From Amaurobius ferox (taxonomy: Eukaryota > Arthropoda > Arachnida > Araneae > Amaurobiidae): a stretch of DNA of 64,000 bases. Where the stretch lies: assembly GCA_951213105.1 (NCBI GenBank), contig OX578140.1:118341653-118405652 (forward strand). The letters are read 5' to 3'. Positions 1 through 64,000 of this stretch are shown piece by piece. The notes under the pieces were generated by a model, which did not search any database, was not told the origin of the DNA, and worked only from the letters and a program-made list of their open reading frames with translations. Every line of letters begins with the position of its first letter. Position 1 is the first letter of the stretch. Position numbers and translations under genes: made by a program.

Positions 1-159
1 CAGTATCAGCTTACACCACTAATGTCCCATGAAAACAAATGACTATTTGTCGAATGTTTAAAATTAAAGTACAAAACTATTACAAATTGTGTCTCTACCC
101 ATTGTAATACACAATTTGTAATAGTGTTTTACGAGAGATTACAAATAGTGTCTTCTCTT

Positions 160-600
160 GTGAATGGAACGCGCTAGATCCACGAGAATTTTATGAGTCA
201 CTTCGTCGCGCAATATTTCATATGGAAAGTCAATCTGTTTAACGATTTTCATTATTATTTCAATTTTATGTAACTCTTTTTATAAATGTGTAATACCGCG
301 AGATCGGTTTTTACCAGAGTTATAAAATGAATGCCATGCGTTTTTCTAATGATAAATTACATAAGAATAGTTATTTATTTAATATTATTAGATATCCTGT
401 TATTGCGTTATTCACTATTTGTAATAATCGTACCAAATTTCATTTAAATAGCTAGTTTCAACTCGTATGTGAACTATCGCTCGCCCATGAAAGGATTATA
501 CATCACTTCAAAAACGAGCTCAGGGGTATTTAAAACATGTAAATCAACCGAAAACTCGAATTCGAAATCATCACAATATTATGCATTAATTATATTATAG
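160..600 (+). repeat. Interspersed repeat, partial copy
   Basis: A diverged copy of a repeat seen again near 22.75-23.28 kb. Shared pieces include 'gaatggaacg', 'ctagatccacgagaat', the stretch with 'aaattacataagaa', and a distal 'cgaaaactcgaattcga'. There is no coding potential. The family is also related at its distal end to the copy at 1618-2297. Its class is not certain; the distal end resembles arthropod repeats ending in acacacaga-type tracts. Confidence 0.6.
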
Positions 601-629
601 TATATACTCCATTAATTATATTATAGTAT

Positions 630-631
630 AT

Positions 632-683
<52 letters not shown>

Positions 684-686
684 TTA
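630..686. repeat. TA microsatellite plus T tract
   Basis: Alternating TA from about 635 to 666 runs directly into a pure T tract to about 685. A reading frame running through this region on the minus strand encodes only low-complexity Lys and Ile/Tyr runs and is not a gene. Confidence 0.95.
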
Positions 687-1617
687 CGTAATCTGTTTTC
701 AAAACTATGCAGTATTAGATGAATGAGAATAATGCGTAATAAGCAAAATAACATTTCATCTGAAAACACTAAACAGCAATTTGCAAAAAAAAAAGAACAT
801 GAAAAGAAAGGAAACATTGTTATTACATACGTAAATGACGTAACGATGCAACGCAATGCCATGAACATTTAATAAATAAAACTGTTCTGCGAGATGAACT
901 GTGTGCCGAGTTTTAGCTCCTTACATGATCTGGTAGCTGAGAACGAGACTGTCAAAGATGTTGAACAAAGAAAAATGGGGAATATACGAGGTCATCAAAA
1001 TATATACTAATAATAAAAACTTTCAAATAAAGTTTATTTATAGAATATAGGACGTAAATTTACAAATTTTCGCCTTAAAAAAGAAATTTCAGTTTTAATT
1101 TTCATGAAATCGAAGAAACTTGTATATAAACTAGAAAATGTACACGACTTTGAACGGAATTTAAGATGCAAAACTTTGATTAAAATTACACCATGACTCT
1201 TCTAAATGCGCTTAATTACAATAGCATCTTTGCAGTAGCTCTCGACCACGCAGAAAATGTACCCGACGTTGCTCGGGATGTAAAGCAGGAATTAATTAAA
1301 TTCATTTATCTAATTTTTCCAAAGACGTAGTCGATCGCTGCGCGAGCTCACGTGCGACTGCACTCGGCCCGATTTAAAAAAAAAAAGAAATCTTTATTAG
1401 GCGTTTTTTCTCAGGAGTCTAGGTACCTCTATATCTAATATCATTGCCGTACGGAGATTAGATTTTTCCGCTACAGACATCTTTTTTATGATATGGACAG
1501 GGGAAATAATATGGAATAATGGAATATTAGTAAATATATATAAAAAGTCGAGTGGAGACTCATTTGGAGAGACCTCTTATCGTATTCGGAAAAGCTTTAT
1601 TACAGTGAATTACAAAA
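687..1617. other. AT-rich intergenic sequence, no gene seen
   Basis: No exon-like or RNA-like sequence was recognised. A short GC-richer stretch near 1240-1375 ('acccgacgttgctcggg' at about 1261) looks like part of a dispersed repeat. Confidence 0.5.
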
Positions 1618-2297
1618 TCTGATGTGAGCAGCACATGACTTTCCCTGCAGACTCAAATTCATTTCCTCTTTATTTCATTAATAATTCGTTAAATTGAGTT
1701 TAATTGCACTAAATAACACGCATAATTAATTGAAATGACACTAAATTTGCACTTTTAAATACGTTTTCTTTTTTATTTGGTAACTGGACTTATTCTCAAA
1801 ACCGGCGTAGCAAAAATGTGAAAAAACTAAAACATCTCGAGAATGACTATAGTCGAGTAATGGGGTTGATCTTTATTCTTTTCATCGTCAAAAGTTACAT
1901 GTAAAACAAGCATTTAATTGATATATTTGAGCATACGTAGTCTTTTATTTCAGATTTTGACAATTTTTGCGGGCCATTTTGAAATAAAAACCGGGTTCTT
2001 TTATTCCGAATCTTACCAAAAACTAATCAGCACCAGGGTCATACACAAGTGACTTATCTACCAAATTTTATGAAATTCGGTCCATTTGTTTTTGAGTTAG
2101 AGTGGATACATACATTACACAGACAGACACACACACACACAGACGTCACGCTAAAAATAGTTTTTTCGTGTTCTAGAGATCCCAAAACGTGTAGATCCGT
2201 CGAAAACTTGAGTTGCGATTTTCGGCACGATTCCAATACGTTCCCTATACATTACCATGTATTGCAGGGAATGTAAAAACATATATCTGGAGTGTGA
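1618..2297 (+). repeat. Interspersed repeat family, copy 1
   Basis: The copy starts with a block resembling 'ctgatgtgagcagcacatga' and ends near 'ctggagtgtgag'. The same head and tail bracket the copy at 22396-23330. An internal CA tract lies near 2123-2145, followed by a gacgtcac-like block. Frames on both strands here are by-products of the repeat, so no product is proposed. Confidence 0.65.
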
Positions 2298-5200
2298 GTT
2301 CTCTCTCTCTCACTGGATTTTCTCATAAATAGAGTTTAGGTCTACTTCTATTTTGTTTTCTCACCAAATGGTTCATATGTGTTTCATCAAGAAAATAAAT
2401 TTTTATGCTTTCTCTACACCTCATCTATTTCCCAATTTTCTGTAAATTACACCAAATGTTAAAAAAATCCCCTTTATGCAGACAGTGGATGGTAGCACAG
2501 CTGTAGCTAACGTTTTCGTGAGTTAAATATCACTGTCATTTTATTTGCTTTAAATATATTTTCGACATTTGTCATACACCTTTAACATTGGATTGTTAAT
2601 AAAAACATCCAAACATATTTTTTAAATCAACATATTTAAATGGCAAAGTTGTTAATTTAAAATAAAAATAAGCAGTTAAATATTTTTTGAATTAACAAAA
2701 AATCTGTATTTTTCTATCTTGCTTATAAAGACTTTGAGTATGAAATGATGTCATTTACTTATATCCTTTTCATCATATAAATCAAAAATAAAAAGTGAAA
2801 ATATTTAGTCATATCAATTAATTTAAATAATTTTTACATTCTAATAACAGGCCGCCCATAGGTGGATGTGACAGATACCACTCGAGTGGCGGTCCCAGAA
2901 CTCAATATTTTTGAGGCTGGAGAAAACATAAAAAATTTACTGAGGAGAAAAATCCAACATAGTTGGGGTGGGGACATGGTAAATGTTTGAAGTTGGCTCA
3001 TAATTTCTATGAGCAGCCCTGCTAAAAATGTCTTGCACCTTTAACATTGATTAGCAGCACAAAAAGATTAGCAGCACATAAAAAATTGTAGAAAAGTATC
3101 AGCCGGTTTCAAAGGCAATAAAGAACCTTCTTTGTCATAATAAATGAGATAGAGCATTAGCATCAGATCAACAAACGTTATGCTGTGTTCTAATGAAGTT
3201 GTAGTTTTTAGATTCTTTTTGACAGCAGTGAAAAGAAATTTTTTTATATCTTTACAATATTGTTTAAGTTAAAAAAAAGATTATATTTTCCATTAACATT
3301 TTAAGTTTTGATATCTTAAAACTGATTTAAATCAGTAATTACTCCAATTCAGATTAAAAATAAGATTTCATTGACCAAAGGTAAATGTCTAGCATTACTG
3401 ATATTTCACAGGATATAAATATCAATAGTAAGTGAAGAATGTATTATTTTATCAACTTCTAATGGTACTATATGCAAATGAAAATTAATATATTTTTTCA
3501 TGTTCAGATTAGGTACTCACTTTCACATTTAAAGATTTAATACACATTCAATTTGTAATGTGTGAGGTTCAAAATGTGGATATGCAAAGCTATATGTATA
3601 TATATATATATATATTACATTTTCAAACCTATTACAATCCTTCTCATTACATATTTATAACAATAAACTTTTCCCCGAGCATTCTATTATTCTTAACTGC
3701 TTTCGCTCTGTTTGAATCAAAAATTAACTCATTGCATATCATATCCTCATTACCATCCTCCCCAAACATGTTCTTTACCTAGTTACAAAAGCATGTATTA
3801 AAACTACACCTAGAAATTTTTAATTTCATCAAAATACTTTACCTTTATATAAACCTTGCATTGAATGGAAACAAAGATATGAAAGTAAAATATATGTAAT
3901 ATTAATTACAATAATTTTATTTTAAAATAAATTTATATTCTTTAGATATAATTATATATATTTCTTTGTAAAAAGATACTACATTATACATAAATAAAAT
4001 ATAATGTAACACACCTTGCAATTTGTGCCTACTCCTGAAATAAGTAACAAAGCTAGAAGGAAGCTTAGGGGGCTATGCAATGTTGAATGCCCAAAGTTAC
4101 ATTATTACTTTCCCCAGTGATTTTTCACATGTACATGGTATTCTACATTGCATCTGAAATTATGGGTTCTATAGGGAGTACAGGGTATATTTTACATTGC
4201 ATCCTACCAAAAGAATATTCATAGCTCCACTTATGGAGTGGGGTGCTTGCCTCATGTGCAAAACTACAGAAAGTTGATAATGATTTGAAACTATTTTGAT
4301 ATGTAAAAACAAATATGCATTGAAAATTGAATTATATACAACTAAACTTATTTAAAGCAGATACCGAATATGACTGAGCACATGCCAAAATTCTTTCATT
4401 GTATCCTTTCCCATAATGTATTTTCTTTGATCCTTAAAATAAATATAAATATGTTCACCACAAGAAGTGCCTCTTTCTTATTCTACACCCTGGAGCGATC
4501 ACTCCATCTCACTCCATGACAGCATGCCACTTATGGGTACTCAATGATTTTGTTGAACTGAATGCGGTTATGACTTCTGCCCTACACTGCACTTGCTATG
4601 GTGTAATGGGTTGAACTCAGGCCTTCCAATAAGATATAATTTCTTACCAATGCTTACTTACAGAAACTGAATAATTAAACTATTTTAAGAATATTAAGAA
4701 TGTATGTACATTAAACTGTATAACACAACAATTATTTATATTAAGAATGTAGTATACTACAAACTATATAATACTATACTATAAATATATATATTAAGAA
4801 TATATTCCAACAATTAATGCATACAAAATTTTAACTTGAAAATTCTATTATTCAATCTGTATTTAATATGTATATATACCTATATTGAACAATAAAATAT
4901 ATGTAGTTTTATATAATAATAAAAAAAAAATTAGAATATGAATCTAAATGAATAAATTATGCAAACATGTCAGCAACAAATGCACAAGCTTATCATTTCT
5001 GCATCACATTTTGTAATAGTTCAGAATTATATTTTAAAAAATAACATAACATATTCCAGTGGTGAAGAGTGATAAAATAATTTGAAGAGACATAAAAATA
5101 GGGGACCAAAATTTACAAATAACGTTTTATGCTATATTTTTTAGCAAGGTTACAAATAAAATAAAATATGCAGTAAACTTTAGATAATCCAGCATATTTC

Positions 5201-5388
5201 AGATTTCAGCGGTACCGAATAACCAAATTTACAGAATTATCAGATGTTGAACTAAAATGCTATAAAAATTGGAAAAAATTAATGGAAAAGAAAATAATGG
5301 AAAATAAATGTGATTTTTTTTTATTAGAGTTACACATACTGAATTATACTGTACAGTTTGCGAAAAAATATTTAAATAGATTTTAACA
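2298..5388. other. AT-rich intergenic sequence without recognisable gene
   Basis: Short homopolymer runs and a TA microsatellite near 3593-3616 are present. GC-richer patches at about 2850-3010 and 4480-4640 look like old repeat fragments but could not be assigned. No splice-bounded exon resembling a known protein was seen on either strand. Confidence 0.5.
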
Positions 5389-5444
5389 TTATAAGGTAAA
5401 CTTCAATTAACATAAATCTGGATATAAAAGCATTCAATTTATTA
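5389..5444 (+). repeat. 56-bp direct repeat, copy A
   Basis: Identical over 56 bases to 6150-6205, with an offset of 761 bp. It begins 'ttataaggtaaacttcaatt'. The interval between the copies holds Tigger-like fragments, including a block near 5751 resembling 'cagtggaaccctggttttac' and 'aatgttataagcgg' twice (about 5794 and 6132). Confidence 0.85.
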
Positions 5445-6149
5445 CAGTAAATATAACTCAATAAAGCCAAATGGACCCTAAACAGAGCAACCGACAGAAT
5501 TTTTGAGTTCCTATACAACAAATGTATACCCCTATTTTCCAAGTTATTGGTCTTTCTTTGTAAACTGTTTATATAACATAGAACCTCTAAGCTAAGCATC
5601 ATTTTGGCTCTACTTGTCGGCGGCTCTAAACCTGAATATAATGTAAGAGCTGAGATGGACACATTCCGAATAATTAGATGTCGAATAAACCAGAATTTAT
5701 TTAATAACTCAATTACACTGAAAATAAATTATGACATTTTGCAATTTTACAGTGGAACCCTGGTTTTACATTTCTCTTTGGAGTCAATTAAAAAATGTTA
5801 TAAGCGGGCAAAACACAATACATAGGAAACTCCATTATATTTAGAATATAAAATTCAAGGAAAACATGTAAGAAAATAAACAGATCACTATTTTATTTCA
5901 GAAACAATTATTACATAGGTTAGAGTGGCCTAATCTGAACAGGTTAGTTGTGGCATAATGTCCATTCAGATAAAAGGCATCAAACAATAGTTTCACTAGT
6001 ATTTGATGCAGTTTAATTTAATAGCAAACATCTAATTTAACCTCACATATAAACAAATGAAAAAATCAAAACAAATAAAAAAGAAAGTAAAGGAAATAAA
6101 ATAATAAAAAAACAAAATGCGTGGATAAAAAATGTTATAAGCGGTACTG

Positions 6150-6205
6150 TTATAAGGTAAACTTCAATTAACATAAATCTGGATATAAAAGCATTCAATT
6201 TATTA
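6150..6205 (+). repeat. 56-bp direct repeat, copy B
   Basis: Second copy of the 56-bp repeat at 5389-5444. It is preceded by 'ataagcggtactg', which suggests that the copies lie within related pogo/Tigger-type debris and were not made by a simple local duplication. Confidence 0.85.
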
Positions 6206-6938
6206 ATCAAGCGGCAGTGTGTACTTTTAAACAGACAAGAATAGGAAGGGCTTATTCTTTCAACGGGAAAGAGATAGGTATGTGAATTTTATCTAAAAAT
6301 TAAACTGCAAATTTACAATATCAGCCTAGAGTAGACCTAAAAATAGGAACTCTCCACTCACCATAGGTCAATTACACAATCCAATGTAGTGATTAAATGA
6401 AACAACTTTGGGCCACTACATCCCTCTTCTATTCTGTTTTAATCAGAAAACTGTCCCAGAAGTTTACTAACTGTTATCTCCAATTCGTATCCCTCATATC
6501 TATATATATAATAATATATTAAGTATATGTAACCACACTTATTGATTTTACAAAAAAATTGTGATACAGTGGCCACCAAACTAAAACTGTGAACTTGCTA
6601 CTAAGTGAAAAGTTGAATTTTCAAGTTTAAGGGAGATTATCCTTAAAATTTATAGTTGAAGTGAAGCGTATTCCATGATTTTCCACTGGAAAACAGCATA
6701 ATCCCCACCCCAGACCTTCATTACAACCAAGATATGTTAATCTGTTTTAGCCAAATTTGTTGAGATATCAAAGATATAGGGCTTTAGTTTAAATTTTAAA
6801 GTACAAAAAATTAGGGTTATGCATACTAAGTAAGGAACATAGGTTCCTAATAGGTATACAGTGTCTGTCCATTATTACATTTTATATAAAAAATTACTCC
6901 AAAACTGCAATAGAAAACAAAATAAAAACTTCATAATA
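6206..6938. other. Intergenic sequence, nothing recognised
   Basis: AT-rich sequence with a small (TA)n/(ATA)n stretch near 6500-6520. No gene, RNA or bounded repeat was seen. Confidence 0.5.
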
Positions 6939-7727
6939 CAGCATACCAGGGCTGCAAAAAAGCTGGCTAAATTTAATAAAAGCCACGTGGGTGGTTTTTA
7001 TTGGTTTTAACCAACTTTTTTTGGTCAAAATTGGGTTTTTTTGGGCCAAAATTGGCTTTTTTTTTAAAAATAAAGCGTGAAGAATTTTAATTTTAAATTA
7101 TACATTTTTATGTGTTCTTTAACTAATTTTAAAGGTATTTTATTGGGTTAGAATTTAATAAATAACTTTATTTTTCAATAATGAAAACATTAATATTGGA
7201 ATACCTGCTAGTGCAAAAAAGCCAGCTAAATTTTAAAAAGGCATACCAACTGCTTTACTTAGTTTACATTGGCTGCGAACACATTTTTTTAAAAATGTTA
7301 TTGCTTTAAATAATGAAATATTTTATTTTAGGACAACAGTTGCTTAGTGATATATTTTATTAGTTAACTAATTTCAAGGATTTTATTGATATGTAAGAGT
7401 CTTATTTTCACTTATAAATATTTAAAATCATGCATAAAGTCATAAAAAACACTATTTATCACTATTAAAAACAGTATTGGGAATAACATATGCATGAACT
7501 CTTTTGAATAGCATAAAGTTTTTAAAAAATTTATTTTAACAAGTTTTAATTTGGGAACAATTTTTAACCTTTTTTGATTGCTCTCTCTTGTTAGCAGTGT
7601 GTAAATAGTAGTGTGTAAAAAAAATGTTTTTCCTTTTTGATGTAAAATTCATTTTCTTCCTTTTTGATGTGTGGTGATTCGTCTGTTTAATTAATTATAG
7701 TCTTTAAAATGTGTAGAATACGTAATT

Positions 7728-7972
7728 TTTTTTTTTTTTTAATCAAATGGCCAGGCACTTGACTTTCATCATTCGCCTTTGTCAGCGGCCAGAACGTGAA
7801 CCATTTAGCCAGCCTAGAACGTTGCCTCAGGTACACCAGAGGGGGGCGGAACACACTGCACCCACAACACAAACATCCATGCCTTACGTGGAACTCGAAC
7901 CCACAACGTGGCGGTCGAGCAATTACTGTGGAAATGCTCGCCTTGACCACTCGACCACTGCGTCGGCAGTAT
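7728..7972 (-). mobile_element. tRNA-derived SINE with poly(A) tail
   Basis: Read on the minus strand, the element opens with a class-II tRNA-like head: an A-box-like 'gtggtcgagtggtcaaggc', a variable region, and a B box 'gtgggttcgagttccac'. An unrelated body follows, and it ends in an A tract, seen as the T run at 7728-7741. Short flanks 'tacgtaat' and 'tatgtaat' may be the target-site duplication, with one mismatch. It is nested inside the hAT-type element at 6947-8396, so it inserted later. The frames crossing it on both strands are not genes. Confidence 0.88.
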
Positions 7973-8235
7973 ATGTAATGTAGAGCTACGCATTATGTAA
8001 CAGAGGCTTTCAAAACACCATCTTGGTGTCTAATTTAATGCATTCTCCTCAATGTATATATATTTTTCCTTTTAGACATATTACCTTCATAGTATTTTTC
8101 TAGTGGTCGTAAAATCTTGTGTACTTGGTAATATTTAATAGAAGTTTATAAACATTTAGGAGTGCATCAAAGATAAAGCAATACAAATTTAATGTCAATT
8201 GGCTGTAAACCACCTTTTCTTAATAAAAGCCGGCT

Positions 8236-8372
8236 TTTTTTAAGTGGTTAAAACCAAAAAACAGCCGGCAGGCTTCTTTTGGTTTTAAGTGGTTAAAACC
8301 AAAAAACAGCCGGCAGGCTTCTTTTGGTTTTAAGTGGTTAAAACCAAAAAACAGCCGGCAGACTTCTTTTGG
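8236..8372 (+). repeat. 45-bp minisatellite, three units
   Basis: Three units of 45 bp, each containing 'taagtggttaaaacc' and 'cagccggcag'. Because 45 is a multiple of three, the minus strand reads as a repeated 15-residue peptide. This is a repeat artefact at the right end of the hAT-type element and not a coding gene. Confidence 0.95.
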
Positions 8373-8579
8373 CCTGGCTAAAATCCGGCAACTCTGCAGC
8401 ATACATTAAATTTTTGCCAGTTGACTGCTAAAATGTAATGTATGCTGTATTTTGACAAAGTTCTTATTTTATTAGTATATTCTTATTACATTTACTGTTA
8501 AGACTCTGTTATTTTATTGAATAAAAAATGTATAACCAAATAAACAGCTGAATTTCAATCAGTAAAAACTCATGATATA

Positions 8580-9565
8580 CATAGAGAGAATTTATGAGAA
8601 ATAACCCTTTGAGTTAAGAAAAGTAGAGGCTATGCCTTCAGAGAATGATGATGGTCAAAGATTTTATTTTATATAGAATTTCCTTTTGTTCACTTATATT
8701 ATCAATAGATAAAATATAATATACAAAGCTAACTATAAGAAGTAGCTTGAAAAATGCAGACATACAAGCAAACATATTTAAAATGCTGAATAAACGCAAA
8801 CAACAAAAAATATTTGTCATTTTTATATGAACCTATTTATTCACTTTTGTTGTCTGACACAGTTTAGAATTGAGCATAAAAAATAAACAAAATATTAATA
8901 CATAAAAAATACTAGTTAAGTATATACTAGAATTTATATACCTCATGAGCATTGAGAGTAAGAGCTAACAAAATTTACAAATAACTTAACAAACAATGCT
9001 TAAAAACATAAATCATAGGCGCAGCAAATATTTAGTGTTGGAAGTTTTAAAATTCAATAAAATCAACTTGTCAGTTTTGCATCAAATCTCTACTAATATT
9101 CAATACTATTATAAGAATATGTAAAATGTTGTTATACAGCATTTTACTTTATTTATAGGGGCTTTAAGTTAATTTGCATGTAATATAAACATAAAATATT
9201 ATCAATATAAAAAAAAAGATAAATCTTACTTTTTTTATTGCCCATTGCAAGGCAATTGCTTTAGTTATTTCATATTTCATGCTGTACCCTAACATTAATA
9301 TACAATATAATTTGAAAAACACTTGAAAACATGTTGAAATAAAGCTAAGTATACTTCTCGGAAAAAAAAATTTGTCCATTGATCTGAATAATCCCCCTAA
9401 TATTAGGTTTTGTTTGGAATTAAATTGAAAGTGAAGAGTGCTACAGCAAATTAAACAATCGCCTTTTGGCATATCTTGCCAAACCTGCAATATTCAGTAT
9501 CATCTTTTGATAAAAGGTGGTGACCTGGTGGTGGGTGTTTCTAAAGCCACCTTAACTTTGATGTG
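8580..9565 (+). repeat. Satellite-like dispersed repeat, copy 1
   Basis: This copy is collinear with 10480-11440, although diverged. Shared blocks include 'tagaattgagcataaaa', 'catgagcattgagag' and 'cataaatcataggc'. The distal module shares 'ccaaacctgc' and 'atattcag' and ends in 'ccttaacttt'. No transposase was recognised. The repeated internal block and constant distal end suggest a nonautonomous element carrying internal tandem units. Confidence 0.65.
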
Positions 9566-10479
9566 TACACGTCTTAACTGTGCCAGTTTTATTTAGCATT
9601 GTTCCAAAAGAAATCTTGTTAAAACATACCATTTTAGCTAAAATGTTAAAACTTATAAACACAACATTAATCTTAAGATTCTGGATAGCATGAGCATTTT
9701 AAGCAAAAGGCATTTAAATTGAGCAGTGCATGAAAGTCAAATACTTTTAATTTGCATATCTTATAATTAGTTAGAATTGGTCAATGGTAAAGAGAAGGGA
9801 CTGGGGATAGAGACTTTGAGCTAAGAAGACAGCAAATTATGATTAATGTTAGAGATAACATGCATCTGGTAATTTTCTGAAGGAAATCCAAATTTCTATA
9901 GATTTTGGCATTAGGGTTTCTGGGATATAAATTAGTTTATGATTCTATTTATATTTGATAACTAGCACCTGCTATTCATGGTTGAAATGATATTACCATA
10001 TTAGTATGATTTTATATTTAAGATTTTAGTGTGAGTTATGTTATTTATTTGAATTATAATAGAAAATTGTATAGTAATTGCAATTTATTTTTCAGATAAG
10101 CATTTAGATCTATTTCACCTTCTTAATATGACAAAAATCAAGACTGGCACTTCGGATAAAGAAAATATGAAAATGCTAAAATAATTTTCGATTTTAGTAA
10201 AATTGTTAAATATTTTAATATGCCCGTTTAAATCCTGTGTGTACATATATGGGTTATTATGTATAGCGAGCAGGGAACATAGATCCCTAATACAGTAACT
10301 GTCGATCATTACATTTACTGCTATGATTCCGCTACTATATTGAAATTAAAATATATACAGTTGAATTTTCAATCAAACAGAAAAAATTTCAATGTTCGCT
10401 AACACTGGATTTATGGGGAATAAGAAAAGGGATAAATTTGTCAATATCATTTCAAGCCAATATAAACCTTCATTTCATT
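9566..10479. other. Intergenic sequence between two repeat copies
   Basis: AT-rich, with no gene recognised. It separates the two copies of the satellite-like repeat (8580-9565 and 10480-11440). Confidence 0.5.
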
Positions 10480-11440
10480 CTTTTTTAAGTCTGTGTTTTA
10501 ATGGCACTAATGCAGGGCCACAACAAGGAAGTGGTTTCGACTATTCATCATTTGGTTAAAGATGAGTAAAGTGACTTCATTATAAAATGTTGGTGAAGTA
10601 TTCATTTCTTAGAATTTTGTTTGTTATGTTATCAAGAGAATAAAAACAATATACAAAGTAGTTCTACAAATGGTTAAGAACATACATCATAGGTAGAAAA
10701 GGCAAAATATGTAAATTGCTGAAAATTCAATACACTCCAACAACAATATACAGGAATTTCTCAGTTTTACTTGAAACCTATTTGTTATTGTTTCCTAAAA
10801 TAGTGTAGAATTAAACATAAAAGAATAAAGACATCATTATGAACGCATTACAAGACATTATCAATGCAGGTTTTATTTTACCAACCCATGAGCAATAGAA
10901 AAGCAGAGATACTAAAATACACAAATGCTTAAGAGTGTAAGTGATAGGCAAGACAAGCAAACCCATTTAAGGTGTTAAAGTTTCAAATATACTTCAACAG
11001 CAATGAATGAATAAACTCGTCAGTTTCCCATCAACACTCATATAACAAATATTTATTACATTATGAATAGGCATGCTACAAATTCAATTTAAATTATGAA
11101 TACGCATAAAAGATTTAAAATTTATACTGGTCGTTGTAAACATGCAATATAAATATGAAATTTTATTATCAATATGAAGAAAGTTTCTACATACTTTTAT
11201 GTGTAGTCCTCGTTTCGAATTTATCAGCCGATGAAAGTAAGTTCTAATTTGAATGCATTTCATAACATCCGGTTTCAGGATTAATCCGGAAGTGAGACTA
11301 TGGCTACCGCAAATGCAACATAATCGCTGTTTGGCGCAAGGTCGGATCTCGCCAAACCTGCGATATTCAGAGCCATCTATCGGAAAAAGGTAACTTTACG
11401 GATCGGTCTAAATCCGCCTTAACTTTCAGTGCGAACGGGG
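10480..11440 (+). repeat. Satellite-like dispersed repeat, copy 2
   Basis: Second copy of the repeat at 8580-9565. Here the internal block of about 200-250 bp occurs at least twice (around 10620-10800 and 10800-11040), each with 'tgtagaatt'- or 'aagagaataaa'-like and 'cataggta'/'ataggcaa'-like motifs. The distal module has 'cgccaaacctgcgatattca' near 11350, GC-richer than its surroundings. Confidence 0.6.
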
Positions 11441-11498
11441 TATTATAGTCTGCCCTAAATATAATATGCCCTGCTTTGAGTAAATTCTAACAGTGAAG

Positions 11499-11723
11499 CA
11501 TATATTGAGACGGAGTGTCTGTAGTAAGTATGGGCGGGACAGGAGGCGGAGGTAATGCGACGTACTTACATAGTACGAGTTATATCAATCAATTACAGAG
11601 GGCGGAGCCTTAGTAAGTAGTAATATGGACACCCCGTCTCAAAATATGCGTATGTGAGTCCTTCATATTAGCTTCGCCTCCTGTTCCGCCCATACTTACT
11701 ACGAACACCTTGTTTCAATATAT
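11499..11723. mobile_element. Small inverted-repeat element (MITE-like) upstream of PFDN6
   Basis: A motif resembling 'tattgagacggagtgtct' occurs at 11503-11520. It recurs inverted at 11627-11648 and again, longer and inverted, at about 11674-11723. The outer arms share 'gtagtaagtatgggcgg' and 'acaggaggcg'. The three related termini suggest one element inserted next to, or recombined with, another. The inner arm ends about 150 bp upstream of the PFDN6 start, so it may overlap the promoter region; a regulatory effect is not demonstrated. A fragment with 'agtatgggcgg' also lies near 54578. Confidence 0.8.
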
Positions 11724-11876
11724 GGGATCGAATATGTGCTTATGATTTATTCTTATCATAGTAAATATTTTAAAAGATTGGCAACACCTTACACTTGGAA
11801 TCGTATCCTATACTCTGATTTTTCTCTTCTTTGACTAATATTTGTGAAATTTTGTCATTGTTATTTGTGCGTAATA

Positions 11877-12263
11877 ATGGGCTCGTCAGAAGAATTCCAA
11901 AAGAAATTGACTCAAGAGCTTGATAAAATGAAAACTATTCAAAAAGATTTGCAAAAAGCAATGACTGCAAAACAGACTTTAGACGGTCAATTATCGGAAA
12001 ATAAAATTGTTCAGGAAGAATTAGGGTTTTTGACACCTGAAAACAAAGTGTACAAAATGACTGGTCCCGTTTTAGTTCTTCAAGATATTGATGACGCGAA
12101 ACAAAATGTGGAAAAAAGAATTATGTTTATTAATTCGGAGCTCAAGCGCAATGAGGATTTATTGCAAGACTTGGGAAGTAAACAGGAAAAACAACAAGAA
12201 GTTTTGCAGCGTCTGCAAAAAGAATTTACAGAAACGCATATGAAAGGAATTAAAAAAGAATAA
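11877..12263 (+). CDS. PFDN6: Prefoldin subunit 6
   Basis: Predicted 128-residue beta-type prefoldin subunit, part of the cytosolic hexamer that delivers nascent actin and tubulin to the CCT chaperonin. The protein is an alpha-helical coiled coil (about residues 2-45), a central beta-hairpin region containing 'LTPENKVYKMTGPVLV', and a second coiled coil (about 70-122), as expected for this family; its length is also typical. The ATG at 11877 was chosen because it is the first ATG in frame, has A at -3 and G at +4, and follows an in-frame TGA at 11832. The gene is uninterrupted within the window. The open frame is undamaged and codon use is ordinary for this AT-rich DNA, so a functional gene is likely. 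An intronless retrocopy cannot be excluded, but no poly(A) tract or flanking duplication was seen. Confidence 0.96.
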   Translation: MGSSEEFQKKLTQELDKMKTIQKDLQKAMTAKQTLDGQLSENKIVQEELGFLTPENKVYKMTGPVLVLQDIDDAKQNVEKRIMFINSELKRNEDLLQDLGSKQEKQQEVLQRLQKEFTETHMKGIKKE

Positions 12264-12515
12264 TTCTTTATTGTTATTTGACATGCTGATGCTTATTTTA
12301 ATTTCTTAATTTTACAATTAAAGAAGTTGCAATAACATGTTATTAATGCAATGCTGTTTCACCCCGATATCACATTGTTGGGCTTTCATATGTTTTTCAA
12401 AGCTATCCTTAGTTATTTTGTAATAAGTATATTGAAACATTGAGAATCATAATTTTTGATTTTTAATAACTAATGTACTAATCGTATATGGTTGCTTTAA
12501 ACTAAGATATATCAA

Positions 12516-12521
12516 AATAAA
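12516..12521 (+). terminator. Candidate PFDN6 poly(A) signal
   Basis: AATAAA hexamer about 250 bases after the PFDN6 stop, followed by a T/G-rich stretch ('ttttgtgtattt' at about 12539). This is consistent with a 3' end of about 280 bases of untranslated sequence. Confidence 0.6.
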
Positions 12522-12858
12522 AACATTTGTTTAAAATATTTTGTGTATTTAAAGGTGTATTATTGCTAGTGCTGTATTAAGAATTTGAGTTCTTTTGTTG
12601 AAGGCTTTATAAATATTTGAAATAACAGATTTGCATGCTATGCCTTCCTTTTTTATTTTTGGTCTATGTACAGCTGCAAATAAAGTTTCTCGGCTTAAAT
12701 TAGAAATAATCAGCAAATTCACATAGTTATTAATTCTTGATTTTTTAATTGTGTTAAAATTTTGCAACAAAACTCAATTTTTGATATTGCTTAAAAATTG
12801 ATCCTGGTATTAATTTTAAATTTCAACAAATCAGCAGAGTAGTTTGAAAAATATTGGA

Positions 12859-13387
12859 ACAGATGTAATATAATCCTTTTTTCATTCTTGGCAATTTTAG
12901 GTGAGATTTTGGCAATCCCTGCTATGATTTGAAGAGCATTCCATTCTGGCAAATCTTCTCACCTCTTTTGTTCTAAAAATTGTAACATTCCATTCTGACG
13001 TTTTTTGTCTCCAAGGTAAAAATCTCCCTTTTGTCATAACAGTTAATCTGTAGGAATTCAAACATGGGCCTATGTCCCTTTGCATGTTTAACTCTACTCA
13101 ATAAAACTCTCACACAATAAAAATACATCACAGAATCTGGTCCTGCTAGCTGTCTGAGGTCGCATGTAGCAATAGCTGTTTATGCAAGTGTTCTGTGGCT
13201 CATAGTGCACAACATGAAAATCAGAAAATTTTCTAATTTTTATATTGGTGCCAAAAGATGTGGAAAACGTTATCAGAATGGAATGTTGTGATGTTTACCT
13301 TGGCGACAAAAGGCGTGGAAAAAATTGCCAAGATTGAATGCTCGTTAAATCATCGCTAGGATGAAAAAGGGATTATACTATATCTGT
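12859..13387. mobile_element. MITE with about 28-bp imperfect terminal inverted repeats
   Basis: The left end starts 'acagatgtaatataatcc' followed by 'ttttttcatt'; the right end, read inward, gives 'acagatatagtataatcc' followed by 'ctttttcat'. The interior also folds: blocks around 12940-13030 and 13250-13340 share inverted 'aggtaaa'/'tttacct' and 'ccattctg'/'cagaatgg' motifs. No transposase is present. The target-site duplication is unclear. It lies about 340 bp beyond the PFDN6 poly(A) signal. Confidence 0.7.
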
Positions 13388-14626
13388 ACCAAAATATGTA
13401 ACATGAGAATATATAAAAAAAAGCCTATACAAGAAAAATAATTGATCCAATTAATAATGTGAAATGTTTGATCAGAATAAGTAAAATAAGTTATGAAATA
13501 TTTTGTACACATATGGAAAGGGGGTTTCCCTTCAGTGAATTTTGACATACTTTAATTAACAGTGTGAACAAAGATAATCAAGGGAAAATAAATATCAAAT
13601 ACCATATATTAGACAGTGTTGATAGAGGTGCTAACTGTTAAAAATTTTCATACTTTATCCAAGGTTAAAGCAGCTTTTCATTTTCAACTTAGCTATGACC
13701 ATGAGTGAAGTTTCTCAATTTAGTTGAAATTAGAAATAGTCTGTAAATTCATACAAAATGGATAATTTATGCTTAAATTATTTTCATATTTTGAAGCAAA
13801 GTGCAATTCTTGATATTCTTTAAACATCAGAAAGATTAAGGGTATTAATTATACAATTTGGTAAATTGCTGAAATACTTTAAGATAAATGTAATATAAGT
13901 AAATCAATTAGAATAATATAAAAATGAAATAAATTATTAAAGGTAAAACAGGGAAAATTTAGTAGATAATAAAAATTGCCCAAAAATATTGCTTCAAAAT
14001 CAAAATATTTGAGGAAGGGTTAAAGAATGCCCAAAGATTAAATAACTTCTGACAATTAAAAGAAAATATAAATTATAACAAATAACTTTACTTGTCAGAA
14101 ATTTAGTTGAAAACAGAATTAGTAGTTTATAAATTAAAATGTTAAAAAAAACTATATTAAAGAAAAATAGTGTGCAAAACACATAAAAAAAAATCAAAAT
14201 TTGAAAAAATAAATGCATCAATATTATAGAGAATATTGACATAAAACCCCCATGTATTATGACTTGGTGGACTTTGAATATTGAAATCGGAATCACCAAA
14301 GAACTATTTCCTTAATGTCCAATCAAAGCAAGCATAAAACGTTTGTTTGTAAATGAGTTGACAATCTAGCTCTTATGAGTAAAGATTGCGTGTCTTAATA
14401 AAGAAGATTGTTTCTTGTCTCCAAAACTGGTTGATACTATTGTTTTTATGTTGTGTGCTGATTTTAACAAAGCTTCTTTAGTTTTATATAAAATTGTCTG
14501 TTTTGGTTTGTTTCCCTATATTTCTTAAAAAAAATCAAAAAATTTCTTATGTAGTTAGAAATTTAGGCTTAACCAAAATATTTCAAGAACCTAATTTTAA
14601 TTAATTTTTTGTTTCAATATCTGATA
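13388..14626. other. AT-rich intergenic sequence, no gene
   Basis: Parts of 13610-13900 resemble 12540-12850 (for example 'gaaattagaaataat'/'gaaattagaaatagt' and 'aattcttgat'), an old diverged repeat flanking the MITE at 12859-13387. The minus-strand frame at about 14000-14299 is low-complexity Phe/Leu/Ile and is not supported as a gene. Confidence 0.45.
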
Positions 14627-15159
14627 CAGAGATGCCAACTACTGACATACCGCCACGAGAAAGTCTGAACAGGGTTGCCTCAAGTAGACAAGTCGAAGAA
14701 AGATTTAAAATTGACTGCAACATTTGGCAAATCAAGCGCACTTCATTAAGCGAGGAATCCGTTTCGTCTATCATGATGTATTAAAAAAAAAGTAGTAGAT
14801 GTTTTTTATCCGACAGTTAAACAAAAATTTCGTATTAAATTATAGATTAACTTAAAATTTTCTTATCATTTAAACTTAGAAAATAATTTGTTATTATAAG
14901 CGATAGCCGCTACTGGAAGCCGTCAATATATTAGAACAAAGTAGTTTTAAATATTTTCTTTTAGATTCGAGTGGTTTTAGAAGAGAAGAGCTTACGATTT
15001 AAAACTAGAATTTATATCATTTTGTTTAAAACTAAATTTCCAATTAGATGAAAATTATTACAGTTTTCAATAAGCAAGATATCAGCAAGTTACACAATTA
15101 TTAGTCGGCAAAAAGGAAAAAATAAATAATAAATAGGTTAAATTATGACTTTAAAATAT

Positions 15160-15423
15160 TCATTCACATTCATTGGAATAACTATTATCTACTATGTCCG
15201 AATAATCACTTGAAATGTCTTTGCTTGAAGAACAGTCTGAATCGCTATCCGACAGATTTATCACTAATTCGTCTACAATATCTTCCATCAGTCCGTCTTT
15301 CTTCCAATAAATATTCTCTATTTTTTCAATGTGTTTGTTCACAGTGCTTTTTCTAATCATTTTGTATTACTTTTAAAAAAAGCTTCTTTAAGCAATAGTT
15401 GTAAATTGTTCAAACTTAAGTCA
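15160..15423 (-). pseudogene. Tc1/mariner transposase, C-terminal part
   Basis: This is the C-terminal end of the transposase whose first part is at 18796-19845. On the minus strand one frame gives a helix with 'LSLNNLQLLLKEAF'. After a frameshift near 15361 it continues with 'STVNKHIEKIENIYWKKDG' and an acidic, serine-rich tail to a stop at 15160. Relatives of this transposase commonly end in a KIE.YW motif plus an acidic tail. The block abuts the 8-bp duplication (15424-15431) of the hAT insertion, so it was cut from the catalytic part by that event. It is non-functional. Confidence 0.85.
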
Positions 15424-15431
15424 CCTGCTAC

Positions 15432-18400
15432 CAGCGTGTAAAATAAGCGATATCGCATCACAAAATTGATAAATTGCTAAGCGAATTCAGAATCGCATCG
15501 CACATAATTGCGACACTATGTGAAAATTAGGCTTGCACGATATGGCAATTTCAACATCGTAATATATCGGCAGTCTAACATCGCGATATATTGTGATGTT
15601 AATCACGTGAATAATGCACATGACTAAACACTGAACAGCGCGGCAACGTAGGTAAATAAAGAATGGAATTGCACAAACGTACAATTTATGCGAGAAATAA
15701 TTTGGTTTGGTAAAATATTTGCTTAATTTTAATCGTGCTATAAAAATGAAAAAAAAATTTTTTTTTGCTCTGATATGGGATATTTAGAAGATGAAAATAG
15801 ATGCAAACTGATACTTTTGGACTCGCATTGATGCACTGAACTGAATTGCAAAATTTGAGCATTTCAAATCCAATAATATACTAATTTATGGGGTGACTGC
15901 CCCGTATTTCAGCAGTTCCCATAATCGTCATATCTTATAACGAAATATGGCAATTCCCGTAAATTCACACATTTTATGGAAACAAGTTCTTTATTCTTAA
16001 GGACTGCAAGAACTCTGTTTCTTAACCAAACAAAAGAGAAATAGAAACTGAAATAAAAAGAAACTTAACTAAAAACGTCAATAAAAAAATAAAAAAAATC
16101 TAGGTACAACAAGATATTTTCTTCGTACTGGTGTACCACAATCTTATGTTTCCCGCTCATCTATACATTAATAAACATGTCCCATTCCCTGCCCCACCCC
16201 CTCACTCCTTTTACTATAAACAACCATTCAAGTTCACTAATGTCATTACCGTGTGGTAGAGCAATCTCCCAGACGCATCTATTATAAACATTCCAGTCGA
16301 TAATTTACACCCTTTCGCAATCAAAATAAAAGTAAAATATAAAAGAGCTTTGAATGCAGTTGAAAGCCGATAAGAAGCACGTAAAATTTGAGAGTATCTC
16401 TCTGCTCCATAAATCAGTGAAAATTAGAAATTAAAAACGAAACTAATAAAATTGGCAGTTCAGTTGCGAACTGTAAAAAATTGGATTGGAATCTTTGATC
16501 CTAATAATGAATGGTTGAATTACGAAGTAAATAACAATGTTGTCACTAAAATATCATGTTCTTTATGTTTAAAGCACGTGGAATGACTAAAATGTAAAAA
16601 AAATTTCAATGCTTCATTTATTACTGGAATTAGCGGTACATCGATAAAAAAAGATGTTTTCAAACATACAAAGTCTGATATGTATGTAACAGCAATTAGT
16701 ATTGAAAAAAAAACCAAAAACAATTAATCAGTTATTACAAACGCCTATCGGAAAGAGTTTAACAGAAATTGGGAAACAAGAAAAAAGATCGAATTGCCAA
16801 ACTTATTGAAGTTGCTTATTTTATAGCCAAAGAAGAATTGTCATTTGCAATGTTTGCAAGTATTACTGAATTAGAAAAATGACATGATGTTGAACTAGGT
16901 GAAACATACATAAATAAACTTAGCTGCTCAGAATTCATTAATTGTATTTCTAAAGTCTTTACTAAAGACTTAATTAAAGAAATGAACAGTCCAAACTACA
17001 TTTCTGTTTTAGTGGATGAATCAACGAACGTTAGTACATACGAAAAATTCATAATGTATGTAAAATTTATAGACTCAGATGGAATTACAATTACGAAATT
17101 TCTTGCACTTAGAAATGTTAATTCTGGGACTGCTAATGGTTTAAAATCGTTATTAAATGTATTAAACGAATTTGGCATTGACTTTGGAAAAAAGGTAGTT
17201 GCACTTTGTTGTGATGGTGCTAGTGTAAATTTGGGCATCAGACAGGGTCTTTCGATCCAGTTAAAAGAAATCTACCCATGGCTTTTTATTGTCCACTGTC
17301 TCAATCATCGTCTTGAATTTGCTGTAAAAGATTCTGTATCAAATACTCATTTTGAGACTGTAATAAATATTTTAGGTAAGCTATATGCCTATTATAAACA
17401 GAGTCCAAAAAAACGAAGAGAATTTCAAGAATTATCAGAAATAATGGCAGAAGAAGAAAATTCGGCTTCATATAGTCCCAAAAATATCCAAGGCACCAGA
17501 TGGATTGATCATGAAAAAAGAGCAGCTCAATCTTTAGTAAAGTCATATGCACTTATTGTTACTCATTTAGAAAGTTCAGCATTATCGGAATCAGGAACTC
17601 AAGCAGCAAAAGTTAAAGGCTACCTTAAAATTTTGAAGATGTTTTGTATGTTATTTACTATTGATGTTAAAAATATATGAAAAGTTATCAAAACTTTCAT
17701 TGTGTCTTCAAAAAGATAGTTGTGATCTTCTACATGCAATAATGTATTTAGAAAGTTTAAAAGATACATTAAAAAAATTTACTGATATAGAAGCTAAAGA
17801 TAAGGATTACTTATCTTTTAGTATCATGGAAGTAGAAAATTGTGAACTATTTGCAAATGTAGAATTGACTGGAAGTTAACCGAAAGTGATAAAGCTACAA
17901 TGTATATGACAACGTTACAAGCTTGTATCGACGATAGATTTTCAGATATCAAGAGTGAAATAATATGAACTTTTAAGATTTTAGATGTAACATTGTAGTC
18001 TTCAAATAAAAAGCTTTTGATTGAATTTGGAAATGAGGAGATAGAATTGCTGAAAAAAACATTAAGAGTCATTGCTTCTTTTAAATAAAGTTGATATACT
18101 AATGATAAATGAAGAATGGGCTAAAAATCTTTTGGCTACAAAATTTATTTTTCTTTACTCGGCAAGACATGTGGAAATTTGTTTTAAAAACGAATAGAGA
18201 AAAATTCCCGAATGTTGCTCACTTATTTGAAATTTTATTAATATTACCTATTTCAAATGCAGTTGTGGAAAGAGGATTTTCTTTTATGGGTAGAATAAAA
18301 ACTGACTCCAGAAATCACTTAGAAGAAGAAACCCTTGAAGATTTGCCTCGAATTAGGCTTGAACGACCTCCACTAGAACATTTCTCACCTGATAAGGCAT

Positions 18401-18787
18401 TGAATTTTTTTTTAGTACTCCTAGACATCCAGACACTAAGCCATATGGTAAAAGAAAAAAAAACAGAACTGAAAGTGATTCCGATTAATCTTTTTCTTCA
18501 CTGTTTTGTACAACTTTTGGATTTATAATAACCTGATTATGATTAATATTTGTTACAAAATAAAAATAACAGTATAATATTGTAATATAATGCCAGTATA
18601 AAGTTAAAATTAAGTAATGTTCTTTTGTTTTTAGTATGTATAATATTCAGAATTTGATATTAAATTTATTATTTTGAAAACTAAAGTTTTTTCGATAAAT
18701 GCTATACATTAATTAGTAATTGCTACACAAAATTCATTTGGTATAGCAGAAGTGCTATACAATGAAAAAAAAGTATTTTATATGCTG
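15432..18787 (+). mobile_element. hAT element inserted in the Tc1/mariner transposase gene
   Basis: The element is flanked by perfect 8-bp duplications 'cctgctac' at 15424-15431 and 18788-18795. Its termini are short inverted repeats: CAGCGTGTAAAATAAG on the left and CAGCATATAAAATACT read inward on the right. Its length is 3356 bp. It carries a plus-strand transposase relic (16440-18531). The first about 1 kb is noncoding and contains subterminal 'atcgcat'/'atatcg' repeats near 15450-15600. Confidence 0.96.
16440..18531 (+). pseudogene. hAT transposase relic (ZNF862/KIAA1586-like)
   Basis: A broken transposase. The N-terminal part (16470-16720) resembles a TTF/BED-like zinc-binding module, with 'CSLCLKH' and 'GTSIKKDVFKHTKSDM', but has in-frame stops. 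The main open block (16982-17680) holds the catalytic core: 'ISVLVDESTNVSTYEKF' with the first Asp, 'VALCCDGASVNLGI' with the second Asp, and 'VHCLNHRLEFAVKD' matching the CxxH-type insertion motif. After stops and shifts near 17680-18110, the last block (18109-18528) gives the C-terminal dimerisation region with 'SNAVVERGFSFMGRIKTDSR'. Multiple stops and frame changes rule out a functional protein. Related sequences are sometimes annotated as zinc finger protein 862-like host genes; here the hAT ends identify it as a transposon. Confidence 0.9.
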
Positions 18788-18795
18788 CCTGCTAC

Positions 18796-19845
18796 ATTTT
18801 TTTCTCGGATGCAATATTTGACAGAAGCCATATGTTTTCAATAAGGTTGAGATCACAATGATAGGAAGATAATTTTGTAATTTCGTGTCCTGCTTCTTTT
18901 AAAATTTGGTCCGCCCTATATGTGATGGATTTGAGCACATGTTTTGAAATAATATGAAATAGTTCTGCTTTTCGCATTGTTGAGTCATGGGAAATTTTCT
19001 TTTTTTCCAACCATTCAAGCATCGCTCCTTAGTCGAATATTTTGTAGGAACATGATCCACTTTTACTGAATGGTAGGAAGCATTGTCCATGCAGATCACA
19101 CTATGAGGCTGCAAATTAGGCAACAGTTTTTCAATAATCCACTTTTCGAATTGTTCGCCACTCATCTGTCCATGGTAGTCTCCACAACTTGAAGAAGCTT
19201 TGTAAATTAGCTCAGCTCCGTCAATAAATCCATCAGATGAACCTGCATGTACGACAATGAGATGGTTTTTAGAACTGGTATTCGTACGAATACCTTCAAT
19301 AAAATCATCCTACCAACATTTGCCGCATGTTAAATTTCAGTCTACCAAAGTTTCGTCGATGTAAACCAAACAACGTTGCTCCTCTCTGAATTTTTTCAAT
19401 GCTCTCAAATACTCATGCCTCCAAAACACAATGTTCACCCTTTCGATTAAAATCTTTCGTGAGCTGATACATTTCTTCCATCGAAAATTCAGTGAATGTA
19501 GAATTCGTCTGATAGGCTTTCTTTTCCATACAAAATTAATTTTTTCTTTTAACACTGGGAGGTTTCCCAACAGAAGGAACACATTTCTCTTTTATGTAAA
19601 GGTCCTGAATAATTTGTCTTATTACACTTTTGTCAAAATCATCAATATTGCAGTTTCGATATGATTGTCTTTTTTTATGTTTTCTGGGGGTATATAAAAT
19701 ACTTATCTCAGTGTTATTAAGCGATTTCACCTCACGTTTTATCTTTTTAACCGACGAAGTTGGAACCCCTGCCACTTCCGCAGTTCTCTTCATTGCATTT
19801 GAAATTGATATTTTTAGAGAATTTGCAGTTTTTTTTCCCTCTTAA
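18796..19845 (-). pseudogene. Tc1/mariner (IS630-like) transposase, N-terminal and catalytic part
   Basis: On the minus strand, an N-terminal helix-turn-helix block includes 'AEVAGVPTSSVKKIKREVKS'. After a frameshift near 19550 come 'RRILHSLNFRWKK' and the first catalytic motif 'CLVYIDETLVD'. A stop-containing linker follows, then 'HAGSSDGFIDGAELIYKA', the second catalytic motif 'VICMDNASYHSVKVD', and the third region 'YHCDLNLIENIW'. The DDE/D residues are recognisable but the frame is broken several times. The reading frame is cut at 18795 by the hAT duplication and resumes at 15423. Confidence 0.92.
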
Positions 19846-20164
19846 AAAAATGACGTAACATTGTGGACTATTGCACGTGCTTGCGAATGCAAAGTCTTTC
19901 GACTTTTAAATGTAGTAATTTTTTAACTAGACAAAATGTGCAACACAGTGACAAGTTACTTCACATCTTAAAAAATCACAGAATGCGAGCGTCTAATATT
20001 GACTTAAGTAAAAAACGAAATACGATGTTTGTCGGCTCTATCTGCGCCAAATCGAAAAAAGCGCTTTCCATCACACCTAAAATGCAGTGGAATAACTTGT
20101 TTCCACAGCGACTGCCACCAAAACGTCTACTATCTGGGGACTTTCTCGTGGCGGTATGTCAGTA

Positions 20165-20810
20165 CTCTGGTAATTCTGGAATGTATTCTATCAGTACTGG
20201 AAGCAATAAAAATTCACCTGCAATAACAAAATATCTATTCATATTCCCTGTACTTCGTAGCACCAAGCAATAAGAATGGCATTTTCCTGTTCTTGCATAT
20301 AAAAATTCATTTACTCACTATTGAAAAATTGGCACTCGCAAGTGGTGATTCCTATTGTGTCTCAAGAGAGCCAACCAGTGATTATCTTTCTCCTATTTTT
20401 GCAATGTATTTGAATCGACTGAAATGTTTATAATTATTTTGTGTTATATAGACTACTTCTCAAAAGTATGATTAATGAAATGAAGATCTAATTTGCAACA
20501 GTATCACGAAAAATGGCATTTGTTTGCAATTCTCGGTATATTACGTTAAACTGTGAAAATATTTTTCACTTTTGCAATCTGTTTACATTGACTAAAATTT
20601 TCATAATTGTTATTGTGCATAAGAAAGCTATTTATCAAACATTATTAATGAAATAAAGGGTTATTTTGCAGCAGTATTGTAAAAATCTACATTTTTACAG
20701 GATCGACAGTATGTTTCCTTTATTGTGAAATTTTTTTTCCGCTTTTACAAACCGTTTGCATAGACTAAAATTTTTGTAATTATTTCTAGTTTTATACATG
20801 GAGAATTTGA
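20165..20810 (+). repeat. Satellite-bearing element, right part of the copy invaded by Tc1/mariner
   Basis: This continues the element whose first bases lie at 14627-14639. After a head of about 290 bp, collinear with 25555-25800, come at least two units of about 170 bp starting near 20470 and 20641. Each has 'taatgaaat', 'gcaacagtat' or 'gcagcagtatt', 'ttcacttttgcaatctgttt' and 'gactaaaatttt'. The same unit is tandemly arrayed at 25861-26570. Confidence 0.85.
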
Positions 20811-22395
20811 AAATGGGCTAAAATTTCAGGGAAAATCATTTTTATTTTTGCTCGAAATTCTGGAAAAATCAGGGAGTTTCCAACTTACCAATCTCCTCTA
20901 ACTGAAATGGGTAAATCAAAAAATAAATAAGTACAAAATTAATTTTTAAAGAATTTCAAACTAAATCTGATTTGGATGCCATAACAGGATACGTAGAAAT
21001 TGGTGGAAGGTTTCAGATCCCTTTATTTTCTATCCCCATAACTATGTATATCATACGTTTGGGGTAAGCAATCAAGCAAGTAAAAAAATTTAAAAAAAAG
21101 AATAAACTAAAAATATTTATATCACTGAACGTAAAAAATAATTCCATAGATTTATTAATTTTAAAGATTTTATCTTCCGAAAAATATGAATGGCCAACAT
21201 ACAATTTGCCAGAACTTCCAAATTTAGTATGTACTAGTGATAATGAGGTTGATGATCCACAGCCAGGACCCAGTTCAAAATGAGATAAATGAATTACAGA
21301 ACAACTTGATTTGTATAGCTCCCTGTTTCAATAAAAAGTGGTATTGTGTTATGAAAAATTTGTGCAAAGTATTTTAATTTTACCTTGTGACTAGTAGCCT
21401 GTTCTGTATTTTAAATATTATTTATACTTTCTTTAAGCAAGGCTAGCAGAGGCAGATCCATGGGTGGGAGATAGGGGAAATTCTCTCCCCCTCCCCTCTG
21501 AAAAAAAAATCAGTCAATTAACATTACGTTGGGGTAGTAGCAGCAACTATCATCATCATCGCTGTTGTTCATTTGGCTACAACACAAGTTCCCACCCAAA
21601 ATTTCTCTCCTGATCCATCCCTGAGACTAGGGTTTCACCATAGGGGAAGGGGTGCTGTATGTATAGTTAGAATAAGGGGCAATTGCTATCAAAAAGGAAT
21701 GTTGCAATGTAATATCCCTGTAGTGGAGTACTAATGTCCCCCTATCCGGTCATGCCCCCGTATATTTTCTCTTTTTATAAAAGTGTCCTGAGTTGGGCTT
21801 CCAAAATTATGGTAAGCCTCATAACTCATGTGAGATGAAAGTGAAAGATGAACACTTTTGTTGAGATTGTTTTGGTTTTGATAAATAAAAACAATAATGT
21901 TGTAATAAATAAAAACACCGTGCTAGAGCGGTGACAGTAGATTCATACATGTTGGCATGATAAGCATATATTTGGCATATTTGAAAAGGAAGTTATTAGT
22001 AGATGATTTTATATACATTAGTGAAAGAAACAATTTTCAACATGAAATTGACCGTATATTTTGCTCTTTTGTTTGGAAAGCCATATATACTATAAATAAG
22101 AAATAACTAAACAAGATCGTATTACAAAAGTGCTAAGCAACATGGTTATTACCACACTAACCTTCTCAAGTAGGATTAACATCAGCTGCATTCATGATCA
22201 CATTCCTTTCTTTTTTCGCGGGTGGTATTTTGCTTTATCAGAAAGGTTATGTATTTTATCTACTGCATATTTTTCACTATTTCTAATACAGTTTTTCTTT
22301 TTTCTGAGCCATCAGCAATGCTAGAAGATAAATAAAACTTTTTGAGATTTTGTTTTTCCTTTCGGAGAGGAGGGGAAGTGCTATAGTAAAAATAA
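20811..22395. other. Intergenic sequence with repeat debris
   Basis: No gene was recognised. Around 21215-21290 the plus strand could read 'LPELPNLVCTSDNEVDDPQPG', reminiscent of a transposon tail, but too little remains to assign. A C-rich block at 21478-21500 and its approximate inverted partner near 21590-21630 suggest a decayed inverted-repeat element. Confidence 0.4.
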
Positions 22396-23330
22396 AAAAT
22401 CTGATGTGGGCAACACATGACTTTCCTTATATAATGCAATGAATTTACTACTTTTACAGTTAAAAAAAAATTTTATTCTTATAGTAGATACTTATATTCT
22501 TTCCAAGATTTTCAATTTTCTTCAATTAGTTGTGATTTTCATTGATTTAGCGTCATTTTTATCAATTTGGCGAGATTTTTGTTAATTTGGTAACAATTAA
22601 AAATGTCGCCAAGTTGGTGACATTCTGCTAAATTCGTCACCAAAATATCGCCAAGCGTTATAGACGGAGAAATAAGTTATTCTTACAGCAGATAAATGAC
22701 TATTGGTGTTCAAATACAAAAGTATTATTCAAAGTATCTTTTTTCATGAATGGAACGAGCTAGATCCACGAGAATGATATCACCAAATTTATCGCATGGT
22801 ATTACATATGAAAAGTGAACAAACATGTTTCTCAATAGGAAATATTTTTTTTTTAATTTTATATAACTTTTTGATAATTTTTTTGAAAAATGTGCAATAT
22901 CTCGAGAACGGTTCATGTTAGCATTCTAAAATTTATGTCAATCCTTTTCTAATGAAAAATTACATAAGAAATGTCCATTTGTGTAACTTTATTAGCGGTT
23001 TTGATTTTTTGACGATTTTTTCAAAATTTCACTCGAAAATTTAGGGGGGTTCTAAACATTCGATTGCGTATAAAAACAATAGGCTTCCAGTGTTTACGGA
23101 TTGTGATTTTTGTACCAAATTTCATTCAAATCGCTCCATTCATTCGTGAGATAATCTCCACAGACTCACTGACACACACACACAGACATCACTTCAAAAA
23201 TGTTTGATTCGTGATCAGGGATGCTTGAAACGTGCTCTCGAAAACTCGAATTCGAATTTTCGACCCCGTCACAATACTTTGCTTATACATTATGTATATA
23301 AGGAAAGTAATTAACTGGAGTGCAACTCAA
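22396..23330 (+). repeat. Interspersed repeat family, copy 2
   Basis: This copy has the same head as 1618 ('ctgatgtgggcaacacatga') and the same tail ('aactggagtg'). The interior near 22745-23290 matches 160-600: 'gaatggaacgagctagatcc', 'caatatctcgagaacggtt', 'accaaatttcattcaaatcg', a CA tract and 'cgaaaactcgaattcgaatt'. It is the longest of three copies and non-coding. Confidence 0.75.
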
Positions 23331-25540
23331 CTCTACTTTTTTAATACCAGAATCCATTTTTAATAACTTTTAATTTTTTTTTTGTAAGAAAAAATTTGAA
23401 AAATATGTAATGTTGGTTCAAATGATCACAATTATAGCATGTTACACTAAATTTTAAAAGGCTTGTACAAATATTTCGATGGATACCAAGTTGTACAATG
23501 TACCCTCGGGGGTAACTTGCAACTCCCTCCCAGGTTAATGACATCGTGAACACAAAAATTGTATGGCAGCTACTTTTTACTATAATAATTGAAGTTGTTA
23601 AGCTTCATGATCATTGAGCCATGAATAATCCCTTTTATGTATGATTATACAAACTTCTGTCTCATGCTGCCATAGAAAATATAAAATTTCGGAAGTTTTC
23701 ACTCAAATTTCAAAACATTTTTTCCAATTCTAAATTTTACAGTAATAAAGCCACATAAAGTTTCATGGAAATCCATTAATATTTATAGCAGCTTTTGTGT
23801 ATATAAGAAAACGACCTCAGATGGAGATTGCTTTAAAAATGTCAAATCGTGTTCAGCAGGTCCTAAAGCATGTATTGCAAAAAAAAAAAAAAAAATTTGA
23901 AATAAAAATTTTTTGTGAAAACAATATTTCCTCTATAAAAAGGAAGTCTAAGAAAGTAAAAATATGGAATATTTTGTCTGCAAATTGAGGGGGGTGGGGG
24001 AGGTTAAGTATAGCCCAACCTATACTACTAAAAAAAAAAAAATACCTATTGATAATCATGTACAAACAGTTGATCATGCGATTAAAGGTTTTGAACAAAG
24101 AAGCTTCATAATCACACAGGAAATAATGCCCATCTACCTACAGGATAAAAGGAAAACTGCTTTCCCCCCAAACCAAAATTAATGAAACAACAAATAGTAG
24201 TTCAAATGTTTAAACGAAATGATAAAATGTAAACTTTCTTTTTATTTCTTGGGAACTTTTTTCTTTCTTGTTGAACATTGGCTTTTTCTATTATTTTTAA
24301 CTTCACAGTCTATAAATGTTTATCCATAGTTCATCCTATTTCCATTGTTATACGTGTTTTATTCACATTATCACACTTTCAGATTATATATTTGTAGTTC
24401 GATACTAAATGTCTGACGCAGTATATCCTTCCTCTCAGGATCTTTTACCAAAAAACCTTAACCAACCATTTCTTGTAAGTGTATATTTTTTCTTAAAAGT
24501 CCTTTTGTTCCATTTTTTATATTAACTAATATTTTTTAATTGGTTAACTTGACGTTTTGGATTATACACAGTTGTATGCATTATATACATGAGTTTGAAT
24601 TTTATCCAAACTATAATCCAGAAAATTTTAAAATCCAAAATCAGCAAATTTCGGATTTTCAAGGTTATATGCAGATAAAATTGTATACAAATGTAGAAAA
24701 TTAGAGTAAAATATAGAATATTAAATAAAATTGTATACAAATAAACAAAAATAGTTATTTTGAATATTTTTTTCCTCCCTGTCATATATTCATGGTAAAT
24801 ATCAGTTAAATCTAAAATTATATTTTGAATTTGATGTAAAATAGCAGTACATAGTACTTGAAATTTTGATGACGGCAACAAGGAAAAGTCTGGGAATTTC
24901 ATTTTGAAAAATTAGCATGAACCCTGTATATAGATAAACTATTTTTTTTACCAAATATTAATGAAATGAAGGATTATTTTACTGAATAATGATTTACTTA
25001 TAAATGTAATAATTTCAGATGAATTTGATATATTTACAACTAAATTTACATTTTTGGAATTAATTTTAATTAAAAATATAACATTTATTTCTTCCTTTTG
25101 CAAGTTTCTTTATTTAAAATGTGTTACCACATAGTAAAGCAAAGAAGCTTAAAGTCATATAACAGTTAAAAATTCTACTGATTCTTCAAATATGATGATA
25201 GGAGAGTGTGAAAAATGGCAGTTTTCTTTTGCATGTATTCATATTGTTAAAATGAAACAATTTAACTTTAAAAATATCTGCAGTTGAAGTTTTAAAATGT
25301 GAAATATCGAAAAGTAAACTAAAATTATTTATGGAGATTAATTCTAAGGGTCATTCTATGTCAAAATCAATGAGCCTCAAAACCAAACTCCTTCAGATTT
25401 GGATAAAATTTAGCATGCTACTAGTACTCATTATTATAACTAATGGGGAACTTTTTCAGATATTTTAAGCAATATCTTTTTAAACTATGGCACTTTAAGA
25501 AGCTGAAAAATGCTCACGTAGTTTAATACTCAGCTGCTGC
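23331..25540. other. AT-rich intergenic sequence, nothing assigned
   Basis: An A tract lies at 23880-23895 and a G-rich patch at 23988-24003. Several short frames are low complexity. No exon, RNA gene or bounded repeat was recognised. Confidence 0.5.
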
Positions 25541-26570
25541 AGAGATGCCAACTACTCTGGAAATTCCAGAATTTATGCAATTAGTATGGAAAACAACAGA
25601 AATTTTCTTGAAATAAGTAAGTATCAATTCACACTCCCTGTACTTTGTAGCACCGAGCGATAAGATCAGAGTTTTCCTGTTCTTGCATCTGGAAATTCAT
25701 TTGTCTACGATTGCAAAATTGACACTTGCACGCACCGAATCCTATTGTGTCATGAGAGATATAACCAGTGAGTATCTTTCTCTTTTACAATCTATTTGCA
25801 TCGACTGAAATGTTTATAATTATTTTGTATTATATAGAAATAAACTACTTTTCAAACGTATGATTAATGAAATGGCAGTCTATTTTGCAGCAGTATCACG
25901 AAAAACGATATTTATACATGATCCATGGTATATTTCCTATAACTGCAAAAATATTTTCCACTTTTGTAATCTGTTTGTATTGTCTCATGTTGTATAATAT
26001 AAAAAAGCTATTTTTCAAATGTATTATTAATTAAATGAAAGGTTATTTTGCAGCAATATTGCAAAAAACTGCATTTATGCACTATTCACAGTATATTTCA
26101 TTTGTGAAAATATTTTTCACTTTTGCAATTTTTTTGCGTTGACTATCATTTTTATAATTATTACATATTGTATACATAAGAAAGCTATTTTTTTAACATA
26201 TTAATGAAATGAGGGGTTAGTTTGAAGCTGTATCATAAAAAACTGCATGTGTACTCAATTGTCGGTATATTTCCATTAATTCTTCTAATTACTTCTGCAA
26301 TCTGTTTGCATTGACTAAAATTTTCATAATTATTATGTTCCAAAATGCTATTTTTCAAATGTATTATTAATGAAATGAAGGGTTATTTTGCAGCAGTATT
26401 ACGAAAAACTGCATTTTTATACAATTGTTGGTATATTTCCTTTAATTGGGAAAATATCTTCCACTTTTGCAATCTGTTTGCATTGATTAAAATCTTTGTA
26501 ATTATGTTGTGCTTTATACAGAAAAACTATATTTTCAAACGCATTATTAATGAAATGAAGGACTATTCAG
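25541..26570 (+). repeat. Satellite-bearing element, uninterrupted copy (Tc1/mariner empty site)
   Basis: The element starts 'agagatgccaactactctgg' at 25541. A head of about 300 bp precedes four units and a partial fifth of about 165-180 bp, beginning near 25861, 26028, 26200, 26361 and 26541. Units share 'tattaatgaaatgaa', 'ttttgcagcagtatt', 'aaaactgcattt' and 'cacttttgcaatctgtttgc'. The TA at 25553-25554 is the paralogous empty site for the element at 14642-20162. The CAGAGATGCCAAC start resembles a hAT terminus, but the other end was not found. The frame at 26345-26605 is satellite-derived. Confidence 0.88.
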
Positions 26571-27659
26571 AGCTCGCAATTGTCGCATTAATCGTTACTT
26601 TTTAAACTAAATTAAGCTCGGTATTTAAAAACTGTGAGTCAAATATGACTTGCAAAATTCACCCATGTTATTTATTTTATTTCTTCTCTTTCACACAAGT
26701 TTTCAATGTCTGGTTATTTTATATATGTGTTTAAAAAGAGCAATAGTAGCAAAAGAGATAATAAATAGAGCAATAGTACAATAATTTTAACAGAAGTTAA
26801 AATTGTTCACTAATTTAAATTTTTTACACTCCTGTTTTCAGTATAAATTTATGTGGTATATATGAAGAAGACATCAGCTTTTTTCTTTTTACTATTTTAA
26901 AATTAAAATTACAAATGCTAAAAAGTAGCAAAAAATAACTCGCAAATTTGAAAGTTACTGCTTGACTTCGGTGATAGACTCATACTTTTGAGTTTCAGGA
27001 GTCAATTTGACGTGCAATTTTGCAAGCTTGAGAAACTATTTGATTTGGAGTATTCATTTTAGAAGCCTTTGATGCATTTGCAACTAAATTTACATCTTTA
27101 GAATTTTAATATAAAATAAAATAACATTTATTTCATCCTTTAATCTAAATTAAGATACTAATCCTAATAACTTTATTTTAAAGGAGTTCTACAAATAATA
27201 AAAATGCAAGAAAATGAAGTAGGTTTAACCATAAAAAAAAATATAAAAAAAATTTATTTTGGACTTTTTTTTTTCTTCCAAATTTTTATAATTCAAACCC
27301 ACATTTTTTATAATTCAAAAAAATCAGACTGATTTCCACCCCAATCTTTCAAATAAGGTATCCAAAAGTGTTTTATTAAAAAAAAATAAGAAACTTAAAA
27401 GAAATACTACAATCAAAATTTTCAATAGATTTATTAAGTAAGCTAAAAGTGCTTTAAAATTAGAGTATTACAAAAAATATAAACACTTCGGACACTAATA
27501 CCCCAAAACCTAATAAATAAAAATGTAAATAATTTTTCATGTTTTGTCGGAAATAGGGTCCAGATTATGAATATATAAAAATGATTTTAATATTCTGAAC
27601 TTTTTTGTTTCTGAAAACTTCAAAAAGTAGCTCTCTGAGCAAGTTTCCCCCCCCCCCCT
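26571..27659. other. AT-rich intergenic sequence, no gene
   Basis: Only homopolymer-rich sequence was seen, ending in a C tract at 27647-27659. Confidence 0.5.
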
Positions 27660-28330
27660 TTCACGTAAAATATATAGTAAACTATAAAAGATACATATAA
27701 ATAGTAAACTACAAAAATGTGTACAAGAAAATTGAATATTAAAATCTATATTCATTATTAAAAAAGCTCCTAGTTTCTTAATAATAGCCTTGTCATATTG
27801 AAGAAGATTGAAAAGTTTCCATTTTTCAAGTTTGTAATTCTTATATCTCAAAAACAAAAAGCTGTCTTTGAACAATAAGCAGGAGTTTGTAGCTCTTCGA
27901 AAGCCCTGTAAGTGTGTGTGTATATAATTAAATTTTGGATTGAACTCTATTTTTTCAAAAATAACTTCAAAATGTCTGTCCAAATGAGTTTTTTTTTTTT
28001 CATTTGTCACACTTTGACTCAAAATATCTCTAAAACTATAAAAAATAGATGTAAGTGACACAAATATATGTATGAGGAAATTTAGTTCCTAAATCTGTAT
28101 TTATATTTAAAATAAGCTCTTATAGTTTTCGAGTAATCGTCTTGTGAAGTTGAAGTATGAAAATATTATGTTTTTTATTTTTGTAATGATTATATCTTAA
28201 AAACTAAAAGTGATAGCTATAAATAATAAGGAAGAATATGTAGCTCTTTGAAAGCCCTATAAATGTATATAATCAGATTTTCAAGACTTCATTTTTTTTT
28301 TATATTACTAAAGTTGTTTTATTTTACAAA
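27660..28330 (+). repeat. Two diverged tandem copies of a block of about 330 bp
   Basis: 27660-27990 and 28020-28330 share the ordered motifs 'actataaaa', 'aaaagctc' or 'aataagctc', 'cttgt.a.gttgaag', 'tatctcaaaaac'/'tatcttaaaaac', 'tagctctt.gaaagccct' and 'tgta.ata.aatta'. The long minus-strand frame at 27537-28061 runs through the first copy and has no recognisable protein similarity, so it is not called as a gene. Confidence 0.65.
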
Positions 28331-28619
28331 ATGTTATTCATGCAAAATCAGCTCCATCAGAAAGGAATCACTAGAGTTTTTTCTTATATAATTCTATGGT
28401 ATATAGACCAGTGATGAATGTTGAGGTATGATTTGGTATGGCACTGCCATACCAAATCCGTTTTTTCGTAATTAATCCCTTTTTTTGCTGGGAAAATATG
28501 TATTAACAGCCGAAATTCTCGAAAATTTGCGGTGTAATTGAAATGCCCCGATGAATGGCTATCGTGGAAGTGCACATGTTTACTTTTCTGTGATGCAGAT
28601 GTTTTCCCAAACTTCTAGA

Positions 28620-28795
28620 ATTTCATACCAGCTTTGTCTCCCGTCCGTCTTTTGGATGCTGTTTGCTGGGGGTAATAGAATAAATGGAGCTTGTCACACG
28701 AAAATGTCCACATTCTCGTGTGACAAGCTCCATTCATTCTTTTATTCCCAGCATGCAGCATTCAAAAAGCGGACGGGATACAGCAAGGATTTTCG
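28620..28795. repeat. Long imperfect hairpin
   Basis: Two arms of about 80 bp are separated by only a few bases near 28708. The inner arms 'gagcttgtcacacgaaaatg' and 'attctcgtgtgacaagctcc' pair almost perfectly. The outer parts, with 'cccgtccg' and 'tgctgggggtaatagaata', pair with 'cggacggg' and 'ttttattcccagcatg' with some mismatches. It is probably the core of a foldback MITE. The short frames crossing it are not genes. Confidence 0.85.
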
Positions 28796-28849
28796 TTTAT
28801 CAAACGCTAGTCCTAATACAAAGTTATAGATACAAAGTGGTTAGGCTAC

Positions 28850-29850
28850 TTGCAAGTGCTGTTGCGCGAACAATGTAATTTGGCTGCCATCAAGTGCAGA
28901 TACGCATACCTGCCAGTAGGTTATCGTAAAATTAACCAGACGGTCGTTGTCTTACGGTGGAAGGTAACACATTATATTTCGTTTACTAACACTAAACGAC
29001 AGTGTTATTTAAATTATAATTCTTCAAATATATTTAAAAATAAATTATCAATAAAAGAGTCTATAAGTGGCAAAAAGGTTTCCTATCTGGAAATATTTAA
29101 AGCAAATTCTAATATATTTAATAATATATTTTTCCAAAAGTATTTTTAAATGTGTTCTTATAATTTAATCCTATTTATTATATTTAATGATTTACTCTTT
29201 ATGCATATGATAAACAGTGAATTATTTAGAAATCTGAATAGTTTTAAGAATTTAAAATTTTTTTTTTCTGCTATTCCTTTTGTGTAATGTTTGAAATTTG
29301 TGATTTAAAAAAAAATCCTGTTATAGATAAAACAGAATTATTTTATAACTTTTCTTTTTCAAGAAAGAAAAAATATAAAAAATAAACTACTTTAAGAACT
29401 TCAAAATATACTATTTTTAGATCTCACCAGTGCATATATAACATTAAAATAGAGCTTGAAAAATAGAGTTTTTTCCTCCTATATACATATAGCTAGAAGT
29501 GTGATCTCTGATTGAATTTTTATTGAAATTATTTTCAGTATTACATATTAACTGGAATAATATGTTCAATGACTTTTTAAAGTATTTATTCTTATATTAC
29601 TGCTAAAGTCAAACATATATTACACAACATGGCTATAAAAAAGGGGTTTAAATTTAAAAATATTTGAAAATTTCTTATACTTGTATATTGCAGTCAGCAT
29701 AATAACGACCTAAACGGAATATAATGCACTACCTTCCACTGGAAGACAACCGTCCGACTAATTTGACTGAAGCCCGCTTGTAGGTTTCCAAATGCAGCTC
29801 TATCCGTGACCTCACTTGCAGGCAGCCGAAACACAGCTTTATAGATGACT
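28850..29850. mobile_element. Element with inverted ends of about 150 bp
   Basis: 28850-28985 and 29695-29830 are inverted, diverged copies. The right copy, read on the minus strand, repeats 'gcaagtg..gt', a block around 'aacctacaagcgggc'/'acctgccagtaggtt', 'acggtygttgtctt', 'gtggaaggta' and 'cattatatt'. The centre is AT-rich and non-coding, so the element would be nonautonomous. Exact ends and target duplication could not be fixed. Confidence 0.55.
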
Positions 29851-29916
29851 ATGAATGAAGTATGTTGTTTATGTTTACAATTGCTTTGGATTGCATTTTT
29901 CGATGTTCAGGGGTCG

Positions 29917-29972
29917 AAAGCCCAGGCCGTCCGACTCATCCGTAGACTAAGAGCAGCAGTGTGGGCGGCCGG
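29917..29972 (-). mobile_element. Very short retroposon-like insert (56 bp) with 15-bp TSD
   Basis: 56 bp flanked by perfect 15-bp direct repeats 'gatgttcaggggtcg' at 29902-29916 and 29973-29987. On the minus strand it starts CCGGCC, contains ACTGCTGCTC, and ends CCTGGGCTTT next to CG of the duplication. The same start and end occur in the 63-bp insert at 49079-49141. Long duplications of this kind are typical of LINE-driven retroposition. The source transcript is unknown. Confidence 0.75.
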
Positions 29973-29987
29973 GATGTTCAGGGGTCG

Positions 29988-31430
29988 TAATTGTTCTTAA
30001 ATTCCCGAAAAAATAACTATGTCCTGAAATACCCTTATTTTTTATGTACTATCCCAAAATTCCTGAAATTTTACTTATCTTAAAAGTAAAGGTTACTAGG
30101 AGTAAAAAAATCTTAGAGTTACTAACTCAAAAGGAGGAGTTACTTAACTCAAAAGTAAAGGTTACTAAGATTACTACGAATTCTCCATAGTTTCTATATG
30201 AAACATCATCTCATACTATGGGTTATGCAATTTGTATAGTTTTCTATGGAAAATTGTCTTCTGTCTAGGCCAATGTAAATTTACGGCCACATGCATGGTA
30301 ATTAACAGGGATTTACGGCCGCATATAATGTAAATTAAGATCGCGATCACATGTTTCATGAATGTAATAAATATGCCTCGTCAAATTCAACATAAATTGC
30401 TAAAATACTATGTTTTTCATTAAAATTTTTGCGTCCTAAAATATCCTTATTTTTTAGGTACCATCCCAAAATTCCTGAAATTTTACTTATCTCAAAAGTA
30501 GAGATACCGATTACTATGGATTCTCCGTAGTTCCTACGGAAAGCATCTCATAGCATACTACAGGTTACGGAATTTGCATAATTTTCTATTAAAAATTGCC
30601 TTCTGTCTAGGCCAATGTAAATTTACGGCCGCATGCACGGAAATTTATGACCGCATGTAATGTAAATTAAGATCACGATCACGTGTTTTAGGAAAGTAAT
30701 AAATATGCTTCTTCAAATTCAGCATAAATCGTTAAAATGTTGTTTTTCATTAATTTCGCATAAACAGGGCGATTGTGCAATTCAGTTTGTCCTCTTGAAT
30801 TGCCGAAAATACTTTGTATCTTTTTCCATCCATCTCTATCTTCTAAATATTGCGTATTAGATTGACTAAACTAGCATTTCTTCATATTCTGATTAATTAT
30901 TAAGATTAATTTTTTAATTATTTTCACATAAAAAGCAAGATTACTTAATTCAGTTTTTCTCGTGAATTACAGAGAATGCATTAAGTATCTTTTTCCATCC
31001 ATTTTCATCTTCTTAATATTGCATATTAGATTTATCTTTTCATTAATTTGAACTAGCATATTTTCATATTCTGGTTAATTTCTTAATTATTCTCGTATAA
31101 ACAGTGCAATTGAACAATTCAGTTTGTTTTCGTGAATGTTGCTAAATTAGCTTATTTTCATATTCTGGTCAAATTTCAAGGTCACTTTTTTTAATTATAT
31201 TTGCAAAATACAAATTTTTCTATTTTGAATAATGGGTATGAATCCTGTGACGGGATATTTACCAAAAAGTGGTAAAGCAATGTTTTAGGTAAAAAAGCAA
31301 CCATTTTGGCAGGGATATAATTCATTGCTATAGTTTTTTTTTTAATTAAGATCAATATTTGTTGTTCTCTTTAGAGAACTGGCATATTTTTATATTCTGG
31401 TTAATTTCTTAACCTTGCCAATCATAAATG
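29988..31430 (+). repeat. Two successive tandem-repeat blocks
   Basis: Block 1 has two units of about 330-430 bp (about 29995-30427 and 30428-30760). Both have 'tcctgaaa', 'ccttattttttaggta'-like, 'cccaaaattcctgaaatttt', 'ccttctgtctaggccaatgt' and 'aatttacggccgcatg' motifs. Block 2 has three or more units of about 155-165 bp, each with 'cataaac..g', 'aattcagtttgt', 'ctcgtgaatt' or 'ttgaattgccg', 'gtatctttttccatccat' and 'atattctg.ttaattt'. Another block 2 unit lies near 32130-32170. Non-coding. Confidence 0.8.
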
Positions 31431-32212
31431 TTTGTTTTCATTATAAAGTGATTTTCACCAGATACAAACTTTATATATTTTTTGTCCTGAAATTTTGTAA
31501 AATTTGTGTCCTAAATTATCATATTCTACCTGTACTACCCCTGAATGTTTTAAATGTAATTCTTTATATATTTTTATAAAACATTGTTGTCAATTTTCCG
31601 AAAAATTACAATTTTTTTTTTTCTAATATTGCTATTTAATATCAAAATATCCTTACTCCGATTGCATATATTTCTAGTAATATTTTGCAAAATTTTCATA
31701 GAATTCCATCGATCTGCCCTCCCCATGAAAGCGACCCTCTTCCCTTTCAATTTGAAATTCGAAAAATACCATCACAACCATCGGAAAAATCACAACCATA
31801 GAAAAGAATTCATCATTCAATTTGATGAAAATACAAATTGCTTCTTTTAGCTGAAAATTCCAAGTAAGCCTCTACTCTGCATTCTTTATCACATTTGAAG
31901 GGGTGGATTGACAGAATTCTATGCTTCTTTTAGCAAAAAATTTCCCAATAATTGCATCCCCCCTGCATTTTCCGAGATACATTTGAGAGGGTGGATCAAC
32001 AGAATTTTATGGTATACAGAGATACTAACCATTACAGATTTTTCGTAATTACGAATTTCTGAACAAAATTACTGACTACAGAAAATACCTGTAAAATTAT
32101 GGAAAACACCTATTATTTTTCATGATTCATTTTTGCATAAATATTGCGATTGCACAATTCAATTTGCTCAGAGGAATTTAGCAGTTTATCTAGAAAAATT
32201 TAATATAATCTG
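31431..32212. other. Repeat-rich sequence, no gene
   Basis: Contains 'tacccctgaatgtt' near 31536, which mirrors the 'caggggtcgtaat' region near 29978 and could be the other end of a hAT-like element. 'cagagatactaacc' at about 32016 resembles the head of the satellite-bearing element at 25541. The frame at 31584-31850 is low complexity. Confidence 0.4.
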
Positions 32213-32425
32213 GTGATGAAAACAATATTACTTATTCCTCATAATAATGCGACAGAATGTATATTCTATACTGTTATTAGAAAATACAGTGCTGAATTTA
32301 AGTTAAATTTGAGTTCAGACTTATTAAATTTTTTTATTACTTCAAAAAATAAAGAACATGCTCAATGTTCTATATCTTTCATGTTTTGGGAAGAAATTAG
32401 CAAAGTCAGAGCTAGAGCAGACTAA
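32213..32425 (+). pseudogene. hAT transposase C-terminal fragment
   Basis: A 70-residue frame containing 'LLIPHNNATECIFYTVIRK' and 'LSSDLLNFFITSKNKEHAQC'. It resembles the C-terminal dimerisation region of hAT transposases, in which a motif like IPHSNADVERxFSxVRK is followed by a leucine-rich helix. No catalytic domain is adjacent. It appears to be an isolated 3' remnant next to the tandem repeats at 29988-32170. Confidence 0.65.
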
Positions 32426-33227
32426 AATAACTAAATTTAGCTTAATCTAAGCATATTCTCTTTTTGAAATTTATTTTTTGTCCAGTAATGAAGAATATGT
32501 ATTCATATTATGTTTATTTAGTTATAATGGTAATTTAATTTGAACATTTCTTGATTTGCCCGCTTTGTTGGTTCATTACTAACATAAATCTGTTGCAAGA
32601 AACTGCAGGAACATGCGATTTGCTCGAACACAGGCTCACGTCTAATAATATGGACACTACGTGGGCACCAGTTTTTCAAAGTATTATAGTGATTTTATAG
32701 AGCTTTTCAGAATTTTGTTTAAAATTTTATTTGTTTCTTTGTTTTTATTTTTCTCTTCTGTTTATTGGCAAGTAAACAGCACTTTGAAATTGAAGGTAAC
32801 ATTTATTTTCTAACAATCATATATATATGATTACGGTTTCTTTGGTTTAACCGTAACTGAAAGCTACCGCATATATTTAGATACAGAACCAGTGAAAAGT
32901 TGATAATGGCTTAGTGTCTGAACCATCCATACACAGGCACTGGCCGTGTTTGCTCCACTACACCAAGGAATTGATAGTGTAAGCGGGATTGTGTGTATTT
33001 ATTTTACCTTTTTGAAGTATTGATGTCGAGGTAGAGTATCTGCTTAAATGAGTGTGGGGTATACTTTTCAATCCTTATTGTCAGTTAAGTGGTGGAATTA
33101 TGACACCTCATTGGAGGTTTTTGGTTCTGAATTAAATGGATACAACATAATTTAAGGTACTGTTTTGTGTCAGCTTGAATTTCTTTTCACTTTGTTTTAT
33201 TGATACTTTTGTATACTCTTTAGCAAT
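32426..33227. other. Intergenic sequence, nothing recognised
   Basis: AT-rich sequence with a TA tract at 32820-32828. No exon or bounded repeat was seen. Confidence 0.45.
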
Positions 33228-33639
33228 ACCGGGTTACAGTGCCTAGAAGGAATAGTGTGCCGACTAAGGCGAAAAACAGGTTCCCTAAAAACTGCCTCCG
33301 CCAGACGGCGTTGGTCTCGAATAAGAGGTTAAAAGCGGAGGAGTTAACATTGAAACTAATGGGAATTTAACGCAAAAGAAATGACAGATATCTTTGGAAA
33401 TAATTGAAGAATTTGTCTGAAATTTGGTGTGATTATTGTAATTAATATACATAAAAAGTCATTTGATTTTCAGAGAGATTGTGCTAGGGATATATTCGTA
33501 TTTTTAAAATTTTATTTAACTTGATCTGGTGTTCATTCAAACCTTTGAGATCCAAAATAACCAAGTTCATTCATCACAGTAACGTGAAATTCGGTATGAC
33601 GTTTTCTCTTGTGGTACATTTCAGTTCTTTCGATTTTGA

Positions 33640-34935
33640 AGCTTATCGGGCCAGCCCGTCCTGGGCCCGCCATATGACTTTACTTGTTTTTGGTATAATT
33701 CGAGAGCAGGTGTATCTAAAAATTCGAAGTTTAGCATATCCATATCACTTGCTGTATATTTTAACACTTTGGATTAAAAATCTTATCGGGCTAGCCCGTC
33801 CTGAGCCCAAAAAGAAGAATATATCGTGTTTTGAAAATAACTCAAAATTCGGAGCATCTAGAATGTCTAAATTTAATATACCATTGTCCTTTGTGGTATT
33901 TTATATTTCATCGCATTTCGAACGTTATCGGGCTAACATGTCTTGTCCTGCCATAGAAATTTACTCGCTTTTCAAGAATAACTCAATCAAACGGAGTAGC
34001 TAAAAAATGTAGCTTTAATATATCATTTCCTTTTGGATGGATTTCAATTTAGATTTTGAACCCCATCGGGCTAGCCCGTCCTGAGCCCAACAAGAGGAAT
34101 ATATCGTTTTTTGAGAATAACTCAAAATTCGGAGCATTTAGAATGTCTAAATTTAATATATCATTGTCCTTTGTGGTATATTATATTTCAACACATTTTG
34201 TACCTTATCGGGCTAGCCCGTCTTGGCCCGCCATAGAAATTTACTCGCTTTTCAAGAATAACTCGATCAAACGGAGTAGCTGAAAAATGTAAATTTAGTA
34301 TCATTTCCTTTTGGATGGATTTTAATTTAGATTTTGAACACCATCGGGATAGCCCGTCTTGGGTTCGCTGAAGAATGCATCCGTTTATGAAGAATAACGC
34401 GAGAACCGAAGTAGCTAAAAATTCCAAGTTTAACATGTCGTTGGCTTTTGTGGTATATTTAAGTTTCTTCAGATTTGAACATTATTGGGGTAGCCCGTCC
34501 TGGGCCCGACATAGAAATGAACCCGTTTTTTTTTTAGAATAATTGGAAAATCGGGACAACTAGAAAATATAAGTTTGGTACATTCTTATCTTTTGGGGAA
34601 TATTTTAATTGCTTCGATTTTGAGCCGTATTGGGTGAACTCGTTATAGGCCCGCCTTAGAAATTCAATTTTTGGGGGGAATAAACTCTAGAACCGGAGCA
34701 TCTGAAAGTTCCAAGTTTAGAATGTCGTTGTCATTTGCTGTATATCTTAGCTCATTGGATTTAAAACCTTAACGGGCTAGCCCAATCAGTTTTTGAAAAT
34801 TGTGCAACTAGAATATCTAAATGTAGTATATTGATCTCTTTAGGGATATATTTTAATTCTTTAGATTTTAAACTTTATTAGATTACCCCGTCTTTGCCCA
34901 GCCTTAGGAATGCATTCGTTTTTGGAAAATAACAC
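33640..34935 (+). repeat. 140-bp subrepeat array, left arm
   Basis: About ten units spaced 136-144 bp, recognised by 'atcgggctagcccgtcctg' variants at about 33646, 33784, 33924, 34064, 34206, 34342, 34483, 34627, 34769 and 34875. Each is followed by 'atagaaat', 'tttga.aataact', an 'ggagtagct' block and 'tttaatatatcatt'-type sequence. The open frames at 33521-34003 and 34056-34283 are readings of this array, with the same peptide recurring, and are not genes. Confidence 0.93.
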
Positions 34936-35065
34936 AAAAATCAGAGAAAAATTATTATTTACCAAACAATTAAACAATTACATTAGTTCTCCTTAGGAAT
35001 TATATTTGAAAAAGTATTTTGTACTGTTGTGTAAACCCACATTCGATCGTCGACCCCCCCCCCCT

Positions 35066-36064
35066 CCCTTATCCTAGATCTTGGCTACGCTTATATGCAA
35101 GAGAATTAAATAATGCGAAACCAGTCCACGGTGCATTTTAAAGATTCATATTAATATAGTGATTTGTACTACATAGTATAATACAAAGAAAAGTCTTGTG
35201 ACGGGATTTTTGGATGCTGAAATTATTATGAAAGAAAAAATATATTGTACATGTGAGGGTTCTTAGTAAAAACAGATTCGATCTCAGATGAGCAATGTGC
35301 TAATGAGATACTTCCTATTGTATCTAGAAGCCACCCTGAAGGCAGTACAAAATGCCCTTTCCTGGTGTTCTACCCATTTCCGGAGCCCCAGCTGATTTGC
35401 GGATCTTTTGAGCATTGTTCGTGTAAGAGATGTGGCAATTTGCGGAAACGTGTGTAAAGAAGACGCGCCTGTCGAAATAAAATAGCGGTCGATTACATGT
35501 CCACTCTCAATTGAAATTCTTATCAGCACTATCTTTCACCGTACAAAAAAGACAGCACTTCTAGGCAGCCCCCACCTTGTTCTAATGTTCAAGCGGTAAT
35601 GGTGTTTCATGTTTTCTTCCAAATTCACAGGGCCACCCACAGGAATTTTTCCCTGTAGCCGAACATATGAGATAAAACAAAATATCTGCTAGACATTATC
35701 ATACATTCTTTTTTTATGTTTACATGGTAATATGTATCAAAATGCAAAACAAAAGTTTGGTTTTAAAGCATTCAAGTTATTCATATAATTCTTTTAAAAA
35801 TTATTGAAAAATTTCAATTTCAAGTAAACAATATCAATACGTGCGATCCAAATTTCTGCTAAAGAAATGAAATTATCTTTGTAAAAAGCAGAATACAACT
35901 CAAAATACTAATATTGACCGGATTCGAAGGCAAAAAACCTTCTTCATCAGATCACACAGAACCGCAACCTTCACTCGTATTCCCAGTGCACCGATCCAAC
36001 ATCCGTGGACAAATTTCGCACTTCTTAGCTCATTTGCATATGGATGTAACTATGTATCTAGGAA
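35066..36064. other. Centre of the foldback-like element
   Basis: Mostly unique sequence. The minus-strand frame at 35284-35529 (around 'RYFISTGASSLHTFPQIATS') was not recognised. The stretch at 35855-35985 resembles the inverted-repeat MITE at 41345-41480, sharing 'gctaaag' and 'ccttcttcatcaga.cacac', so another small element is nested here. Confidence 0.5.
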
Positions 36065-36329
36065 AAAAGGGGGTCGACGATCGAATGGAACTTATAGTAC
36101 AAAATTCATTTTTTTAAAATATGGACAATTTTGAGAACTAATGTAATTGTTCGGAGAATGAGGTTTTTTACCACACATCCCGTCTCCCATGCCTACACCA
36201 CTAATTATAATTATATATATGCCGAAAATATTAAATTCTACCCGAAAAGGAATTAATATGCTAAATTTGGATTTTCTATCTTCTCCAGTTTTCGGGTTAT
36301 TCTAAAAAAAAAAATGAGTATATTCCTAT

Positions 36330-37225
36330 GGCAGGCCCAGCCCGGGCTAACTAAATAAAGTTCAAAACCGAAAAAATGAAATATACCACAAAAGACAATA
36401 GCATGCTAAACTTGGAATTTTTAGCTACTCCGGTTCTCGAGTTATTCATCAAACATGATCGCATTCCTAAGGCGGACTCAAGACGGGTTAGTTCGATGTG
36501 GTTCAAATTATAAATTATGATAAACCCCAAAAGAAATTGATATACTAAATTTAGATTTTTCAGCTGCTCCGATTTACGAGTTATTCTCGAAAAACGAGTA
36601 CATTATCACTATGTCGGGCCCAAGACGGGCGAGTCCGATGAGGTTCAAAATCCAAAGAAATAAAATATACCCTAAAAGACAACGATATACTAAATTTAGA
36701 TATACTAGCTGCTACAGTTTTGAAGCTATTCTTAAAAAACAAGTACATTCTTCTTGTTGGGACCGGGACGGGCTAGCCCGATCACGTTTAAAATCCAATG
36801 AGCTAAGACATACCGCAAACGACATTCTAAATTTGAAACTTTTAGATAATCCGGTTTTAGAGTTATTCCCCCCAAAAAGTGAATTTCTAAGACGGGTCCA
36901 AAACGGGTTCGCCCGATACGGTTCAAAATCAAAGAAATTAAAATATTCCCCACAAGATAAGGATGTACCTACTAAATTTATATTTTCTAGTTGCCCTGAT
37001 TTTCCAGTTATTCTAAAAAAAAAAAAAAAACAGGTCCATTCCTATATCGGGCTCAGGACGGGCTACCCCGATAAAGTTCAAATCCGAAGAAACTTAGATA
37101 TACCCCAAAAGCCAACGACATGTTAAACTTGGAATTTTTAGCTACTTCGGTTCTCGCATTATTCTTCAGAAACGAATGCATTCTTCAGCGAATCCAAGAC
37201 GGGCTAGCCCGATGAGGTTCAAAAT
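36330..37225 (-). repeat. 140-bp subrepeat array, right arm (inverted)
   Basis: About seven units of the left-arm subrepeat on the opposite strand, with 'gacgggctagcccgat' variants at about 36340, 36474, 36615, 36760, 36893, 37048 and 37192. Fewer units than on the left show that the arms have gained or lost units since they were made. The frame at 36611-37126 is array-derived. Confidence 0.92.
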
Positions 37226-37496
37226 ATATCCCTATCACAATCTCTCTGAAAATCAAATGACTTTTTATGTATACCACTTACAATAATCACACCAAATTTT
37301 AAACAAATTCTTCAGTTATTTCGAAAGATATCGATCATTTCATTTGCAAAAAATTCCCATTAGTTTCAATGTTAACTCCTCTGCTTTTAACTGCTTATTC
37401 GAGACCAATGCTGTCTGGAGGAGGCGGCTCTTCAGGAATATCTCCCAGCATTGGGAGGTATAGGCGGTCGGCACACTATTCCTTCTAGACACTGTA

Positions 37497-38449
37497 ACCG
37501 GTGGTCAGAATTAAAACACCCCTACTCTGAGCTCTCTATAGATCGAACTACTCAGTGTAAAGGCTCCAAAATTGTTGAACATACTATTCAAGACATGGGG
37601 AAAGGGATTACGCGAAAAAAAAATTAGTTCCAGAAACACCGATAGGTGGCGCTGTATAACAGAAAATATGCTGGAAAGACACAAAATACACATTTGTAAC
37701 ATATTTTATTCGAATGTACCAAACATTCATATCACAAGGACCTTATCGATGCAGGGAATGCTGCGTATAACGTTATCCATTGATTGTTCAACAATAGCGG
37801 TGGCAACATCGTCAACGACATCTGAACGAGTCGATTTGCGTCCTCGACCCGGCTGAACTCCAAGATGTCCAGTTTTCTCGAATCGAGCGATCATTCTCCT
37901 GAGAGCTTGTGGAAGTAATGGTCCTTTGCGTAAATTCTTAAGTCGACGGAACTCTCGAAGTGCAGCTGCAGCATGTCCTTTGTTTTCATAAAACAGCTTC
38001 ACAAGCAAAGTGCGTTCTGGCAGTGTGACAGCCATCGCTGATAAGAATGAAAATTTCCCAGTTTGATTCCCTTTTATGCCCAGAACATAGTAGCTGCAAA
38101 CCAAGGGTTTATGCAAATTTTTGTGCTTACAGTGCGAAATTGCAGTTACAATGACAGTTTAAGTTTCTTCACTTTTTTATCTTCTATTTTTTTCATATCG
38201 GCAAAAGAAATTAAAAAAGAAAAATTCCATATCGCATGTGTTTGTTTTTTTGTGATTATTTTGTGTCTTTTCAGCATATTTTCTGTTGTACAGCGCCACC
38301 TATTGGTGTTTTTGGAACTAATTTTTTTTGTCGCGTAATCCCTTTCCCCATGTCTTGAATAGTAGATTCAACAATTTTGGAGCCTTTACACTGAGTAGTT
38401 CGATGTATAAAGAGCTCAGAGTAGGGGTGTTTTAATTCTGACCACCCGG
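37497..38449 (-). mobile_element. Mariner-like nonautonomous element with long TIRs
   Basis: 953 bp between TA dinucleotides at 37495-37496 and 38450-38451. Terminal inverted repeats of about 190-210 bp start ACCGGTGGTCAGAATTAAAA on the left and CCGGGTGGTCAGAATTAAAA (read inward) on the right, with few mismatches. The centre keeps only the N-terminal part of a transposase. It sits exactly at the right end of the foldback-like element. Confidence 0.92.
37727..38035 (-). pseudogene. Transposase N-terminal helix-turn-helix fragment
   Basis: The frame from the ATG at 38035 reads 'MAVTLPERTLLVKLFYENKG', then 'AAALREFRRLKNLRKGPL', 'RMIARFEKTGHLGVQPGRGR' and a short continuation. This is the helix-turn-helix pattern at the N terminus of mariner-like transposases in arthropods: ten or so residues, ER..LVKLFYEN, a recognition helix, then RF..TG.....GRGR. 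No DDE catalytic domain follows. Since both termini are present, the element is internally deleted. Whether the fragment is still translated is unknown. Confidence 0.8.
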
Positions 38450-38451
38450 TA

Positions 38452-39577
38452 TATCAGCTTCAGGTAGTGTTGTCTAGACATAAAGCTTGCTTAACCGGGG
38501 ATTGGGGGTCCCATCCCAATCCCCCACCCCCGGCCAATTTTTGGTATATTGCTTCCATTCCATTTTCTTCCTTTGTGGTGTGATATTTGAATCTTCGTTA
38601 TAGTGCAGCTTAGCGCTTTAAAAGAGTGATTACTGGTATTTTTATAATTTTTGCACTCTAATGAATATTTTATATATATTATATATATATGTGTGTGTTT
38701 TCAGAAAAATATCTATATAATTAATATATGACAACAAACAATTGAAAAATATTATTAACATTTAAATGTATCTTGTCAGTTTGAGCTCATTCACACCTCA
38801 TTGTTGAATGAGAAAATATTAAAAAGTAATTTAATATTCTTTTTTGTAAATATAATCTAATTTAACTATAAAAATTTTTTAAGTACAAATAGCTTTTATC
38901 AATAATAAATTTTTTGCAGCAAAAAATTCAATTTATCAGTGCTCGGTAACTTCATGCCTTCGATTTTTTTTTAGTACCCTGCCCTTTTTTAATTCTTGGA
39001 AACTTTTAGGATGAAATCATCCATATGAGATATCATCAATTTTGCTCCAAAAAAATCTGGCTTTGCCACCGAAACGACAGTAGTTTTTACTTTCTTATAC
39101 CACTGTAGTAGCTGCTATTCTGAACCCCTACTTGGCCTAGAAGTTCGTGGACTTTTTTTTAAAATGTAGCCATCAAACCAGAGATGATACTGAAACTTTT
39201 AAAATTGTTTTTAAATATTTGTAAAAAACTTGTTTTTTAGGTTAAAAAGAGAGGACCAAAATAAACACATCTACTCTACAAAAAAAAGTTAGAATCTCCC
39301 TTTTAAAAAAAAAAAAACAAGAAACAAATAAATTTTAAAGATTCTCTAGGTTCAAATTTGGATTTTTCCCATTCCCCAGTAGGGCTAGAGAAACCCTAAC
39401 GATCAGCAGCGCTCACTTCGTCCGTTCGAGGCACTTATTGAATCCCCAATAATTTTGTTGCGATTTCTTCGAACCCCTAATATTTTTGTGCATATTTAGT
39501 GAGGAAAATGTATGCATATACACAAATTTTGTTATCAATTTTTCAAGTTTTTCATTATTCATTCCCTATTTACTATA
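38452..39577. other. Intergenic sequence, no gene
   Basis: Contains a C-rich block at 38508-38532, TA microsatellites near 38672-38690 and A tracts near 39282-39330. Nothing coding or bounded was recognised. Confidence 0.5.
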
Positions 39578-39579
39578 TA

Positions 39580-40445
39580 CAAGGTGTCCCAAAAAGATTG
39601 AAATACTCTTTAATTCTTTATCTGTTGGAGATAAGTGGGCAATGTAAATGGCAAAAATATTGAAAGTAAAATAGGAAATAAGACTAAATAGTCCTCCTTA
39701 ATGAAATAGTCCTCCCATTAATTTTAAAAAAGTTACACTTTTTAAATTTTTATACGACCTCCTCAGTCAAATTTGGTCAATCAGAAAATTTTTATTTTTA
39801 ATGCAACAAGATCATTAAAAAAACCCTGCATATCTGTATCTTTAAAATTAACTGAATTATGATAAAGGAAAAAATCTGACTTATGCCACTTTTCCGTGCC
39901 ATGTAAAGGCTGTTTCATCAGTGAAAATAGGGATCATAAACAAATTGATGATGGAAATTGTTTAGATCAAAAATACATTAATATGTGTCAAAATTTTTTA
40001 TCACAAATGCATATAAATAAAGCATTACACAGACAGAGATCATATAAAGCAGTTGTACTCACTACGCGATTGGGTATCCTATGTATTATCATTCAGTTTT
40101 ATCTTTTTGTGATATGTCACAAATTTACATTTCTAATTTGATATACGGTACCCATCCACAATGTTCAATTAAATATAACTTGCTCAATTTTAAAGATACA
40201 GATATGCAAGTTTTTTTAATAATCTTGTTGCATTAAAAATAAAAATTTTCTGATTGACCAAATTTGTCTAAGGGGGTCGTATAAAAATTTAAAAAGTGTA
40301 ACTTTTTGAAAATTAATGGGAGGACTATTTCATTAACATAGTCTTATTTCCTACCTTACTTTCACCATTTTTGCAATTTACATTGCCAACTTATCTCTAA
40401 CAGGTAAAGAATTAAAGCACATTTCAATCTTTTTGGGACACCCTC
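39580..40445. mobile_element. Mariner-type MITE with about 260-bp TIRs
   Basis: 866 bp flanked by TA at 39578-39579 and 40446-40447. The left end has 'aggtgtcccaaaaagattga' and the right end, read inward, 'gggtgtcccaaaaagattga'. The inverted arms extend to about 39850 and 40170, sharing for example 'gtgtaactttttgaaaatta' (right arm) against its complement. A 'gggtgtcccaaaa' start is typical of mariner elements. The centre of about 320 bp has a frame (39896-40141) that is not recognised. Confidence 0.92.
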
Positions 40446-40447
40446 TA

Positions 40448-41119
40448 TAAAGTGTGTATAAAAAATTTCCCCTCAGACTGTTTATTGTATTTACTGAATA
40501 CAAAATTTTTACTCAGAAATGATTTAAAGAGATTTTTTTGGCATTATCATTGGTAAATATACCTAAAAATACATTTTGCATTTTTTGTTACTTTTATGAA
40601 GATAATTGAGTTAGAAATTCACAGTATCTGTATATTGTATATAATGATGTTGCGCTTACAAAAGGAAAATATAAATGAAATAAATAATTATCTAAAAGGG
40701 AAAAAATATTTTTCTGTACTTAACTATAATTTGCTTCATTGTAACATTTCAAAAGTCTTATTGTGCCAGATAATCAGACTGAATGAAATTTAATGTAGAT
40801 TTAAGCCTTTGAAAAATGCATGGATCATTATTACAGGAACCTCCAATAATTTTCTGAGTTGGTACGTATACTAACTATAGATGTTAATCACATCAAAAAA
40901 AGATCAGAATCAATTTCCAATGACATAATAACTGCCATACATATTTTTGACAGTTTACAATGGCCATGCATGGCAGAAATTTTGAATTTCTTCATTAACA
41001 TGTAAGTGTATTTATTTAGTCGAATGGACAGAATATAAGCTCACTACATCTTGAGTAAATTTCAATGAAGCATTGCTAACAGTCTATTAAAATGAATATA
41101 GGTTTAAAAAGTTGTTACT
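40448..41119. other. Intergenic sequence, no gene
   Basis: AT-rich. The 65-residue frame at 40596-40793 is low complexity, and no similarity was recognised. Confidence 0.5.
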
Positions 41120-41345
41120 TATTTAATTTTTTTTTAATGTTTTACCAAATGCTGTGAAATCGGAGTTGGTAAAAATTTACAGTCTCCTAAAAACTATTTA
41201 AAAATAATTTTATATTGGAATATTTTATTTTTTTTAAGCTGTTTCAAGTAGTTTTTAAACAATAAATTTAAAAAACATCAAATGTTTACCAACTAAAAAA
41301 CTGTTGATATAAATATTTAATTATATACTAACAGTTCAAACTACT
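41120..41345 (+). repeat. hAT-type 'GAGTCGG' MITE, left fragment
   Basis: Shares 'ggagttggtaaaaattta', 'ctatttaaaaataat', 'ggaatattt', 'aaaaaacatcaaatgtttac' and 'aaaaaactgttgat' with the copies at 49230-49512 and 58468-58697. Its missing distal part, 'tttatgtcagcatcagagtc', appears at 44126-44146, on the far side of two later insertions. Confidence 0.8.
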
Positions 41346-41354
41346 GCTAAAGCA

Positions 41355-41633
41355 TAAAATTCGAATAACTTTGTTAAAAGCAGCTTATAATGAAAAATTA
41401 AAAGTTTTGACAAGTTTCAAAGGCAAAATCAGCCTTCTTCATCAGAACACACAAGTCCCACAACTTTCACTTGTAAAGTTGCTGTTTCTGATTCAGTCGT
41501 TGATCTTTCTCTGGTGAATGACAGTTGCACTACTTGTGTGTCTTGACAAAAAAAGCTATTTTTGCCTTTGAAACTGGTAGAAACTTTTAATATTTTATTA
41601 TATATGTTGTTTTTAACAAAGTTATTACAATTT
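41355..41633. mobile_element. Small inverted-repeat MITE
   Basis: Arms of about 85 bp at 41355-41440 and 41546-41633 are inverted copies: 'taactttgttaaaa', 'aaaagttt', 'agtttcaaaggcaaaa'. The loop holds 'ccttcttcatcagaacacac'. A half copy lies at 35855-35985. It is inserted in the GAGTCGG-type MITE. Confidence 0.85.
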
Positions 41634-41643
41634 CATAAAAATA

Positions 41644-44123
41644 CACCTGTCTCCCAATTTACACGGAAGATAGGTTCTGCACAAAACTGTGTAAATTGAA
41701 ATCTTGGATTTTGCTAAGTAAAATCGTGTAAAATGAAAATAACCCCAAAATGTGCATGATTCAGTAATTTATTTAATTAAAACAAAAGTAAGACATCTTA
41801 GAAAACTTAAAATTATACTTAGTTTATAAAACAACAAACATATGAATGTAGTAATATAACATATTTAATTTATTTTACATTAGGAACAAAGAACAAAAAA
41901 ACAAAAAGACCCTTAATTAATTATAAGTTTAATCACTGTCATCACTTTCATGTACTATCAGTCTTTTCTTTCTGATAGGTATGATGTCACTTTCATCACT
42001 TGAGCTTTCTTGATGCGATTCTGGCTCAAAGGTTGACGAATTAGGCAAGATCTCGGGTTGACAAGACTTTGTCATGAAATCGGTAATGGACAATTGTGTA
42101 GGTTTTTTTGCTAAATCTTTATAGACTTCTTCATATTGATTTAAGGATTTACGAAGGTCTCGCTAGAATCGGAGAGCTCGATCAACATTTGTGTCATATT
42201 GTAAGAAATGGTTGCCCAATTTTCTTCCCAAATCAAGTCCTGCGCTTATGATTCTTGCTGTGAATGCAACTGGTTCAGATTGCTCTTTATCAGGATCATT
42301 ATCTTCATCATGTTTGTTTGTTTCACGAATCATGTTAATTAAATCATCTTCATTCAATTCTTCATCAGCCATTATTTCTTCAATATCTGCCTGAGCTAAA
42401 TCTTCAAAACCTTCTCCTCCTATGGTATGGGCCAACTCAGTGATCTGAGAATATTTATGCTCTATTGGTGATTTATCATTTCCACTTTCAACATCTGGCT
42501 ATATTGCTTTCCAGCAGGCGTTGATCGTTTGATCTGAGTGTATGACAGTCCAACATGCTTAACATAATCTAAAATTGTAAATTTCTTCCAAGCATCCATC
42601 AGAGTAAGTGATTCATCATTCTCCATTTGTTCTAAGATATACCTGAAAGTTTGCTTGATGTACAGTGCTTTAAAAGTTGAAATTATCCCTTGATCTAACG
42701 GCTGTAATAAGGAAGTTGTATTCTTTGGTAAAAAAACAACTTTTACATTTTTGTGTTGTAAATCTGGAGGATGACCTGGTGCATTATCAATTAATAGAAG
42801 AGCTTTAAAAGGCAATACTTTTTTAGTTAAATAATTTTTGACATCTGGAACAAAGAAGTTATGGAGTCATTTATTGAAAGCTATGGCAGTGACCCATGCT
42901 TTTCTATTAGCCATCCAATAGAAGGGAAGGTTTTTGATATTTATTCCTTTGAATGATCGTGGTGATTTTGATTTGTTAATCACCAATGGTTTCATCATAT
43001 AATCGCCAGAAGCATTGCAACAGAAAAGAACTGTTATATGACTTTTCGATACTTTATGACCACTAGCTGATTTGTGAGCTTTGGCTATAAAATTTCTGTC
43101 CGGCATTTTTTTTCCAGAATAATCCGGACTCGTTAGCATTGAAAAACTGATCAGAAGTGTAGGAGTTAGCGGCAATGATTTCAGCAAGTTTTGCCGGATA
43201 TTGTTGTGCCGCATCTGAATTAGCAGATGCACTTTCACCTTTCATTTTCAGATTATGTAAAGAAGTCTTTGTTTGAATGTCTTGAACCACCCATGGCTTG
43301 CGGAAAAAGATACCTTCTTTTCATCGGACGAAGTCGACGGCGACTGATTCTTAAGTGATTGATAAATCTTCAAAGCTTTATTTGTAACAGCATTGATATC
43401 GATCGGGATTCGCTTTTGAGTTTGGTCTTCTATCCATATCCCTAAGGCTTTTCCATATTTTCCATTGTAACATCTCTAACATGTGAAGTCGCACTCATAC
43501 TGCTGCAGGTTCCAGCTGCTACACTTTTTCTAATGGAGTCTTCATTTTTTCTTATTGTCCTTATTGTGGCTTCATTCATGGAGTAAAATTTAGCAACATC
43601 CGTTACTTTTTCTCTATTACGTAGATGGTCTAATATTTGAATTTTAGTTTCTAAAGAAATAACTTTTCTTTTCATTTGATTTTTCTTCAAATCCTTTGAC
43701 ATTATAGAACCTTAACAAATTTACGCAAACTATAAAGATGCAAGAAAAACTATAAATGTTGAAACCAGTTCAAAAGATAAACGCACAATAATATAAGCTT
43801 TGCTCCTAAAATGTTTCTGCACTATGTACTTGCATGAACCAGATAGCTTTACTGTTGTGAAATACATACGGGGATTCCCCTATTATGGGAATTCCCTATA
43901 CGGGGATTCCCCTAAATGTATATATTTTACAACACCAGGGATCCCCTGTTGTTTTTATCAGTATTACCAAAGGAATAAAATTCAAAAATGTCATCAAATC
44001 TTTGTATAGGCGTATATGGAGTGGAATATACATTTTTATCAATTTTTTGAAATCTGTTAATTTATAAACCGTGTAAAAGCGAAATCATGTAAAACAAGTG
44101 CCGTGTAAATCGGGGAATAAGTG
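41644..44123 (-). mobile_element. Tigger (pogo) element, TA TSD
   Basis: 2480 bp flanked by TA at 41642-41643 and 44124-44125. Terminal inverted repeats of about 26 bp: CACCTGTCTCCCAATTTACA on the left, CACTTATTCCCCGATTTACA read inward on the right, both followed by CGG. Additional 'gtgtaaa' motifs repeat subterminally on both sides. It carries a minus-strand Tigger transposase relic. It disrupts the MITE pair to its left, whose distal sequence resumes at 44126. Confidence 0.94.
41929..43702 (-). pseudogene. Tigger transposase relic (CENP-B/jerky-like)
   Basis: Starting at 43702, 'KRKVISLETKIQILDHLRNR' and 'VTDVAKFYSMNEATIRTIRK' form the N-terminal CENP-B-like helix-turn-helix. The second DNA-binding domain follows around 'LGIWIEDQTQKRIPIDINAV' and 'SASHGWF'. 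The DDE catalytic core includes 'FNANESGLFWKK' (first acidic position), 'KALLLIDNAPGHP' (second Asp), and 'VVFLPKNTTSLLQPLDQGII' with the third Asp. An acidic C-terminal region ends 'RLIVHESDDSD' at a stop at 41931-41929. At least five frame breaks separate these blocks (near 43440-43290, 43240, 42850, 42450 and 42160), so it is inactive. Family members are annotated as tigger transposable element-derived protein 1. Confidence 0.93.
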
Positions 44124-44125
44124 TA

Positions 44126-45150
44126 CTATTTATGTCAGCATCAGAGTCGGATATTTAAAAACAAGATGAGTCAAAATCAGACAGTAGAATAAAAAGGATT
44201 CTTGGAGCTTTACTCCCCCCCCCCCCTTTCAAGTACCACTTTTCCTGAGCATGGTTTCAGCTGCTTAATTGTATAAAAACATCACATGGACATAGGCTAA
44301 AAATTTTAAATTTTAATGCATTTGATTATTTGGTGGTCATTTGCTAAGAGATGATACATTTAAAATGTGTCTATATTGCTGAATTGTAAGTTATACATTC
44401 TATAAAAAGATAAACAAAATTGTGGGAGTTCTTTCTCTTGTGTGGCTGCTATAGAAACCTTGAGAGAGAAAACGCTCCTTCACATATCACGCTGGCCATA
44501 AAACAATGTTTGGAGTCTGATTTGAAAGAAGGGTTCCGGCGTAGGACACTTTTTGGCTTTCCGCATTTACTACTTCTAAAAACATTCATGAACAAATTCT
44601 AGATTTATTTTTTTCTCTTTTGCTCTGAATTTTACATTGCATTTTGACATCTCATTCAGTTATACTACTTTTCATGACTTTGTTAACCCATTCACGACTG
44701 GCGAGTGAGGGAAAAAGCATTTTCACAAGACTGCAAGTAGTGAGAATCGTCTGCTACTCCAGGCCCAGGCACTTTTGAATGCTAAGCCTAATGCTGTGAA
44801 AAAATCATATTAAATAAACTTTGCTTTAAAATTCATCTATCATTATCACAGAAATACATGGTTGTTATTACATTTGAGGGACTTGGCTCTACCATCGTTT
44901 TTCTAATGTGAGTCTTGAAAACTTGTTTGTTTCATTGATTATTACTTATATAATATCAAGAACCCATCAGACTGTCCAAGAGTTGTTTTAAAACTTTTAA
45001 ATCTTTCAAATTGTGTAGAATAAGTGATTGCATAATTTTTATGCCATTGACCGTACACCAAAACACAATCAATTTGATCTACTGTTTAAGATAATTTAAA
45101 TCAGTTAAATTTTTTAAAGAAAATAAAATGTATTAATATTTAAAATAATT
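44126..45150. other. Intergenic sequence downstream of MsrA
   Basis: Begins with the displaced end of the GAGTCGG MITE (44126-44190). A C tract occupies 44214-44226. The remainder is AT-rich with no recognised gene; the frame at 44420-44602 has no recognised similarity. Confidence 0.5.
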
Positions 45151-45156
45151 TTTATT
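45151..45156 (-). terminator. Candidate MsrA poly(A) signal
   Basis: AATAAA on the minus strand about 115 bases after the MsrA stop codon, followed by an A/T-rich stretch. Confidence 0.5.
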
Positions 45157-45271
45157 AAAAATTTTATGCACTGAAAATAAAAAATATAATCTTCAGCAAC
45201 ATAATTTTAAAATGTGCAGGCACTAACTAACCTTATTTAATTCTATGCTTAATTGAGGAAAATGAAATAAT

Positions 45272-45503
45272 CTAACAATGAGTTTGTTTTCCTTTTGCAA
45301 TCATTTTACGGACATAATCCAGATTTTCTTCAGACAAACCAAATTTTTCACATTCGGCATTGAAAGCTGCTAATGTGTTTTCTCCAACTATATATCCATT
45401 TAGCTTAGCTGCAACCTGGGAATGAATTAAATCACTTTGTTTGATTCCAAGACTGTAAAATAACTTTGTATGATGAGTTTGAAAGTAGTACTTTTGGTGG
45501 TAG
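45272..45503 (-). CDS. MsrA: MsrA exon 3 (C-terminal)
   Basis: Follows a good acceptor ('tttatttttcag', AG at 45505-45504). The first base completes the Asp codon split by intron 2. It encodes YHQKYYFQTHHTKLFYSLG and the C-terminal helices, ending QTHC and TAG at 45274-45272. The open minus-strand frame that starts upstream at about 45687 is intronic and reads another frame. Confidence 0.92.
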
Positions 45504-48500
45504 CTGAAAAATAAACAATCAAATTACTATTTTGATGTGAAATTACATGTTCAACAAAAATGTTCTTTTCAATAAAATAACATCCACATTTTGCAAAACT
45601 AATGAAAAAATCTTTTAAATGTTCTATTACTTTACCTTCATATATAACACAGTGGTTCTGAACCAGAGGTATGCATACCATAAGCATTCATACGGGGGGC
45701 GGTAGGGGCATGATCCCTCATTGATAGAAAAATTACATTATTTACCCATACAATTCATAATGGGAAATGAAATCCAGTACTGTAACCCTCTCCTAATTTG
45801 GGCCTAATATCTATTCAGTGAACACATGAATTAACGGACAGTTAGTTTGGGCACTACTTAATTTCATATATGTAATAAATATAGCTGTTCTAAGCAGCTA
45901 CCACACTCAAGCTAATCATTTGTGATGACATGACAATGTAATATTTAACTCATGTGTTCAATAATTATCCCCAAAGTAATTAAAAAACACATCTTTCATA
46001 TAAGTATTCATAAGTTGTTTTTAAAAGTGTCTTTTCAAATAAGTTATAGAAGAGGAGATTTTATCTTTTCAAATAATAAATTACATTTTACAATTTCACA
46101 TATTGAAAATCTGCACTACTGAAATATAGTATATGAATGTGATCATGTATATATGTATATATATCAGGACTGGACAACTACCTTCTCAATCTAAGAGCCA
46201 GGCCAAAAAGTTAGGGCTCAGCTTTAAATTTACATTATGTTGCATTTTGATGACATTTGGCAGAAAATGCTTATGATAAATAGTTACAATGGTATAACGC
46301 AATAATGCATAGAGGTTTTAACACTAATGCTAAAAAAAAAAAATTTCATTTTTTTTAAATTAATACTTAAAAAGTACTGATTTTTTCAGATTAAAATTTA
46401 TAGGAGAAGCAAAAACTCTGTTTGATGTAAAGGAATAATAATTTATCAGTAAAGCAATAATATTCATGAAATTTGGAAGTATTTTTGATAATATACATTA
46501 AAATGGGTGATTTAAAAGATTAATATTGCTGTACATTTCCTTAAAATAAATATTTATAATGACTCAAATTCACTCTGGGGGCAAAGATGAAAGGATTCCA
46601 TTCAGTAGTCAGTGTTTTAATAAAAGTTTGAAAAAGAATCCTGTGTATTTATTGCTTAATCAAGCATTTTACTTTAATTCTTCAGTACATTCAGCTAAAG
46701 TATGCGTACTTACAGATAAAGTATGCAGAAACTAAAATGATTACTGAATACTATATCTTTAAATATCATAAGATAATCATTAAAAAGAAACTCAGAATTA
46801 ACTTTTAATATGCTTATGTGTTTGTTTATTTTTATTTCATTTTATTTTGTTCATTTTTTGTTATTGTTGTTATAAATTATAAAATAATTTAGAATTAAGA
46901 TAAAATACTAGTTAAATGTCATTCATTAACCTATGCACTATAATTTGTAGAAGTTCTGGTTTTCTAATATAGCACATCGTATATGCCTTTTTTTACTACC
47001 ACACATTAACAAATTGTAAACAATTTTGCTTAATTATAGAGTTTGAAATACCTCAGAGGCTTTGTAAATTTAATAAAGCTGTATAATAGAACTTTTTGGT
47101 ATTAATATTTCATTTACAATTCCATTGAAGTGAAAATGTAAGAAAGATTAAATTAGCTTTGTATTATTAAAATAACATTAACTATAATATAATGAAATAT
47201 GCAATGGTAACTTGAAATTGTAAGTTGGTTACTTTGCTTTTTTCCAAGTAATTTTAACAATTTTCAATAACATAATAACTCGCTACATAAAAAAAATGTG
47301 CACAACCTAAACACAAATGACTTCTTAACCCATTCTTTTAAAATTTCAGCATGCCATAACAAATAATAAAAAATATACATGCAATATATTAAGGTACTAA
47401 ATTTTTTATAGGCAATTACTTACTTATCAAACGGTTAAAAATATGTTATTTGATGTATGAAATATTACATTTTACATTATTTTAATTTCATAATTTTAGT
47501 GTAGCATTTTTATTGCTATGATTTCTTACTATTGACAATATCTTAAAAAGAGAATGATATTTTTTTTATCTATATAAATAAAATTGAAAATATATCTATC
47601 TGTCTGTGTGTTTATCTACTTCATCATCACGGTAGAACTGTTGCATCGAATTTCATGAAAATTTGGTGGGTAGCCTTGAAATAGCCCTACTTAAAATTTA
47701 GTCCATGTTTCGAGTTTCTAGGGCCAGGGATTATCGAGATATGAATAAAAATCCCACAATTAAGCCTTCCATAAAATTAGAATTATACATAGATGATATA
47801 TTTTCCACAACTTTATTAAGAAAATTATATCATGATGCTTAGCAATGCAATTAAATCAAATGTGTTTATTAGGCAGATTATTATTATTAATTTTTTTCTG
47901 ATTTAAATAATAAAGAAATTGATATAAAAGAAAATTTTATAACCATTTTTATACCATTTTAGCACTTTCATTTCAGTATATATTGATCCAATTTCATATA
48001 TACTATATAATTTGTTTTCAAACGAGGATGTTTTATTCTTCAGATCTGCTTGTGAAAATAATTTTGCATAGAAAACACAGAAAGGAGAATTAAATTTAGA
48101 AGAATTAAATGAAATATTTTAATAGAATGTTTTGCGTAAGAATGTTATTTAGAATACTGCAAGAATTTGCACATATTTTAAATCATGGGCAATGTCGGGT
48201 ATATGTGCTATTAATAGTATACATAAAATTGTATATTGTACATCTATCTGACTGTTTATTATCTCAGCTTGGTAGAACTCACCTATTTTCTTTTCATTAT
48301 AATTATTATTAAATTTCAAAAATAGAGACTCCAAATATTAAAACTTCACATCAAATTCTGAATTTTAAGTTTCTTGTATTATATAATCAGTACAAAGAAC
48401 GGACATACTGTAATCTATTATAAAATATCATACAACTAACAATATTATTAAAATAATTTTAGAATAAAATATTTGCAGGAAACTGAATAATGTATGACAA

Positions 48501-51500
48501 CATATTAAGTACACTAGGTAAATGCAATCAATGAATGACACAAGCTAACCTGATAAAATATACATTTTAAATATTGAATGGTTTTAAATACTTAATAATT
48601 ATTTAACAAAGCTTAATTTTACAAGTGCCTAGACAATTTTCTTAATGTGACAACAGTAAAATTTTAAAACAAACTAAGAAAACTCTAAAAGGTTTGTTGA
48701 CGTTATAATTAGCAACAAAACAATTTAGAATTCAGTTAGTTTTAATTGAAAAGAAATTTAGACAAGAAAGAAAAATATAATTTAAATAATTTGAATGCCA
48801 TATACTTAAAATTCTAAGTAATTTTGAATGACATGACAATAAGCAAAATATGGTAAGCACTTCTAAAGAGCATTTGCAATATCCAATATGTAATAATGTA
48901 TCCAATGTGTGTATATCCAATGTAATAAGGTATGTAATCAAAGGTATGCAGGTCAAAATTCTTATTAAATCATGAACTAACATATTAGACACTCAAAAAT
49001 ACGATAAAGGACCATTGTCTAGAAAAAGAAACCCGTTGTAGTTCCACAAGCTCACATACTGCACATACTTCTTTGTGTCTCTCCCGGCCTCACATTTTGC
49101 TGCCATAAACCCTTGGGTTGGCCGTGTGGTCTGGGCTTTCGACATACTTCTTTGTGTGGGCTACTCGGGAGAGAATTTTCCAGAAAAAGTCAGGCAGGGA
49201 AATTTGAAGGCCAGATTTAGGCCTACAGAGCACTAAGCGGTCTATTTTCAGGGGGCTGTGCTCTGGCTTCTACTTTCGTAGGCAATGGTTAGAGTCAGTA
49301 AAAATATACTGACTCTGACTCCTAAATAAAACTTATTTAAAAGTAATTTTATTTTGGAATATTTAATTTAGTTTTAAGTAATAAATAAAAAGAATATTTA
49401 CCAATTAAAAACCATTGATATGAAAATTTAAAAATTAATTTATATTTATGTCAGTGTCAGAGTCTGAGACAAATGAGGAGTCGAAGGTTTAAGGTACCAA
49501 CTCCACAGCCCTGATTTCAAGATATTAATTTTGTTTAATTTTATTAAAGTTCATATTATTTAAAACAGTGCCAATGTCAATGATAAAGTAATAAGTGTAT
49601 AAATGTTATCTGCATTTATTTTATAAATTTATGTAATTGAAATTTTAATAATTAAAAAATAATATTAAATAAATCTATGAGACTAATTTTGTTCTATTTA
49701 TATATTTTTCATATTTATGCAGCATTATTATTTATAAAGTATACAGAAATTAAAAATATTGAAGCATAGAGGAATAAAATATTCATACTCTTCTGCAGGA
49801 TAAAATTTCTCAAAAGGCTCTATCACAGTTGTAACATTCTTTCTAAGAGTTGTTTCTATAGCTTTTTTGCTCTCTGTAGCTAACTTTTGTTCCTGTTCAT
49901 CTCTGTAGAAAATTGCAGATCGATATTGTCTTGTGTTACTTGCCAAACTATCAATATTTTTCCAAAATAATTTTAACAAGTCTTCATAACTTATAACCTC
50001 TTCATTATAGTCAATTTCAATTGCTTCTGTATGATCACCTCTAAAAGATGCAAAATATAAATGCATACATGAACATAAAATGAAAAAGTCATGAATGAAC
50101 TACAGTAGTAAATAGTACAACATACCGTCAACCGGGGTAAGAAAAAACCCCTGTTTTGTAGTTTTCATCAAATATCCTTCCAATTATATATATAAAAAAT
50201 TGCTTGGGAATATTTTTTATACAAGATTTTAATAATATCTTTCATTCCAGTTTCTTAAATTTTCTTTTAATTTTGTAGATTACTCAGGACAAAAATAAAA
50301 GAGAGAGGTCAAAGTTATCTGGTGTCTGGGGTAACTTTGACTTCTTGTTGTAATTTACACATTAGGGTCAATGTTAATGTTTAGTAAGGTAGCTATGACC
50401 ACTCTAGAATGGGGGTCAATTTTATCTATGAAAATTTCTCCAATTTTTATGGAGTTACAAATTAAATTCATGTACATTCAATACAGACAAATGACATTTT
50501 AATTTAAAAAGATTAAGCAAATACATTTCAAAACATTTAAGAACTTTATAAACCTTAAATAATGAAAAAGTTGGCTATTACAAATTTTCTACAAAACAAT
50601 GTAGTATTAAATGATAAAATTCTTAATAGTGATAATGCCATCTACAAGCAGATTATCTGACATACAAAAATCATTTTCATCTGGCAATAAGTTGACATCT
50701 TCAAGATCAGATGAGAAATCAAAACTTTTATTAGCTACAACTTGAAACATCTTTGAGCTTTTGTTTGGATGTTCCACTGGGTTCTCCTGCTTTGGTTTTC
50801 TGTTAAAAAATAATTTTCAATGCTGCTACAGCCTTCTTTGTAGGTTTAACAAAATTAATGACTTACTGACACTTGGCATGTCAGCAGCTAGAATTGCTTT
50901 GCCAGGGCTCACAACGATCTTTCCTTTTTTTTTTTTTTAGGGGGTAACAGGACCAATCAAATATTTTTTGTAAAAATTTTAACTAACACAACACTTTGCC
51001 CCATGTATTGAGGGAATGATGTATCACTTTTAGGAAAACAGTAAACGAAATTGTAAAAATGTGACGTAATATATATATATATATATATACAATATTTGCC
51101 CACTCCCCCCCCGGTCCCTATACAGGTACCTAGGCCTTGCCTCTTCCTTCTGCTCACAGAAAGTTTTTCTTCCAAAATTTTCTTGTCTAAGTTATAAAAA
51201 TTTCATAAAGTGATTGAATTCACATTTTAATTTCATAATAATATATGCACTACAAAGTAAAGATATTAGGCTATGACATGCATTAGAGCTTTTTTATTTA
51301 AAAGAAATGGTGATCGCCGAAAATCAATGTTTTAAGCAAAATTAATGCCAGAGGGCAATGTTACTTACTAGAGATGTACCGAATCAAGATTTTGCTGAAT
51401 ACCAAATATTTGGTTGAATGCCGAATATTCGACGGAAGCTGAATATTCGGTGGTGATTTCAGATGCCATAAATTCTCAGAGATCTGTAAAGGATATTATT

Positions 51501-54375
51501 TCCATGGCAAAAATAATTGTAACACACTTTAATCACTCTCCATTGGCTTATTTCAATTTGAAAAATATTCAAGAAAAAGAACTCTGCATATCTCCAAAAA
51601 AACTAGTCCAAGACGTTCTAACATGATGGAACAGTACTTATTATATGCTAGAACTCATATTAGAACAAAAAAAGGCTATTTCATTATATGCTACAGAATG
51701 TGGCAGAATTGAAAATTTGACATCTGATCAGTGGTTAAACTTAGAAAACACCCTTCATCTTCTAGAGCCATTCGAAGAAATCATCAAAATGATAAGTGAT
51801 TCAGAATCAATAATATCAGAAGTTATCCCAACAGTGATTATTCTAGGGTGTTCATCCCAACAGTGATTATTCATTAAAGATTGGACAATAATTTTTTGGT
51901 GTGAACACAATAAAAGACAACTTGAAAAGTTTAGACACACGATTTCACGATATACATAAAAATGACAATTTCTCATTAGTGCTTTTTTTAACAAAGATGA
52001 AAAATATGATGCAGAGGTAAATGCAAGAATGCAAGCTTTGATGATACAAGCAGCAGAAAAAATTTCTTCTTCTAATGAAGAATTTAATAAAACTCAAATC
52101 AGGGCACAAACAACCTCCAGAATAAAATTCATACGTCATTCTGGGATTGCTTTCATGAATTTACCAATCCCACCATCAACCCTGTTAACAATATAAATTT
52201 GGCTTCTACACAGAAAAGCCTACATTATGCTCGTGAGCTTGATTCTTATCTTGAACTATCCCTTTTACCTAAGAAAAATAGTCTTCTGGTGTGGTGGGGT
52301 TAAAACGAACATAAATATCCAACACTGGCAAAATTTGCCAAAATATACTGGTCCGCATCAGAAAGTAGTGTGTACAGTGAATGTTTGTTTTCAGAGGCAG
52401 GGGCCATCTATGAAAAAAAAAAAGTTAATGCCAGAAAATTATATTTTTGAACCATAATTTAAAACTGCTGAACTATAACTATAAATGAAAAGTATATATG
52501 CACTGCATTTAAAATACAGAAAGTAAATGACTCTTAACAAAAAATTATTTTTGTTTATAATAACGATTTTTATGATTTCTTTTTAAAGTTTCTCATGTTT
52601 GAATGCCAATTTTATTTTTAATTAAAGTTTAATTTGTTGGTTTTAACACAGTATGTATATGTAGTTGTAGATTTTTATTTTTTTTATTTTTTAGAAATTT
52701 GTTTAAATAATCATTTATATAAAATAAAAATTGTTCACACAAAAAAAGCATAAAAAAAAATTGTAATATTTGGTGGCCGAATGTCATTATATTCGGCTCT
52801 TAGGCCGAATACCGAATATTCGGTACATCCCTATTACTTAGTGGGATCAGAATTACCCCAGTTGACAGTATATATTTCAGCAGATATTTCACATTAAGAC
52901 TATCCCAATGTCTGCTATCCACTAGTGCCCCATCAGGCCATTTTTAAAAATGCTTAGGCCTATTTTCTTAGAGCAAATAAAACTATTATTTGTGGCAGAG
53001 AAGATATCTTAATAGTTTATAAATACAGCCCATAGCTTAAATTGGGGTATTTAAATGTATTAAATAAACTACCAACACTAGTCAGTTAAAAAAAACTTTG
53101 GGATAAAAAAATTGTAGTACCTTGTTTATGTTCTGCAGATTCCAATGGATGTCTTGAATTGAAACCAAAGACAGTATAGCACCACTATTTTGTTTGATTT
53201 AATTTTTTTAGCACAGAAATCATGGCCTAATGTGCCTTCTTAGGTTTAGATACTATGCCCAATTCTTGGGTAGGGCTTCTTTTTAGTCACACCAATATAA
53301 ATTTATTTTTCTACCACCCCTTCTTTTATTTCTTGCTCTACTGTTAAGAGAGATGTCTGATTTGTACCCTTGAGTTTTCTTTAATTCCATCCCGCTTTTA
53401 ATTCAATTTTCTACATACTATAGCTCTCTCCCCCACCTCTTTTTCTGTTCAGTTTTAAATCAATTTTTTTATGACCTGAAAAAAAGGGCACATAATAATC
53501 CTTCTAAAAAAAAAATGCTACCTTTTAATTGAATAGTAGTACAAGTTTTTGAATCAATGAAGAAATGATTGAATTAACTAGAGGAAAATAATCCTCTCAC
53601 AGAAACTGCTTAAATTATTTAGATGAAAGTGTATTTTCAGTGGTTGCCCTGTTCTTACGGCAGGTTCTGATAGCCGAGTTAATAAATCAGCCTCCAAGGT
53701 AGTCAAATGAGTTCATATCTGCTTTTAATTAGAAAATACAGTTAAATTGCAAATAAGATTTAAATAAAAAAAAATACTCACAAATCTCGATAAGTAGAAT
53801 TTAGTTTCCACTGGTATATAATCTACATAAGTATGATAACCACCTTTCTGATATCCAAATAATGTATATGGGCACCAAAAGCAACCCACTGCAAAAATAG
53901 CAATTTTAAACTTTGGGGGCAAGTTTTTGAGTCAGTGAAGTGACTGAAAAGATTAACCAGTGAAAAATAATCTTCTCGCAGAAATTGCTTACATTATATG
54001 TTGGTACAAGGCATTTATTTAGATGGGGAAGTGTATTTTCACTGGCTGACCTGTTCCTCTTATGCCAGGTCTTAATTGCTAAGTCAATTAGCCAGCTTTC
54101 AAGGTAGTTTCATGTCTGCTTTTAATTAGAAAGTACATCTAAATTGCAAATAAGATTTACATAAAAAAAAATAATAACACTCACAAATCTCGATAGGTAG
54201 GATTCAATTTCTTTCCACTGGTATAACCTACACGAGTATGATAAACGCCTTTCTGACATCCAAATAATGCATCAGGGTGCCAAAAGCAACCCATTGCAAA
54301 AGTTGCAATTTTAAACTTTTGGGGCTCTTGAAGTTGCGACATTGCTTTGACTGATGAACTAACTGTTCCACCCAT
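45272..54375 (-). CDS. MsrA: Peptide-methionine (S)-S-oxide reductase, three exons (join 54375-54185, 50040-49789, 45503-45272)
   Basis: Predicted 224-residue enzyme that reduces methionine-S-sulfoxide in proteins and as free amino acid, using a thioredoxin-type reductant; location in the cell is not shown. Exons of 191, 252 and 232 bp join without frame change: the first junction gives 'NPTYRDLGDHTEAIEIDY' and the second 'FYPAEDYHQKYY', both as expected for the family. 'FAMGCFW' (residues 26-32) holds the catalytic Cys30; the usual GCFWxxE acidic residue is Asp35 here. 'GDHTE', 'RQYRSAIFY' and 'YHQKYYFQTH' are family motifs. The C terminus 'KGKQTHC' could supply the resolving cysteine. Introns are 4144 and 4285 bp, both with GT/AG ends. 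The start is the ATG at 54375; an upstream targeting exon cannot be excluded. Intron 1 holds nested transposons and a decayed exon copy. Confidence 0.93.
45504..49062 (-). other. MsrA intron 2, main part
   Basis: AT-rich intron sequence. 'cagtggttctgaacc' at 45654 and 'caggactggacaactacc' at about 46163 look like isolated hAT ends. At 47565-47760, 'atctatataaataaaattga' with 'tctgtctgtgtgttt' and 'gaatttcatgaaaatttgg' is the end of a common arthropod repeat. No exon was seen; frames at 48109-48334 and 48732-48992 are not supported. Confidence 0.5.
49079..49141 (+). mobile_element. Very short retroposon-like insert (63 bp) with 16-bp TSD
   Basis: 63 bp flanked by perfect 16-bp direct repeats 'acatacttctttgtgt' at 49063-49078 and 49142-49157, inside MsrA intron 2. 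It has CCGGCC near its start, 'ttgctgcc' internally, 'ggccgtgtggtctgggcttt' near its end, then CG. It matches the 56-bp insert at 29917-29972 read on the minus strand at both ends and in the centre. 'ggccgtgtggtctgggc' is faintly like a tRNA 5' half with an A box. Confidence 0.78.
49230..49512 (+). mobile_element. hAT-type 'GAGTCGG' MITE, second copy
   Basis: Contains 'cagtaaaaatatactgactc', 'cctaaataaaac', 'aaaaaccattgat' and 'tttatgtcagtgtcagagtc', and ends 'ccaactccacagccctg' at 49512. The left terminus near 49235 ('cagggggctgtg') is degraded. It lies in MsrA intron 2. Confidence 0.75.
49789..50040 (-). CDS. MsrA: MsrA exon 2
   Basis: 252 bp between an acceptor ('gcatcttttag', AG at 50042-50041) and donor GTATGA (49788-49783). 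The first base completes the Leu codon split by intron 1; the last two (GA) are completed by C of exon 3. It encodes the central part with GDHTEAIEIDY, LLKLFWKN, RQYRSAIFY and FYPAE. Confidence 0.93.
51369..52833 (+). mobile_element. hAT element nested in the Tigger-like element
   Basis: Termini TAGAGATGTACCGAAT (left) and TAGGGATGTACCGAAT (right, read inward). Subterminal 'gccgaatattcg'/'cgaatattcggt' repeats lie on both sides. The 8-bp flanks are 'ttacttac' (51361-51368) and 'ttacttag' (52834-52841), one mismatch. It is 1465 bp long and carries a truncated transposase relic. Confidence 0.93.
51414..52455 (+). pseudogene. hAT transposase relic (ZBED-like)
   Basis: Pieces in order: 'QRSVKDIISMAKIIVTHFNH' and 'KKLVQDVLT' (51414-51626), a stop, then 'WNSTYYMLELILEQKKAISL' and 'LNLENTLHLLEPFEEIIKMI' (51627-51866). 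The C-terminal block near 52310-52440 reads 'LAKFAKIYWSASESSVYSEC' followed by 'LFSEAGAIYEKKK', the family's dimerisation signature with Cys-Leu where Glu-Arg or similar is usual. The BED finger and first catalytic region are missing. Several stops are present, so it is inactive. Confidence 0.88.
53540..54330 (-). repeat. Tandem duplication of MsrA exon 1 and adjacent intron
   Basis: Two direct copies with an offset of about 400 bp; the donor sites are 403 bp apart. The copies share, on the plus strand, 'aataatc.tctc.cagaaa', 'gtgtattttca.tgg', 'tctgcttttaattagaaa', 'aaattgcaaataagattta' and 'ctcacaaatctcgata'. The copy nearer the start (right) is the intact exon; the left copy has decayed. 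Confidence 0.9.
53782..53955 (-). pseudogene. Decayed duplicate of MsrA exon 1
   Basis: This copy keeps 'KFKIAIFAVGCFW' with the catalytic-Cys motif, 'LFGYQKGGYHT' and a good donor (GTGAGT at 53781-53776), with a possible acceptor 'aatcttttcag' upstream near 53955. It has no ATG, an in-frame TGA just upstream, and a net 2-bp loss near 53805-53830 relative to exon 1. The end reads 'DYIPVETKFYLSRF' where exon 1 reads 'GYTSGKKLNPTYRDL'. Splicing it to exon 2 would be out of frame, so it is not a working alternative exon. Confidence 0.88.
54185..54375 (-). CDS. MsrA: MsrA exon 1 (start and catalytic Cys)
   Basis: ATG at 54375-54373. It encodes MGGTVSSSVKAMSQLQEPQK, then FKIATFAMGCFWHPDALFG, CQKGVYHTRVGYTSG and NPTYRD, and ends with TT of a split Leu codon before the donor GTGAGT (54184-54179). 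A second in-frame ATG is codon 12. Confidence 0.92.
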
Positions 54376-54710
54376 AAAAAGTCTAGTGGCTTGAATTTTA
54401 ATAAATATATATAAAAAGATTTTTTATCTTTTTTCTATTATCATTTATGACACGGGAACGGGATGTTTCTTTGTTTTTCCTCTTAATATTGATAACAAAT
54501 ATACTACTATCAGAGGAGATCAGAACTTTCTCCATTACTCTTCCAAAAAACCATAAACATAGGCTATGTACAGAATAAGTATGGGCGGAGCCAATGTGAA
54601 ATACGCCACTTCCTTTACACTCCAGCCTTTACAACATAGCATAAACACTTTACAACATAGCTGAAAAGTGTTTATGCTCCTAACTGAATCTCTTCTGCAT
54701 CCCTGTAGGG

Positions 54711-55866
54711 CAGTGATATTCAAACTGGGTTCCGCTAAACGTTTTCAGGGGTTCCGCGACTTTTTTTAATAAATTTTAGATTTTTGTTATGTTATAAGAT
54801 TTTATAACACTTTTATTAAATTTTTTGTTATTCAAAAATTTCGATAATTAAATTAATTTTTTTTTTTTAAAAACTGAAATTCTTAAATTGTATACACATT
54901 TTAAAATATCTATACTCTGCTGTAGAGATACTGATTCCCTCTCTTTCTTCCAATTACTAGTAAAGTAAAGTTAGTAATATATTCTCCTCTTGATGCTCAA
55001 AGTTTTCAGTCCTTAGTCCAAAAGTTCATTATCGAACATTTATCGAATTTGCAGGAAAGTTTCAGAGAATATTTTCCGACTCCCAAACAGCCATATAACT
55101 GGGTTCAAAATCCATTTCTACAAGTCGAAGATGCTGATTTACCGCCGATGGAAAGAGAACAACTGATTGATATATCCATGGATTCGACTTTAAAAATGCA
55201 ATTTGAACAAGAACTATTGGGTTTTTGGCTGAAAGTTTACAAAGAATACCCGGAAGTGTCTGATCGAGAAGTAAAAATTCTTATGCCCTTTGTTACTACC
55301 TATCTTTGCGAACGATCTTTTCCGAGTTATGTCAGCACTAAAACTAAATACAGGAACAAATTAGATGCAGAATTTGAAATACGTTTGCAAATAACAACAA
55401 TTAAGCCTGATTTTCAAAAGTTGTGTAGCAAGAAGTAAGCGCATTCAAGTCACTAAATTTAGTTACTTCCAGTATTACTTCTGAATTAGATATATTCCAA
55501 TTTTTGTATTTTCTTGCATTTATGCCTACAAATATGCTTGTATGTTTCACTGCAGTGGCGGCTTTTTAGAGCCAGCAAATTCACCTCAGCTGTATTCAAT
55601 AAAAAATCTGAATAACATGTTTTTAATAATTTATTTTTGTATTTAGTATTTGGTTTTATGATTATAATGGTCAAAATTAATTTGCAGTCTTCGGTAGTTA
55701 ATTTTTGTAAATGTAGTCTCAAAACTTTTTTGCGGAGGGAGAGGGGGCACCGAGATTTTCTGTTACGTCACTACGCTTACGGGGCATATTTTTTGTACTA
55801 GGGTTCCAAAAAAAATTTTTTTTTAAGCGTAGGGTTCCGAAGGCGTCAGAAGTTTGAAGACCACTG
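54711..55866 (+). mobile_element. Internally deleted hAT element with perfect 8-bp TSD
   Basis: Perfect duplications 'ctgtaggg' at 54703-54710 and 55867-55874. Ends CAGTGATATTCAAACTGGG (left) and CAGTGGTCTTCAAACTT (right, read inward). 'gggttccg' recurs inverted in both subterminal regions. It is 1156 bp long, retains only the 3' part of a transposase, and lies about 330 bp upstream of the MsrA start. Confidence 0.96.
55049..55437 (+). pseudogene. hAT transposase C-terminal part (ZBED5/SCAND3/FAM200-like)
   Basis: An uninterrupted stretch 'SFREYFPTPKQPYNWVQNPF', 'REQLIDISMDSTLKMQFEQ', 'LLGFWLKVYKEYPEVSDREV' and 'FVTTYLCERSFPSYVSTKTK', followed by 'YRNKLDAEFEIRLQITTIKP' and a stop. This is the C-terminal third of the SCAND3/FAM200/ZBED5-related hAT transposases, including the dimerisation motif. 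There is no start codon, BED finger or catalytic Asp region, because the element is internally deleted. Confidence 0.9.
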
Positions 55867-55874
55867 CTGTAGGG

Positions 55875-56257
55875 GATATTCGCCTGTTCCCCCACCCTCC
55901 TTATCTTCAATACTCTACAATAGGACCACTTTCAACATTTCAAGCAAAACAAGTACACTTTGTATCATGTGAATACATGACATCGATGACTGGAGAAAAT
56001 CCTTGATCATTTTGATTATAACTGGACTGTGACCGAAACAAGTTTTCAAACATCAGTGGTTACAAAAAGTTTTCAAACGCTCTGGTCATGACCGAAGGTC
56101 ACTTGTCATAATCGTAGAAGCTTTTCAAATGTGTCCCAAATATTATCAGTTTTAATTAGATTTTGTCCAGTGGTGTACGGTCCACAGAAGAAATATAATC
56201 ATGGCTTATTTAACACCAGTTTAAAGAAAATGAAATTATTGTACCATAAAATCTCAG
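55875..56257. other. Intergenic sequence, nothing recognised
   Basis: No coding or bounded repeat sequence was seen between the hAT element and the palindrome at 56258. Confidence 0.45.
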
Positions 56258-56806
56258 CATAATTTGTATTTGTAAAACAAATAGATGATAATGTAAAACG
56301 GTGATTGATGATGCAAAAAAAGTTAATAAAAAAGTTGGAATTTATGTACAAATAGGGTCAACAGTACAGTCAATCCTCCCATAATGCGATTAATTCATAC
56401 CGCGTTATATGAAAATCAGATTAATTCGCACCATGTTATATAGATACAAGAAACTCAATCAGTACAAAACAGAACAATTCGTACGGTACGAATTGTTGTA
56501 TTTAATTATAACACGGTACGAATTGTTCTGTTTTGTACTGATTCTGAGTTTCTTGTATCCATATAACATGGTGCGAATTAATCTGATTTGCACTAATCTG
56601 ATTTCCATATAACGCGGTATGAATTAATCGCATTATGGGAGGATTGACTGTATTGTTGACCCTATTTGTACATAAATTCTGACTTTTTTATTAACTTTTT
56701 TTGCATCATCAATCGCCGTTTTACAATATCATCAATCACCGTTTTACATTATCATCAATCACCGCTTTACATTATCATCAATCACCGTTTCACAAATACA
56801 AATTAA
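56258..56806. mobile_element. 550-bp palindrome: pogo-type MITE within a longer foldback
   Basis: The inner element 56367-56650 is flanked by TA (56365-56366, 56651-56652), with ends CAGTCAATCCTCCCATAATG and perfect inverted arms to the centre near 56500. Its flanks are also inverted: 'gatgatgcaaaaaaagttaa' through 'aatagggtcaacag' on the left and the complement on the right, reaching about 56258 and 56806. The outer arm holds one unit of 'atcatcaatcaccgttttac' type on the left and four on the right. The frames here (56409-56612, 56701-56898) are palindrome artefacts. Confidence 0.9.
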
Positions 56807-56874
56807 ATGTTACGTATAATTTAAATGTATATAATTCAAATATAATTAAAATGTTTTTCACGTACTGTACAGTG

Positions 56875-57257
56875 CAGCCAACAGCCCTACCGTGCTGATA
56901 ACACCGGTTCTCATTAGATCACCGAAGTCAAGCAGCATCGGGCGCGGTTAATACTTGGGTGGGTGACCACTTGGGAACACCGCGTGCTGTTGGCAGATTT
57001 CGGACGCGGTAGACCGGTGGTTTGCGCGCTGGATTTGCACGCTGCCACAACTGCCGCCGTGTTCATGCAGAGTACGATCACGTTAAATATGTGGGTCCGT
57101 AAGTCCTTCCGAGAGGTTGGTGGTAGGGGAAGGAGAGTACGATCTCTGTGGATGCCTCCCCCACTGGGTTCCGGTCTAAATTGGATGGCACTTCTCGGCC
57201 GTCCAAATAGTTACCTTACACCTTTCTGGTAGTTCGGACGGTCTGGGTCTTAAAACA
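56875..57257 (+). mobile_element. 5S-headed chimeric SINE with 15-bp TSD
   Basis: Perfect 15-bp duplications 'acgtactgtacagtg' at 56860-56874 and 57258-57272. In order: a nearly full 5S rRNA-like head (56877-56994); a remnant of a tRNA-type head ('gacgcggtagaccggtggtt') whose B-box half is missing; a body ('gtacgatcacgttaaat', 'ggtccgtaagtcctt', 'ggtggtaggggaaggag', 'actgggttccggtctaaatt', 'cgtccaaatagttacc'); and an A-rich tail. The body is shared with the tRNA-headed copies at 61719-61980 and 62011-62207. Confidence 0.95.
56877..56994 (+). ncRNA. 5S rRNA-like sequence (SINE head, not a genuine gene)
   Basis: About 118 bases: GCCAACAGCCCTACC start, 'ccggttctcattagatcacc', 'gaagtcaagcagcatcgggc', 'gcggttaatacttgggtggg', 'tgaccacttgggaacaccgc' and 'gtgctgttggc' end. 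The internal-control-region order of 5S genes is intact and the ends still pair. It lacks a T-run terminator and reads straight into the SINE body inside the target duplications, so it serves as a pol III promoter head. Confidence 0.9.
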
Positions 57258-57272
57258 ACGTACTGTACAGTG

Positions 57273-58459
57273 TAATTCATTGTGTCTAATGCTTTTGGAA
57301 AAAATATATTGCTCAATATTTTGTTTTAAATCAATTTTTTTATTTCTTACCTCATTTTAATTCGACATCTGATAATCCGGCACCACTTTAAGTCTTAAAT
57401 GTAACCTAGCTAATGAAACTTTATATATGCAAATTTTGGACTCCGGCTTTCTATCTTCCTAAAATATTTTTACATGACTAATTTGTCATCATGACTGACC
57501 CGTCCTCCTCAAAATTAAAAAACTAAATAATCAAATACTTGTAAAGTTACTTGCTTTTTAAAAAGCAGTGTAAAAAGAGTTAATTATCAAATCCATTGAA
57601 ATAAAATAAAAATGGAAAATGTACCGATTTTCTAACTAAGGCCGTAGGCCGAATTTGAACAGAGTGGGGATGGCTAATAGGATTTTTATTTTTCAATTGT
57701 GCAGATAATTTTACATTTTTTATACATTATGAGGAATGAATTAAAAATATCACTGTAATGAGTTTACATTGTATTTAAAAAATTAAGTTGTTGACATTTG
57801 CTTTCTTTTGTATATATGTCATTTTAATGTTTTTAAAATTTCTAATTTTCATGTTGCGACAACACAGTGGACGTAAACCTGTGCTTTATGTGCTACGGAA
57901 TACCTGTTGCTAAATGCAATTTCCCACTGCCAGTGGAGCCGGTTCCAGTGATGTTTTTTTAGCGGGTGGACGAAGCTCGCATAGCAGGCATAGGTCCATG
58001 TTCAAATTGCTATAAATCAACTGTTGCAAAAAACGGCTGTTGCCACATGGCGGTCTTCGACAGAGAATGACCATTCCTATATAAAATCAGCAATATAGTA
58101 GCTCTTCCTTTATTTAATCAATATTTCTATTATTGTATTAAATTAATATTAATTTTATGTTTTTATGCATTTCTGTTACGGCAGACATGGCGACGTTTCA
58201 TTGTTGCCAAGGTAAAAATCGCCGAAAAGGATAATATGACACCTGTTCTTAAAATCCAATTCCCATTAAAATAAATTTTATGAAACATTTTAAATCTATT
58301 TGAGCATCGATCCGCCCCCCCCCCCCCTTTTTTTTAAAAAATCTTTACGTTAGACTGAAAACTTATGGGTGCCTATATAAAAATTTTCAATTCTAAACTT
58401 TAAATGGTATGTTACATTAATTTAGATGAGTGCAATTATATACATACCAAAATTTTATA
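57273..58459. other. Intergenic sequence, no gene
   Basis: AT-rich with a C/T tract at 58313-58335. A patch at about 58185-58230 ('atggcgacgtttcattg', 'ttgccaaggtaaaaatcgcc') resembles the interior of the MITE at 12859-13387. Confidence 0.45.
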
Positions 58460-59002
58460 CTAGTATGCAGAGCTGAGGAGTCGGTAGCCATTTATAGTGG
58501 AGTTGGAGTAAGTAAAAATATACAGACTCCGACTTCTAAATAAAACTATTTAAAAACCATTTTATTTAGAATATTTAAATTTTTAGTAATTATTTTAAGA
58601 AATTTTTAGGCAATAAATTAAGAAAACATCAAACGTTTACCAATTAAAAAACTATTGATGTAGGAAATTTAAAAATAATTGCTATTTATGTCAGTATTAT
58701 GGTGTTATCGGAAGGTCGTTGGTCGTTTCATGGATGAAATTCCTAGCGAATGCTTTAGACTTCAGTCAGTGAGGTGAGATATCCTGATTTTTGACATTAG
58801 TTGAGTTGCTTGGAGAAGTGAGTCAGAGTCCGCAGCTGCCGCCCACGAGGGGAGGGTCTAGCTTCTAAATGGTGGATAACTTGAGGGGGTGCACCCGAAA
58901 AGAAAGAGTACATAAGTGAATACTAACTTGCTGTACGAAACAACTTACATTTGATTATGGGGGTTATTTGGAGTTTTAAGATCTGAAATTAGGGTGAGGA
59001 TT

Positions 59003-60714
59003 TCAAACTTTTTTTTGCATAGGGTCTGCATTTGATTTTACAATTTGGACGATTTTAACAAGGATAATTTTTATGTCGTTTATATTAACATAATTATTAA
59101 TTTCCTTAAAGAATTTTAGAAAATCAAGGAAGAGGTTTGCAGTTTGGTTAGTTTCTTCTATTTCTACTTGCGAGTGGACCACGTGCTCTGCGCAGCTTGG
59201 GTGCTGCGTCTCAGCACGTGGCATCGCCTCGTAGTTTGCATTATTTATGGGGGTTGGAGATTTTGGTAGCGGCGGGAAATTTTTCTTGTCGAGATTTAGA
59301 GGGACACTAACATTTTTAGTATGAGGTTTTTGAAGGCTGGATTTGGCTTCCTGGAACTTTTTACGGTTCCAGGAGTTTCTTGGGCAGTGCCGAAAGTAGG
59401 CTGGGTGAGCCCCGCCACAATCTGCACATTTAGCCGGGAGGTCTCTTGGCTTTACACATTCACGAGTTGGGTGGTGTTCCCCGCATTTTAAGCACCTAGA
59501 GGGGAGTGAACAGTTCTCCGAAGAGTGATTAAAATTTTGGCAATTATAACAGATTTTAAACCCATTTGATTTGCCTGCACAGCTACCCTCATGGAGAGTA
59601 CGGAGGTGAGTTTATAAATCCTCTCCCATTCCTCGGTCGGCTCTAGGCAGATCAAGAAAATGGGGAGGGGGGACCTATCCCTGCAACTTCTTAGCTGAGA
59701 AATTCTAACAATTTTGAATCATTCGTTAGTGATAGCCTGTTTAAGGGAATCAATTTCCGTGTTAGTTGGCAAGCCTATAATGACTATTTTTTGGGGACTG
59801 TCATTTTTTAGATTGATTGAGCTAAATGGAAATTTTGTTTGGGTTAGGTGAGTCTGAACACTCCTGTAGTCCTCAACGGACCCAGGAGTGAACCTAATCA
59901 CCCTTCCCATAAGCTGGCCCTCAATTTTATTGTCTAAGATTTTATTAAGTTCCTCTATGAGGGCTCCCCAATTACTTGTGGAGTCCACATAGAAGGAAGA
60001 TACTTTAATTTTAGGGGTGGGGAGGGTAACTTCCTCCATTACAGCGCCATCTACAGTTAAGTTTGAGAATCTATTTTCAGTAGGAATCTCCTGCGAGATT
60101 TGGGGAACTTGAGTGGATCTTTTTAACTTCTTAGCTTTTTGGATTTGGAACCCTGACATTTTTTCATGCATTTCTTGTGTATAGTACTGATAGAGTACTC
60201 CCTCATCAGTGACACCCTTTCTGACTTTGATACATTTAGCAACAGACTCGTATGAATCCCGCGTAACAAGAGTTTGACTATCGGGGGTCCTAAACAGCAA
60301 GTTAGAATAAAAAATTGTACCTTTTAGGACAAGCTCCAGTTGGTCTCTCCGTTCTTTTTCCATATTTTCGTCTTCCAGGTCCAATTCCATTTGGCCGATG
60401 AAGAAGTCGTAGAATCTGAGATGCTCATGTATCTCCAGCTCTGTTCCTTGATTCCAGTTAGTAGTTTTCTTCCGGTATTCGGCGGCAAGACTTGCACCTT
60501 TACTTGAGGTCTCGGCATGTTGTTCAGAGTTGCCAGCATATTGCGCCGGCTTCTCGGCACTTGTTTGGACTTGGTCCTCGGAATCTTGTAGGGTCCCATT
60601 CTCATAATCGTCCATTATCTCCTACCAGTCTGTTTTCTTCTTTTCCTTGGCTATAACAGTCAGTGCTTTTGCTTCCTTGGTGGCTATGGCACGTTGCTTT
60701 TCTCTCATAGACAT
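59003..60714 (-). pseudogene. Jockey-type LINE ORF1 (gag-like) relic
   Basis: A gag-like nucleic-acid-binding protein of a non-LTR retrotransposon, about 570 codons. From the ATG at 60714 it reads 'MSMREKQRAIATKEAKALTV', then a TAG at codon 31 (60624-60622), then an open stretch from 60615. That stretch has a Gln/Ser-rich linker and a region with 'FSNLTVDGAVMEE' and 'QKIVIIGLPTNTEIDSLKQA', ending at a TGA (59721-59719). The same frame resumes with 'FKIVRISQLRSCRD' and 'WERIYKLTSVLSMRV', a PRE_C2HC-type domain. After a frameshift near 59575 come three CCHC knuckles, 'CYNCQNFNHSSENC', 'CLKCGEHHPTREC' and 'CADCGGAHPAYFRHC', then a Pro/Ser-rich tail to 59003. No endonuclease or reverse transcriptase ORF follows, so the element is truncated as well as mutated. 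Confidence 0.9.
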
Positions 60715-61035
60715 TTCTGTTCAAATTCTTTTATACATATTTTGATTTTTCCTATTTTGCTTCGTTTTAAGCATAGTAGAAGGCACGAAGCAATTCCTTC
60801 CAGCAATTTTTCAGCAACACCATACATTTTAATAGGAAGAAATCTTGCCGCCTAATTGCCGCAATTCGTTCATACTCGGAAATAAAAATTGCTCAATTTC
60901 TGAGCGACCACCCAATCAGAGGACTATAAAATTGGACGTCACTACTCTCCGCCTTTCCTCTTCTCATTTGCATTCAAGATGGCGATGGCGACTGTAATGC
61001 AAACAAGTCGAAGCAGCTCAATTACATTAGAATTT

Positions 61036-61570
61036 GGAGATGGAAAAAATAAAAGAATTTCTACCAAATTACAGACACCTGTGGGATATAAAATATCCAA
61101 ATTATACTGAAATACACTCTAAAGAATGCTTCCTCAAATCGGCGGCACTAAACAAGGAGGACCTTTTAGAAAGGAGGGGATTACAGTATCATTGCCGTGC
61201 GGAATTGCTAAAGTCTGGAGATGTAAAAATAATAATAGAACTTTTACCAAATTACAGACACCTGTGGCATATAAAAGATTCAAATTATACGAAAAAAAAC
61301 CCCACTGAATAATGCTCCTTGGAATGAATTACGCTGTATTAGAAAGGAGGGGCGTTTTAGAAAGGCGGGGCCTAAAGTATCATTGCCGGGAGGAATTTCT
61401 AAAGTCTGGAGATGGAAAAATAATAATAGAGCTTTTAACAAATCACAGACACCTTTGGGATATAAAAGATTCAAATTATACGAAGAACACACCAAAGAAT
61501 GCTTTCTGAAATGAAATCGACGAGATTTGAGAGAAGGGATCTGTTAAAGACGAGGAGCCTAAAGTATGAT
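61036..61570 (+). repeat. Tandem array of 181-191-bp units
   Basis: Three units start at 'ggagatg' 61036, 61217 and 61408 (spacings 181 and 191), with a degenerate fourth to about 61600. Each contains 'aaattacagacacctgtggg' or a variant, 'atataaaagattcaaattat', 'aagaatgct', 'gaaaggaggg' and 'agtatcattgccg'. Short frames on both strands are array-derived. It lies upstream of the LINE ORF1 relic (which reads away on the minus strand), but a promoter role is not shown. Confidence 0.93.
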
Positions 61571-61639
61571 TGACAAACGGAATTGCCGAAGTTCCGCAAT
61601 AAAAATTACCCGTGTAATAACACCATTCCAGTCTGATAT

Positions 61640-61718
61640 TAGAAAACTAGCCGCCTTCGGCGACCAGCCTGTTCGCTACCCTTGAAAATTCTGAGAGTGG
61701 CAAACTCGCTGGCGCGAC
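61640..61718 (+). repeat. GC-rich dispersed repeat fragment
   Basis: 'ctagccgccttcggcgacca' followed by 'cctgttcgctacc' and 'ggcaaactcgctggcgcgac' abuts the SINE at 61719. It is GC-rich relative to its surroundings and probably a piece of another dispersed element. Confidence 0.4.
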
Positions 61719-61980
61719 CTACCAGAAAGGTGTAAGGTAACTATTTGGACGGCCAGGAAGTGCCACTCAATTTAGACCGGAACCCAGTGGGAGAGGCATC
61801 CACAGGGACCGTACCCTCCTTCCCCTACCACCAATCTCTCGGATGGACTTACGGACCAACATGTTTAACGTGATCGTACTCCGCGTGAACATGACGACAG
61901 TTTTGGCAGTGGCGGGAATCGAACCCGGACCTACCGAATGCAATTCCCGCACACTAACCACTGGGCTACCGCGCCCTCCG
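61719..61980 (-). mobile_element. tRNA-headed SINE, full head
   Basis: On the minus strand: 'agggcgcggtagcccagtgg' with an A box, then 'ttcggtaggtccgggttcga' with a B box ('gggttcgattcccgcc'), then the body shared with the 5S-headed copy at 56875, ending 'cacctttctggt'. No clear target duplication was found. The head matches the pattern of a tRNA-derived pol III promoter with the usual A-B spacing. Frames through it are not genes. Confidence 0.92.
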
Positions 61981-62010
61981 CGGCAATCTCCATAACTTTA
62001 TTTTTATTCA

Positions 62011-62207
62011 CCCTATTTAGACCGGAATCCAGTGGGGATGGCATCCACAGGGGCCGTACTTTTCTTCCCCTACCACCAACTTCTCGGAAGGACTTACGGA
62101 CCCACATGTTTAACGTGATCGTACTCCGCGTGAACACGGCGGCAGTTTTGGCAGTGGCGGGAATCGAACCTGGGCCTACCGAGTGCAATTCCCGCGCGCT
62201 AATTTAA
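62011..62207 (-). mobile_element. tRNA-headed SINE, truncated copy
   Basis: Same family and strand as 61719-61980, 31 bp apart. It keeps the B box ('aggttcgattcccgcc') and body down to 'cggtctaaatagggt', but lacks the A-box half of the head and the distal body. The two copies are about as diverged from each other as from the 5S-headed copy, so a recent tandem duplication is unlikely. Confidence 0.88.
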
Positions 62208-63327
62208 ATTTTATAATGACCATATGCTAAGTTCCGGGGGTGATGGGATCACGCCAGTCTAATTAATAAATGTTCCGGGGGTGATTGAATCACGCTTTTC
62301 CCGACCGTGCAGCTAACCCCTTTAAGCCCATGTTGGCAAGGGGCACGGTCTGGGTCGCGGAAGCTCTTAATTCTATTATCCTCATTCCATCGTTCCATCA
62401 TTTAAAATATCCATTTAAAAAATCTATCAATCCACCATCATTTAATCATTCAAATTTTATAATGACCATATGCTAAGCTCTTAATTCCATCATTTAAAAT
62501 ATCACTTAATTTTCTAACCCGATGCACGATCGTTAGCAAGAATTTTCAAACAAAAAAATAAACGCCTTTTCTCAACCAATTTACCATCTTCCGAAATTTC
62601 CATGGAATAAGTTCCGTGCTATACATCAAACATCCAAAATAGCGACGCGCTTCACAAAAGCATTCAAACAAAAATAAAACTAAAAAATATTCTTCTTTTT
62701 CTGGTAACCCGATACACGATCTCCAAGGAAACGGAGTGACGTCACCGGCTGCGCGCGCAGGGAAAGTGGGAGCTCTTCGGCGTGTAGTCGTCGGGAACAT
62801 TAGTTCATTGAAATTGGGATTGTGCGGCTATTTATAATTATTTCTTGACCAGATTGGGCTTGTAAGAAAGCCAGATATTTGAGCTTTCTAAAAATGTAAA
62901 TTATTAGTCGAAAATCTCGATACTTTTTCGGATGCGAGGATTTAAAAACGAAAGTTCGTTTTTTTGAGCCGAAAATGACTTTTGTTTTAAAATCTTTAAA
63001 AAATATTAGAATGAGTCCCTGAGATTTGAAATTGATATATTTTTACTCGCAATTGTTTGCTCTTTTCAGTCGGATGATATGTTTTTTTCTTCGACGTCTG
63101 GATGGTGGAGAATAAAGGGCAAAAAGGGAAAAAAACGTTCGAAATCGCATAAAGCATTAAATAACAAAAAAAATAATTCAAATTTTAAAAATCGGTTTTG
63201 ACGTGTCCTCTTCCCACCTCCGGGTCTCCGATTGCCAAATTTCGTAGCTCTCCGACGCGCGGTCGTTGAACCTATAGTGTATAAGACACACAGACACACA
63301 TACATTGTCTTTTATTATTTAAGATAA
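62208..63327 (+). repeat. Composite repeat sequence between SINEs and MITE end
   Basis: 62231-62296 holds two copies of 'gttccgggggtgat.g.atcacgc'; 62335-62360 has 'ggcacggtctgggtc', like the 5S-headed SINE's tail. 62740-62780 is GC-rich ('gcgcgcgcaggg'). The end at 63225-63327 ('gccaaatttcgtagctctcc', 'acacacagacacacatac', 'attgtcttttattatttaag') has the same layout as the distal end of the repeats at 1618-2297 and 22396-23330. No gene was supported; frames on the minus strand here are repeat readings. Confidence 0.5.
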
Positions 63328-63409
63328 GAGGAGTCGGTGTCGAGCAGCAGAAAAAAGAGACGTTGAAGTCAACAGTTTGAGTTACTGACTCCTCAACTCT
63401 GCTAGTATG

Positions 63410-64000
63410 TATTTCTAGTATGCATTTTACTCATCCAAATTAATTAACGCACTACCTGGCTCTTGGATAGGACTTATTTAATTCATGCCTATTCTAGTGT
63501 ACACATGAAACAAAACATTTTTCTTTCAATTTTATGCTTTTATATTTTGGATTTGCATCATGATTTAATAGCACCATTGTGTCACATAGCAGAGCATACT
63601 AATCACTGGATCCCAACCCAAGTTATGAAATTACATTTATGGCTGTTTCCATTCCATATACACTTTTTTTTCTTGTATTTTTGGCAGTATCATTCATACA
63701 AATCTACGACATTGAAACAGTATTTATAGTGTGAATTAAAGAAACTATATATACTTGTCGAAACCAAATCAATCTTGAATGTAATATAAGAATACGCATT
63801 TTTATCACCGTTGGAATTTTTCTTAAATAGATTTTTATCAAGTGAAAAAGTAAAGCTTGGTAAGTAGTCTATTTATTTTCTCATATATTTTCCTTGATTT
63901 TTATATTCTAATTAAAATTGAGTTTTCCGTGTATTATACTTTCCTGCATAGAATGTTTATATTACAAAACCGGGGTTTCACTGCAATAAATTTGTAAATG
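63410..64000. other. Window end, no gene recognised
   Basis: AT-rich sequence. The 88-residue frame at 63463-63729 has no recognised similarity and low-complexity hydrophobic stretches; it is not supported as a gene. Confidence 0.45.

What the first reader, a model, noticed from the sequence alone, without database searches (positions are those of the whole stretch)
56860..57272. SINE with a 5S rRNA head joined to a crippled tRNA head, next to tRNA-headed relatives
The element starts with an almost complete 5S sequence, then a tRNA-type head that keeps its A-box half but has lost the B-box half present in the related copies at 61719-61980 and 62011-62207. All three share one body. Together with perfect 15-bp target duplications, this suggests that a 5S promoter was added to a tRNA-type SINE and that the old promoter then decayed, or that heads are exchanged by template switching. 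5S-headed (SINE3-type) and 5S-tRNA composite SINEs are known in vertebrates; a composite with a deleted B box and a co-resident tRNA-headed sister is worth describing.
Basis: partly seen in the sequence, partly recalled or inferred. Interest (0 to 1): 0.82.

Follow-up and report, generated by a model that had tools for sequence, protein, structure and literature searches.

The report
Spider SINE with added 5S head
A small 'jumping' DNA element in a spider genome has taken on a 5S ribosomal RNA front end, lost half of its older tRNA-type switch, and then spread to many places; similar elements are known in moths and vertebrates, so this is a neat new example rather than a new kind.

Summary
Window 56860-57272 is a full-length SINE: a near-complete 5S rRNA (Rfam 103 bits), a 7-nt filler, the A-box half of a tRNA head, a body and a tail, within perfect 15-nt target duplications.

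It is not a one-off. The window's own genome (3.56 Gb, a spider) gave 40 other long 5S-headed matches at 92-95%. All 30 aligned copies, window included, share the junction and the B-box deletion, mostly with their own target duplications. True tRNA-headed sisters with nearly the same body and tail exist elsewhere.

The window's two 'sisters' are not independent SINE insertions but tandem units inside a larger Helentron/DINE-1-like repeat, about 61646-63328.

Three places keep the 5S 3' end and filler followed by an intact B box: one has a 5S-family-type body start, two are mosaics. This favours 'head added first, old promoter lost later'.

Precedents: moth HaSE3/HaSE1, AmnSINE1 (recalled). New member of a known kind. 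Copy number, LINE partner and true 5S gene remain unsettled; the genome server was mostly busy.

The parts
56860..56874 (+). 5' target-site duplication ACGTACTGTACAGTG
   Evidence: exact 15-mer, two + strand occurrences in the window
56875..56876 (+). two extra bases (CA) between the duplication and 5S +1
   Evidence: sequence; in 17 of 19 5S-headed loci with a duplication of 11 nt or more, GCCAA starts -1 to 3 nt from its end
56877..56994 (+). 5S rRNA-derived head, full length (Rfam hit 56877-56995), holding the region of the 5S internal promoter
   Evidence: RF00001, 103.3 bits; box positions recalled, not scored separately
56995..57001 (+). 7-nt filler (AGATTTC; majority ACATTTC in the 30 aligned loci) between 5S 3' end and tRNA-SINE 5' end
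   Evidence: alignment of 30 loci; coordinates
57002..57040 (+). 5' (A-box) half of the tRNA-type head; about 27 nt with the B box missing after 57040
   Evidence: blastn against the tRNA-headed copies; comparison of family consensuses by eye
57041..57196 (+). SINE body shared with the tRNA-headed family (3' limit approximate)
   Evidence: 90% identity to the window units; three consensus differences from the tRNA-headed family
57197..57257 (+). 3' tail (5' limit approximate), with CGGACGGTCTGGGTC at 57235-57249 and an A/C-rich end
57258..57272 (+). 3' target-site duplication
61646..63328 (-). larger dispersed repeat, Helentron/DINE-1-like in layout, holding the two tRNA-headed SINE-derived units (limits approximate)
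   Evidence: of 29 other loci, 22 match part of its 5' region (62798-63328) and 23 end at 61637-61652; end sequences. Class assigned from recalled features
61711..61980 (-). tRNA-headed SINE-derived unit 1 inside that repeat (A and B box kept)
62009..62207 (-). tRNA-headed SINE-derived unit 2, 5'-truncated (B box kept)

Best explanation
This is one copy of a dispersed 5S-headed (SINE3-type) SINE family in a spider. A tRNA-headed SINE gained a complete 5S rRNA in front of its 5' end, most likely when a reverse transcriptase finishing the SINE RNA jumped to the 3' end of a 5S rRNA molecule and added about 7 untemplated bases (inferred). The composite then had two Pol III promoters. A lineage that lost about 27 nt with the tRNA B box (shown by comparison) became the successful 5S-headed family, presumably transcribed from the 5S promoter alone (inferred), and was spread by the same LINE machinery as the tRNA-headed family through their common tail (common tail shown; LINE not identified).
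For: 40 other long 5S-headed matches at 92-95% in the window's genome. The same 5S/filler/A-box/deletion/body junction in 30 of 30 aligned loci, window included, and in 35 of 35 junctions found in held sequence by a pattern allowing up to 80 nt before the body, with some places held twice. Shared exact words of 9 nt or more between flanks in 24 of 28 5S-headed and 24 of 26 tRNA-headed loci, against 52 of 1060 mispaired controls; 11 nt or more in 19 of 28 and 21 of 26 against 7 of 1060 (6 of 60 loci dropped for an unrecognised tail). The tRNA-headed family begins at (G)GGGCGCGG after its target duplication, which is where the remnant begins in the 5S family. In 17 of 19 5S-headed loci with a duplication of 11 nt or more, the 5S start GCCAA lies -1 to 3 nt from its end, and the 5S part runs to the 5S 3' end. 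Body consensuses differ at 3 positions in about 205 columns, one of them polymorphic in the tRNA family. Three places with 5S 3' end, filler and intact B box in the whole genome by exact pattern, one with both 5S-family body marks, CACAACTG and TTCATGCGG. TTTT runs, which could stop Pol III, inside only 2 of 54 elements.
Against: No transcription data. The majority filler begins ACA, as do many target duplications of this family, so a genomic-neighbour origin is possible. The B-box composites might all be later recombinants; two of three look mosaic. In them only the last 7 nt of 5S plus the filler were seen, not the whole 5S head. The order of the two steps therefore rests largely on one diverged place, read over about 125 nt in all. 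All aligned copies were best hits to the query, so age and uniformity are biased. Junction patterns counted exact matches only.
Confidence: 0.66

Rival explanations
1. Genomic-neighbour origin: a tRNA-headed SINE inserted just downstream of a 5S gene or retrocopy; read-through from the 5S promoter gave the composite RNA, and the 7-nt filler is leftover flank.
For: The majority filler starts ACA, as many target duplications of this family do. Insertion next to an earlier copy at the same target is seen in several loci, e.g. L007, L071, L078, L086.
Against: A 5S gene normally ends in a T-run (recalled); the filler holds only TTT, and 7 nt is shorter than the usual 14-16 nt duplications. The join sits at the 5S RNA 3' end and the SINE RNA 5' end.
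Confidence: 0.2
2. Repeated head exchange by template switching: 5S-headed copies arise again and again from tRNA-headed RNAs rather than from one founder.
For: C19:48540850 has the 5S 3' end and filler followed by a head equal to the tRNA-family consensus and AAAACTG; C5:135386882 changes type near TTGCAC.
Against: All 35 junctions found in held sequence share one deletion and the 30 aligned loci share remnant-specific bases; 29 of 30 5S-headed copies carry the T in TTCATGCGG against 0 of 30 tRNA-headed ones, though tRNA-headed copies in L020 and L091 do carry it. The seven hits fit nested insertions: the one read further clearly is, the other six were judged from the first 80 letters shown.
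Confidence: 0.1
3. One-off chimera or assembly artefact.
For: None found.
Against: 41 long matches on many contigs, window included; target duplications that differ among loci.
Confidence: 0.01

Closest known systems
HaSE3 with HaSE1 (Helicoverpa armigera), PMC3272025
   Same: 5S-headed SINE sharing body and tail with a co-resident tRNA-headed SINE; its authors propose template switching to 5S rRNA (passages read)
   Different: In the passages read no deleted tRNA half is described behind the 5S head, and HaSE3 is said to be much less abundant than HaSE1.
PxSE4/PxSE5 (Plutella xylostella) and ObSE2, PMC8010984
   Same: 5S-headed moth SINEs; ObSE2 is a tRNA-derived SINE with high identity to PxSE4 (passages read)
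   Different: Moths; PxSE4 and PxSE5 differ from each other at the 3' end. Not aligned here.
AmnSINE1 / Deu-SINEs (vertebrates)
   Same: 5S rRNA followed by a tRNA-related part and a conserved body (composite recalled from Nishihara et al. 2006; its listing as a 5S-headed DeuSINE seen in PMC3747384, passages)
   Different: Vertebrate, CR1-type partner in that table; the Deu domain was not tested in this spider body.
Helentron / DINE-1-like (HINE) elements, for 61646-63328
   Same: 5' GTCT-type microsatellite, 3' hairpin then CTAGT, tandem units of varying number (class features recalled)
   Different: The tandem unit here is a tRNA-headed SINE; no autonomous partner was sought.

Membership tests
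SINE3 (5S-headed SINE) | 5S rRNA-derived head at the 5' end | tested here: met
   RF00001 full length, 103.3 bits in the window, 95.2 bits in L006; no other 5S-headed copy was run against Rfam
SINE3 (5S-headed SINE) | dispersed copies with target-site duplications | tested here: met
SINE3 (5S-headed SINE) | Pol III transcription from the 5S internal promoter | not testable with these tools
   no expression data
SINE3 (5S-headed SINE) | 3' tail shared with a partner LINE | not tested
   tail is shared with the tRNA-headed family; no LINE search was sent
tRNA-headed SINE (SINE2), sister family L061-L090 | tRNA head with A and B box | tested here: met
   B box GGTTCGATTCC in the consensus. Weak points: in one copy, L072, Rfam's tRNA model 1-71 aligned at 17.4 bits, below the gathering score of 29; ARAGORN found no tRNA in any of 10 loci tried
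tRNA-headed SINE (SINE2) | B box present in the window element 56860-57272 | tested here: not met
   about 27 nt absent
HaSE3 family proper | same body sequence as HaSE1/HaSE3 | not tested
   sequences not held
Deu-SINE (AmnSINE1) | Deu domain in the body | not tested
   sequence not held
Helentron/DINE-1-like (61646-63328) | characteristic ends and internal tandem block, dispersed copies | tested here: met
   the feature list itself is recalled and no library of such elements was searched
Helentron/DINE-1-like (61646-63328) | mobilised by a RepHel helicase | not tested
   no search for an autonomous partner

The most novel reading that the evidence does not exclude
A promoter takeover in a SINE caught in steps within one genome: tRNA-headed parents, rare dual-promoter composites (5S plus intact A and B box), and an abundant 5S-headed family that amplified after losing the B box, with occasional recombination between the two families.
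Probability: 0.42. Interest if true: 0.6.

Novelty: new member of a known kind. Interest (0 to 1): 0.42.

Why it matters
A 2020 paper lists 5S-headed SINEs from vertebrates and some insects (PMC7245038, passage). In my searches of the paper library I saw none for spiders, but these were mostly listings: 3 papers; 14 papers, one opened for passages; swamped by unrelated papers; 'SINE3' with 'spider': 0 papers. Here parents, possible intermediates and the deleted family sit in one genome, so the question of how a SINE changes its Pol III promoter could be tested by counting and dating copies of each type.

Tried and rejected
Rejected: 'single chimera'; 'the window's tRNA-headed copies are free SINEs'. 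I first read several of the seven hits (5S remnant plus tRNA head) as template-switch products and wrote so in a note. L091, the only one read beyond the 80 letters shown, is a nested insertion in a 5'-truncated 5S-SINE: the 16 nt held after the inserted tail continue the 5S-SINE, and the 5' join carries an inverted piece. The gap range also missed the spacing of an intact composite; one search repeats it with the right range.

Led nowhere: viral contigs hold no exact match to one 24-nt body word; a translated SINE frame gave 43 weak, unnamed protein hits of 96 candidates; paper search was swamped. An automatic count of loci with three or more copies of the target word gave 1 of 19 5S-headed and 5 of 21 tRNA-headed loci and missed several arrays visible by eye. 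Not answered despite many tries: the total count of 5S junctions; RF00001 over the genome (true 5S gene) was sent once, unanswered. No LINE-partner search was sent.

Full report
What is there. Window 56860-57272 is a complete SINE on the + strand: a 15-nt target duplication (56860-56874 and 57258-57272), two extra bases, a full-length 5S rRNA-like head (56877-56995, RF00001, 103.3 bits), a 7-nt filler, the first 39 nt of a tRNA-type head, a body, and a tail with CTGGGTC and an A/C-rich end. The tRNA B box is missing.

Host. The window lies in a 3.56-Gb assembly of 276 contigs. A prefoldin-subunit-6 exon at 11835-12263 matches spider proteins: named hits at 75-82% identity (Parasteatoda tepidariorum 79%), the best hits unnamed, up to 87%; 24 proteins reported of 35 candidates. 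The species is not known to me.

A real family. Searching the window's own genome with the 404-bp element gave 43 matches from 40 scored of 6058 first-look candidates: the window copy, 40 further long matches at 92-95%, and 2 short ones. The 6058 are unverified candidates and may include the tRNA-headed family; no copy number is claimed. In the alignment of the 30 loci cut out (the window copy is one of them), 30 of 30 show the same 5S 3' end, filler position, A-box remnant, deletion, body and tail. A pattern scan of held sequence, allowing up to 80 nt before the body anchor, found 35 such junctions, all with 26-27 nt there (some places are held in two loci). A variant filler, CATCTC, occurs in the flank of L003 and in L086 with the same deletion.

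Target duplications. With 6 of 60 loci dropped because the tail was not recognised, 24 of 28 5S-headed and 24 of 26 tRNA-headed loci share a word of at least 9 nt between flanks, against 52 of 1060 mispaired controls (11 nt or more: 19 of 28, 21 of 26, 7 of 1060). The words differ from locus to locus, so segmental duplication does not explain the copies. In 17 of 19 5S-headed loci with words of 11 nt or more, the 5S start lies -1 to 3 nt from the end of the word; in the other two it lies 4 and 8 nt away.

The sister family. Free tRNA-headed copies were found with a piece of L007 as query: 44 matches from 40 scored of 7867 candidates. Thirty were aligned. They begin (G)GGGCGCGGTAGCCC..., have the B box GGTTCGATTCC in their consensus, and share body and tail with the 5S family: three consensus differences in about 205 columns, one of them polymorphic in the tRNA family (14 A, 12 T); mean distance to own consensus 1.5% (5S) and 1.1% (tRNA) in the body, biased low because best hits were taken. 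Comparing the two consensuses by eye, the 5S family lacks about 27 nt, TCGGTAGG...CCAGCC. The parent may have been the form with GCTGCC after it, seen in 11 of 30 tRNA-headed loci (18 have A, 1 was not readable by the script). In the one copy tested, L072, Rfam's tRNA model aligns over its full length but at 17.4 bits against a gathering score of 29, and ARAGORN finds no tRNA in any of 10 loci tried, so the head is a degenerate tRNA.

The window's 'sisters'. The query 61711-61990 found copies that share far more than a SINE (57 matches from 40 scored of 5075 candidates). Of the 29 loci other than the window's own, 22 match part of the region 62798-63328 as well, and in 23 the similarity ends at 61637-61652; 7 and 6 loci respectively do not. 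The ends read ATCTATATAATAAAAGGCAATGTCTGTCTG... and ...GGTCGCCGAAGGCGGCTAGT, with a varying number of about 245-bp tRNA-SINE-derived units between. By recalled features this is a Helentron/DINE-1-like element whose tandem block is made of SINE copies.

Steps of origin. An exact pattern for 5S end + filler + 60-90 nt + B box gave 7 hits, backwards control 0. One was read further and is a tRNA-SINE nested in a 5'-truncated 5S-SINE, which resumes after the inserted tail over the 16 nt held (L091). The other six, seen only as their first 80 letters, fit nested insertions near the same point, but their far ends were not checked. With the correct gap of 32-60 nt there were 4 hits, backwards control 0: one is a deleted copy followed by a nested piece; three keep the 5S 3' end (TGTTGGC) and filler in front of an uninterrupted tRNA head with B box. 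Their 5S heads further upstream were not read. The next bases are 5S-family type in C15:57957515 (CACAACTG and TTCATGCGG), which also has a diverged head, as expected of an old undeleted composite. C19:48540850 has a head equal to the tRNA-family consensus and AAAACTG but TTCATGCGG; C5:135386882 has a 5S-type A half, then AAAACTG and TTCATGCGG. These two look like recombinants, although TTCATGCGG is also seen in tRNA-headed copies in L020 and L091.

Mechanism. Shown: one junction, one deletion, many copies, shared tail. Inferred: joining of 5S rRNA 3' end to SINE RNA 5' end during reverse transcription; transcription from the 5S promoter; mobilisation by a LINE through the tail. TTTT occurs inside only 2 of 54 elements, so a Pol III transcript could run through. 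The rival, insertion beside a 5S copy followed by read-through, remains possible because the majority filler begins ACA, like many target duplications.

Known relatives. HaSE3 and HaSE1 in Helicoverpa share body and tail under 5S and tRNA heads, and the authors propose template switching (PMC3272025, passages). PxSE4/5 and ObSE2 repeat the theme (PMC8010984, passages). A 2020 paper lists SINE3 from vertebrates and some insects (PMC7245038, passages). AmnSINE1 as a 5S plus tRNA composite is recalled; a review table lists it as a 5S-headed DeuSINE (PMC3747384, passages). A 2024 paper (PMC10886601, passages) adds lepidopteran families and has no occurrence of 'spider'. So the kind is known; the spider family, the retained tRNA half and the possible undeleted composites are what is new here as far as these searches go.

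Noticed in passing
window 61646-63328 (-): Dispersed Helentron/DINE-1-like repeat whose internal tandem block is built from tRNA-headed SINE units, with varying unit number among loci L031-L060.
   Followed up: partly
L007, L069, L071, L078, L081, L083, L086: Repeated SINE insertions at the same regenerated target site, giving several SINEs separated by copies of one target word; 5S- and tRNA-headed copies sit in one array in L007 and L086.
   Followed up: partly
L020 (minus strand): Tandem array of about 172-bp units made of SINE body plus tail: perhaps an incipient SINE-derived satellite.
   Followed up: no
L024:3020-3082, L016 near 970, L034 near 599, L027: Short pieces with a related but different tail (such as GTCCTCTGGACGAGTCGGACGGTCTGGGTCTTC), perhaps 5'-truncated copies of the partner LINE or of another SINE.
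   Followed up: no
L091: tRNA-SINE nested in a 5S-SINE with an inverted piece of the tRNA head (TAACCAATGGGC) at its 5' join, like a snap-back during second-strand synthesis.
   Followed up: no
window 59003-60621 (-): Two ORFs resembling a gag-like, zinc-knuckle protein of a LINE remnant (likeness recalled).
   Followed up: no
window 56705-56794 and 61028-61512: Tandem repeats of about 23 bp and of about 181-191 bp.
   Followed up: no
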